DNA from: Planctomycetota bacterium
Lineage (GTDB): Bacteria > Planctomycetota > Planctomycetia > Pirellulales > Thermoguttaceae
Direction of reading: 5' to 3'
NCBI GenBank assembly: GCA_029550925.1
Contig: JAKPGL010000078.1
Coordinates: 1 to 43,244 of the forward strand
Length of the DNA: 43,244 nucleotides
Shown: in pieces, positions 1 through 43,244 of the stretch
Position numbering within the stretch: the stretch's first letter is position 1
How the letters are laid out: each line of letters opens with the position of its first letter
Translations under genes and position numbers: made by a program
The notes under the pieces: model-generated
What the model saw: the letters and a program-made list of their open reading frames with translations, nothing else
The model's database searches: none
Told to the model about the DNA's origin: nothing

Positions 1-2
1 CG

Positions 3-1838
3 ATCCCAGATGTCCGCCAGTTGGAATGTAAGGTGCTCCCGACCCGGACGATCTATCGGTTCGAAGCCGGGCCGGTCGAACTGAAACTGACCTTCCTGAC
101 CCCCGCTTTGCCGGACGATCCGGACCTGGTCGCCCGGCCGGTAACCTACGTGATCTTCGATCTCCAGAGCCGGGACGGCCAGCCGCACCAAGTCCAACTC
201 TATTTCGACGCCGTCGGCGAACTGGCCGTCAATAAGCCGGACCAGCAGGTCGTCTGGCAGCGGCAGGAGGCGGCGGGTCAGCCGCCGCTGGAACTACTGC
301 GCATCGGCAGCAAAGACCAACCGGTGCTGGAAAAACGGGGCGATGATCTGCGGATCGACTGGGGATATTTGTACTTGGCGGTTCCGAAAGTGAAAGATGT
401 CCAGACAGCGATTGCCGAGGCGGAGGCGGCCCGGCGTCGCTTTGCCGACGGCCAGCACCTGCCTCCGCAAGACGAGGCCCGCCAACCCCGGCCGGTGCAG
501 GATGGCTGGCCGGTACTGGCCTGCTCGTTCGACCTGGGCCGGGTGGACCAGAAGACGGAAACCCGCTGGCTCATGCTGGCCTACGATGATGAGTATTCGA
601 TCCAGTATTTGGAGCAGAACCTTCGGCCGTGGTGGCGTCGGGATGGGTTGGATATGCCGGGGCTGCTCCGTCGGGCCGCCGACGAGTTGCCCAAACTGGC
701 CGCCCGATGCGAAACCTTCGACCAGGCTTTGATGGCGGATTTGGATAAGGTGGGCGGACCTGGTTATGGGCCGTTTTGCGCCCTAGCCTATCGGCAGGCA
801 CTGGGCGCCCATAAACTGGTCCAGGGGCCGGACGGCCAATTGTGGGCCTTTTCTAAGGAATGTTTCTCCAACGGCTGTATCGGCACGGTGGATGTGATCT
901 ATCCGGCTTCGCCGATCTTTATGTTGCTCAGCAACGAGTTGCACAAGGCGGCCCTTCGACCGGTGCTTCATTATGCCGGCAGCGGCAGGTGGCCTTTCCC
1001 GTTTGCCCCGCATGATCTGGGTACCTATCCGAAAGCCAACGGCCAGGTCTATGGCGGCGGCGAAAAGAGCGAAGAAAACCAAATGCCCGTGGAAGAGTCG
1101 GCCAATATGCTCATCCTGGTAGCCGGGGCCGCCAAAATCGACGGACAGGCCGATTTTGCCAAACCCTACTGGCCCCTTTTGGACCGGTGGGCCGACTATC
1201 TCCGACAAAAAGGGCTGGATCCGGAGAATCAGCTTTGCACGGACGATTTTGCCGGGCATTTGGCTCACAATGTCAATTTGTCGGCCAAAGCGATCGTGGC
1301 CATGGGCTGCTATGCGGAGCTATGCCGAATGGCCGGTCGGCACACGGAGGCCAAAACCTACCGCCAGTTGGCCGAACAGTTCGTCCAAGAGTGGATTCGC
1401 ATGGCCGACGACGGGGACCACTATCGGCTGGCCTTCGATCGGCCCGGCACCTGGAGCCAAAAGTACAATCTGGTCTGGGACAAAATCTTCGGTCTGCGGC
1501 TATTCCCGGCGGAGGTGCGGCAGAAAGAGCTCGCCTTTTACAAGACGAAACTGAACCTGTTCGGCCTGCCGCTGGATAACCGCTCGCTCTATACGAAGAC
1601 GGATTGGCAGGTGTGGACGGCCACCCTGGCGGATCGGCAGGAGGATTTTGAGTATCTGATGCGGCCGGTGTATGAATTTGTCCACTTTACCTTGCCCAGG
1701 GTACCGATGACCGACTGGTACTGGACACATACGGCAGGCCGAGTCGGTTTCCAGGCCCGACCGGTGATCGGCGGCGTGTTTATCCGTGCGTTGGCCGACC
1801 CGGCTGTCTGGAACAAATGGGCCGGGAAAAAGCCGTAA
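3..1838 (+). CDS. DUF4965/DUF1793 (glutaminase A-like) protein, 5' partial
   Basis: The reading frame is open to the left edge of the window, so the N-terminus (and any signal peptide) is missing; the first in-frame TTG at 21 is probably internal. The visible 600 residues match the glutaminase A-type multidomain family. A beta-rich DUF5127-like part is followed by a DUF4965 part around the Tyr-Leu-rich 'SIQYLEQNLRPWW' segment. A long alpha/alpha-barrel DUF1793 part follows (motifs 'NMLILVAGAA' and 'HNVNLSAKAIVAMG'). Fungal GtaA relatives hydrolyse glutamine, but the function of the bacterial copies is not established; a glycoside-hydrolase-like role is equally possible because the fold is shared. 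The LigD-type phosphoesterase gene follows on the same strand after 63 nt. Family assignment is fairly sure, substrate unknown. Confidence 0.75.
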   Translation: MPDVRQLECKVLPTRTIYRFEAGPVELKLTFLTPALPDDPDLVARPVTYVIFDLQSRDGQPHQVQLYFDAVGELAVNKPDQQVVWQRQEAAGQPPLELLRIGSKDQPVLEKRGDDLRIDWGYLYLAVPKVKDVQTAIAEAEAARRRFADGQHLPPQDEARQPRPVQDGWPVLACSFDLGRVDQKTETRWLMLAYDDEYSIQYLEQNLRPWWRRDGLDMPGLLRRAADELPKLAARCETFDQALMADLDKVGGPGYGPFCALAYRQALGAHKLVQGPDGQLWAFSKECFSNGCIGTVDVIYPASPIFMLLSNELHKAALRPVLHYAGSGRWPFPFAPHDLGTYPKANGQVYGGGEKSEENQMPVEESANMLILVAGAAKIDGQADFAKPYWPLLDRWADYLRQKGLDPENQLCTDDFAGHLAHNVNLSAKAIVAMGCYAELCRMAGRHTEAKTYRQLAEQFVQEWIRMADDGDHYRLAFDRPGTWSQKYNLVWDKIFGLRLFPAEVRQKELAFYKTKLNLFGLPLDNRSLYTKTDWQVWTATLADRQEDFEYLMRPVYEFVHFTLPRVPMTDWYWTHTAGRVGFQARPVIGGVFIRALADPAVWNKWAGKKP

Positions 1839-1901
1839 AAACAACCTCCCCCTTTTCCGTTCGGTGAAATAGGGGCCAGAGAATCTATAAGGTCGGATGC
1901 G

Positions 1902-2324
1902 ATGGCGGCGGCGAACCAGTCTGAGGTGCCTTCTCCTGAACAACATGCACCGGCGGCGACACGCCGGTTTGTGGTTTTGGAACACGACTCGCCCCGGGGC
2001 CGACATTGGGACCTGATGCTAGAGCTGGAAGGTCGGCTTCGGACCTGGGCGCTGGCCCAACCGCCGGATGCCCCTCGAACCATCCCGGCCGAAGCCCTGC
2101 CTGATCACCGGCTGGTGTATCTGGAATACGAAGGCCCGATTTCCGGCGGCCGGGGCCAAGTGCGCCGTTGGGACGCCGGCGCCTATCAGCCCCTGCTCCC
2201 TGCCGATCCAAACCAAGCGGAAGAAGTCTATCTGTTGCAAGGAGAGCGTCTCCAAGGGCGAGCCATCCTCCTGCCGCCTACTCCGCCCTCCTCCGAGTGG
2301 CAATTTCGCTTTGAACCAGGCTAA
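1902..2324 (+). CDS. Stand-alone LigD-type 3'-phosphoesterase domain protein
   Basis: This 140-residue protein consists almost entirely of the phosphoesterase (PE) module that normally sits at the N-terminus of bacterial NHEJ ligase LigD, where it trims 3'-phosphate or ribonucleotide ends. The signature 'FVVLEHDSPRGRHWDLMLE' carries His28, His35 and Asp37. A second element, 'DHRLVY', supplies His69 and Tyr73, with the same His-x3-Tyr spacing as LigD His84/Tyr88. The Arg two residues after the catalytic Asp in LigD is a Met here, so activity may differ. No Ku, ligase or primase gene is nearby. The first 20 residues look like a disordered lead. It is probably co-transcribed with the DUF4965 gene, which suggests no shared function. 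Confidence 0.82.
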   Translation: MAAANQSEVPSPEQHAPAATRRFVVLEHDSPRGRHWDLMLELEGRLRTWALAQPPDAPRTIPAEALPDHRLVYLEYEGPISGGRGQVRRWDAGAYQPLLPADPNQAEEVYLLQGERLQGRAILLPPTPPSSEWQFRFEPG

Positions 2325-2358
2325 CTCCCAAGGAAGGCCCCAATACTCCCCCCACTCT

Positions 2359-2433
2359 GTCATTGCCGCACAAGCGGGAAACCAGAGACATGAATACCTC
2401 TAACAACCGGATCCCCGCTTTCGCGAGGATGAC
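2359..2433. repeat. Palindromic REP-like element
   Basis: The left arm starts GTCATTGCCGCACAAGCGGG and the right arm ends CTTTCGCGAGGATGAC, so the two ends are imperfect inverted copies around a centre of about 25 nt. They resemble the very widespread bacterial intergenic palindrome with consensus GTCATTCCCGCGAAAGCGGG. Half-copies of the same family occur at 21369-21393 and 34311-34339 in this window. Confidence 0.6.
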
Positions 2434-2493
2434 AATCGAATACCTTCTCAGGGTAGAGACGGCCACTACGCCATTCGCCTGAGAGGGCGCCAA

Positions 2494-2529
2494 CAAAAAG
2501 AGCCTGCACCGGTTGTCCGGCCAGGCTCT
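2494..2529 (-). terminator. Rho-independent terminator of the DUF4159 gene
   Basis: Read on the minus strand, AGAGCCTG (2529-2522) pairs with CAGGCTCT (2506-2499), with a further CCGG/CCGG pairing inside, and the stem runs straight into TTTTT. It lies about 100 nt past the stop codon of the minus-strand DUF4159 gene, the right place and orientation to end that transcript. Confidence 0.8.
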
Positions 2530-2625
2530 CCACACAAAGGAAGGGGGTTACCTAGAAATAGCTCCGGCCATCCTCTGAGGACGCCCCAATGGATTTGCCC
2601 GCTCAAAGGGGGATAAAGTTTCCTT

Positions 2626-4191
2626 TTAGTGGGTTACTGCATACACGATGACGTTCGTGCCGATCTGCATGGCCGACTCGTCTTTGTAGCCGTAGCTATA
2701 GGCGTGCGGGAATTGCTCCCAACCGTTGCCCAGGTCGTACCGGCTATAGACCACGGCCAACCGGCCGTCGATCGTGATGCCTTCCAGTTCGGGGGCCTCG
2801 AACGGGCCGAAGTCTTCCCGCACCCGCGGCGTGTATTCCACCCGCCGGATGTCGTAGTGGATGCGATAGATCGGATGGTCGAGCGGGATTTTCTTCAGCG
2901 CATACTTATCCGCCTCGGCGCCAAAGACCTTGGCAATTTCGCGGCGGAAGGCGGTATCGAAGGCCAAGCGTCCGCAGCAGGCGTCGGCCAGCAACATGCC
3001 GCCGGCCATCAGGTAGTTGCGCAATCGGCCGCGGTCCTCTTCGCTCCAGACGAACTCTCGATGGCCCGTCATGTACAAGAGCGGATAGGTGGTCGTCTTC
3101 GGGTCTTTCAATTGGACGTTTTCCCGTCGGAACTTCACCTCCAAGGTGCTGTTGTCCTTGACATGCTTGAGCAGGTTGTGCACCGCCGAGGGATCGGGGT
3201 CCCAATCGCCTTCATGGATCAATTGGGCCATGACGAAATCGTCCCGGGTCGGCGCCGTGGCCTCATGATAGACCTTCGTGGTGCTCAGGAACCGGCCCAG
3301 TTGGAACATGCCCAGGACATAGGTGATGAGATTGGCGCCGACGAAGCGGGCCTGGTCGATCACCACCCGGAGCCCCCGATCATGCTCATGGCCGTCCCAG
3401 CCGCAGGTCAGGTCAATCGGCGAGAAGATCACGCCGGTCCGGCAGCCGAAGTCGATCCCTTCCAGGCAGGGTTCGCCCACTTCGGTCGAACCGTCGGCCT
3501 TTTTGTAGGTGAGATTGCCCAGTTTATAGTACGCGGCATAGATGGGATCATCGGGCAGCAGTTTGCGCAGCGGTCGTCCGGGGAAGGTCTGTTCCATTTC
3601 GTGGCGGAAGGACTCGGCAAAATCCTTCCAGCCGCAGCAGGCGTCGGCAATGATCGTGCCGCCGTCCATCACGTAGCGGGCCAGATTTTGCCGCACCTCG
3701 TCGGTGAGCGAGAACTTGTTGTGCCCGGCAAATAGTAGCGCGGGCAGCTCCCTCGGATCAAACGAGAAGTGCTGGAAGTCGGTCTCCATCGACCGATAGT
3801 TGATGCCCAGCTTCTCGTTGGTCCACAAGAGCAGGGTGTTCAGGTCGGCCGGGTCGGTCATCCAGTCGCGGTATTGGGTGCGTTTGCCTTCTTTGGTGAT
3901 CCAGCGGACCTGGCCCAAGGCCACCTTGCCGATCAAGGCCGGCGGCGCTGGCGGACGCTTCTTCTCAGTCCGTCGCAGCGGCGTAACCGGCAACGGTAGC
4001 GGCGCAAAGCCTTCCGCGCCGGTTCGGCTCTGCTTTTGCGCTTTGGGCGGCGGGCCGCAGTCGATCGGCCCCGAATTCTCCTCTGCACCCAAGACCCAGG
4101 CCGCTTGGCCCAACATACCGGCTGCGGGGCCGGCCGTGGCCGTCAAACCAATCCGCTCCAAAAATCGCCGACGAGAAAGTTCCTGTGCCAT
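2626..4191 (-). CDS. Tat-exported protein with two DUF4159 domains
   Basis: The 521-residue product opens with a twin-arginine signal, SRRRFLERIG followed by an Ala/Gly-rich hydrophobic stretch, so it should be exported folded. The rest is two related DUF4159 domains, about residues 90-290 and 305-515. Both contain the paired motifs 'LPALLFAGHNKF'/'YPLLYMTGHREF' and 'GGTIIADACCG'/'GGMLLADACCG', showing internal duplication. DUF4159 is related to the glutamine-amidotransferase-like/ThuA fold; its biochemical role is unknown. The start is supported by GGGAG seven bases upstream of the ATG. The gene lies 308 bp downstream of the FecR gene on the same strand and has its own terminator. The family is common in planctomycetes and myxobacteria. 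Confidence 0.85.
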   Translation of the reverse strand: MAQELSRRRFLERIGLTATAGPAAGMLGQAAWVLGAEENSGPIDCGPPPKAQKQSRTGAEGFAPLPLPVTPLRRTEKKRPPAPPALIGKVALGQVRWITKEGKRTQYRDWMTDPADLNTLLLWTNEKLGINYRSMETDFQHFSFDPRELPALLFAGHNKFSLTDEVRQNLARYVMDGGTIIADACCGWKDFAESFRHEMEQTFPGRPLRKLLPDDPIYAAYYKLGNLTYKKADGSTEVGEPCLEGIDFGCRTGVIFSPIDLTCGWDGHEHDRGLRVVIDQARFVGANLITYVLGMFQLGRFLSTTKVYHEATAPTRDDFVMAQLIHEGDWDPDPSAVHNLLKHVKDNSTLEVKFRRENVQLKDPKTTTYPLLYMTGHREFVWSEEDRGRLRNYLMAGGMLLADACCGRLAFDTAFRREIAKVFGAEADKYALKKIPLDHPIYRIHYDIRRVEYTPRVREDFGPFEAPELEGITIDGRLAVVYSRYDLGNGWEQFPHAYSYGYKDESAMQIGTNVIVYAVTH

Positions 4192-4499
4192 GGCTTTGCT
4201 CCCATCTATGCCAAAAAGTTACTGCCGCGATCCCTTTCGCCCTTATGAAGAGGAAACTTGCTGCTGGGGCATTCTTTCCTCCCTAATTTTAACCCGGCGG
4301 GGCGGGGAAAACAGTACCCAAAAAATCCGCATTCGGGCCGAAATTTTTCCTCCTGTCAAAACATTACTTACTTTATGCCTAAAGTTATTTTTCTCAGGGA
4401 ACCATTCTCTTTTTCCCCCAACCGGGGGGGCGGGCGATCGGTGCTCCGTATTGCACGCCCCTCTACCCCTCGGCCTAGCGTCCCTCGACTCGATCCCCC
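4192..4499. other. Intergenic region upstream of the DUF4159 gene
   Basis: This 308-bp spacer lies between two minus-strand genes and is much richer in A+T in its middle (about 4320-4400) than the flanking genes. On the minus strand it contains a TTGACA hexamer (near 4355) but no convincing -10 box at normal spacing. It also holds a short palindrome (ACTTT/AAAGT, around 4370-4386). A promoter for the DUF4159 gene is likely here but I cannot place it. Confidence 0.4.
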
Positions 4500-6275
4500 C
4501 TAGCGGCTCAATCCACTGCCCAGCAAAAGCTCCAGGTGCTGTTGCAAGGTCTGCCGGTCCAGGGCGGTGCGGTAGAGGGCGATTTCGTCCAATAGGCCGG
4601 GCCAGGGGTAGGCGTGTCTGCCATGCTCGTCGAACCCTTTGCCGACGCCGAGTCGGCTGGTTGCCGGGATGCCCATCAATTCTTGGTTCTTGACCACCCA
4701 TTGGAGGGTATTTTCTTTCCGCGTCAGGTTGGCCAGATAGGTATTGACTATGGTGGTTTGCTTTTGGGGATCGGCCTGGAAGGTGCTGGCCAGGTAATAC
4801 CACTCTCCGGGGAGCAAGGAAACGTTGGCCTCCTGCCAGGGTTGGTCCGCATCGAATAGGTGCAGGATTTGGCCTTCTGCCCCCACGGCCAGGAAGAAGG
4901 CGGCCCGGCGGGCGTCGGCTCGGGTGGCTAACAGCACCCCGATCGGATCCTTTTGCCGGGGGGGAAAACCGGCGAAATTGACCAGCAGTTCGATGGTCAG
5001 GTTCTGCGGGGGCTGGAAGAGGGCTTCGGTTTGCAGGGCGGCTCCGATGGTATTGCCCGCATAAAGACCTCGGGCCGGGTGATAGGCCCACTGATCGGCC
5101 CCAGCCGGGGCGAGCAGAAACCGGGCCTGGCTTTCCCCCCGTCCGCCGCTCATGACCACATCCACAAGAGGAAGCTCATCCCGTTTATCTTGCCGACGTT
5201 CCTCGGGGCTAGCGCCCTCAAACGTATAGTGATGAAGCAACGTCGGATGGTTCGCCACCGCGGCCCGAAACGGAGCAATCCTAGCCCCCCAAGATTCCCC
5301 CGGCAACCGAAACACAAAGCCGGGCAGGTCTGGGAAAATCTCTACCAATTCGATCTGCCGGGTCGTTTTTTCTTGGGGCGGAAAAATCCGCACGGCTTGG
5401 CCCGCCTCCAGAAAAACGGTTCGGTTCCGCTGCTCAGACGGCCGGTCTGGTCGATCCGTTTTGCCTTCGCCTCGGAGCACAAGGCCCAAGCCCTCTTCTG
5501 GAGGTCTCAGCGCCACCCGGCCGGAAAATACATGGACCTCGGCCGCCCCGGTCTGTTCGACCACCAGGCCGAACTGAGTATTTTCTCCTTCCAGGACAAG
5601 CCAGGGAGTGCGAAAGGAGATATTCGGTTCCTCTGGGGGGACATAGACGGCCAGTCGGCCCATTTCTGCTTCCACGGATCGAGGGGCAGTTAAGGAAATC
5701 CGGGCCGGGCCTTCGAGAATGAGCCGGGTTTGCGGCGGGAACACCAGTTCGGCAAAGCCGCCTTGAAGGTGGATGGTTTGGCCTGGCATCAGTTCAGGGT
5801 GCGTCTGCGGTTTGGTCGAATCGTCGGCCCACCGGGGGAGGCTGGTTTGGCCCCATTGGGCTACCGGGCCTGGGGCAGGTTCAGGACCGACAGGGCCGGG
5901 CCTCCAAACCGCCCGAACCACCAACACACCAAGACCGAGAGCAACTAGCAGACCGACTGCCGCCAGCAGCCACCGCCACCGACGCAGCAGCTTTCGTACT
6001 CGCACGCTGGCCGGGGTAGGCAATTCCAGACCGATAGGACATTCGGGCTGAAGCATAGCGGCCGTCCCCTCGGCCTCTCGGCCCATGCCCGCCGCCCAGT
6101 GCAACTCCGCATGAAGTTCCATATACTCCAGAAAATACCGCCGGGCCTGAGGCGAGTGGGCCAACATTTCTCGCAGCCGGTCCGACTCCTGGGCCGATAG
6201 CTCTCCTTCGCACAAGAGGCTAAGCAGACGGCCTAGCTCGTCGAAATGCTCGAAAGGTTTTTCCGAAAAGCTCAT
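4500..6275 (-). CDS. FecR-type anti-sigma/transmembrane protein with C-terminal LamG domain
   Basis: The 591-residue product has a short cytoplasmic N-terminal region typical of planctomycete FecR proteins (a small helical sigma-binding segment, residues 10-65). One transmembrane helix follows at about 101-122. A periplasmic FecR domain lies at about 165-260 ('GGFAELVFPP', 'LEGPARISL', 'VFSGRVAL'), and a concanavalin A-like LamG domain at about 400-585 ends with 'WPGLLDEIALYRTAL'. Such proteins are thought to pass an outside signal to a partner ECF sigma factor; the LamG domain would be the ligand-binding part, probably for a glycan. The ECF sigma gene ends only 30 nt upstream of this start, so the two are almost certainly one operon. 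Confidence 0.88.
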   Translation of the reverse strand: MSFSEKPFEHFDELGRLLSLLCEGELSAQESDRLREMLAHSPQARRYFLEYMELHAELHWAAGMGREAEGTAAMLQPECPIGLELPTPASVRVRKLLRRWRWLLAAVGLLVALGLGVLVVRAVWRPGPVGPEPAPGPVAQWGQTSLPRWADDSTKPQTHPELMPGQTIHLQGGFAELVFPPQTRLILEGPARISLTAPRSVEAEMGRLAVYVPPEEPNISFRTPWLVLEGENTQFGLVVEQTGAAEVHVFSGRVALRPPEEGLGLVLRGEGKTDRPDRPSEQRNRTVFLEAGQAVRIFPPQEKTTRQIELVEIFPDLPGFVFRLPGESWGARIAPFRAAVANHPTLLHHYTFEGASPEERRQDKRDELPLVDVVMSGGRGESQARFLLAPAGADQWAYHPARGLYAGNTIGAALQTEALFQPPQNLTIELLVNFAGFPPRQKDPIGVLLATRADARRAAFFLAVGAEGQILHLFDADQPWQEANVSLLPGEWYYLASTFQADPQKQTTIVNTYLANLTRKENTLQWVVKNQELMGIPATSRLGVGKGFDEHGRHAYPWPGLLDEIALYRTALDRQTLQQHLELLLGSGLSR

Positions 6276-6305
6276 CAGTGCGATTCCATAAAGGAGTGGA
6301 TCGGC

Positions 6306-6860
6306 TCATCGGGTTTGTTGGGCTAGGGTGCGGCGGATGCATTCCAGAAGGGACATTCGGATACGGTGGAGGGACTTTCGGGCGCCTTGGACGCTTCGGC
6401 CGAGGGCCTCGGCCACGGAGCGGGTGCTGGAATCGGGTTGGTAGCGTTGCCAGAGTAGTTGGCGGTCCTGTGGGCGGAGTTTTTCCATGCAGCCGCTGAG
6501 GGCCTCCCGGCGCAGGTCGGTTTCTTGGAGGAACTGTTCCACTTCGTCGGCAAAGCGTTCCAGGAAGTCGCTGCTAAAAAGGTGTTCCTGGTGGGCCTTT
6601 TTCTCTCGGTATTTCAACACTTCGTAATAGGCCACCCGACAAGCCCATTGGACAAAATCCGTGCCGGGCCGATATTGGTCGAACTTCCGCCATAGCACCA
6701 GGTTCGTCTCTTGCAAAATTTCTTCGGCGTCGATGGGATTGTGGACCAAGGCCATGATGTAGAGAAACACTTTTCGCTGACAGGCGCCCAGGAGCGAGGC
6801 GAAACGCTCCATCCGGTCTTCCGGCGGTTTAGGAGGAGGTGGTGGAGGTTGGCTTGCCAT
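6306..6860 (-). CDS. ECF-family RNA polymerase sigma factor (planctomycete type)
   Basis: This is a 184-residue sigma-70 family protein. Region 2 spans about residues 20-90 ('VFLYIMALVHNPIDAEEILQ', 'WRKFDQY', 'FVQWACRVAYYEVLKYR'). Region 4 spans about 125-180 ('LRPQDRQLLWQRY', 'STRSVAEALGRSVQGARKSL'), with its helix-turn-helix intact. The 'ILQETNLVLWRK' form is typical of the Rhodopirellula/Verrucomicrobium ECF group. A Pro-rich tail of about 10 residues precedes region 2. The FecR-LamG gene follows directly and should be its membrane regulator. Target promoters are unknown; the neighbouring DUF4159 and M28 genes are candidates only by position. Confidence 0.92.
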   Translation of the reverse strand: MASQPPPPPPKPPEDRMERFASLLGACQRKVFLYIMALVHNPIDAEEILQETNLVLWRKFDQYRPGTDFVQWACRVAYYEVLKYREKKAHQEHLFSSDFLERFADEVEQFLQETDLRREALSGCMEKLRPQDRQLLWQRYQPDSSTRSVAEALGRSVQGARKSLHRIRMSLLECIRRTLAQQTR

Positions 6861-6983
6861 ACGGGCGCTCCCATCCGGTGCGAACTTGCCGCAGAATGGC
6901 GAAAGGCTTTCCTTATCAAAATACCAGGTTCCTTGGTTTCGGGGTATAGGAAAGGTTGGAGGGACTTTTCTTAGGGGAGGGGG

Positions 6984-6989
6984 TATAAT
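6984..6989 (+). promoter_or_regulatory. Possible -10 box upstream of the M28 peptidase gene
   Basis: A perfect TATAAT hexamer lies about 105 nt upstream of the peptidase start. There is no recognisable -35 hexamer at 16-18 nt; the nearest TTG (TTGGAG at 6956-6961) is 22 nt away. This is a weak call. Confidence 0.3.
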
Positions 6990-7094
6990 ACCTGAGCCGG
7001 AGGATTTTTGGAAATCGGGGAGAGAAAGTTCAGCGATTTTGTTTCTCCCGGTTTTTTCCCGATGCCTTCCTAATGATCGGAAAAGGAACGTTTC

Positions 7095-9263
7095 ATGAAG
7101 TTTTTTGACTTCCAGAGAGTGCGAGAAGTGTCTTCGGAGCAGGGCGCTAAAGCTTCGTCCAGATCATGGGGCCAGGTGGTTCGGGGTTGGGGCCAGACGG
7201 CAGGTTTGGGGGCCGGCAACCGATGGGTTTTAGCGGTCGGTTGGCTCCTGGTTGGTCTGGGGTTGCCGGCGATTTGGGCTGGCCAGCCTGCCGGTCAGCA
7301 GTCCGGCTTGGAGGCGGAGCAGATCGAGCGTCGGCTGGCCGAGGCGGTGCAGTACCTTACCAGCGAGCAATTAGAAGGCCGGGGCGTGGGGACCAAGGGC
7401 CTGGATTTGGCCGCCGAGTACATCGCCCAGCAGTTTGCCCAGGCGGGGCTGAAAACCCAACTTTGCGAGGAAAAGCCTTTTCAGAAGATTGTGCTTTCTC
7501 GGGGGGCGAAGTTGGGGCCTGAGAATCGGCTTCGGGTTGTGGGGCCGCCGACCAAGCCGGGCGGACCGCCGCAGGTGCTGGAGCTTCGGCTAGGTGAAGA
7601 TTATACGCCGATGTCGCTAAGCGGCGGCGGCCAGTTTGAGCTGCCGTTGGTCTTTGCCGGGTATGGTATCACCGCGCCGAAGCTAAACTACGATGATTAC
7701 GCCGGTCTGGACGTGCGGGGCAAGGCGGTGCTGATGCTTCGGCATGAGCCGCAGCAGGCCGACCCGAAAAGTCCCTTTGCCGGGGTGCAGCCTTCGGAAC
7801 ATGCGCCGTTTGCGCGCAAGGTAGCCAACGCCCGGGAGCACGGGGCGGCTGCCGTGCTGATTTGCAGCGACCGGTTCGACCTGGAAAAGGCATCGGCCGA
7901 GGCCCGAAAGAGTTGGTACGAAACCAAAGATCGCCTGGCCAAAATGGAGGAGGAGTTGAAGCAAAAGACCAAGGCAGGCTTGCCCGAGGCGGTGCTCCAG
8001 GCGCATCGTCGGCAGATCGAAGCGGTCCAGAAACAGTTGGCCGACTTGCAGCACAAGCTCCAGCCGGAGTACGATCCGCTCATGCCGTTCGAGAGCGGTC
8101 CGCCGCCGGCCCGGAAGGATGAAATTCCGGTGATCTATTGTCGGCGGGCGGTGGTCGATCCGATTGTGCAGGCGGCCCTTGGAAAAGACCTTACTACCAT
8201 CGAAGCGGAAATCGACCATACGCTCAAGCCGCAAAGTGGGCCCCTGGACGCTTGGCGGGCGGCGGGCAAGGTAGATATCCAAACCCAATCCGTGGAAATC
8301 AAAAATGTGGTCGCCTTGATCGAAGCCCAAGGACCGTTGGCCCAGCAGCACATCATCCTGGGCGCCCATTACGATCATCTGGGCTACGGCGGTTTAGGCT
8401 CGCTCAATCCGTGGCGGCGGTCGATCCATCCGGGGGCGGACGATAACGCCTCGGGGACAGTGGTGCTGCTGGAGTCGGCCCGGCTGTTGGCCGAGCGAAA
8501 AGGAAAACTCAAACGCTCTGTCCTGTGCATTGCGTTTACCGGGGAAGAACGGGGGCTGGTCGGAAGCCGACATTATGTAAACAATCCCCTTCGGCCCCTG
8601 GACCAGTGTATTGCGATGATCAACCTGGACATGGTGGGCCGATTGCAGGACGAGCGGTTGACCGTGATGGGCGTGGGGACGGCCAAGCAGTTCGAGCCGC
8701 TCTTGGACCAACTGAACGCCGCCTATGGATTTGAGCTTCGCAAGGTGCGGCCGGGCGCCGGACCGAGCGACCAGATGGCGTTTTACGGCCGGCAGATTCC
8801 GGTGTTGCACTTTTTTACCGGGATGCACGGGGATTACCATCGGCCGACGGATACGGCCGAGAAGTTGAACATTGCCGGGATGCGGCGGATCGCTCAGTTG
8901 GTCGCAGAGTTGGTCGAGCAGTTGGCCAATGCGTCGGAGGCGCCGGAATATGTGGCCACTGCCGGAGGAATTCAGATTCCCTGGATAGGCGGCGGGGATC
9001 GGCCGTTTCTGGGTACGGTACCGGATTTCGATCGGCAGGTAACCGGGTATGCGATTTCTGGGGTGGTTCCGGGCGGGCCGGCGGAAAAGGCAGGTCTGCG
9101 GGGCGGGGATGTGATCGTGCAGTTCGACGGCCAGTCCATTCGGAGTTTAGCCGACATCGAGACGGCCCTACGCAAACACAAACCCGGCGACAAAGTGCGT
9201 CTGACGGCCCAGCGGGACGGACAAGAGGTCCGAGTAGAAGTAACACTCGCACCGAGGCAGTAA
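7095..9263 (+). CDS. M28 family zinc aminopeptidase with PA and C-terminal PDZ domains
   Basis: The 722-residue exported metallopeptidase has an unusually long N-region before its hydrophobic signal/anchor (about residues 44-62). A protease-associated domain follows, interrupted around residues 265-325 by a charged, probably coiled-coil insertion. The M28 catalytic domain carries the expected zinc site: the His of 'AHYDHLG' (about 424), Asp of 'GADDNASG' (about 449), the Glu pair in 'FTGEERGLVG', Asp of 'INLDMVGR' and His of 'HGDYHRPTD'. A PDZ domain fills the last 80 residues ('SGVVPGGPAEKAGLRGGDVI'). It should cleave N-terminal residues from peptides in the periplasm. It is transcribed divergently from the ECF sigma gene and is probably monocistronic. 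Confidence 0.9.
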   Translation: MKFFDFQRVREVSSEQGAKASSRSWGQVVRGWGQTAGLGAGNRWVLAVGWLLVGLGLPAIWAGQPAGQQSGLEAEQIERRLAEAVQYLTSEQLEGRGVGTKGLDLAAEYIAQQFAQAGLKTQLCEEKPFQKIVLSRGAKLGPENRLRVVGPPTKPGGPPQVLELRLGEDYTPMSLSGGGQFELPLVFAGYGITAPKLNYDDYAGLDVRGKAVLMLRHEPQQADPKSPFAGVQPSEHAPFARKVANAREHGAAAVLICSDRFDLEKASAEARKSWYETKDRLAKMEEELKQKTKAGLPEAVLQAHRRQIEAVQKQLADLQHKLQPEYDPLMPFESGPPPARKDEIPVIYCRRAVVDPIVQAALGKDLTTIEAEIDHTLKPQSGPLDAWRAAGKVDIQTQSVEIKNVVALIEAQGPLAQQHIILGAHYDHLGYGGLGSLNPWRRSIHPGADDNASGTVVLLESARLLAERKGKLKRSVLCIAFTGEERGLVGSRHYVNNPLRPLDQCIAMINLDMVGRLQDERLTVMGVGTAKQFEPLLDQLNAAYGFELRKVRPGAGPSDQMAFYGRQIPVLHFFTGMHGDYHRPTDTAEKLNIAGMRRIAQLVAELVEQLANASEAPEYVATAGGIQIPWIGGGDRPFLGTVPDFDRQVTGYAISGVVPGGPAEKAGLRGGDVIVQFDGQSIRSLADIETALRKHKPGDKVRLTAQRDGQEVRVEVTLAPRQ

Positions 9264-9671
9264 GCAGCATCTTTTCCATATCTCCTCCATTTAGGGGGGG
9301 GCGGACTTTCCCCTTGGGCTGAGGCCAAGCCGGCGCCAAGGTAGTAAGAGATTTCCCCCATTCGGCAGGGATGTTGAGAGGAAAGGGATTTCCGAGGGAT
9401 TTCTGGGGTTAAACAGCATGACCAGCAGAGTGAGACGGGGCAAGGAATTGTCCTAAGTCTTTTATTTAATAGAAATTAGATATTTTCTATCTCTTTGCGG
9501 AAATGCTCTTTACCTAAAAAGGAGTTCTGGGCACAATAGGGGCGTTCTTTTTGGTGTTTGGAAGCGATAGGGGCCTGCTGGCGGCGGGCTGCCGGGCTGG
9601 GATCGGGCGGTTCGCACTGAGCGGGTCAAGGAAGGCCATTTTCTCATCCCTAGGAAAAAGGAGTTTCGATC
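9264..9671. other. Intergenic region upstream of ompH
   Basis: The first 180 bp are G+C-rich with nothing recognisable. From about 9448 to 9500 the DNA turns strongly A+T-rich and holds a possible promoter and an ATAGAAA/TTTCTAT inverted repeat (9469-9475 and 9484-9490). No gene is supported here. Confidence 0.45.
9448..9475 (+). promoter_or_regulatory. Candidate promoter of the ompH-lpxC-lpxA block
   Basis: TTGTCC (9448-9453) and TAGAAA (9470-9475) are 16 nt apart in the A+T-rich part of the gap. The -10 overlaps one arm of an ATAGAAA/TTTCTAT inverted repeat that could be an operator. This would give a leader of about 190 nt before ompH. Confidence 0.35.
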
Positions 9672-10325
9672 GTGAGCACTCGTTATGGGCTGACGGCCTG
9701 CGCAGGGATGGTGTTGGCAGGGGTGATCGGTGTTTCGGTGCTTTTGGCCCAGAATCCGGCGAGTCCGGGCGTGCAGCCGTTGGCCGGGCAACCCATCTAC
9801 CTGCTGGACATCAATTATGTGTTCGAGAACTATTCCAAACTCAAGGCGATGCGGGAACAACTCCAAAACGAGGCCCAACGCGCCGAACAGGTGGTCAAAG
9901 AACGTCGGGAAGCAATCCGACGCATGCAAGAAGAGCTTGAAAACTTTCGGCCCGGCACGCCCGACTATAAAAAACTGGAAGAAGAAATCACCACTCGGGT
10001 GGCCGACCTGAACGTCTATGTGGCCAAGCAGCGCAAAGAGTTCATGCAGCAGGAGTCCCGGGACTATTTCACCGTGTATCAAGAGGTGATGGACGAGGTG
10101 AATTATTTCGCCACCCAGAACCGGGCCGCCTTGGTGCTCCGGTTTGACCGGAAACGGGTCGATCCGGAGATGCCCGATAGCGTCGTGCGGGCCTTGAATC
10201 GGCAGGTCATCTGGAACAACGTGGGCCTGGATGTTACGGATTATATCCTCAACAACCTGAATCGCCGGTTGGGAGTTTCGGATAGCCGCAGCAGGCCCAG
10301 CGTGCCGTTGGCGCCTCGGCAATAG
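9672..10325 (+). CDS. OmpH/Skp family periplasmic chaperone
   Basis: The 217-residue protein starts at GTG, chosen because AAAAAGGAG lies 8-9 nt upstream. It has a hydrophobic signal peptide (about residues 5-27, 'MVLAGVIGVSVLL'), the typical Skp opening 'IYLLDINYVFENY', then long amphipathic coiled-coil helices (about 55-130). It ends with the small beta-type segment 'AALVLRFDRKRVDP'. Skp-type trimers hold unfolded outer-membrane proteins during transit to the BAM complex. Its position just before lpxC and lpxA matches the widespread bamA-skp-lpx envelope gene order, though bamA, lpxD and fabZ are not in this stretch. Confidence 0.88.
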   Translation: MSTRYGLTACAGMVLAGVIGVSVLLAQNPASPGVQPLAGQPIYLLDINYVFENYSKLKAMREQLQNEAQRAEQVVKERREAIRRMQEELENFRPGTPDYKKLEEEITTRVADLNVYVAKQRKEFMQQESRDYFTVYQEVMDEVNYFATQNRAALVLRFDRKRVDPEMPDSVVRALNRQVIWNNVGLDVTDYILNNLNRRLGVSDSRSRPSVPLAPRQ

Positions 10326-10335
10326 GCCGTTGATC

Positions 10336-10376
10336 CCTCCCCTCGGGAGGCGAACCGGGGGGGTGCTCGGTTCGCC
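10336..10376 (+). terminator. Double hairpin between ompH and lpxC
   Basis: CCTCCC/GGGAGG (10336-10350) is followed by GGCGAACCG/CGGTTCGCC (10349-10376), a 9-bp stem. The hairpins share two bases, so only one can fold fully at a time. The only T-run (10399-10404) is 23 nt further on, so this may be a partial attenuator or mRNA stabiliser rather than a classical terminator. Confidence 0.35.
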
Positions 10377-10517
10377 GAACGACGGAGAAGAGTGAGGTGT
10401 TTTTTCTCTAAGGAAGCCGGGCTTTTGGGGAAAAGCAGTTCCCAGTATTGGCGAGGGCGGGACGTTTAGGATCGGGATGGGTCGGAACATCTCTTTGCGC
10501 CGCAGTGAGGATGCCTT

Positions 10518-11393
10518 ATGACAAGCCAGATGCAGCGGACCATTGCCCAACCGGTATCGGTGAGCGGGTTTGGGTATTGGAGTGGGCAGGATGTGCGAGT
10601 GGAATTCCGACCGGCGCCGGCGGGAACAGGCATTCGTTTCTATCGGCAGGATTTGCCGGGCCAGCCAGACACGCCTGCTCTGGTAACCTATCGACAGGAG
10701 ATCCCCCGACGGAGCAGCTTGCAACGGGGCCAGGCCGAGGTTCAGATGGTCGAACATGTCTTGGCCGCCTTGTATGGCCTGGAAATTGATAATTGCCAGG
10801 TGTGGGTAAACGCCGCTGAGATGCCCGGTCTGGACGGCTCTGCCCAGCCGTTTGTCGAGGCCCTCCGGCAGGCGGGGGTGGTGGTGCAACCGGCCTGTCG
10901 GCCAACGAAGGCGGTTTCGGAGCGGGTGCGGCTGACGGCGGGCGACAGTTGGATCGAAGCCCGGCCTTCGCCTACCGGACAGACCCTGGTGGAATATCAT
11001 TTGGACTATGGGCCGGGCAACCCGATCGGTCGCCAATCGTTTCGCACCACCCTGACGCCGGAAACCTTTTGCCAGCAGATTGCTCCGGCCCGGACTTTTT
11101 TGCTTCGGCAAGAGGCCGAGGCTTTTTTGTCCCGAGGAATGGGGCTGCGGACCCGGCCGGAAGACCTTTTAGTTTTCGACGAAGACGGTCCGATCGGCAA
11201 CAGACTGCGGTTTCCGGAGGAATGCGCCCGGCATAAACTGTTGGATTTGATCGGAGATTTGGCCCTGGCGGGTTGCCGACTGGTGGGAGAGTTCGTGGCC
11301 TTTCGGAGCGGGCATCGGCTGAACGCCGAGTTGGTGCAATTTCTTCAAACCGTAGGCAACGAAAGTCGCCAGTGTATCAAGCGATGTGCATAA
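10518..11393 (+). CDS. lpxC: UDP-3-O-acyl-N-acetylglucosamine deacetylase
   Basis: LpxC carries out the first committed step of lipid A synthesis, removing the acetyl group from UDP-3-O-acyl-GlcNAc in the cytoplasm. At 291 residues it is of normal length. The zinc ligands are all present and offset by just one from E. coli: His80 ('MVEHVLAALYG'), His239 and Asp243 ('ARHKLLDLIGD'). Also present are the general base Glu79 and the conserved His266 ('AFRSGHRLNAE'). The start has GAGG about 8 nt upstream. The gene overlaps nothing but its stop is only 22 nt before the lpxA start, so the two are co-translated from one message. Confidence 0.96.
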   Translation: MTSQMQRTIAQPVSVSGFGYWSGQDVRVEFRPAPAGTGIRFYRQDLPGQPDTPALVTYRQEIPRRSSLQRGQAEVQMVEHVLAALYGLEIDNCQVWVNAAEMPGLDGSAQPFVEALRQAGVVVQPACRPTKAVSERVRLTAGDSWIEARPSPTGQTLVEYHLDYGPGNPIGRQSFRTTLTPETFCQQIAPARTFLLRQEAEAFLSRGMGLRTRPEDLLVFDEDGPIGNRLRFPEECARHKLLDLIGDLALAGCRLVGEFVAFRSGHRLNAELVQFLQTVGNESRQCIKRCA

Positions 11394-11415
11394 CGACAAG
11401 GGGAAAGGCGGTCCT

Positions 11416-12222
11416 ATGGCAATGCGAATCGCTCCCCAGGCTTCCGTCCATCCGAATGCGGAACTGGAAGACGACGTGGAAATCGGCCCATTTTGCGTGA
11501 TCGGACCGAAGGTGCGAATCGGCCGAGGCACGCGACTGGAAAATAATGTAACCATTATGGGCCGGGTCCATATCGGCGAGCATAACCACATCTTTCCGGG
11601 AGTGGTGATCGGAGGGCCGCCCCAAGACCTCAGCTACACCGGCGCAGATACCCAGGTGGTCATTGGCCATCATAACATCATTCGAGAATGCGTTACCATC
11701 AACCGGGGCACCGAAAAAGAAGACGGCGTTACTTCCATTGGCGACCACAATTACCTGATGGCCTGTTGCCATGTGGCCCATGACTGCAAGCTGGGCAGCC
11801 ATATTGTGATCGCCAACGCCTCCCTTTTGGGCGGCCATGTTCACGTACACGACTATGCGGGGATTTCCGGCGGGGTGGCGGTCCATCATTTCGCCACCAT
11901 CGGAAGTTATTGTTTTATCGGCGGGGTCAGCGCGGTTCGGCACGATGTGCCGCCGTATATGCTCTGCGAGGGCAACCCGGCCCGGCCCCGATGCGTCAAC
12001 GTGGTCGGACTAAAACGCCACAACTTCTCTTCGGAGACCATCGCCTGTTTGAGCGAGGCGTATCGACTGTTGTTCCGGACCAAGGTGGGCGTGGAAAACG
12101 CTCGTCAAATCTTGTGCAGCAAAGGTCTGCTTGTACCGGCCGTGAACCATCTGCTCTCGTTCATGGAGGGATTGTCTCTTGGCCGACATGGCCGAAGCCG
12201 TGATCGCCGACAGGCCGCGTGA
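11416..12222 (+). CDS. lpxA: Acyl-ACP--UDP-N-acetylglucosamine O-acyltransferase
   Basis: LpxA adds the first 3-hydroxyacyl chain to UDP-GlcNAc, just before LpxC in the pathway. The 268-residue product shows the left-handed beta-helix hexapeptide repeats throughout residues 5-185, 'GGPPQDLSY', and the catalytic His122 in 'CHVAHDC'. The helical C-terminus follows. I chose the ATG at 11416 (MAMRIAPQAS) because GGGGAAAGG lies 7-8 nt upstream; a longer frame from 11386 would overlap lpxC and adds 10 residues unlike the family. Some bacteria have an LpxA specific for 3-amino sugar; the oxidoreductase gene directly downstream makes this worth considering. Confidence 0.95.
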   Translation: MAMRIAPQASVHPNAELEDDVEIGPFCVIGPKVRIGRGTRLENNVTIMGRVHIGEHNHIFPGVVIGGPPQDLSYTGADTQVVIGHHNIIRECVTINRGTEKEDGVTSIGDHNYLMACCHVAHDCKLGSHIVIANASLLGGHVHVHDYAGISGGVAVHHFATIGSYCFIGGVSAVRHDVPPYMLCEGNPARPRCVNVVGLKRHNFSSETIACLSEAYRLLFRTKVGVENARQILCSKGLLVPAVNHLLSFMEGLSLGRHGRSRDRRQAA

Positions 12223-12322
12223 AACGATTCCTTGACCCCGTCCCTGCTGGTGAAACAGGCAGGGCGTCCTACGGAAAATATCTTCGGAGAACCAAGCTGC
12301 TCTTTTGGAGGAAAGCAGAACA

Positions 12323-13447
12323 GTGGCGCCTGTGCGGAAGCTACGGATGGCTGTCATTGGCGCTGGCCGATTAGGTTCCTTCCACGCCCAGAAACTGGCC
12401 GCCCGACAGGATGTGCAGTTGGTGGCAGTGGTCGATCCGTCGCCGGCGGCGAGGGACCGATTGGCGTCGGCCTGCGGCGCAGAAGCCTTGGCCCATCATA
12501 AGGCCGTCTTGGGCCAAATTGATGCGGCGGTGCTGGCTGCGCCGACTTTTTTGCACTTCGCCGTCGGCATGGACTTGCTTCGGGCGGGTGTTCATTGTCT
12601 GATCGAAAAGCCGTTGGCCGCCCGCTTGGACGAGGCGGATCAGTTGGTCGATCTGGCCCGTCAACAAGGCGTAGTGCTTCAGGTGGGACATATCGAGCGG
12701 TTCAACCCGGCGTTTGAAGCGGCGCTGCCGCTGGTACGAAATCCCAAATATATCGAGGCGGTTCGGGCCAGCCCCTACACCTTCCGCTCGACCGACATCG
12801 GCGCGGTTTTGGACCTGATGATCCACGACATCGAATTGGTCTTGGCCCTCACCCATGCGTCGGTCCGGCGGGTGGAGGCGTTGGGGCTTTCGGTGTTGGG
12901 GGGGCATGAGGATGCGGCCAACGCCCGGATCGAGTTCAGCAACGGATGTGTGGCCAGCCTGAGCGTGTGCCGGGTTGGCTACGAAGCCGTCCGACGGATG
13001 CACATCTGGGCGCCGGCCGGGTTCGCCAGCATCGACTTCGCCGCCCGCAAAGTCCGCTTGGTTCGGCCCAGTCCGGAGGTTCTCCAACGTCGGCTCCGAC
13101 TGGACAATCTCTCGCCGGAGGAAATCGAGTACTGGAAGGCCCATCTGGCCGAGCAACACCTGCCCAACGAAGAGATTCAACCCGACGCGGCGGACGCCCT
13201 GGCTTTGGAGCTGGAAGACTTTATCGCCAGCATTCGGCAAGGCCGGTCTCCGCGCGTCAGCGGCCAGCATGGCCGAGACGCCTTGGCCGTGGCGGAATTG
13301 GTGCTGGAAAAAATTTCTTCCCATGTGTGGGAAGAAGGGTTGGTCGGTCCACTGGCCGCCCCGGCGCCGTCGATCTTGCCCATGCCCCATTGGACCGAAA
13401 CGCCGGCGCCGGTCGAAGCCCCGCCGATCCGCAAAGCCGCCGGCTAA
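12323..13447 (+). CDS. Gfo/Idh/MocA family NAD(P)-dependent oxidoreductase
   Basis: The 374-residue enzyme opens with a Rossmann dinucleotide-binding motif, 'AVIGAGRLGSFHAQKL'. It also has the family signature 'CLIEKPLA' (the EKP Lys) and the C-terminal alpha/beta substrate domain with 'IHDIELVLAL'. The GTG at 12323 is chosen because GGAGG sits about 10 nt upstream. It follows lpxA on the same strand after 100 nt and is likely part of the lipid A transcript. In Acidithiobacillus and Leptospira a Gfo/Idh enzyme next to lpxA (GnnA) oxidises UDP-GlcNAc at C3 for 3-amino lipid A, but its aminotransferase partner GnnB is not seen here. The specific substrate is therefore inference only. Confidence 0.85.
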   Translation: MAPVRKLRMAVIGAGRLGSFHAQKLAARQDVQLVAVVDPSPAARDRLASACGAEALAHHKAVLGQIDAAVLAAPTFLHFAVGMDLLRAGVHCLIEKPLAARLDEADQLVDLARQQGVVLQVGHIERFNPAFEAALPLVRNPKYIEAVRASPYTFRSTDIGAVLDLMIHDIELVLALTHASVRRVEALGLSVLGGHEDAANARIEFSNGCVASLSVCRVGYEAVRRMHIWAPAGFASIDFAARKVRLVRPSPEVLQRRLRLDNLSPEEIEYWKAHLAEQHLPNEEIQPDAADALALELEDFIASIRQGRSPRVSGQHGRDALAVAELVLEKISSHVWEEGLVGPLAAPAPSILPMPHWTETPAPVEAPPIRKAAG

Positions 13448-13504
13448 ACGGCCTCGCCTCCGCACCGACCGTCGATTCGCTCCGCATTTCCTGCGACGCA
13501 GCGG

Positions 13505-14533
13505 TTACGTCTTCTGTTTTTCTTCGGTAACTGGGCCGAAATGCGGTCCCCACTTCTCGGCCAGTTCTTTTCCGACGGTCAGCAGTTTTTTCTCTTCTTC
13601 TGGGGTGAGCGGCTGGAAGGCCCGGACCATCGCCAGATTCTCTCGGAGTTGTTCTTTGTTGCGCACGCCCAGATTCAGGGTGGTTACGCCGGGCAAACTC
13701 AGGGCGTAACGCACCGCCAGCGAGAGATATTCGGCCGGCAGGAAGGCGACCGAGTTGGGATTCCCATAGCCGCCGCCTTTCGGGTCCGCTCCGCCGAAGA
13801 CCTTCATGGCGACCACCCCCGCCTGATGCTTGCGGGCCAACGGCAATACGGTCTCTTCAAACCGGTACGTGTGCCGATCCACAAAATTGAGCGCCATCAA
13901 TACCACATCCACCTGGTCGGTCTCTAAAAACGGCGCAAACCGTCCCGGCAGGTGATGACCGGAAACGCCGACGAATCGGCACTTGCCCGCTTGTTTTTGT
14001 TTCAGCAGCCAGGTGAACACGCCTTCCGGCTCGAACGTGCCTTCCAGGTTCAGGTTGCCCAGCGAGTGGTAGTAGAGCAGGTCGATATAGTCGGTCCGAA
14101 GCATTTTGAACGAATTGGTCAGGGATTTTTCCGCCTCTTGGAGATTATTGGCCCGGACTTTGGTGGCCAGGAAGACTTCTTTTCGGCGTCGGCCCAGTCC
14201 CAGCCCGACGCCTTCTTCCGCCTTTTGGTAGGCGGGGGCGGTGTCGATGGAATTGATCCCCAGGTCGATCGCCTCGTTCACCAGATCGGCGATGTCCTGA
14301 ATGGTGGTTTTCGGCGAGAAGCCGCACGGCGCAGTGCCGAGCGTCATCACAGTGACCGGGACCTTGGTTTTGCCCAGGATGCGAGTCGGCAGCGGTTCCG
14401 CCGATTTTGCCGAAGCCGAAGTTTGCTCTCCCGCCTCGGCCCAAGCGGCGCTGAGCATCGCGCTGCCCGCCGCCAAAGAGGTCTGCTGCATAAACCGCCG
14501 ACGCGACATGCGATCTTCCGATGGCGTACTCAC
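13505..14533 (-). CDS. Tat-exported aldo/keto reductase
   Basis: The 342-residue protein begins at a GTG preceded by AGGAGAAG. Nine residues in it has a twin-arginine signal, MSRRRFMQQTSLAAGSA, so it is probably exported carrying its cofactor. The mature part is an aldo/keto reductase TIM barrel with the catalytic tetrad visible: Asp and Tyr in 'SIDTAPAYQKAEEGVG', Lys in 'VFLATKVR' and His in 'DLLYYHSLG'. The C-terminal 'TLNLGVRNKEQLRENL' is typical of the planctomycete exported clade. The frame stays open 117 codons further upstream but that stretch has no family similarity. The substrate is unknown; a periplasmic sugar or aldehyde is plausible. Confidence 0.87.
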   Translation of the reverse strand: MSTPSEDRMSRRRFMQQTSLAAGSAMLSAAWAEAGEQTSASAKSAEPLPTRILGKTKVPVTVMTLGTAPCGFSPKTTIQDIADLVNEAIDLGINSIDTAPAYQKAEEGVGLGLGRRRKEVFLATKVRANNLQEAEKSLTNSFKMLRTDYIDLLYYHSLGNLNLEGTFEPEGVFTWLLKQKQAGKCRFVGVSGHHLPGRFAPFLETDQVDVVLMALNFVDRHTYRFEETVLPLARKHQAGVVAMKVFGGADPKGGGYGNPNSVAFLPAEYLSLAVRYALSLPGVTTLNLGVRNKEQLRENLAMVRAFQPLTPEEEKKLLTVGKELAEKWGPHFGPVTEEKQKT

Positions 14534-14977
14534 AGCAACTTCTCCTTTTACACCAGGTTTATAAGCAAAGGCTTCCTTTGTCTCCGGTTTTTCCTCCCCC
14601 GGCGTTCCGCGCCAGGCCGTCCGCGTACTACAGATATTGTTGCGGGAGTTTGAGGAAAAGTCAAAATTTTCGCTGCACAAAGAGTTTGTTGCTTCTGCCG
14701 ATGTCGCGGGCCGTCCGGCCCCGTTGCCGCCTGCAACCGGATTTCTCGGCGAATTCTGAACTGTCGGAGCGGTTTTTCTAATCCTTATATACGGAGAGAG
14801 GCAAACCAAACTATATCGGCTTCGACCGGTTGCAGGTCGAGAAAAAATCTTGTCTTTTCCGATTTCCCTAAACGGCGGCCCCATGAGGCGATGGGCTTGG
14901 TTTATCTCTATGCCCCGGGGCGCCTTGCTGAGATTGGATCGCTTGCCGTCTCAAACGATTGGCAAAGGAGTGCGGAC
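14534..14977. other. Divergent intergenic region (aldo/keto reductase / porin)
   Basis: This 444-bp stretch must hold promoters for both flanking genes. A minus-strand candidate is described separately (14636-14664). On the plus strand I find no convincing -35/-10 pair. Open frames crossing it lack family similarity and ribosome-binding sites. Confidence 0.4.
14636..14664 (-). promoter_or_regulatory. Candidate promoter of the aldo/keto reductase gene
   Basis: Read on the minus strand, TTGACT (14664-14659) and AACAAT (14641-14636) are separated by exactly 17 nt, about 100 nt upstream of the GTG start. The -35 is 5/6 consensus, the -10 only 4/6. Confidence 0.4.
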
Positions 14978-17440
14978 ATGTGGCGACATGGAATCGTCCA
15001 GTTAGTTCTCCTGGGATTGATCCTGGGGGTTTTGGGGACGCATGTCTGGAAGCGGACCCGCCAGGTCGAAAAACCTCAAGTGAGTCGGGCGACCACATCC
15101 CCGTTGGCCTCCTCGAGTTCGGAGAACCAAACTCTTTGGTCGGCTGCTGTGGGGGAGGTGCCTAGTTTCGGCGGTTCTGGAGGTCCAGAGAGTTCGCCTC
15201 CCCCAGCCGCCGCCCAGGCCGGCCCTCCCACCGACCAGATGGCTTCTTCCCCAGCGGAAACGTCCGAAGAAACCAAACCCGCCGAGAACCTCCAGCCGCC
15301 CGGCCTGCTCCCGTTGCCGAACGAACCTAAACCAGCCCTCTCGACTTTGGCCGAGTCGAAACAGGCGGGCCCTTCCGACCTGCCGCCGGACACTAACGAA
15401 GACCCCCTGGAACCGAACGAGCCATCGCCTCCCGAAACGCCTGAAGCCCCTCGGATGGACGCCCCGCAGAAGACCGACCTCCTACACCCCGAAACTCCGC
15501 CTCGCCTGGCCAAAACGGAACCCGAACCAACCGCTCCAGAGACTTCCCCATCGCCCTCCCTGAGACAACCAGCAGAAAACCCCAAGCAGGCGGGTTTGGA
15601 AAAACAGACGGCTTCAGAACACCAGGGCGATTCCCCCCATCAAGCGGTTTCCGAAAACCAACCCCCGGTCAATCCAATCCATTTTGCAAGAGTCGAGTTG
15701 CGACTGCTACCTTCCGGCAATTCGGACAAAGAGGCCTTAGCCAAGATGGGGTTCCCGACGGCCTCCGCCAAACCGGCCGGCGCGGATTCCCGTTCGGCTT
15801 CTGCTTCGGCCTCGGAGCCGGAGAGGTCGATTTCTGTTCTGAACGAGCCGACCCTCCCGGAGGACGTAACTCTCCCGGAACCGCCAGAGATTCCCTCTCC
15901 CGAACCGCCCCAAAGCGTCTCCCATGGGGAGAAGGCGCCGTCGGCAACCGAGCAGAAAACCCCGGCCAAAGCTACTCCCACGCCTCCGGCGGAAAACACC
16001 GTTTCCAACGCCTCCGACACACTCTCTCCGAAGGTTTCTGACAAGACGCCCCCGGAAGCCCAACACCCATTGCTAGAAAACCTTGGCCTGCCTGGAGAGG
16101 ACCTTCGGCCTCCGGTGCGGACGCCGTGTTGGTGTCAGGCTGCCAGAGAGGCCCATCAGACGCTCTTTTTTGACAACAACTTCGACTACCTGAACGCCCC
16201 CTGCTATGAGGGGGCCTTTTTGGGCGACTCGCTGAAACGCGTCCAGATGACGCCCTGGGCCACCCTGGATATTGGCGGCGAGTATCGCCTCCGCCACCAC
16301 AGCGAACGCAACCACCGAGGCGGCGGCCTAACCGGTGCAGATGACGATTTTCTCCTCCACCGTACCCGCATCTACGCCAACCTGGAACTGGGCGAACTGG
16401 CGCGCATCTACGCCGAAATGAACGACGCCCTGAGCACCAACGAAACCTACCAGCCCCGACCGACCGAAGAAGATCGCACCGAACTCGAAAACCTCTTTAT
16501 CGACGTTCCACTTTTAGGTTTCCGGAACGATGGCCTGGCGGCCCGGCTGGGTCGGCAGGAACTCCTTTACGGCGCTGGCCGACTGGTCAGCCCCCTAGAC
16601 TGGGCCAATACCCGCCGGACCTTCGAAGGCTATAAACTGTTCTGGCAAGGGCCGCTTTGGACGGTGGATGCCTTCTGGACTCGCCCCATCTATCCCAATC
16701 CCGACGCCTTTGACGGCCCCGATCAGAGCCAGCAGTTTATGGGCCTGTATTTGGTTCGTCGGCTCGGCTGCCAAGCGGTGCTGGAAGGATATTATCTCCG
16801 GCTGGTGGAGGAAGATGTGGAGCCTCGCGATTTCGACTTTCACACGCTCGGGCTGCGAAGCCGGCAGGAATACAACGGCTGGTTGGGCGAACTGGAGGCG
16901 GCCGTGCAGTTCGGCAGTTACGGCGATTTAGATCACACGGCCGGCATGTACACCATCGGTGTGGGCCGACGCTTCCAGTGTCTGCCCGGTAAACCGGTCT
17001 TCTGGATGTATTACGACTGGGCCTCCGGCGACCGCACGCTGGGCAACGGCTTCCACCATCTGCTGCCCGATAGCCATCAGTACCTGGGCTACATGGACCT
17101 ATTCGGCCGGCGGAATATAGAAGATTGGAGTTTCCACTTCCTGGTGTATCCTGCGCGGGATTGGACCGTCCGGTTTGCCTGGCACATCTTCCATCGGCAA
17201 AATCCTTTGGATGTGCCCTATGGGGTGGATATGACGCCGCTGGTCGGCGCGCCGGGCGGAAGCGGCGATTACGGCCAGGAATTGGACCTGGTCTTGCAGT
17301 GGACGATTCGGCCCCGTGCGGAGCTAAGTTTCGGCTACAGCCGATTCTTTGCCGGCGACTTTTTCCGCACCAATCCCAGCCCCGCCCCCTACCAGGACGA
17401 CGCCGACTTCTTCTATACCCAGTTCAGCCTGCGATTCTAA
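14978..17440 (+). CDS. Alginate-export-type outer-membrane porin with long Pro/Glu-rich linker
   Basis: I start this 820-residue protein at ATG 14978, with AAAGGAG 7 nt upstream; it then opens with a clear signal sequence ('MWRHGIVQLVLLGLILG'). Residues about 30-380 are low-complexity, rich in Pro, Glu, Ser and Thr, and probably disordered. A short Cys-containing motif follows ('TPCWCQAAREAHQTLFFDN'), which I associate with planctomycete porins. The alginate_exp-type beta-barrel occupies about 425-820 ('EYRLRHHSERNH', 'RIYAEMNDALS', 'ARLGRQELLYGAGRLVSPLD'). It ends in '...QFSLRF', the C-terminal Phe expected for BAM substrates. The barrel family moves polysaccharides or anions across the outer membrane; the cargo here is unknown. 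Confidence 0.85.
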   Translation: MWRHGIVQLVLLGLILGVLGTHVWKRTRQVEKPQVSRATTSPLASSSSENQTLWSAAVGEVPSFGGSGGPESSPPPAAAQAGPPTDQMASSPAETSEETKPAENLQPPGLLPLPNEPKPALSTLAESKQAGPSDLPPDTNEDPLEPNEPSPPETPEAPRMDAPQKTDLLHPETPPRLAKTEPEPTAPETSPSPSLRQPAENPKQAGLEKQTASEHQGDSPHQAVSENQPPVNPIHFARVELRLLPSGNSDKEALAKMGFPTASAKPAGADSRSASASASEPERSISVLNEPTLPEDVTLPEPPEIPSPEPPQSVSHGEKAPSATEQKTPAKATPTPPAENTVSNASDTLSPKVSDKTPPEAQHPLLENLGLPGEDLRPPVRTPCWCQAAREAHQTLFFDNNFDYLNAPCYEGAFLGDSLKRVQMTPWATLDIGGEYRLRHHSERNHRGGGLTGADDDFLLHRTRIYANLELGELARIYAEMNDALSTNETYQPRPTEEDRTELENLFIDVPLLGFRNDGLAARLGRQELLYGAGRLVSPLDWANTRRTFEGYKLFWQGPLWTVDAFWTRPIYPNPDAFDGPDQSQQFMGLYLVRRLGCQAVLEGYYLRLVEEDVEPRDFDFHTLGLRSRQEYNGWLGELEAAVQFGSYGDLDHTAGMYTIGVGRRFQCLPGKPVFWMYYDWASGDRTLGNGFHHLLPDSHQYLGYMDLFGRRNIEDWSFHFLVYPARDWTVRFAWHIFHRQNPLDVPYGVDMTPLVGAPGGSGDYGQELDLVLQWTIRPRAELSFGYSRFFAGDFFRTNPSPAPYQDDADFFYTQFSLRF

Positions 17441-17542
17441 TTCCATTTGCCGACAGACCGCCGCATGGTCGCCCCGCAGGGCAGGGACCCTGCCCCTGCC
17501 GAACCGTTGCCCGGCCTGCGCCCACGCTTATCCGGCCTAGGC

Positions 17543-17589
17543 AGGGCCTAGGTCCTACACGGATTCGGCCTAGGTAGGACATAGGCCCT
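17543..17589. terminator. Long hairpin between convergent porin and gatB genes
   Basis: AGGGCCTAGGTCCTAC (17543-17558) and GTAGGACATAGGCCCT (17574-17589) are inverted copies with 15 of 16 positions matching, around a 15-nt loop. The right arm includes part of the gatB stop codon. There is no T-run on either side, so if it stops transcription it may need Rho. A smaller hairpin (GGGCAGG/CCTGCCC, 17479-17495) lies just before it on the porin side. Confidence 0.5.
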
Positions 17590-19078
17590 ACTGGCCGGAC
17601 TCCTGGATCAGTTTCAGGCACGATTGCTGCACGCGGGCGGGATCGACGTTGGGGTTTTTCTTTTTGGCCTGGCCGACCAGGGCGCCGATGGCTTTGAGTT
17701 TTCCTTGACGCACTTCGGCCACCGTCTTGGGGTTCTCTCGTACTAACTGCTCGCACAGGGCCAGGAGTTCTGATTCATCGACCTCGGTAATTCCCAGGGC
17801 CTGGATGGCCGCCTCCATGGAACAGCCGTCGGCTACCATCCGGGCGAGCACCTCTCTGGCCCGACTGGTTGTGAGGCCCCCTTGGCGGACTTTGCTTAAA
17901 AGCCGGGCCAACTCCTCCGCCGAAACCGGATACTGCTGGATCGTAATGCCCCGCTCATTTAAAAGCCGGAGCACATCCTGCTGCATCCAGTTGCTGGCTA
18001 GTTTCGGATCGCCGCAGCTCTGGGCCGTCTGAAGGAAATAGTCCACAAACGGCTGGCCCTGCCCGACCAGCACCTCCGCATCGTATGCCGGCAGGCCCCA
18101 ATCGGTCTGCAACCGGCGGCGCAAGCTGGCCGGCAGTTCGCCCAACGCCTGCCGGGCCGATTCGATTTCCTCCTCCGTAAAGACCACCGGCGCCAGGTCC
18201 GGATCCGGAAAATACCGATAATCGCTCGATTCTTCTTTGCTGCGCATGGGCCGGGTGATCTCCGCCCCATCGTCCCACAGCCACGTGGTCTTGTGCACGC
18301 CCGGATCGCCTTTCTTTCGGCCGGTGCGAAGGTACTCTTCGTACTGGCGTTGGACCTCGTAGGCCATGGCCCGTTCCACGGCCCGGAAACTGTTCATGTT
18401 TTTGACTTCGACGATCGGCGTGGCGACCGGGCCGTCCGGCGTAGATATCTGAATGTTTACGTTGGCATCCACCCGGAGGCTGCCTTCCTGCATGTTGCAG
18501 TCGGAAACGCCCAGATACCACATCAGCAGTTTCAGCTCCTCCAGGTACGCCTTGGCCTCTTCGGGCGAGCGGATGTCTGGTCGGCTGACGATTTCCAAAA
18601 GCGGCGTACCGGCCCGGTTCAGATCGATTCGGCTGTCGGCCAGGCCGGCCTTTTCGTCGTGCATACTCTTGCCGGCGTCTTCTTCCAGATGCACCCGCTG
18701 AATACGGATTTGTTTCCGCGGGAATCGGCCCTTGGGGTCTTCGATCTCCAGGTGGCCGTCCAAACCGATCGGCAGATCATACTGGCTGATCTGATACCCC
18801 TTGGGCAAATCGGGATAGTAATACTGTTTACGGTCCCATTTCGTCAGGCGTGCGATCTGGCAATTCAGCGCCAAGGCGGCCCGAAGCGCCAGCTCCACCG
18901 CCCGTCGATTCATCACCGGCAACACTCCCGGCATCCCGATACAGACCGGACAGGTCTGCGTATTCGGCGGGGCGCCGAACCGGGTGCTACAGCCGCAAAA
19001 CAGCTTGCTTTCGGTCAGCAGTTGCACATGCACTTCTAAACCGATCCAAATTTCATACGCCAAACCGGTATCGGACAT
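17588..19078 (-). CDS. gatB: Asp/Glu-tRNA(Asn/Gln) amidotransferase subunit B
   Basis: GatB is the tRNA-binding kinase subunit of the GatCAB complex, which converts Glu-tRNA(Gln) and/or Asp-tRNA(Asn) to the amide form. The 496-residue length is normal. Seen are the N-terminal 'WIGLEVHVQLLTESKLFCGC' with the zinc/Mg region ('PNTQTCPVCIGMPGVLPVMN'), 'KQYYYPDLPKGYQISQYDLP', 'EVKNMNSFRAVERAM', 'SSDYRYFPDPDL', and the helical and YqeY-like tail (about 340-496). The gatA and gatC genes are not in the window. The stop codon lies inside the strong hairpin shared with the convergent porin gene. Confidence 0.96.
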   Translation of the reverse strand: MSDTGLAYEIWIGLEVHVQLLTESKLFCGCSTRFGAPPNTQTCPVCIGMPGVLPVMNRRAVELALRAALALNCQIARLTKWDRKQYYYPDLPKGYQISQYDLPIGLDGHLEIEDPKGRFPRKQIRIQRVHLEEDAGKSMHDEKAGLADSRIDLNRAGTPLLEIVSRPDIRSPEEAKAYLEELKLLMWYLGVSDCNMQEGSLRVDANVNIQISTPDGPVATPIVEVKNMNSFRAVERAMAYEVQRQYEEYLRTGRKKGDPGVHKTTWLWDDGAEITRPMRSKEESSDYRYFPDPDLAPVVFTEEEIESARQALGELPASLRRRLQTDWGLPAYDAEVLVGQGQPFVDYFLQTAQSCGDPKLASNWMQQDVLRLLNERGITIQQYPVSAEELARLLSKVRQGGLTTSRAREVLARMVADGCSMEAAIQALGITEVDESELLALCEQLVRENPKTVAEVRQGKLKAIGALVGQAKKKNPNVDPARVQQSCLKLIQESGQ

Positions 19079-19215
19079 CTGAGCTATATCCTACCAAACA
19101 AATAACCATGCTCTTACCACATCAGTTTCAGGAGGCGTATCTCCGATATCTTGGCGCCGAACGATGACCTCCCCGCAACATCTAGGAACAGATTGGCAGA
19201 AGGGATGTGGTCGCC

Positions 19216-19608
19216 TTAGTATTCTTCTCCGATCTCCTTTTTGAGATAATTTTTCAACGCATCGACGAATTTCCGAGCCGAGACAAGCAACTCCTTGGCT
19301 TCCTCTTCTTGAATTTTGGAGTCGATCACATAGTCCCCTGCCAGGCGTTTGTCGTACGCGTTGGTGAACGATTTCCCTATGTGGCGATCGAATATACCTG
19401 TTTGGACAAAATGCTTGTTAAAAGTGCGGATAACGCCTCGATGAGAGGATGCAGTTAAGTTCTTGATCATCAGGACGGCCTGGGCTATGTAAAACATCGC
19501 ATAATAAGATCTCGAGACACAAGAATCGTAGTCCCCGATTTGGAGAGTTTGCTCCGCCGTACGCAAGAATTTCTCGGCCTTTGCGATAAAATGCCCGATT
19601 TCGGTCAT
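19216..19608 (-). CDS. HEPN domain protein (putative toxin of MNT-HEPN pair)
   Basis: The 130-residue all-helical protein belongs to the HEPN superfamily. The characteristic 'SRSYYAMFYIAQAVL' (Arg33, Tyr35, Tyr36) is in place; it lacks the canonical RxxxxHxY motif of the best-known HepT RNases. Some HEPN proteins are RNases or AMPylation targets of a partner nucleotidyltransferase. Its ATG overlaps the TGA of the upstream nucleotidyltransferase gene (ATGA), a sign of translational coupling. I call it the toxin-side member by family analogy; activity is not shown by the sequence. Confidence 0.82.
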   Translation of the reverse strand: MTEIGHFIAKAEKFLRTAEQTLQIGDYDSCVSRSYYAMFYIAQAVLMIKNLTASSHRGVIRTFNKHFVQTGIFDRHIGKSFTNAYDKRLAGDYVIDSKIQEEEAKELLVSARKFVDALKNYLKKEIGEEY

Positions 19609-19937
19609 ACCGAAATGCCTTCTCTTTTTACATTCAAGATAAAAGGATATCTATATGTTTCAAAGAACTCCTCCGAAAGCACCTGCACAGAAACAAGTTC
19701 GCCGGTTTCCAAAAGAATGTCCAGTAGCAGATCGCTAAGGCTTTCCCGGACCTCCCGCGGACACAGATCCTTGTCCACCAGCACCAATAGGTCAATGTCG
19801 GAATCTTCCGTGGCTCCGCCCCGGGCATGAGAGCCGTACAGGATTACCCGGCGCAGTTTGTCCCCATAGCGGGCCAGCAAATGGCTTTTAATCTGCTGGA
19901 TCAGAGGGAGGATTTTGGGAGCGATTTTTTCGTTCAT
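19605..19937 (-). CDS. MNT-type minimal nucleotidyltransferase (putative antitoxin)
   Basis: The 110-residue protein is a minimal DNA polymerase beta-like nucleotidyltransferase. 'VILYGSHARGGATEDSDIDL' gives the G-S motif (residues 35-36) and the Asp47-x-Asp49 metal-binding pair. In studied MntA-HepT systems this enzyme neutralises its HEPN partner by adding AMP. The gene directly precedes and overlaps the HEPN gene by four bases. The start is uncertain: ATG 19937 (MNEKIAPK) fits the family, ATG 19958 is an alternative, and neither has a good ribosome-binding site. The frame continues to 20252 but upstream codons show no similarity. Confidence 0.82.
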   Translation of the reverse strand: MNEKIAPKILPLIQQIKSHLLARYGDKLRRVILYGSHARGGATEDSDIDLLVLVDKDLCPREVRESLSDLLLDILLETGELVSVQVLSEEFFETYRYPFILNVKREGISV

Positions 19938-20053
19938 GGCCCGACGATATCCCCGCATGGTTGGGACCAGTTTCGGTTTTCGTAGCACTTCCCCGTTAAA
20001 GGAACGGAAAGGAAGCCATGTATTCCATACGGCCGAAGTATTACGATTTTTAT

Positions 20054-21235
20054 CTACCCTTCGCCGATCTCGCGGGCCTGGCGGGCTTCGGCCCCCTGGG
20101 TCGCCTGACAGACGTACAGGGCGGGCTGATGGCCGGTGGCTTTTTGATAGGCCGGGCCAACCGTGCGGACAAAATCGTCGGCCCCTTGCGAATCCACCAG
20201 GGCCACCGCACAGCCGCCGAAACCGGCCCCGGTCATCCGCGCCCCGAAACATGCCCGATGGTTCCTCGCTAGCTCCACCATCCGGTTCAGGGCGTCGCTG
20301 GAGACTTCATAATCGTCCCGGAGGCTTTGGTGGCTGGCGTCCATCAGTTGGCCAAGCCGATCTTTGTCCCCTTGCCGCATTGCCTCGGCCGCTTGCACCG
20401 TGCGGGCGTTTTCAGTAACCACATGGCGGGCACGCCGGAAAGTAACCGGGTCCAATCGGTCAGCCACCGCCGACAACTGTTCGGCGTTGACATCCCGCAG
20501 CGCACGCACGCCAAGGGTTTGGGCCGCTGTTTCGCACTGCCGACGCCGCTGGTTGTAGGCCGAATCCACCAGCCCCCGCCGGGTGCCCGTATCCAAAACC
20601 ACCACGGCCGTGCCGACTGGCAGCGGCGTCGGCTGAGTGTCCAGCGACCGACAGTCGATCAGCAGGGCATGACCTTCTTGCCCGGCCGCACTGACCAACT
20701 GATCCATGATGCCGCACTGGACGCCGACCCATCGGTTCTCGGCCTTTTGGCCCAGAAGGGCCATTCGGACCGGGTCCCAGGCAATCTCCGACAGAGCGGC
20801 GAAAGCCCGAGCTGTAGCCATCTCCAGAGCGGCTGAGGAGGAAAGCCCTGCCCCCTGGGGCACATCACCCACCAAAATTCCCTCCCAACCGGTAAGCGGA
20901 AACCCCTCCTGCTGCAAAACCCAGGCCACCCCTTTGAGATATTCCAACCAGCCGTCCTGGCAGGGACGCAAGTCCTCCAAGGAAAACTCTCTTTTCTCTT
21001 GGAAATCGACCGAATAGACGGCAACGGTTCGATCCTTCCTGGGCCGAAGGGCGAGCCAGATGGCCCGGTCAATCGCCAGCGGCAACACAAACCCTTCGTT
21101 ATAGTCGGTATGCTCGCCGATCAGGTTCACCCGCCCCGGCGCCCGAACGATCCAGGTCGTCGTTTGGCCGAACTGCTGCTCAAACAGACTGGCTACTTCA
21201 CGCCAACTCAAACACATCGTGGATGGTTCCGTCAT
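20054..21235 (-). CDS. galK: Galactokinase
   Basis: GalK phosphorylates galactose at C1, the entry step of the Leloir pathway. This 393-residue GHMP kinase has all three signature regions: the galactose-binding 'GRVNLIGEHTDYNEGFVLP' (about 34-52), the ATP-loop 'GDVPQGAGLSSSAALEMA', and the C-terminal 'ARMTGAGFGGCAVALV'. The ATG at 21235 gives the normal length; it lacks a strong ribosome-binding site, and an internal ATG at codon 7 (MCLSWREV) is possible. The frame runs upstream to 21436 but crosses a repeat element, so those codons are not real. No galE or galT is nearby. Confidence 0.94.
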   Translation of the reverse strand: MTEPSTMCLSWREVASLFEQQFGQTTTWIVRAPGRVNLIGEHTDYNEGFVLPLAIDRAIWLALRPRKDRTVAVYSVDFQEKREFSLEDLRPCQDGWLEYLKGVAWVLQQEGFPLTGWEGILVGDVPQGAGLSSSAALEMATARAFAALSEIAWDPVRMALLGQKAENRWVGVQCGIMDQLVSAAGQEGHALLIDCRSLDTQPTPLPVGTAVVVLDTGTRRGLVDSAYNQRRRQCETAAQTLGVRALRDVNAEQLSAVADRLDPVTFRRARHVVTENARTVQAAEAMRQGDKDRLGQLMDASHQSLRDDYEVSSDALNRMVELARNHRACFGARMTGAGFGGCAVALVDSQGADDFVRTVGPAYQKATGHQPALYVCQATQGAEARQAREIGEG

Positions 21236-21255
21236 ATAAGGAGACCTTATTTTTT

Positions 21256-21453
21256 TGTAACATTTTCGCCGAATGCAGTACCTGGTCGCTGCCGCGCAAG
21301 CGCCCAATCTAGGCTTCTTGCAGCCGCTACTTGGGAGGAATACCAAAGGAGCCGCCTCATAGGGCCCTGGATTGAGAGCTTTCGCGAGAATGACAATCCT
21401 GGGTAAATTTCGCCCTAAAATAAGCCTCCTTTGCATTCGGCTAAAATGTTACA
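21256..21453. mobile_element. MITE-like element, 198 bp, 22-bp terminal inverted repeats
   Basis: The element begins TGTAACATTTTCGCCGAATG and ends with its inverted copy (21432-21453), with one mismatch in 22. Runs of six T flank both ends and could be a target duplication. There is no coding capacity. One end recurs at 24131-24152. The interior carries a piece of the widespread REP-like repeat (21369-21393). Confidence 0.6.
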
Positions 21454-21527
21454 TTTTTTCCTTTACCATGAGGGAATCATTACGCTGCTGAAAAATCCTC
21501 CGGCAGGACCGCGAGGGATATTAAGAA

Positions 21528-21616
21528 GCTCTAACAAAACGGCCTTTGCTACTCACTTCCTCCAGGGAGGGAGAATTAGGTCGAATCTTTTGGGGTTTCG
21601 TTTTGTTAGAGCCTCT
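21528..21616. repeat. TIR element family A, copy 1
   Basis: This 89-bp sequence is bounded by perfect 14-bp inverted repeats, GCTCTAACAAAACG and CGTTTTGTTAGAGC. A nearly identical copy lies at 36888-36975, with one single-base deletion and one substitution over the shared length. The flanking AGAA is shared too. A degenerate third end, TCTAACAAACGG, follows at about 21624. It is non-coding, and either a MITE or a repeated structured RNA. Confidence 0.65.
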
Positions 21617-21787
21617 AAGCCAGTCTAACAAACGGATTAGTTACAACCCAGTATCTTACCCTATTTCCGGGGGGTGGGGAGAGGAGAATTTTGAATTCCT
21701 GGTGCAAAGGCGGCGATCCCGGCCGCCAACCCGCCCGGTTTACGGAGGGCCTCTGACAAAATGATTTCCCCCAACCTACGCCTGGAT

Positions 21788-21802
21788 GGGGCGTCCGGCC
21801 CC
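21788..21802 (-). terminator. GGGGC/GCCCC hairpin downstream of the GH172 gene
   Basis: On the minus strand this reads GGGGCCGGACGCCCC, about 40 nt past the GH172 stop codon. The identical 15-mer follows the rho gene at 36494-36508 in the same sense. There is no T-run after it, so its role in termination is inferred only from position. Confidence 0.4.
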
Positions 21803-21838
21803 GCCTTTTGGGGGCGTTTTGTAAGAGGTTTTTGCCCT

Positions 21839-23872
21839 CTACGGTTTGATAGGGTCGAAGATCACATAATCGATACCGAACATGTAGGACTTGATGGCCT
21901 GGGGATTGGCCCCGACGATCTCCACGGTCAAGGTGTGTTCCCCTTCGGTCAGCTCAAAGGTTCCCAGCGGAACGGGATCGGTGTTGACCACTTCCGGGTT
22001 ATAGAGGTCGATCGGCTCGCCGGCCTTTTTGTCGTCCACGTAAAACTGGACGATCCCATAATCCCGGGCTTTGGTCAGAACGACGCTCAGTTGATAGGTC
22101 CCGGTTTTTTTGACCGGCAAGGCAAGCTGAAGTTTGTCGCCCGGTTTGGCGCCGGTCCACCAGAGATGATCGTTGCCCTTCCATTTGCCGCCTTTGAAGC
22201 CGGTCATGTCCTGAGTCTGGACGTTTCCGGGCGGATCACCCAGAATCTTGAATCCCCCGGCCATGGGCGGCCGTTTAATGTAATAATCGTGCCGATCCTG
22301 CACCGGCACCGGTTCATACAGGTCTTTGCCGCCCGGGGCCTGATACCAAACCACGGTTACCGCATATTGGGTGCCTTTTTCTTCCGTGCGGAAGTATTTT
22401 TCAATGTAGCCGTCGAAAGCCGTCTGGAATCGCACGTTGTCGGCCACATGCCAACGCAGCACCGACTGATGGCCCTTGTTGTTACTGGTCATGGTTTGGG
22501 CGTGGAAGGGCCGTTGGAAAAGTCCCGGATGGCACCAGGCGTAGCCGAAGTAGTCTTCGCTGCCGGTGCCGATGGTGGAGGGGAACTTTTCTCCATCGAC
22601 GAAGAACTTTTCATCGCCTTCGCCCCACCAGCCGCCCGCCGGGTTCCAGACATGGAGCATCACGCCGCAGTATCGGCCTCGGCCTTCGGTGCGCAGAAGC
22701 GACCAATCCGGCCAGCGGTCGGCCGGCGCCTCGAAGGTATCCCGATGCCATTTGCAGTGGAAATGGCCCAACTGTTCAAATGGTCGGCTCAGGGGGGCAT
22801 GGACCAGTTCGTATTCCACTTCCCGGGCCGTTTGGTCCTCATTGACCAGTTCCAGCACCGCCGAGCGGGCAAACGGCATGTACCAATAGGCGTAGGCGCC
22901 CTGGTCGGTCATGCCGGTCGGCACGGTCTTATACGGATTATATCCGGGGGCGGTGCCGAAGAAGTCGCCCACCGGACACCAAACCTGCGGCTTCTGTGCC
23001 TCGTCAAAGGTAATCCGCAACAGCAGGCGCCGCAGGGCCGCCATTTCGTCCTGCCGATCTTTAAAAGCCATCCGGCCCCGAATGGCGGTGATGGCCCGGG
23101 GACCTTGTAGAGTAACTTTGTGTACCTGACCCGGTTCGAGCCGAACGCTCTGTTTGATCACTTCCTGTCCGGGCCGATCGCCGGCCGGATCCTCGCCCTG
23201 TTTGTCCCGGAGCCAATCGTTCAGTTTCTGAAGCTCCTGGGCGTGTTCCTGGGCCAGTTGCACCGAGAAGGTGGGCACCTGGGTCCCCTTGGGGAAGGTG
23301 GTATAGACGATCTGGTAGTAGGCCCCCCAGCCCGGCTCGGCTACGATCTTGCAAGACTTCTGATAGGGAATCGGATAGTAGAGGTTCTGCCCGCTAGCGC
23401 CCATCTTGTTCAGGTCATAGGAGAGCATCGGATAGTTAAACGGCGGTGTCTGGCCGGTGAAGTAGTCCTTAAACGGCAGATCCACCGCCGGCGTTTCCAG
23501 GCCGTCCAGGTAGATTTTCACCCGGCCATCCTGGGCGCGGGCGGACCAGATGCGCCAGATGCAGCCCGGGCCTTCCATCTCGGCAAAGACGGAGAGATTG
23601 CCTTCTTTGCGGATGATCCCGTTGCCGTCGCCGTTGGCGTCCCAATGGATATATTTATCCTTTTGGGGATCATACTGGCTTGCCCGATCCCAACTGGACC
23701 ATTGTTTGCAGGTTTCTCCCGGCGCCGGCAGGACGGCCAGGTGCTCCAAATCCACCAGGCGCCGGATCAGATCCCGATAGGTGAGCTTTTCCTGGGCCTG
23801 GGCGGCCGGAGATGCCCAAATTGCCAATAGCCCCACTGCCATCATCCAGACTACCAGTTGCCATCGCTTCAT
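21839..23872 (-). CDS. GH172 (DUF2961) family glycoside hydrolase, secreted
   Basis: The 677-residue protein starts at the ATG with GGAGG about 7 nt upstream and has a clear signal peptide ('VVWMMAVGLLAIWASPAAQA'). The main body is the DUF2961 domain, now classed as GH172, whose characterised members act on alpha-D-fructofuranosyl or D-arabinofuranosyl linkages. The marker 'TIGTGSEDYFGYAW' sits at about residue 440. The last 140 residues look like a beta-sandwich ('GTYQLSVVLTKARDYGIVQF', 'EGEHTLTVEIVG'). It is probably periplasmic or extracellular; family firm, linkage specificity unknown. Confidence 0.88.
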   Translation of the reverse strand: MKRWQLVVWMMAVGLLAIWASPAAQAQEKLTYRDLIRRLVDLEHLAVLPAPGETCKQWSSWDRASQYDPQKDKYIHWDANGDGNGIIRKEGNLSVFAEMEGPGCIWRIWSARAQDGRVKIYLDGLETPAVDLPFKDYFTGQTPPFNYPMLSYDLNKMGASGQNLYYPIPYQKSCKIVAEPGWGAYYQIVYTTFPKGTQVPTFSVQLAQEHAQELQKLNDWLRDKQGEDPAGDRPGQEVIKQSVRLEPGQVHKVTLQGPRAITAIRGRMAFKDRQDEMAALRRLLLRITFDEAQKPQVWCPVGDFFGTAPGYNPYKTVPTGMTDQGAYAYWYMPFARSAVLELVNEDQTAREVEYELVHAPLSRPFEQLGHFHCKWHRDTFEAPADRWPDWSLLRTEGRGRYCGVMLHVWNPAGGWWGEGDEKFFVDGEKFPSTIGTGSEDYFGYAWCHPGLFQRPFHAQTMTSNNKGHQSVLRWHVADNVRFQTAFDGYIEKYFRTEEKGTQYAVTVVWYQAPGGKDLYEPVPVQDRHDYYIKRPPMAGGFKILGDPPGNVQTQDMTGFKGGKWKGNDHLWWTGAKPGDKLQLALPVKKTGTYQLSVVLTKARDYGIVQFYVDDKKAGEPIDLYNPEVVNTDPVPLGTFELTEGEHTLTVEIVGANPQAIKSYMFGIDYVIFDPIKP

Positions 23873-24111
23873 GGTTGGTCCTCCTTCAAAGGGGAAAAAG
23901 ACGGAAGGTACCATAATGCGTCATTTTGGCGATGCGATATTTCTCTGTCCAGCCCCCCAGCGGTGCTTTCGTGGCGATGGGAGGCACGCAGAAGAGGCGC
24001 ATCCACCCTCACCCCCGGCGACAAGAGGGTGGCCTGCGCAGCAGGCCAGGTGAAGGGGCCCCCCTGAAGTGCGGTGGGGCCAAAACCGGCTGAAAATGTC
24101 CTTCCCCCGGA

Positions 24112-24152
24112 AGCGGCAGTGACAAGGTACTGCATTCGGCTAAAATGTTACA
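24112..24152. repeat. Solo end of the 198-bp MITE-like element
   Basis: The 22 bases at 24131-24152 (TGCATTCGGCTAAAATGTTA and two more) are identical to the right end of the element at 21256-21453. The preceding 19 bases match the inside of its left end, inverted, with three differences. It is therefore a truncated or rearranged copy in opposite orientation. Confidence 0.6.
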
Positions 24153-24227
24153 CACAGAGGAATCACCAGAGAAGATACTCCTCCCTTTGCCGGAACTGTT
24201 ACCCGACCGTTTACAACAGGCCTTTCT

Positions 24228-24275
24228 TCTCTCTGCGTTTTTTTCGCGTTCTCCGCGATCTCTGCGGTAGAAATT
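24228..24275. repeat. CTCTGCG-type intergenic repeat
   Basis: The stretch contains CTCTGCGTTTTTTTCGCGTT, then CTCCGCG and TCTCTGCGG. A related sequence (CTCTGCGTT ... AACGCAGAG) is at 40137-40207. Repeats of this composition are common between genes in many environmental bacterial genomes. Confidence 0.4.
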
Positions 24276-24303
24276 TCACGCGGTGCATTAAGCCGCCTTC
24301 TAA

Positions 24304-25494
24304 TTACAAGAGGGCTTCCAAGAGGGCGGTAAGTTCTGGTTCGGGCACGTCGCGTGGATTGGCTTTCATGCTGCTGCCGTAGGAGTCGCGCACAATGGTC
24401 GGGATTTGTTCTGGCCGGACGCCCACCTGGCTTAACCGCCGCGGTAGGCCCAACTCCGCACAAAGCGCTTCGACGGCCTCGATCAGGGCCTGGACGGCCG
24501 AAGCCGCGGTCAAGGGGCCGGGAAGGTTCAGCAACATCTGGGCCAGCTCGGCCAATTCCGTTTGACGAACCTGGGCGCTTACGCGAAGGGCGGTGGGCAA
24601 AAGCATCGCACAGGCCAATCCATGCGGCACCTGGGCATGGACGCCGAGGGCGGCGGCCACCCCATGAGCCAAACCCAGCCCCGAATTGGCCAGGGCCATG
24701 CCGGAGAGCAAAGCCGCATGGGCCATTCGGCTCCGGGCTTGCCGATCCGTTGGTTCCCGAAACGCCGTCGGCAAGGCGGACCATGCCAACGGAAGCCCCT
24801 GCACGCAGAGGGCCTGCGGGATCGGCTTCGCCCGGCGGGAAATATAGCTTTCCAGTAGCTGGGTGATGGCGTCCATGCCGCTGGCGGCGGTTACCGTCGG
24901 CGGCACACTGACCGAAAGTTCCGGATCGACCAAGGCCAACCGAGGCATAAGCCGATCGTCCCGCAGACTCCGCTTATACGGCGGATCATAGGAGGAGATG
25001 ACGGCGTTTTTGGTGGCTTCGGCGCCGGTGCCGGCGGTGGTGGGCATGGCCAGGACCGGCAGCGGCGGCTCGTGAAGCTGGCATCCCCGGCCAACACCTT
25101 CCAGATAATCTTGCACCGAGCGGGCCTGGGACTGGACGGCCATGGCGGCAACGGCTTTGGCCAGGTCGATGGCCGATCCGCCGCCGACGGCCAGCAGAAA
25201 ATCGCCCGGCCCCACCCGATCCTGGCGGAGTTGGTCGGCCAGCCGATCCACATCGGCAACAAGCGGCTCATGCTCGATCAGTTCCATCCGGAGGGTGGTA
25301 ACTCCTTCATGGCAGAGCCGATCGGCCAGTTCGTCCAGCAGCCCTTGTTCAGCAAACCGGGGGGAGCCATAGATGATGGTGGCCCGGCGTCCGAGCTGGG
25401 CCGCCCATCGGCCCACCTCGTTGCGTCGGCCCCAGCCAAACACAATCCGGCCCGGAATGGAAAACTCATAGGATTCCCAAGCGATCTTTTGCAT
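24304..25494 (-). CDS. Iron-containing (type III) alcohol dehydrogenase
   Basis: The 396-residue enzyme starts at ATG 25494 with GGAGA 8 nt upstream. It has the N-terminal 'IPGRIVFGWGRRNEVG', the NAD-binding 'VGPGDFLLAVGGGSAIDLAK' region, 'MPTTAGTGAEATKNAVIS' and the metal-site signature 'GLAHGVAAALGVHAQVPHG', which provides conserved His ligands. Such enzymes oxidise alcohols or reduce aldehydes in the cytoplasm. There is no obvious operon partner: the next minus-strand gene upstream starts 125 bp away. The substrate cannot be read from the sequence. Confidence 0.92.
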   Translation of the reverse strand: MQKIAWESYEFSIPGRIVFGWGRRNEVGRWAAQLGRRATIIYGSPRFAEQGLLDELADRLCHEGVTTLRMELIEHEPLVADVDRLADQLRQDRVGPGDFLLAVGGGSAIDLAKAVAAMAVQSQARSVQDYLEGVGRGCQLHEPPLPVLAMPTTAGTGAEATKNAVISSYDPPYKRSLRDDRLMPRLALVDPELSVSVPPTVTAASGMDAITQLLESYISRRAKPIPQALCVQGLPLAWSALPTAFREPTDRQARSRMAHAALLSGMALANSGLGLAHGVAAALGVHAQVPHGLACAMLLPTALRVSAQVRQTELAELAQMLLNLPGPLTAASAVQALIEAVEALCAELGLPRRLSQVGVRPEQIPTIVRDSYGSSMKANPRDVPEPELTALLEALL

Positions 25495-25619
25495 CTGTCT
25501 GTCTCCTAGGGCGCCCAAAAACCCAGCATGTCGAGGCGATCGGGACAATTTTTGCTCCGACCGTGCAACCGGAGGCGCGAAAAAACTTAAAGCCCCCCTT
25601 CATCGGGAGGCATAAAGAT

Positions 25620-26660
25620 TTATTCGACCGGGAAGGTCAGGGATGAAGCGAAGATGCCTTGATCTGGAAGAGGTAGAGGGCGGCCGGGGGTGGGGACCTC
25701 GAAGGCGGACGAGGCCAACATCATCCGATAAAAGATGGCCGGATCGACTTTCGGCTGGGCGTCGGCGTCGTTGCCCACTAGAGCGAACAAGATTTGGGCC
25801 TTGGCTTGCATCTGGGCGGCCTGCTGGCTGGCGATGGTAACTGCGGCGCCTTCCGGTCCGAGCCGATCGAGATGGGCGCGGTAAAGGAGCGCCTCCCCCG
25901 GCTGAGGCTGAAAATAAAACTCTGCCTGGGGAATCCGGGCCATGATCGGGGCTAATTGGAAGCCGGTAGCCTCGAAGACCAATAGCCCCCCGGTCTGGGC
26001 CATCCCCTCCAGGATCAGGGTAGGAGTAATTCGAGCTGGATTGATCCGTCCGAAAGGACTTCTCTTGGCCTCTAGGGGAACATATTTGCACGCTTCCGCC
26101 CAACTGCCCGCTTGAAACTCGGTAAACCGATCGATCCAAAGCCACCGGAACGGTTCGGTCGTTTCCTGGCCGTTTTCGGGGGGGGAAAGAGGAACCGTTT
26201 GGGGCGAGGCGGAAAAAGGAGATGCTTCCCGAGCTTTCTGCCCCCAGGACTGTTCGGGTGCTGGGTCCTGCCCGTTGCAAGCCGCCATTCGGATTCGGGC
26301 CGAGATCGCCAGCCGACCGCCGACTTCCCCCTGGCAGAGCATTTCTACGGGGCCGTCCGGTTTGCGGAAATCCACCAATTGGCAGCAGATTTGGAGGGTT
26401 TCGCCCGGTTGTACAAACCGCATGAATTTCACGCCGCGGAACGATTCGACCTTGTAGCGGCGGCGCGGTCCCGGTTCGCTGAGGTCTAGCAAACACTCTC
26501 CCGCCTGGATCATTCCCTCTAGGATCAACACGCCGGGTAGTACCGGCGTGCCGGGGAAATGATCGGGCAGATACGGCTCCGTAGGCCGCAAATGTTTTTC
26601 TGCACGAATCCACCGACCAGGAACCCAGGCCGTAATCCGGTCGAGAATCGAAAATTCCAT
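25620..26660 (-). CDS. Tandem FabZ-like hotdog-fold protein
   Basis: The 346-residue protein holds two FabZ-type hotdog domains. The first (about 1-130) keeps the dehydratase residues in 'PDHFPGTPVLPGVLILEGM': His34 and Glu48, with the FabZ spacing of 14. The second (about 180-330) keeps the Glu in 'TPTLILEGMAQTGG' but has Gly where His should be, so only one active site per chain is expected. Paired hotdogs with one dead half are known from fatty-acid and polyketide-type systems. The ATG at 26660 starts directly with the domain; ATG 26699 would add 13 residues. Possible roles are 3-hydroxyacyl-ACP dehydration for an unusual acyl chain; no other fatty-acid gene is adjacent. Confidence 0.85.
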   Translation of the reverse strand: MEFSILDRITAWVPGRWIRAEKHLRPTEPYLPDHFPGTPVLPGVLILEGMIQAGECLLDLSEPGPRRRYKVESFRGVKFMRFVQPGETLQICCQLVDFRKPDGPVEMLCQGEVGGRLAISARIRMAACNGQDPAPEQSWGQKAREASPFSASPQTVPLSPPENGQETTEPFRWLWIDRFTEFQAGSWAEACKYVPLEAKRSPFGRINPARITPTLILEGMAQTGGLLVFEATGFQLAPIMARIPQAEFYFQPQPGEALLYRAHLDRLGPEGAAVTIASQQAAQMQAKAQILFALVGNDADAQPKVDPAIFYRMMLASSAFEVPTPGRPLPLPDQGIFASSLTFPVE

Positions 26661-26866
26661 GGTTGGGCGAGCCTCTTCAGATGGCCAGGCCTTTGCCAAA
26701 ATCCGTTCGCCAAAGTTTTCCGACGCTCCGTGTGCTGATTCGAACTTGCCGCTACTGGGGAAAATCCCGACTCTCTAAAACTATGTACTATACCTTCCCT
26801 CGCCGATCCTGAAAAGGGAGAAGATCCAATTTTTAAGAGAACCGGAAGGTTAAAATCGCCGCAGAA

Positions 26867-27493
26867 TCAGCTTGGTCGGTTCTGCTGATAAATCCCAAGG
26901 ATGAGTTCCTGCACATCCCGATATTTTTTCCCGGTCGATAAAGCCGAATCCAGTAACCGTCGGGCGTCGCTTTCCGTATGGCCAAGGGTAAGCAGAATTT
27001 GATAAGTCTGCGAGACTAGATCGGGCGGAGCGGCCGAGTCAGCCGCCTCGCTCCGGGAGACCATCAGTGCAAACTTCGGCACTTTTCGCCGCAGTTTGGC
27101 CACAATCCGCTCGGCGGTGGCCGCCCCAATCCCTGGCAAACCGGCCAAAACTTTAGTCTGTTGTTCTTCGATGGCGACGGCCACCTCCTGCACCGGTCGA
27201 ACCATCGCCCGCAGGGCCTTCTTGACGCCCACCCCATCGACCGAACAAAACAGCTCGAAAAACTCCCGCTCCGTTTCGGTCAAAAAACCAATCAACCGTG
27301 GGATGAGCCGACCATGTGCGGCGTTGCCCTCCAGATACTCAATCGTATGCAGGCTCACTTCCTGGCCGATCTGTTGCTGCAACCCGCGACGGGTCCATTC
27401 CGAAACAAAGACTTCGTATTCCATCGGCCCCACTTTAAGCCGAAGCGATTCTTCGCCCAGCCACGTCAATTCTCCGGTTATCCGCGTAATCAC
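26867..27493 (-). CDS. ruvA: Holliday junction branch-migration protein RuvA
   Basis: RuvA binds the four-way junction and loads the RuvB helicase. From the GTG at 27493 (VITRITGELTW, with GGGAG nine bases upstream) the protein is 208 residues, the usual size. Domain I is an OB fold (1-65). Domain II has two helix-hairpin-helix motifs ('LFCSVDGVGVKKAL' and 'GLPGIGAATAERIVAKL'). The flexible linker and RuvB-binding domain III ('ESDARRLLDSAL') complete it. It is directly downstream of ruvC with 60 nt between the genes; ruvB is not in the window. Confidence 0.95.
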   Translation of the reverse strand: MITRITGELTWLGEESLRLKVGPMEYEVFVSEWTRRGLQQQIGQEVSLHTIEYLEGNAAHGRLIPRLIGFLTETEREFFELFCSVDGVGVKKALRAMVRPVQEVAVAIEEQQTKVLAGLPGIGAATAERIVAKLRRKVPKFALMVSRSEAADSAAPPDLVSQTYQILLTLGHTESDARRLLDSALSTGKKYRDVQELILGIYQQNRPS

Positions 27494-27553
27494 AACAGCA
27501 AACTCCCAGCAAAATCCAGAAAATCCCAAAAATCCAGCGCCGTTGCCCAAAAC

Positions 27554-28060
27554 TTATCGGTTAGCCGTCGGCTGGCGTCGGCCCTGGAGGTAATAATGGC
27601 ACAAGGCCACGGCCAAGGCGTCGGCCACATCGGCCGGCTGGGGCAACTGGGCCAGTCCCAATTCCCGCTGGATGGCCCGCTGCACTTGGCCCTTATCCGC
27701 CCGACCTGAACCGGTTAATATCCTTTTGACCTGGGTGGCCGAGTAACTGACCACCGGAATTCCAGCTTGCGCCCCGGCCAAGCAGATCACGCCCCGCGCA
27801 TGGCCCATCAAAAGCGCCGTGCGCGGATGCTTGTAATGGGCGTACAGGGCCTCCAAGGCCAAGGCGGTCGGCTCAAAGGCGGCGATCACCTCCGTAACGC
27901 CTTCCCAGATGGCCTCCACCCGACGGGCGATCTCTCCTCGGTCGCCGCCTCGGACAATGCCAGCCTCGATCAACCGGGGGCCTCCCGGGCTTACCTCCAA
28001 CACGCCATAACCGGTAATGTTCAACCCCGGATCGACCCCTAAGACCCGGCCAGCCTGCAT
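27554..28060 (-). CDS. ruvC: Crossover junction endodeoxyribonuclease RuvC
   Basis: RuvC cuts Holliday junctions symmetrically. The 168-residue product starts at ATG 28060 with GAGGAG upstream. It shows the catalytic acids: Asp10 in 'VLGVDPGLNITGYG', Glu in 'LALEALYAHYKHP', and Asp residues in 'PQPADVADALAVALCHYY'. A longer frame to 28126 lacks similarity. ruvC precedes ruvA in a two-gene unit. Confidence 0.95.
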   Translation of the reverse strand: MQAGRVLGVDPGLNITGYGVLEVSPGGPRLIEAGIVRGGDRGEIARRVEAIWEGVTEVIAAFEPTALALEALYAHYKHPRTALLMGHARGVICLAGAQAGIPVVSYSATQVKRILTGSGRADKGQVQRAIQRELGLAQLPQPADVADALAVALCHYYLQGRRQPTANR

Positions 28061-28165
28061 GAAAAGCTCCTCAACAGCAGTCCGTAACGTAGGCTGTCCC
28101 GCCAGAGTCAACCGCCGTCTGGACAACCGTCGCTACTTACCCCTAAACAGCCGGCTTTACCCCAT

Positions 28166-29731
28166 TTACTTGGCAAAACTCCATTCCGTCCCGCCGGGCC
28201 GATCTTCCAGCCGAATGCCCAGTTTCGCCAGCCGATCCCGGATTCCATCCGCCGCGGCGAAGTCCTTCTTTTTGCGGGCTTCGGTCCGAAGATCGATCAG
28301 CATCTGGACCAAATCTCGGACGAGGTGATCCTGCGGCTGGGCGGCGATCTCCACGGGTTTTCGGAACACGCCGAAAAGTGCGCCCAATTCCCGCAGGGTG
28401 ATCGTGGCCTGTCGGAGGGCGGCGATTCTGTCGGAGGTTCGGGCGCCTGGTTCTTCAAGCCGCTGGTCGTCGATCTGTTTATTGATCCGACGCACCAGAT
28501 CAAACAGGTGTCCCAAGGCGGCGCCGGTGTTGAAATCGTCGTCCATCGCCTCCAGAAACCGATTCCGCAACTGGGCTACCTCTTGCAGAAAGGCGTCGTC
28601 GCCGGGATGGAACTGGCCGTCGGCCCGCCGAGTGGGCGTCGGCAGCCGATACGGGTCTTCGCCGGTAATCCGGCTGAACCGGCGGAAGAACCGATAAAAG
28701 GCATCCACCGCCGTGCCTACCTCGCGGATTCGCTCCACACTGAACTCAATGGGCCGACGATAATGCGTGCCCAAGACGAAAAACCGAACCACTTCTGGAT
28801 GGAGATTTTCTTCTTGGAGCAAAAGGAGGAAGGATTTGGCGCCATGTCGGCCCGCCAATTTGCCCGCCTCTTGGGCTTGGATGTCGTCTTCGGCTGGTTG
28901 GGTTGGTCGGGAGATCCGGCCGCCCACCTTGGCCGACGCCTGCGAATCCTGCATCAGGCCGTTGTGGACCCAGTAACGGGCCATCGGTTTGCCGTGCCGA
29001 CTTTCGCTCTGGGCGATTTCGTTCTCATGGTGCGGAAAGATCAAATCCAACCCGCCGCCGTGAATGTCAAACGTCTCCCCTAAAAACCGCGCGCTCATCA
29101 CCGAACATTCGATGTGCCAGCCGGGTCGGCCAAGCCCCCAGGGACTTGGCCAGGAGGGTTCCCCCGGCTTGGACCGCTTCCACAGGGCGAAATCCACCAC
29201 GGAATGTTTTCGCTGGCTGCCTTCGCCGCCTTCGCCCTCCATAGACTCCAAGCTGCGTCGGCTCAACTTCCCATAATCCGACGCCTTGGAAACTTCAAAA
29301 TACACGTCCCCGTCCGCCTCGTACGCAAAACCTTTGCGAACCAAATCCTCGATAAAGCGGATCATGTCTGATATATGATCCGTCGCCCGCGGGAAATGGT
29401 TGATCCCATCCACCCCAATCGTGCGAAGGCATTCCATATAGTCGGCCGTCATCTGCTCGGCCAACTGCTGCATCGGGACGCCCATCTCCCGAGACCGGGC
29501 GATCAGCTTGTCATCCACGTCGGTAATGTTGACCACCCAGGTTACTTCGTAGCCGTTGTAGGTGAGATAACGCTTGATGGTGTCGAAGATGACCGGGCCG
29601 ACCATGTGGCCGATATGGCTCGGCTTATACACAGTCGGTCCGCACAGATAGATGCCCACCTTGCCCGGCCGAACCGGTTCAAACACTTCTTTGCTTCTGG
29701 AGAGCGTATTGTAAATCCGAATCATACTCAT
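28166..29731 (-). CDS. cysS: Cysteinyl-tRNA synthetase with atypical KMSKS region
   Basis: CysRS charges tRNA(Cys). The 521-residue protein has the N-terminal 'YLCGPTVYKPSHIGHM' with zinc ligand Cys30 and the HIGH motif at 39-42. Zinc-site partners lie at Cys209 and in 'FPHHENEIAQSE', and 'NITDVDDKLIARSREMG' is present. The second class I motif, normally KMSKS, should fall about eight residues after 'HNG' (256-258). There the sequence reads 'ASAKVGGRIS', followed by a roughly 30-residue insertion before the helix that resumes at 'HPEVVRFFVLGTHYRRPIEF'. The rest, including the C-terminal anticodon region, looks intact and it is the only CysRS visible. It lies 49 nt downstream of ispF. Confidence 0.93.
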   Translation of the reverse strand: MSMIRIYNTLSRSKEVFEPVRPGKVGIYLCGPTVYKPSHIGHMVGPVIFDTIKRYLTYNGYEVTWVVNITDVDDKLIARSREMGVPMQQLAEQMTADYMECLRTIGVDGINHFPRATDHISDMIRFIEDLVRKGFAYEADGDVYFEVSKASDYGKLSRRSLESMEGEGGEGSQRKHSVVDFALWKRSKPGEPSWPSPWGLGRPGWHIECSVMSARFLGETFDIHGGGLDLIFPHHENEIAQSESRHGKPMARYWVHNGLMQDSQASAKVGGRISRPTQPAEDDIQAQEAGKLAGRHGAKSFLLLLQEENLHPEVVRFFVLGTHYRRPIEFSVERIREVGTAVDAFYRFFRRFSRITGEDPYRLPTPTRRADGQFHPGDDAFLQEVAQLRNRFLEAMDDDFNTGAALGHLFDLVRRINKQIDDQRLEEPGARTSDRIAALRQATITLRELGALFGVFRKPVEIAAQPQDHLVRDLVQMLIDLRTEARKKKDFAAADGIRDRLAKLGIRLEDRPGGTEWSFAK

Positions 29732-29780
29732 TCTGCCTCGTTACACACCAAGGGAAACCATCCAGGATGATAAGAGAATC

Positions 29781-30272
29781 CTACGAGGTAGTGATCGTCT
29801 TGGCCAGCAGGACCACGGCCTGGGCCATCCATAGTTCTTCTCGGCCAATGGCGCCAAGACCCTCGCCTGTTTTCGCTTTGAGGCCGATTTGTTCCGGGGC
29901 GATGTGGAGCACCTCGGCGAGTCGGGCACGGATTTGGAGCCAATGGGGCGCCAATTTGGGCCGCTCCAAATGGACAATACAGTCGATATTGACAATCTGC
30001 CACCCGACCGCCTGCACCTGGCCGAGCACCCGTTGGAGCATCTCGGCCGAATCGCGGCCTCGGTTGGCCGGGTCTTCCGGCGGAAAATACTGGCCGATGT
30101 CGCCCAGCCCTGCCGCTCCCAAAAGGGCGTCGGTAATGGCATGGAGCAGGGCGTCGGCGTCGCTATGCCCGACGGAATGCCTATCGTGGGGTATATCGAC
30201 CCCTCCTATTCGGAGAGGCCCGCCCATCGCCAACCGATGCGTATCATGCCCAAGACCCACCCGCCAGGACAT
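29781..30272 (-). CDS. ispF: 2-C-methyl-D-erythritol 2,4-cyclodiphosphate synthase
   Basis: IspF makes the cyclic diphosphate in the MEP isoprenoid pathway, which feeds the prenyl chain needed by the menaquinone genes next door. The 163-residue product has the zinc ligands Asp10 and His12 ('GLGHDTHRL') and His44 ('HSDADALLHAITDALLG'), each shifted two from E. coli. It also has 'DIGQYFPPEDP' and the C-terminal 'KAKTGEGLGAIG'. It is first in a two-gene unit with cysS, behind the promoter at 30396-30424. Confidence 0.96.
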   Translation of the reverse strand: MSWRVGLGHDTHRLAMGGPLRIGGVDIPHDRHSVGHSDADALLHAITDALLGAAGLGDIGQYFPPEDPANRGRDSAEMLQRVLGQVQAVGWQIVNIDCIVHLERPKLAPHWLQIRARLAEVLHIAPEQIGLKAKTGEGLGAIGREELWMAQAVVLLAKTITTS

Positions 30273-30395
30273 GGAAATACCTCTCAGGGTCGATAAACTT
30301 TCCGTATCTTCTCTATATTCAATTTTCCAAAACCCCGCAAGGTGGAATTGTTCTTATACCCTTTCTTCTCGCCGTGGGTAGTGTACGGCGTTGGA

Positions 30396-30424
30396 ATTAT
30401 AGGGCAACCGCCCATAGATGGGAA
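30396..30424 (-). promoter_or_regulatory. Sigma-70-type promoter of ispF-cysS
   Basis: On the minus strand, TTCCCA (30424-30419) and a perfect TATAAT (30401-30396) are separated by 17 nt, in the gap between mqnE and ispF. Transcription would start near 30389, giving a leader of about 115 nt. Confidence 0.6.
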
Positions 30425-30433
30425 ATCTGAATT

Positions 30434-31534
30434 TTACCCGGAAGGAGCACCGGCGGAGGCGATGGGCCGGTAGAGGCTATCCCGCTGGATGGGCAGTCGG
30501 CCTGCTTGGCGAATGAGCAAACAAATCTCTTCGACCGAAAGGGCCTGGGGAGCTGAAGAACCGGCCTCGTGATGGATGCGCTCTTGACGCACGGTACCTT
30601 CCATGTCGTTGGCCCCGTAGGCCAGGGCTGTCTGGGCTGTCCCTACCCCCAACGAAATCCAATAGGCTTTCATGTGGGGGATGTTATCCAGCATGAGTCG
30701 GCTGACAGCCATGACGCGCAGGTCGTCCAGGCCGGTGGGGCCGGGCAGATGGAAGAACTGCGTCTTGCCCGGGTGAAAGGCCAGCGGCACAAACGCCAAA
30801 AAACCCCCCGTCTCGTCCTGAAGCTGTCGAAGTCGCACCAGATGATCGATCCGATCCGCTGCCGTTTCCAGATGGCCATAGAGCATGGTGGCGTTGGAGC
30901 GGAGCCCCAGGCGATGGGCTTCCCGATGGACCGCCAGCCAGGTCTCGGCGTCGATCTTTTTCGGCGAGATTTGCTGTCGGACCTGGGGAGCGAAAATCTC
31001 GGCCCCGCCGCCCGGCAGGCTGCCAAGCCCTACTTCCATCAGGTCTTCCAACACCGCCCGGATCGGCCAGCCCGTAAGCTCCGCGAACCAGGCAATTTCC
31101 ACGGCCGTCCACGCCTTTAGGTGGACCCGCGGAAACGACTCGTGCACCACTTGCAAGAGGTCCCGGTACCACGGGTAGGGTTTTTCCGGATGGAGTCCGC
31201 CGACGATGTGGAGCTCCGTACAGCCTGCCTCGACTGCCTCCTGGGCTTGGGCCAAAACCTCCTGCTCGCTCATGGTGAAGGCGTCCGGATCGCCGGCCGA
31301 TCGGCTATAGGCGCAGATCGGGCACCGCAGGACGCACACATTGGTCGGGTTCAGGTGGGCGTTTTGGACATAATAGACCCCCCGGCCGTGCCGTCGTTGG
31401 CACACCCGGTCGGCCAACTGTCCCACCCGATGCACACTCACCGCGGGATCGAATAAAAACAGCCCCTCTTCGGCCGAAAGCCGACGGCCAGATTCGATCT
31501 TCTCTTGGATGCGATCCCACTGCCGCCAATCCAT
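30434..31534 (-). CDS. mqnE: Aminofutalosine synthase (radical SAM)
   Basis: MqnE joins the MqnA product to adenosine in the futalosine route to menaquinone. The 366-residue enzyme has the radical SAM cluster motif Cys67-x3-Cys71-x2-Cys74 within 'LNPTNVCVLRCPICAY'. The surrounding 'HLNPTN' and 'LKAWTAVEI' are the MqnE form rather than the related cyclase MqnC. I use ATG 31534, with AGGAAGG 6 nt upstream; a longer frame to 31600 would overlap mqnP. It is the last gene of a minus-strand run menG-ubiX-mqnP-mqnE. Confidence 0.92.
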   Translation of the reverse strand: MDWRQWDRIQEKIESGRRLSAEEGLFLFDPAVSVHRVGQLADRVCQRRHGRGVYYVQNAHLNPTNVCVLRCPICAYSRSAGDPDAFTMSEQEVLAQAQEAVEAGCTELHIVGGLHPEKPYPWYRDLLQVVHESFPRVHLKAWTAVEIAWFAELTGWPIRAVLEDLMEVGLGSLPGGGAEIFAPQVRQQISPKKIDAETWLAVHREAHRLGLRSNATMLYGHLETAADRIDHLVRLRQLQDETGGFLAFVPLAFHPGKTQFFHLPGPTGLDDLRVMAVSRLMLDNIPHMKAYWISLGVGTAQTALAYGANDMEGTVRQERIHHEAGSSAPQALSVEEICLLIRQAGRLPIQRDSLYRPIASAGAPSG

Positions 31535-31590
31535 CGGAAGCCTTCCTAAAGGAGAGAACCTTTCTGCCAATCCTGCCTGATTAGGTTGGG

Positions 31591-32475
31591 TTACCACCAC
31601 AGGTCAGCCAGTCCGACGGCCAGCAGACCAAGGCCCACCACGGCGTTGACGTGAAAGAATGCCTGGTTGACTCTGCTCAGATCGTCGGGCCGAACAATCG
31701 CGTGTTCATACGCCAGGAGGGCGGTAATGGCCAAAAGCCCGATGTAATAAATCTCTCCGAACAGGGGAAATACCGCTGGCAATACGGCCAGCAAGACCGC
31801 CATGCCGGCGTGGCACAATTTGGCCGCCTGCAAGGCCCCGGCTACCCCCAACCGAGCTGGAATACTGTATAAGTGCATTTTTCGGTCGAACTCCACGTCT
31901 TGGCAGGCGTAGAGGATATCGAAGCCGGCCACCCAGAGCAGGACCGCCCCGGCCAATACCACCGGGGCCCAGGCCAATTCGGCCCGAATGGCCACCCAGG
32001 CGGCCATCGGCGCCAGCATCAGCGCCGCTCCCAACCAAAAATGCGAAAGCACGGTAAACCGCTTCGTGTAGCTATAGGCGAATAGGAAAGCGAGTACCGG
32101 CCCGGAGGCATAGATCGGCCAGCGGTTGGGCAGAAACAGCAACGTCGAAGCCACAAAGCCGATCGAACAGAAGATCGTAAAGGCCCCAACGGCGGCCGGG
32201 CTGAGCCGACCGGTCGGCAAATGCCGATCCGCTGTCCGAGGATTCAACGCATCGAGTTTCCGGTCGGCCAGCCGATTGAACGCCATCGCCGCACTTCGGG
32301 CCGTTACCATACAGAACAAAAGCCCCGCCAGGTCTTGCCAACGAAACCGAATCGGCGGATCGGCCTGCAAACCGTCGGCCCAGGCCATCCCCGCCGCCAG
32401 CAGGGCAAACGGCATGGCAAACAGCGTATGGCTGAATCGGATCAGTTCCAGCAGTTCACGGATTTTGCGGATCAT
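31591..32475 (-). CDS. mqnP: UbiA-family prenyltransferase of menaquinone synthesis
   Basis: This 294-residue membrane protein attaches the polyprenyl tail to the naphthoate ring precursor. Hydrophobic helices run through the whole chain. The two Asp-rich prenyl-diphosphate sites are present: 'NRLADRKLDALNPRTADR' (Asn67, Asp71, Asp75) and 'YACQDVEFDRKMHLYSIP'. The sequence form matches the MqnP/4-hydroxybenzoate transferase-like group found with futalosine genes. It lies 56 nt upstream of mqnE. MqnP is preferred over UbiA because every neighbour belongs to the menaquinone route; the assignment rests partly on context. Confidence 0.88.
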   Translation of the reverse strand: MIRKIRELLELIRFSHTLFAMPFALLAAGMAWADGLQADPPIRFRWQDLAGLLFCMVTARSAAMAFNRLADRKLDALNPRTADRHLPTGRLSPAAVGAFTIFCSIGFVASTLLFLPNRWPIYASGPVLAFLFAYSYTKRFTVLSHFWLGAALMLAPMAAWVAIRAELAWAPVVLAGAVLLWVAGFDILYACQDVEFDRKMHLYSIPARLGVAGALQAAKLCHAGMAVLLAVLPAVFPLFGEIYYIGLLAITALLAYEHAIVRPDDLSRVNQAFFHVNAVVGLGLLAVGLADLWW

Positions 32476-32617
32476 TCTGCAACGGCCTAAAAGGCCATTC
32501 CTCCTCTATCATCAGGAAAACATCGGCTTGGAGAACTCTCCTTGAGGAACTTCCGAAGGAAAAATGTTCGGATGTGTAGGATGGCTTGAGCGGAAAGGGC
32601 GTCTGAAGAATCCTAGT

Positions 32618-33304
32618 TTACGTCCCCCAGCGGTGGATCAGGTCGTTGGGGACGTGCAGTTGGTCGCAGATGCGGGAGACGATGAAGTCGATCAAATCCT
32701 GCACGCCTTTGACGCCGTGGTAGAAGCCGGGCATGGCCGGCAACAGCACCGCCCCCGCCTTCACGGCGCGACGCATGTTCTCCAATTGAGGCAGGGCGAG
32801 CGGCGTTTCGCGGGGAACAAGGATCAGAGGACGATGTTCTTTCAGGTGGACCTCGGCGGCCCGGTGGATCAGGTTGGCGCTGGTGCCGTGGACGATCGCG
32901 CTCAGTGTGCCGCCCGAACAGGGACAGATGACCATTCCGTCGGTCAAAAACGAGCCGCTGGCGATCGGCGCCTGCATGTCCCGGTAATGATGATAATATA
33001 GCTCGCCGGGCGAACCGATCGGAAAGGCCAGCACCGTGCTGGCCTCGCTGGAGATGCCGGCCAACTCACGGATGCGGCGTAGTTTCTGGTCCTCGACGCT
33101 TTGGCCCATCTCCAACCGCAGCGAACTGGATTGGAAATTCTCCAAATCCACCGTAAGGTTCAATTCCTGTTTGAGCACTGTCTGGGCCGCTGCGGAGATC
33201 GTCAGATGCACATCGCATCCAGCCGAGAGCAACACCTCCACCAGCCGAACCGAATACGCCGCCCCGCTGGCCCCCGTAATCGCTACGACAAAGCTGCGTT
33301 TCAT
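32618..33304 (-). CDS. ubiX: UbiX-type flavin prenyltransferase
   Basis: UbiX makes prenylated FMN, the cofactor of UbiD-type decarboxylases; the futalosine pathway needs such a decarboxylase after prenylation. The 228-residue product starts 'MKRSFVVAITGASGAAYSVR' and has 'PCSGGTLSAIVHGTSANLI' and 'RPLILVPRETPLALPQLENM', all classic UbiX motifs. ATG 33304 has GGAAGG nine bases upstream. It is unusual in having an insertion around 'SSLRLEMGQSVEDQKLRRIR'. The matching UbiD-like gene is not in the window. Confidence 0.93.
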   Translation of the reverse strand: MKRSFVVAITGASGAAYSVRLVEVLLSAGCDVHLTISAAAQTVLKQELNLTVDLENFQSSSLRLEMGQSVEDQKLRRIRELAGISSEASTVLAFPIGSPGELYYHHYRDMQAPIASGSFLTDGMVICPCSGGTLSAIVHGTSANLIHRAAEVHLKEHRPLILVPRETPLALPQLENMRRAVKAGAVLLPAMPGFYHGVKGVQDLIDFIVSRICDQLHVPNDLIHRWGT

Positions 33305-33462
33305 AAAAATCGGCCTTCCGTCCAATCCCGTTTACCCCAGAACCGATCCCGCCCCTCCCCTGCTCTGGAGGACGAAATCCCACGGGGCAAATCTATTTCT
33401 GATTTTCCCATTTCCAATCAGAAAAATAAACCCATTCGTGGAAAATCAGCATGGGGCATCGC

Positions 33463-34215
33463 CTACCCAGAGAACAACGGCGTTTCCGAACGTTCCGAAT
33501 CCTGGCCGCTCTTCTGGCCAAGATACAAACTGGCGATTCCGAAACTTAACGGCTGAGCAGAGACGCCAGTCAGCCCGACCGCTTCCATCCGCTGGGTCCA
33601 ATACTGCTGCGGCGGAAACTCTCCCACACTGGCCGGAAGATAATGGTACGCCTCAAACCGATTGGGGGCCGCTGCCTGGCCGATCCTCGGCAACACCCAC
33701 CGAAAATACCAACTGTAGATCGTCCGCAGCAGAGAAGGCCGCGGCATGGAAAATTCCAAAATCACCACCCAGCCGCCCGGTCGGCAAACCCGGACCATCT
33801 CCTCGAGCGCCCTTTGCGGGTCCTGGATGTTCCGCAGGCCAAACGCCACACAGACGATCTGAAACAGGTCTGCTGGGAACGGCAGCGCCATGGCGTCGGC
33901 TTCGACCAGACGGACGCCGTGGGCGCGGAGGCGTCGGCATTTTTCCTTGGCCCGCTGGAGCATGGGCCGACAGAAATCCGCTCCTACCACGGGCGCTGTC
34001 CCTCGACCCGCCCGCCAATAGGCCAGGGCCAGATCGGCGGTTCCTGTGCAAATGTCCAGTATCGGCCGGTCCGGCGCAGGCGGCGCCCGACGAACCGCCG
34101 TCCGCCGCCACCAATGATCTACCCCCAACGAAAGCAGATGATTCAAAAAGTCGTAGCGGGGTGCAATCTGGCCAAACATCTCCCGAACCCGCTCGCCGGA
34201 TTTATCCACAGGCAT
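33463..34215 (-). CDS. ubiE: Demethylmenaquinone methyltransferase
   Basis: Also called MenG, this SAM-dependent enzyme adds the last methyl group to menaquinone. The 250-residue protein has 'MFGQIAPRYDFLNHLLSLGV', SAM motif I 'ILDICTGTADLAL' (about 52-64), 'VEADAMALPFPADLF' and 'VCVAFGLRNIQDP', all UbiE/MenG signatures. ATG 34215 is preceded by AAAGGAG at 8 nt. The frame continues upstream to 34401, across a repeat, without similarity. It is the first gene of the minus-strand menaquinone run. Confidence 0.95.
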   Translation of the reverse strand: MPVDKSGERVREMFGQIAPRYDFLNHLLSLGVDHWWRRTAVRRAPPAPDRPILDICTGTADLALAYWRAGRGTAPVVGADFCRPMLQRAKEKCRRLRAHGVRLVEADAMALPFPADLFQIVCVAFGLRNIQDPQRALEEMVRVCRPGGWVVILEFSMPRPSLLRTIYSWYFRWVLPRIGQAAAPNRFEAYHYLPASVGEFPPQQYWTQRMEAVGLTGVSAQPLSFGIASLYLGQKSGQDSERSETPLFSG

Positions 34216-34597
34216 GGGGAGTGCTCCTTTTGTCGGGAAAAACAAATCCTCGTGTCCGGCTCGCCATATCCGAGGAATCTGCTGTTCCTCGGCGGGCTGG
34301 GATCCAGAAAGGCCATTCCCGTTTGCGCAGGAATCCAGGCTCTTGGGGGTCTGTACCTTTAGGATTCCCTTGGCGCGGGGAGGACAAAGCGGCCGCTTCA
34401 TGGTTCCCGGGACTACTGCTTCCGCAGCAGGAACAGGTTGACTCCGTTTGGTTACGAAAACTCTAGCTCCTCAGGGGGGAATTTTAGGGTTTTTGGGGGT
34501 CCCTGGGGGTAGCTTTTTAGGGATTCTAGGATTATTATTAAGAGGAGAAAGCTTTCCGGTAGGGGGAAAAGGCGAAAAAAAATAAAAAATCTTGGGG
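34216..34597. other. Non-coding region between ubiE and the rho promoter
   Basis: The part near ubiE holds a CCGAGGAA/TTCCTCGG hairpin (about 34271-34292) and a REP-like half element (34311-34339). From 34470 the plus strand becomes purine-rich with long G and A runs. I find no gene, and no clear ubiE promoter. Confidence 0.45.
34311..34339. repeat. REP-like half element
   Basis: CATTCCCGTTTGCGCAGGAA followed by TCCAGG resembles the palindromic repeat at 2359-2433 and the widespread consensus CATTCCCGCGAAAGCGGGAA. It sits upstream of ubiE. Confidence 0.45.
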
Positions 34598-34626
34598 TTG
34601 CAAATCCGAAAACTCTGATGTATAAA
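34598..34626 (+). promoter_or_regulatory. rho: Sigma-70 promoter for the rho leader
   Basis: TTGCAA (34598-34603), a 17-nt spacer and TATAAA (34621-34626) form a near-consensus promoter. Transcription should start around 34633, about 580 nt before the rho start codon. Confidence 0.65.
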
Positions 34627-34632
34627 TTAAGG

Positions 34633-35195
34633 AGAAGCTGCTTGGCAGGAGTCATTCTCGGGGCGAGCGTGAGGGGAGACAGGGGGTGCTTTTAGGTGGT
34701 GCATGTTCCCCCCCGTCTGTGGAATGACTGAAAGCCGAAACCATTGACATAGCTCTGTCGTTCGATAAGATAAGGGCAACGTCCATTTCTGCCGAGCCCG
34801 CTAGCTGCTGAGGGTTTTCAAGCTGTCAGGAATGTTTGTTCCTCAGGCCTTTCCAGAGTATCCCTGCTGGGGGAATCCCTCAGACGCTTATCGAGTAGGG
34901 TGTCCCGCGGCTTTGTGGGGCCAAGAGCACTGAAGCCTGTTTAGGCTGCCTGATGGGCGGAGCCTGACGGGCATAAAGCAGAATTCCTTTGGCGGTGCAT
35001 GGAAGAGGGTTTTGTTGCTGCGCCGCCTCATCGGGAGTCTGCACAAAAAGCCTATTTGGATGTACCGAACCTCTCAAGGCACTCTCGGTCGTTGAAGCGT
35101 CGTTGCTATAGGACGCACGAGGGGATAGGCCGTTTTGGACTGGGCGGCGCCTGCCGTTAGTCTTTCTTCCTCGACGCCTTGGGGCCTCCGGCTAA
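34633..35195 (+). ncRNA. Putative structured leader RNA (or separate ncRNA) upstream of rho
   Basis: The stretch has no credible protein frame but many self-complementary pairs in order. AGTCATTC/GAATGACT (34650 and 34732 region) encloses CTCG/CGAG and an AGAC-GGGGG/CCCCC-GTCT stem. GACA/TGTC is near 34745. CTGAGG/CCTCAG encloses AGGAA/TTCCT (34808-34846). AGCCT/AGGCT is near 34935, and GGCGG/CCGCC spans 34991-35026. GCCTAT/ATAGGC (about 35050 and 35125) encloses CCGA/TCGG and CGTC/GACG hairpins. I looked for RNase P, tmRNA, SRP and common riboswitch signatures and found none. It may regulate rho expression or be an independent RNA; this is inferred from pairing by eye. Confidence 0.45.
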
Positions 35196-35210
35196 AAAGG
35201 TATTTTAAGT

Positions 35211-36473
35211 ATGAGCAGAAGGAAAAACTTTCGTTCCCGAGGCAAACTCTCTCTCCAAGGCAGCCGAAGACTGTCTTTTTCTCCTTCCCGAGATCGTTTG
35301 GGACCGTCGCAGGAGACCGAAGCGATGGACAACAATAATGGAGACCAACTTTCTCTGCATCCCGGTTCTGGGGTCTTGGAGTTGCATCCCAGCGGATACG
35401 GATTCTTGCGGGACCCAAATGCGGACTACGCCCGGCAAATGACCGATCCGTTTGTGCCGGCCAGCATGATTCAAAAATACGGTCTTCGCGAAGGCGTGCT
35501 GGTCAACGCCATGATCCAGCCGGGCCGACGGCAGCAGGGGCCTCGCGTTAAAGAAATCATCGACGTGGACGGCGTCAAACCGGAAGATTATAGAAACGTC
35601 AAACACTTTGACGAAAAAACCCCGATCAATCCCGAATTTTGGCTTCGGTTAGAGACCGGCCCCACCCCGCTGACGACCCGCGTGATGGACCTGCTGACGC
35701 CCTTGGGCAAAGGGCAACGGGCCTTGATCGTCGCACCGCCGCGGACCGGCAAAACCGTCTTGCTGCAACACATCAGCCAAGCCATCGCCACCAATTACCC
35801 CGAAATCAAACTCATTGTGCTGTTGATCGACGAACGTCCGGAAGAAGTTACCGATTTCCGCCGCAATGTGAAAGGCGAAGTGGTCGCCTCCAGTCTGGAC
35901 CGCGAAATCGAAAGCCATGTTCGCCTGTCCCAACTGGTCATCGAACGCTGCCGACGATTGGCCGAGATCGGACGGGACGTCTTTGTGGTCTTGGACTCGA
36001 TCACCCGGCTGGCCCGGGCGTTTAATAAATGGGTGGGCAATACCGGCCGGACCATGACCGGCGGCATCGACATCAAAGCCATGGACATCCCGAAAAAACT
36101 GTTCGCCACCGCACGGGTGTTTGAAGAAGGCGGGTCGCTCACCGTGGTCGGCACCGCCCTGATCGACACCGGCAGCCGAATGGACGAACTGATCTTCCAA
36201 GAATTCAAAGGCACCGGCAACATGGAATTGGTGTTGGACCGGCGCCTGGCCGACCGGAGAATCTGGCCCGCGATGGACATCACCCAGTCCGGCACGCGAC
36301 GCGAAGAAAAACTTCTACCGCCCGAGATGCTCCAGGCGGTTACCGTCTTGCGACGCACCCTGGCAACGATGAACCCGATCGACGCGATGGAACAACTGAC
36401 CGCCAAATTGGCCAAATTCAAATCCAACGCCGAGTTCCTGAAACTCATCAGCGGCGTCCAAGCGCTCACCTAA
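35211..36473 (+). CDS. rho: Transcription termination factor Rho
   Basis: Rho is the hexameric RNA helicase that ends transcription. The 420-residue form has a short basic N-terminus instead of the usual helical Rho_N domain. The RNA-binding cold-shock-like domain follows ('GVLELHPSGYGFLRDPNADY', about 54-125), then the RecA-type motor with Walker A 'APPRTGKT' (175-182), 'LLIDERPEEVTDFRR' and Walker B 'VFVVLDSITRLARAFN'. The Q/R-loop region 'GGIDIKAMDIPKKLFATAR' and 'DTGSRMDELIF' complete it. ATG 35211 has AAAAAGG upstream. ATG 35325 (MDNNNGDQ, with GGAG nine bases upstream) is a real alternative that would remove the basic tail. The very long leader fits autoregulation, which is known for rho in other bacteria. 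Confidence 0.96.
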   Translation: MSRRKNFRSRGKLSLQGSRRLSFSPSRDRLGPSQETEAMDNNNGDQLSLHPGSGVLELHPSGYGFLRDPNADYARQMTDPFVPASMIQKYGLREGVLVNAMIQPGRRQQGPRVKEIIDVDGVKPEDYRNVKHFDEKTPINPEFWLRLETGPTPLTTRVMDLLTPLGKGQRALIVAPPRTGKTVLLQHISQAIATNYPEIKLIVLLIDERPEEVTDFRRNVKGEVVASSLDREIESHVRLSQLVIERCRRLAEIGRDVFVVLDSITRLARAFNKWVGNTGRTMTGGIDIKAMDIPKKLFATARVFEEGGSLTVVGTALIDTGSRMDELIFQEFKGTGNMELVLDRRLADRRIWPAMDITQSGTRREEKLLPPEMLQAVTVLRRTLATMNPIDAMEQLTAKLAKFKSNAEFLKLISGVQALT

Positions 36474-36493
36474 GTTTTTTTCCGCCTGCTGGT

Positions 36494-36508
36494 GGGGCCG
36501 GACGCCCC
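36494..36508 (+). terminator. GGGGC/GCCCC hairpin downstream of rho
   Basis: GGGGCCGGACGCCCC lies 20 nt past the rho stop codon. The same 15 bases occur in sense orientation after the GH172 gene. There is no T-run; a T-run (TTTTTTT) precedes it at the stop codon instead. Confidence 0.4.
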
Positions 36509-36561
36509 TTGCCAACGAAAAGTTTCCTGCGCATGATGAAACTCTTAGGGAGCTTTCCTCA

Positions 36562-36567
36562 TATAAT
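36562..36567 (+). promoter_or_regulatory. -10 box of the tRNA-Ser gene
   Basis: A perfect TATAAT lies about 55 nt upstream of the tRNA 5' end. The -35 position has no good TTGACA match. Confidence 0.45.
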
Positions 36568-36622
36568 CCGTGGATATTAGGTATGTGAACGCAGGCAACC
36601 TCAGTTCCCAGAAGGCAACAAC

Positions 36623-36706
36623 GGAGGGTACGCGAATGGTTAGCAGCCACACTGGAAATGTGGTGCCCCAGTAATGGGGTTGCGGGTTCGAGTCCCGTGC
36701 CCTCCG
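36623..36706 (+). tRNA. tRNA-Ser (anticodon GGA)
   Basis: The 84-nt cloverleaf has acceptor GGAGGGT/GCCCTCC with one terminal T-G pair and discriminator G. The anticodon stem is CCACA/TGTGG around the loop CTGGAAA, giving anticodon GGA. A long class II variable arm CCCC-AGTAAT-GGGG is followed by the T-arm GCGGG-TTCGAGT-CCCGT. Both the variable arm and the discriminator base are as expected for serine. CCA is not encoded. A T-run (CTTTTTT) follows directly. Confidence 0.95.
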
Positions 36707-36763
36707 CTTTTTTAACAGCATCGTATTACCCGAGTGTACGGTTTTTCTTTAGAAGCTCTAATC

Positions 36764-36887
36764 TGGAGTTTTGCAAATTTGGGATTTCCACCGATCTTGT
36801 ACACTACCGACCCTCAAAAATCACGGGATTTTTGAGGGACCTGTTCCGTGTACGAACACCTGAACAAGCCCATTTTGCAAAACTCCA
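36764..36887. mobile_element. 124-bp palindromic MITE-like insertion
   Basis: The ends are perfect 14-bp inverted repeats, TGGAGTTTTGCAAA (36764-36777) and TTTGCAAAACTCCA (36874-36887). Inside are GTACAC/GTGTAC (36799-36804, 36848-36853) and a 12-bp stem CCCTCAAAAATC/GATTTTTGAGGG (36811-36838), so the whole sequence folds on itself. GCTCTAA occurs on both sides (36755-36761 and 36888-36894), which looks like a target-site duplication. It has no coding capacity and there is no transposase in the window. Confidence 0.65.
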
Positions 36888-36975
36888 GCTCTAACAAAAC
36901 GGCCTTTGCTACTCACTTCCTCCAGGGAGGGAGAATAGGTCGAATCTTTTGGGGCTTCGTTTTGTTAGAGCCTCT
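36888..36975. repeat. TIR element family A, copy 2
   Basis: This is the partner of the element at 21528-21616: same GCTCTAACAAAACG/CGTTTTGTTAGAGC ends and near-identical interior. Its left flank, AGAAGCTCTAA, is found displaced to 36751-36761, on the far side of the 124-bp insertion. Confidence 0.65.
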
Positions 36976-37493
36976 TAGGACGTTCTCGTTAGCAGGTCGT
37001 AATTCTCTTCACACATCGTACCGGGTAAGCCGCCGTACTAGGTCCGCCGCTTGGAAACGGGGGGAAGGGGAGGCGTTGCTCTACTCGAAGCGGCAGATAT
37101 TGTTTTTCCCACCAAAGAGGCAGTCCACTGCCCCCGCGTACGCCTTCGCCCTAACGGGGGCGGGTCCTACCCGGTGTCTCGACCACAGATTGGGGCGTCG
37201 GTAGTTCCGCGGGGCAGAGTCGTCGCGGCTTTCCCCGGCAGGAGTCCGTCCAGGGCCTTCCCCTCTAAATGGGGATTCTCGAAGATTTCCTAAGCCAGGG
37301 GTACTCTAAGATGGTGGCGGAGTCCTTCCCCTCATGTTTGGGGGCCGGGGTGTTGGATTGGAGGGGTATTACGAAGATTGACCTAGCCGTTGGGCAACCC
37401 CTCCGGTACAATACGCCCACTTGGGGGCGTAGCTAGGCGTTTGCGCCGAGGTTGGTTCTCTGCTCAGAATGACAGAATTTCGTATGCCAGTAT

Positions 37494-38648
37494 ATGTTAC
37501 GATATTGGACAGCGGGCGAATCGCACGGTAAAGCGTTGGTGGCGTTGGTGGATGGTTTTCCGGCGGGGCTGGAGGTCCGTCTGGAGCCGATTGACGCCGA
37601 ACTCCGCCGCCGACAGGGCGGTTACGGTCGGGGCGCGCGGCAACGAATGGAAACCGATCAGGTGGAGATTCTCACGGGTCTGTGGCGGGGCCGATCCATT
37701 GGCAGTCCGATTACCCTGGTCGTCTATAACAAGGATGTTCGTCTGGACCAGTTGGACGATTTGGAGCGTCCCCGGCCCGGACATGGGGACCTGAGCGGGG
37801 CGATGAAATATCTTGGGTCAATTCGGGGGGTGTTAGAGCGGGCCAGCGCCCGGGAGACGACGGTTCGGGTGGCGGTCGGCGCCCTGGCCAAGCAGCTTTT
37901 AGAGGTGTTTGGGATCCACGCCTTCGGCTATGTGGTCCAGGTGGGGCCGATCTGCTATCCGGAGGCCGAGGGCCGGTTGGAAGAGCTTCGGGCCCGGCGG
38001 GACGCCAGCGCGCTGTATTCGCTGCATCCGGATAAGGACGGCCCGGCGCAAGAGATGATCGACCTATGCCGACGGGAGGGGGACACCTTAGGAGGGGTGG
38101 TGGAAGTTCGGGTGGAAGGAGTCCCCTTTGGGCTGGGAAGCCATGCTCAATGGGACCGGAAATTAGACGGTCGGTTGGCCCAAGCGGTCATGTCCATCCA
38201 GGCCATCAAAGGGGTAGAGATTGGGCTGGGTTTTGAGGCGGCCCGACGCCGAGGTTCCGAGGTACACGACCCAATCCATTACGATCCCAGCCAGGCCGAC
38301 GCCCCTTGTCTGGGATTTGTCCGACCGACGAATCACGCCGGCGGTCTGGAAGGGGGCATGACCAACGCCCAGCCGATCGTCCTTCGAGCAGCCATGAAAC
38401 CGATCAGCACCCTGGCCCGGCCGTTGGCTTCGGTGAACCTGCGAACCCGGCAGCCCCAGGAGGCCGCCTACGAACGGAGCGACGTCTGTGCGGTGTCGGC
38501 GGCCAGTGTGATTGTAGAAAATGTGGTGGCTTTTGAAGTGGCCCGTGCGCTGGTGGAGAAGTTTGGCGGCGATAGCCTGGCGGAGATGCAGGCAAGATGG
38601 CGACAATTCCACCAAATGGCCGCCCAAGTGGGTCGTCAGGGGAGCTGA
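37494..38648 (+). CDS. aroC: Chorismate synthase
   Basis: AroC forms chorismate in the last shared step of aromatic amino-acid synthesis, using reduced FMN. The 384-residue protein begins 'MLRYWTAGESHGKALVALVDG' and has 'RRQGGYGRGARQRMETD', 'GHGDLSGAMKY', 'RGVLERASARETTVRVAVGA' and the C-terminal 'TNHAGGLEGGMTNAQPI', 'RPLASVNL' and 'RSDVCAVSAASVI', all conserved. The ATG at 37494 matches the family start but has no clear ribosome-binding site. Menaquinone here is made from chorismate via futalosine, so it supplies the nearby pathway indirectly. Confidence 0.96.
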   Translation: MLRYWTAGESHGKALVALVDGFPAGLEVRLEPIDAELRRRQGGYGRGARQRMETDQVEILTGLWRGRSIGSPITLVVYNKDVRLDQLDDLERPRPGHGDLSGAMKYLGSIRGVLERASARETTVRVAVGALAKQLLEVFGIHAFGYVVQVGPICYPEAEGRLEELRARRDASALYSLHPDKDGPAQEMIDLCRREGDTLGGVVEVRVEGVPFGLGSHAQWDRKLDGRLAQAVMSIQAIKGVEIGLGFEAARRRGSEVHDPIHYDPSQADAPCLGFVRPTNHAGGLEGGMTNAQPIVLRAAMKPISTLARPLASVNLRTRQPQEAAYERSDVCAVSAASVIVENVVAFEVARALVEKFGGDSLAEMQARWRQFHQMAAQVGRQGS

Positions 38649-38745
38649 CATGCAGAGCGGCAAAACTCCCTGAATGGAGTCGTCTTCGAAGGAAATCCTG
38701 AACGAGTCGCCCAGCAGACGCCCGGAAATCTCGGAGGGTACAAGG

Positions 38746-40095
38746 ATGTTTGGCGTCTCCGAGCCGTTTTGGATGCACGACGCCACCCGCCGGTGGTTGT
38801 GTCTGGGACTTTTTCTGCTTGGAGGAGTACTGCCGACCGTAGGGGTGCTGGGGTGGGTTGCCTGGCGGACTTCGCCTTGGCGACTTCAGGAGCAAATCGC
38901 CCAACTGGAGCGGACCCTGGGGTTTTCTGTCCGGCTGGAGGGTATCCAACATCCTCAGCCTACCAAGAGCATCTACGAAGGGATTCAACTTCTGGACCCG
39001 GAGACCGGCCAAGAGATTCTCCGGGCGGCGCGGGTTCAGGTTCGTTGGGCGCCGCCGACTGCGCCCAGTCGGGCTTGCGTTGGAATGGCGGAACTGAGCG
39101 TCCAAGGATTGGAAATCCGTTCTGAAGGGCTGGACCGGTTGGCCGAACTGGTGCGTCGGGCTTTGACGCAGCCGGCCTATTGGCCCCCGTACGAAGTGCG
39201 GATTCAGTGCGCCGAAGCCCGGCTCCGGCAGGGCCGCCAAATGCGGACCCTTTCGGAACTGAACGGATTCTTACAACCGCTGGAGGCCGGCAGCCACGGT
39301 CGGCTTTCATTTCGGCTGGACGCCGGCCAGCCGATCCAAATCCGCTTCGGTCGAGATCATTTCCAATCGCCGCCGGTAAGCGGCCTGGAACTCGCTGCGG
39401 AAAACGGCCCCCTGCCGTGTTCTCTGTTGGCCGAAGTCTTTCCAGGATTGACGCGCCTAGGGCCGACCGCCTCCCTGCGAGGAACCCTTTGGATATGTCA
39501 ACAGCAGGGCCAGGTGGAATATCGTTTTCAGGGCCAATTGTTCCAGGTCGATCTGAAGACGGTGCTGGGCGGGGAATTCGGGCCGATGCTTTCAGGTTTT
39601 GCCCGGCTTCAGGTGGACCAGGCGCGGATCGTCGGCGGCCGATTGGAGGAGGCGGTCGGCTCGCTCAGTGCGGGACCCGGCGTAATCAGCCGACGCTTGT
39701 GGCAATCGGCGGTTCGCGAACTGGGCCTTGTTACCGGGTTCACCCCGGGGGCCGACGAGGAGTCCCTCTCTTATGAACAATTGGGCGTCGCATTTCGGAT
39801 CGGTCCCGAAGGGCTTTTGATCCGGGGCGTTTGCCCTGCGCCGGCTCCGGGAAGCATCATGGTCAATTCCCATCAGCTTCTGCTGGGAGAAGGGGCGCCA
39901 ACCGGCGGAGCGATTCCGATTGCCGCCTTGGTCCGGATGCTGGTTGGGCAGGAAACAATCCCGCCGCCGCTGCAAGCGCCGGCCACCCGGCAGGCTGAAC
40001 AACTTCTACGACTGCTTCCTCTGCCCCTGGGAGAAGGGGAGACCTCCGGTCCGCCTGCCTTGGCCGAAACCGCTTCTCGAAATACGGCGCAGTAG
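38746..40095 (+). CDS. Membrane-anchored AsmA-like protein, function unknown
   Basis: I do not recognise a named family with confidence. From ATG 38746 (GGAGGG 7 nt upstream) the protein has 449 residues. A single N-terminal transmembrane helix ('LCLGLFLLGGVLPTVGVLGW', about 19-40) is followed by a periplasmic part of repeated amphipathic beta strands with 'VRLEGIQHPQP', 'SVQGLEIRSEG' and 'GPTASLRGTLWI'. This layout resembles AsmA/DUF748-type lipid-handling proteins. The C-terminal 60 residues are Pro/Ala-rich. It follows aroC by 97 nt in the same direction and is probably co-transcribed. Confidence 0.65.
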   Translation: MFGVSEPFWMHDATRRWLCLGLFLLGGVLPTVGVLGWVAWRTSPWRLQEQIAQLERTLGFSVRLEGIQHPQPTKSIYEGIQLLDPETGQEILRAARVQVRWAPPTAPSRACVGMAELSVQGLEIRSEGLDRLAELVRRALTQPAYWPPYEVRIQCAEARLRQGRQMRTLSELNGFLQPLEAGSHGRLSFRLDAGQPIQIRFGRDHFQSPPVSGLELAAENGPLPCSLLAEVFPGLTRLGPTASLRGTLWICQQQGQVEYRFQGQLFQVDLKTVLGGEFGPMLSGFARLQVDQARIVGGRLEEAVGSLSAGPGVISRRLWQSAVRELGLVTGFTPGADEESLSYEQLGVAFRIGPEGLLIRGVCPAPAPGSIMVNSHQLLLGEGAPTGGAIPIAALVRMLVGQETIPPPLQAPATRQAEQLLRLLPLPLGEGETSGPPALAETASRNTAQ

Positions 40096-40136
40096 CTCCC
40101 TTCAAGGCGGTCCCGCCGCCTATTTTTTCTGCGCAC

Positions 40137-40207
40137 CTCTGCGTTCCTTGCGGTAAAAGGCAAAAAAGAAGACATCTCCCCGCGGAGCGCGCAGAGAAAA
40201 CGCAGAG
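40137..40207. repeat. CTCTGCG-type inverted repeat
   Basis: CTCTGCGTT (40137-40145) and AACGCAGAG (40199-40207) bracket a 53-nt interior that also contains CCGCGGAGCGCGCAGAG. It sits between the convergent AsmA-like and ccsA genes and could fold as a bidirectional stop signal. It is related in sequence to 24228-24275. Confidence 0.45.
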
Positions 40208-40218
40208 AGAGGATCCGG

Positions 40219-43212
40219 CTAGGAAGTTATGCTTTTTCGGATTCGGGTTTCTAGGTAGTAGCGGACGGCGGCGGCGCCCAGGAAGAGCCAATTGGCGGCC
40301 ACCACCCCCAAGACAACGCCTAAACCGCCGGTACCTCGGCCGTAGGAATGCAGCCCCACATCCAGGACATAATTGACCCCGTACCAGGCCATCAGGATCG
40401 AAGTCGCTCCGAGGACGGAAAAAACAGCCAGGCCGAAATCGCCAAACCATCCGATATATCGCCCGTGCAGCACCGCCATATAGACCAAAAGAGAAATCAA
40501 GGCCCAGACTTCCTTGGCGTCCCACCCCCAGAAACGTCCCCAAGCCACATCGGCCCACAAGGCCCCCAGCAGCGTGCCAGCCGCCAACAGAAGGACAGCT
40601 ACCTGCATAGAGCGATAGATGTACTGGGCCAGGGGTCGGCAGGCGGGCGGCGCCCGGCGAATCGGCCTGGGGGATTCCGACGCCTCCGAAGGTCCCTCTG
40701 GGAACTCGGACGGAATCGGCTGGTATCGGCCGAAAAGATAGTGGAACAACGCCAGATTGCCCAAAGCCAGCGCCAAAGCGCCGGCGCCATAGCTGGCCGT
40801 AATCGTCAGTACATGGGCCGTCAGCCAGAAATTGTCCCGAAGCACCGGCCGAAGCGAGCCGATCGACTTGTCCAGCACCGTTGGCGGGGCGTAATAGGCC
40901 AGTAAAGCGCCGATCAGTCCCATCACGGCGCCGCTAAAGGCATAGGCCTTCCGGGCCGCCGCCTGCTGGCAGGCCTCTCGTACCCCTTGCCGAAACCAAA
41001 GCATCGGCGTAATCCCAATACTGCCCAAGGCGGCCAATAGCGCCCTGGGCGCATACCACATACTACCCAGCAGAAAGGCCCAACCCGCCAACCAGGCCGC
41101 CAGATCATTGGCCGTCAGCGATCCGCCCCGTTCGATCCGAGGCGTAAGCGAAACAACAGTATATCCTTCTCCCTCGCCATAATGAACCTGGGTCAGACCG
41201 TAAAAAACCCCCGCCATCAGTACGATCCGCAGCGGCGTCAAGACCCATCGTGCTATCGCCGCACTCCGAGGAGAGAGAATCGGATTTTCCTTGCCAACCG
41301 TCCCGCCCGTTTCTGGGGTGGGGAGCGACTTTTGGGAAGAGGGGACGCCGAGCGCCTCTGCGTTTTCGGCTGAGGGAGAAGAGGGGAGTTCTGGGGCGTC
41401 CGCTCTCTGCCAGGGGATCGGCCAGGCCGTCCACTTCCAGGCGGTCCTCAGCCCTGGTCCTAACAACGGCCAAAGGGCCAGCAACCAGCCCATCATCCCC
41501 ACCGTCAGCGCCGTAAAGACCACCGTTTCAAACATATTGGTTACCGGCGCCCAACCGGTGATCGCATATCGGAGTCCCAATCCGTAGAGAATGAAGAACT
41601 GGGCTATTCCCAATAGCGTCATACTGAGCCAAAACATCGGTCTGCGAAGCCGACCGAACGATAAAGCAAACCCAACCGCCGCCGCCAGATACCCAATCCA
41701 GCCCGCCCGGAAAGGATCGAGCTGGTTGTAGTGTACTTCCAGGTCCGTAGCTCCTAGGGGAGGGTACTGAGTGGCTTGGAATGCGGCCTTGTCCAGTTTT
41801 CGGACGGGCAGCTTCTGGCGGTCCTGGTTGATCGCCTCGCCCAGGCGACGGACGGAATGGGTAAAGTTTTTCATGGCCGCGGAAAATCGCTCCGCACGAT
41901 TCGGGGCGGTTCGGTCCTGGTAGGCCTCGGCCGCTTCGCGAAACGCCTTTCGGACCCCCAGGATTTCCTCGTGCGGGTACTCGGCCAACGTCTCGCGCAG
42001 CGAGGCCTCCAGCACCGCCTGCCAGGCAAGCCAGGGCTGAGGATTTTCTTCCGGCGTGCGAGCCTCCTCCAGAGCAAACGGATTGAGCGACGGGACCAGC
42101 CGCAATGTATTCCCAGCGCCGCCGACCGGGGTATTGTCGAACAAAGCGGTCTGGACCTCCCAGGTCAGACGCACCAAATCCCGCGTCCGGCTGCCCAAGG
42201 CGGCCCAGTGCGATTGCATCGGTTGCCAGTGTTCCGGCGGCATAGGAGGAGGCGAGCGACGCAGTCGGCGGTAGGAATCATCGAACCAAGCGGCGAGTTG
42301 CTCCGCCGTCTGCCGAAGCCGGTGCGTTTCGGCCTCCATCCGAGCTCGGTCTATCGGCCTTTGCCGAACCAACGTTCCAAGGGCTTCCAGCGCCTCTTGA
42401 AACTCCTTGTAGGTCTGCCGGGGACCATTGCTCATGGCAATCGCCTGCTCCATTGCCTGGGCGGAAGCCGACCAGACATCGTGCAGCTCGGCCAACCGAG
42501 TCTGAAACAAACTCTCCGGAGAAGCGAGCGACTGGGCCGAAAAGGTCAATTCCCGCCAGGCGGAATACGCTTCCAGAAGTTGAGCGGCCTTTCGGTCCAC
42601 GCCCGTAGGCAGGAACTTTTCGCCGGTCTGGGCGGCCTGTTGACGCCGACGCCGCAGGTCCTGCTGCCAATGCCAGAATCCCTTGGCCTGTTCCACCTGC
42701 CAAGGGGAAACATACTTGATGGTGCGGCCGGATCGGTCCTCTCGGGGAAGTCCTAAAATCTCTTCCCGCAATTGATGATGCTGGCCCACTAAAAACGGCG
42801 TACGCTCCCACCGCGGGGATTCCACTAGCCAACTGAAAAGAAGCTCGTAGGGTTCCCAGGTGCGGGCTTTGCCCTCGGGAAAAAGTTTTTTTGCTTCGGC
42901 GTACTCCGGCTGGCTAAGGTCTTCGTCGGGCAAAGCCTCCGCCAACCCCAGCCGAGGTCTGGCCCGACCGCATATCCGCTCCACCACCGAACGGGCGAAA
43001 CTGTCCAGCGGCATGATCCGTCCGTCGGCAAAGACCGGCAACCGTCGCCATTCGGACCACTCCAAGTCGTCGGCCCTTGCTAGCCCAGGCCCCATCCATA
43101 GACCCAGCCAGACTACAGCCAGACCAAGCAGCCTTGCCCACGCCGCGCCCCAACCGAGAAACCCTGCCCAGACCGTCCGCATCCCAACCCGCTCAAGCGC
43201 CGAACTTCGCAC
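40219..43212 (-). CDS. ccsA: CcsA/ResC-type cytochrome c assembly protein with large N-terminal periplasmic region
   Basis: System II cytochrome c maturation uses CcsA to present haem to apocytochromes at the outer face of the inner membrane. This 997-residue protein has a signal/anchor (about 12-45), then about 450 mainly soluble residues beginning 'FADGRIMPLDSFARSVVERI'. From residue 500 on there are many transmembrane helices with the haem-binding WWD motif 'WGRFWGWDAKEVWALISLLV' near 890-910. A low-complexity cytoplasmic loop lies around 600-640. There is no ResB-like beta-domain signature, so it is not a plain CcsB-CcsA fusion. The start is GTG 43212 or ATG 43182 (MRTVW); the upstream gene lies outside the window. 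Confidence 0.87.
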   Translation of the reverse strand: MRSSALERVGMRTVWAGFLGWGAAWARLLGLAVVWLGLWMGPGLARADDLEWSEWRRLPVFADGRIMPLDSFARSVVERICGRARPRLGLAEALPDEDLSQPEYAEAKKLFPEGKARTWEPYELLFSWLVESPRWERTPFLVGQHHQLREEILGLPREDRSGRTIKYVSPWQVEQAKGFWHWQQDLRRRRQQAAQTGEKFLPTGVDRKAAQLLEAYSAWRELTFSAQSLASPESLFQTRLAELHDVWSASAQAMEQAIAMSNGPRQTYKEFQEALEALGTLVRQRPIDRARMEAETHRLRQTAEQLAAWFDDSYRRLRRSPPPMPPEHWQPMQSHWAALGSRTRDLVRLTWEVQTALFDNTPVGGAGNTLRLVPSLNPFALEEARTPEENPQPWLAWQAVLEASLRETLAEYPHEEILGVRKAFREAAEAYQDRTAPNRAERFSAAMKNFTHSVRRLGEAINQDRQKLPVRKLDKAAFQATQYPPLGATDLEVHYNQLDPFRAGWIGYLAAAVGFALSFGRLRRPMFWLSMTLLGIAQFFILYGLGLRYAITGWAPVTNMFETVVFTALTVGMMGWLLALWPLLGPGLRTAWKWTAWPIPWQRADAPELPSSPSAENAEALGVPSSQKSLPTPETGGTVGKENPILSPRSAAIARWVLTPLRIVLMAGVFYGLTQVHYGEGEGYTVVSLTPRIERGGSLTANDLAAWLAGWAFLLGSMWYAPRALLAALGSIGITPMLWFRQGVREACQQAAARKAYAFSGAVMGLIGALLAYYAPPTVLDKSIGSLRPVLRDNFWLTAHVLTITASYGAGALALALGNLALFHYLFGRYQPIPSEFPEGPSEASESPRPIRRAPPACRPLAQYIYRSMQVAVLLLAAGTLLGALWADVAWGRFWGWDAKEVWALISLLVYMAVLHGRYIGWFGDFGLAVFSVLGATSILMAWYGVNYVLDVGLHSYGRGTGGLGVVLGVVAANWLFLGAAAVRYYLETRIRKSITS

Positions 43213-43244
43213 GCCCTTTTCCCATAGGAAGGCCGGGCACTCCG

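Follow-up and report, generated by a model that had tools for sequence, protein, structure and literature searches.

This study revealed that the stretch preceding rho on a contig from a Planctomycetota bacterium (43,244 nucleotides, hereafter referred to as the window) is, judging from its sequence, very probably a leader that acts in cis on rho. The full reading that we favor is that the stretch represents the untranslated 5' leader of rho, that a proximal promoter, P2, is the main source of its transcripts and a distal one, P1, a further source, and that it is probably used for feedback attenuation; taken as a whole, this combination has about an even chance of being correct. A long rho leader had been put forward in the initial annotation, and an alignment of relatives supports such a leader, with relatives beyond the genus. 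What holds of that proposal is a leader under selection, whereas the widely conserved start is that of P2 rather than the one first suggested, and the overall fold is not exceptional.

The rho gene was found where it had been placed before, at positions 35211 to 36473 of the + strand, and encodes a transcription termination factor of 420 aa (NCBIfam NF006886, 478 bits against a cut-off of 315). Its likely ribosome-binding site, AAAAGG at 35195-35200 (+), was recognized from the sequence and is also present in both genus relatives. The earlier statement that the stretch contains no credible ORF was correct insofar as no long ORF fills it: the longest + strand ORFs upstream of rho measure 40, 53 and 67 aa, the last of which extends into rho, and no conserved ORF was seen by eye in the leader stretch of the genus alignment. 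On the other side of the leader, the best family matches of the listed ubiE ORF (33463-34401, - strand) begin near residues 65-72. The annotated ubiE start is probably too early, and its sequence suggests a true start near 34214 and a gap between ubiE and rho of about 1 kb. As a ubiE homologue was confined to the window's genus among the 85 loci searched, the leader travels with rho and not with ubiE. The gap also includes a 29-base stretch (34413-34441) which has a second genomic copy with 93% identity (G000:C42:54290-54318) and contains the inverted repeat CTGCTTCCGCAGCAG. On the 3' side of rho, the window carries a tRNA-Ser(GGA) at 36623-36707, and Rfam tRNA matches downstream of rho were also obtained for four of the 18 loci scanned (L007, L008, L009 and L012).

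The proximal promoter, P2 (TTGACA-N16-TAAGAT, 34744-34771, +), was absent from the initial description; it is closer to rho and more widely conserved than P1. Its consensus, TTGACA-N16-TA(A/T)NAT, also written TTGACA-N16-TAWNAT, emerged when the regions preceding rho in relatives were read. This consensus precedes rho in 43 of 69 loci, including the window, and was not found in the other 26; no occurrence was obtained in 20 shuffle rounds or on the opposite strand. The count covers 68 of the 80 fetched loci in addition to the window. Six loci with little upstream sequence were omitted (L042, L043, L048, L059, L080 and L081), and six further loci were omitted without good reason (L061, L062, L064, L065, L067 and L082). 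Spacings of 13 to 21 nt were scanned, the longest match being the one printed, and 42 of the 43 sites showed a spacing of 16, the remaining one a spacing of 21. P2 was the sole sigma70-type site reported by a sigma70 scan of 34400-35400, and its exact form is found once in the 4.9-Mb genome, at rho. In seven genomes, which were chosen because a rho leader had already been found in them, nine P2 sites were identified, seven of them at rho. Transcription from P2 would start at about 34778, about 145 nt downstream of the start proposed initially, which would give a leader of about 433 nt. The distance from the P2 -10 box to the ATG is 439 nt in the window and 294-857 nt in 44 other loci (looser P2 pattern). 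With this predicted start, a long untranslated leader lies between the promoter and rho.

The distal promoter, P1 (TTGCAA-N17-TATAAA, 34598-34626, +), is present as initially annotated and is kept in both same-genus genomes, with 78% and 83% identity over the stretch 34581-34632. A P1-like site (TTG[AC]NA-N16-18-TATANN) was observed 139-308 nt upstream of P2 in nine of the 43 P2 loci, including the window, this count being without shuffle control. Between P1 and P2, a hairpin formed by AGTCATTC/GAATGACT (34650-34729, +) has a stem that is identical in all three genus genomes, and the aligned fold of 34625-34736 in these genomes gave a z of -2.97, which was not reached in any of 150 shuffles.

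With regard to conservation within the genus, the whole intergenic stretch is retained in two other genomes (L006 and L007; Thermoguttaceae). Four-fold degenerate rho sites, which show 54% and 45% identity with the window when gaps are counted as mismatches, served as a neutral yardstick. Identities to the two relatives amounted to 85% and 79% for P2, 70% and 69% for a core described below, and 62% and 62% for the 5' element, whereas the spacer between ubiE and P1 is near neutral (46% and 49%). The junction of GCCTAT/ATAGGC (35050-35130) and the GC hairpin with a T-rich tail (35143-35158), which the initial annotation had highlighted, are both present in the sequence but are not conserved in relatives: the region containing them (35043-35197) shows 56% and 50% identity, about the level of four-fold sites. 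Likewise, the stretch had been described as highly foldable, but the minimum free energy of 34633-35210 (578 nt) equals that of shuffled sequences (z 0.05, with 51 of 100 shuffles folding as well).

The conserved helices, which were not part of the initial description, are located at 34935-35042. This genus core consists of two neighboring hairpin structures, in which 96.9% of cells are paired as compared to 36-43% when the pairing is slid. Helix A (34935-34972, +) was obtained from the aligned fold, with 95.2% of cells paired in the three sequences, and helices B and C (34978-35042, +) are formed by GCAGA..TTCCT / GGAGTCTGC enclosing GGCGGTGC/GCGCCGCC. Against column shuffles preserving gap and identity patterns, the aligned fold reached a z of -7.25 for 34931-35049 and of -5.25 for 34971-35083 (0 of 150 shuffles each), while the remaining 14 of the 17 segments folded in this way ranged from -1.69 to +0.35. 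As 26 of the 32 core pairs are invariant and one shows a double change, and as a shuffle of the 3' letters gives a similar outcome, the covariation control is not exceeded; support for the core consists of aligned-fold energy and conservation, not of covariation. A model of the core, R3, matched three of 296 genomes, all from the window's genus, once each and before rho, and a scan of 69 sources gave no match outside these. Searching 68 upstream regions with the sequence of the window's leader gave clear matches in the two genus members only, and a DNA search with the same leader matched three of 60 genomes, its own one included. The genus is recognized by neither of the two order-level models presented below, R1 and R2, and keeps P2 together with two short motifs of the 5' element.

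In relatives, P2 is followed by a block, mostly of 112-140 nt, which comprises TTCTGCC, a small hairpin, GGCCC/GGGCC and a closing motif, GCTTCTCGACC. The window contains a probable diverged copy of this 5' element at 34772-34895 (+), the offsets from P2 being similar to those of relatives. Its parts are TTCTGCC (34787-34793), GACGCTTATCGAG (34883-34895) and a long helix, CTGAGGG/CCCTCAG. TTCTGCC is found 15 nt after the P2 -10 box in the window and 14 nt after it in L015, and the element measures 124 nt. Its length ranges from 112 to 140 nt in 22 further sequences; the longer copies of L101 (175 nt) and L011 (191 nt) were not included in the alignment because of their long inserts. A covariance model built from ten 5' elements, R1, matched 20 of the 296 genomes searched in the order at E<=0.01, with one match each. 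Eighteen of these matches, with E<=1.0e-5, are all upstream of rho, 12 being new to the model and six its own; the loci of the remaining two, the weakest matches (E 0.004 and 0.009), lack rho. The 5' element of the window escapes R1, whose best score in the window, 10.9 bits, lies elsewhere; from this element, the window keeps only TTCTGCC, the GCTTATCGA motif and the spacing. The fold of the element is not better than that of shuffles (mean z of -0.30 for 25 sequences, +0.08 for the window), and none of 18 proposed pairs was significant in a tree-aware covariation test, in which some hp2 pairs had been placed out of register (3 and 7 of 25 paired). We regard the 5' element as a block of conserved sequence rather than as an established fold.

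The 3' element comprises an 11-bp hairpin, X (CGATTTTCGTC/GACGAGAATTG), followed by ACTTCTTGG and by a second, variable hairpin, Y. A model built from 16 sequences, R2, was searched in 396 genomes of the order and matched 61 of them at E<=0.01. The 22 best matches (E<=7.1e-6) come from 22 different genomes and all precede rho; 15 belong to the sequences used for the model, and seven are new. Rho was lacking from all eight fetched loci that came next in rank (E 3.3e-5 to 5.0e-4). This check covered the 30 fetched loci and, in addition, G029 (L100, E 6.1e-4), which is rho-linked; L137 and L009 are the same locus. Strong matches occur in four families (f1, f5, f14 and f19) and in 15 of the 119 genomes of the window's family. 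Of 397 genomes drawn from the class, one outside the order was matched (E 7.3e-5), at a locus that lacks rho. A P2-like site is located within 1200 nt upstream in all 24 distinct hairpin-element loci, eight of which had not been used for R2, and hairpin X is 141-195 nt from the ATG in the 23 loci with a recognizable start. Since the strong R2 matches are all before rho, with P2 upstream, the hairpin element is real and linked to rho. At these thresholds, each of the two order-level elements was detected in a minority of the order's genomes only (18 of 296 for R1 and 22 of 396 for R2), and R2 does not match the window's leader.

In 24 sequences aligned without reference to structure, 93.9% of cells are paired in X and 69.3% in Y, and for the two together 85.4% are paired, as compared to 37-52% when slid. 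X and Y contain 16 double-change cells, 12 of them in Y, against 8.3 after shuffling (2 of 500 as high), eight pairs with a double change against 4.6 (4 of 500), and 27 further pair types against 22.0 (2 of 500). The mean fold z is -3.08 for X and -1.56 for Y, in both cases for 24 sequences that are related and partly model-selected. The A9 seeds were chosen by eye, and seven of the 24 hairpin sequences are relatives of these seeds that were retrieved by R2, a model which favors paired sequences. A stricter test for covariation, of the kind suggested in the initial annotation, was negative: our own Python version of an R-scape-like, tree-aware null gave no significant pair in either element. 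For the 3' element, it was applied to 17 proposed pairs in one alignment and to 20 in a second, which included one opposite-strand row. This may be due to low variation in X and to misregister in Y. Hairpins X and Y are well supported.

Sites at which Rho loads are expected to be C-rich and G-poor. No such site was found in the window's leader, where the best C/G ratio over 78 nt is 1.26 as compared to 2.38 in the window's rho gene; a weak site may be present. G exceeds C in 43 of 45 rho leaders (loci with a P2-like site, looser pattern) as compared to 23 of 45 rho coding parts, a comparison made without a control set of other untranslated leaders.

A multi-helix leader ahead of a housekeeping gene could also be a metabolite riboswitch or belong to another known RNA family, but this is very improbable. 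In keeping with the initial annotation, which saw none of the common non-coding RNA classes, an Rfam search at gathering score gave no match in the window; in 18 related loci, the leaders were likewise unmatched, and the four matches obtained were all tRNAs. In addition, genus and relatives have little leader sequence in common, which would speak against a fixed ligand pocket. A permissive Rfam scan of the window returned RAGATH-32 at chance level (14.9 bits, the gathering score being 41.8), and the same scan of L015 gave no match. The initial alternative, a non-coding RNA gene of its own ahead of rho, agrees with the two promoters, the conservation and the single occurrence of the genus core per genome, but it fared less well than the leader and is unlikely. 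Strong matches always adjoin rho, on the same strand and at a near-constant distance to the ATG, and no strong copies were found elsewhere, although weak R2 matches without rho do occur (E 3.3e-5 to 5.0e-4). Terminator-like sites are not clearly beyond chance (three in 34400-35400, as compared to 1.7 +/- 1.4 in shuffles). It is because strong matches occur once per genome, next to rho and without a terminator clearly beyond chance that a separate RNA is disfavored. RNase P RNA is located elsewhere in the genome and is rejected as an identity. 6S RNA was not found in the genome by RF00013, which has no bearing on a diverged 6S RNA; the latter is disfavored by the position and by the lack of strong copies away from rho.

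Selection could also act on the promoters only, the remaining leader being long and idle. This would account for the facts that P1 and P2 are the best conserved parts, that 35043-35197 looks neutral, that the whole leader folds no better than average and that the covariation tests were negative. Nevertheless, it is improbable in view of the elements downstream of P2 in relatives, the z of the core and the retention of the helix of hairpin X. A rather unlikely reading, though one of more weight, is that the leader controls translation or mRNA stability without premature termination, by protecting the mRNA or by binding a protein, Rho or another. It agrees with the C-poor leaders and with the position of the two best conserved order-level elements, one of which is 5'-terminal and the other 141-195 nt ahead of the ATG, on either side of a variable middle. 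However, the ribosome-binding site of the window is unpaired in the centroid fold and, in the minimum free energy fold, only partly paired, with the far 5' end, so that sequestration is not clear. No protein partner of this leader is known to us.

Feedback attenuation appears to be the likeliest single mechanism by analogy, followed by control of translation or stability, although its own probability falls somewhat short of even. According to the attenuation reading, rho would be transcribed mainly from P2, with a start near 34778, and also from P1, and the leader would act in cis to set the level of Rho. As a stretch that is not covered by ribosomes is one on which free Rho can load and stop the polymerase, the long ribosome-free stretch between promoter and start codon would allow free Rho to load and, when Rho is plentiful, the loaded Rho would stop RNA polymerase within the leader. 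The G-rich, C-poor and structured nature of the leader would keep the Rho site weak and restrict the response to high Rho. More tentatively, the leader may represent a new family of rho leader RNAs, with conserved ends and an exchangeable middle, acting as a sensor of Rho activity in planctomycetes. It would then be an untranslated, deliberately poor Rho substrate, transcribed from a promoter that has no second exact copy in the window's genome, and the genus core (34935-35042) could be a lineage-specific sensing module that replaces the hairpin element.

Rho sets the transcription termination background, and in few bacteria is the control of its own level understood in detail. With a conserved promoter, exact coordinates and models that can be searched, this control becomes testable in planctomycetes, and the present work adds RNA elements which are absent from the Rfam copy used. 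Among the matches listed in a literature search that left most subscription papers outside, no title or abstract dealt with a planctomycete rho leader.

The Pseudomon-Rho motif (RF01720) was presented by Weinberg 2010 (PMC2864571, Table 1) as probably an RNA, certainly cis-regulatory and probably not a riboswitch. It resembles the elements described here in being conserved and structured; its name refers to rho, and its authors considered it cis-regulatory. It was, however, reported in Pseudomonas, and neither the window nor the 18 related rho loci match RF01720 at the Rfam gathering threshold. In Salmonella, the rho leader is bound by the sRNA SraL (Silva 2019, as cited in PMC6582626) and would likewise be a site of controlled premature termination, but no sRNA partner is known for the planctomycete leader. 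Autoregulation of rho outside proteobacteria is indicated for B. subtilis by the title of Ingham 1999, cited in PMC6582626. Attenuation of rho in its own leader is, according to the relevant statements of PMC6582626, established in E. coli (Barik 1985 and Matsumoto 1986, as cited there) and reported for other bacteria. In contrast to the E. coli leader, the planctomycete leader belongs to another phylum, is C-poor and has a conserved promoter and helices. Both nevertheless comprise an untranslated stretch between the promoter and rho, and a similar regulatory logic is possible.
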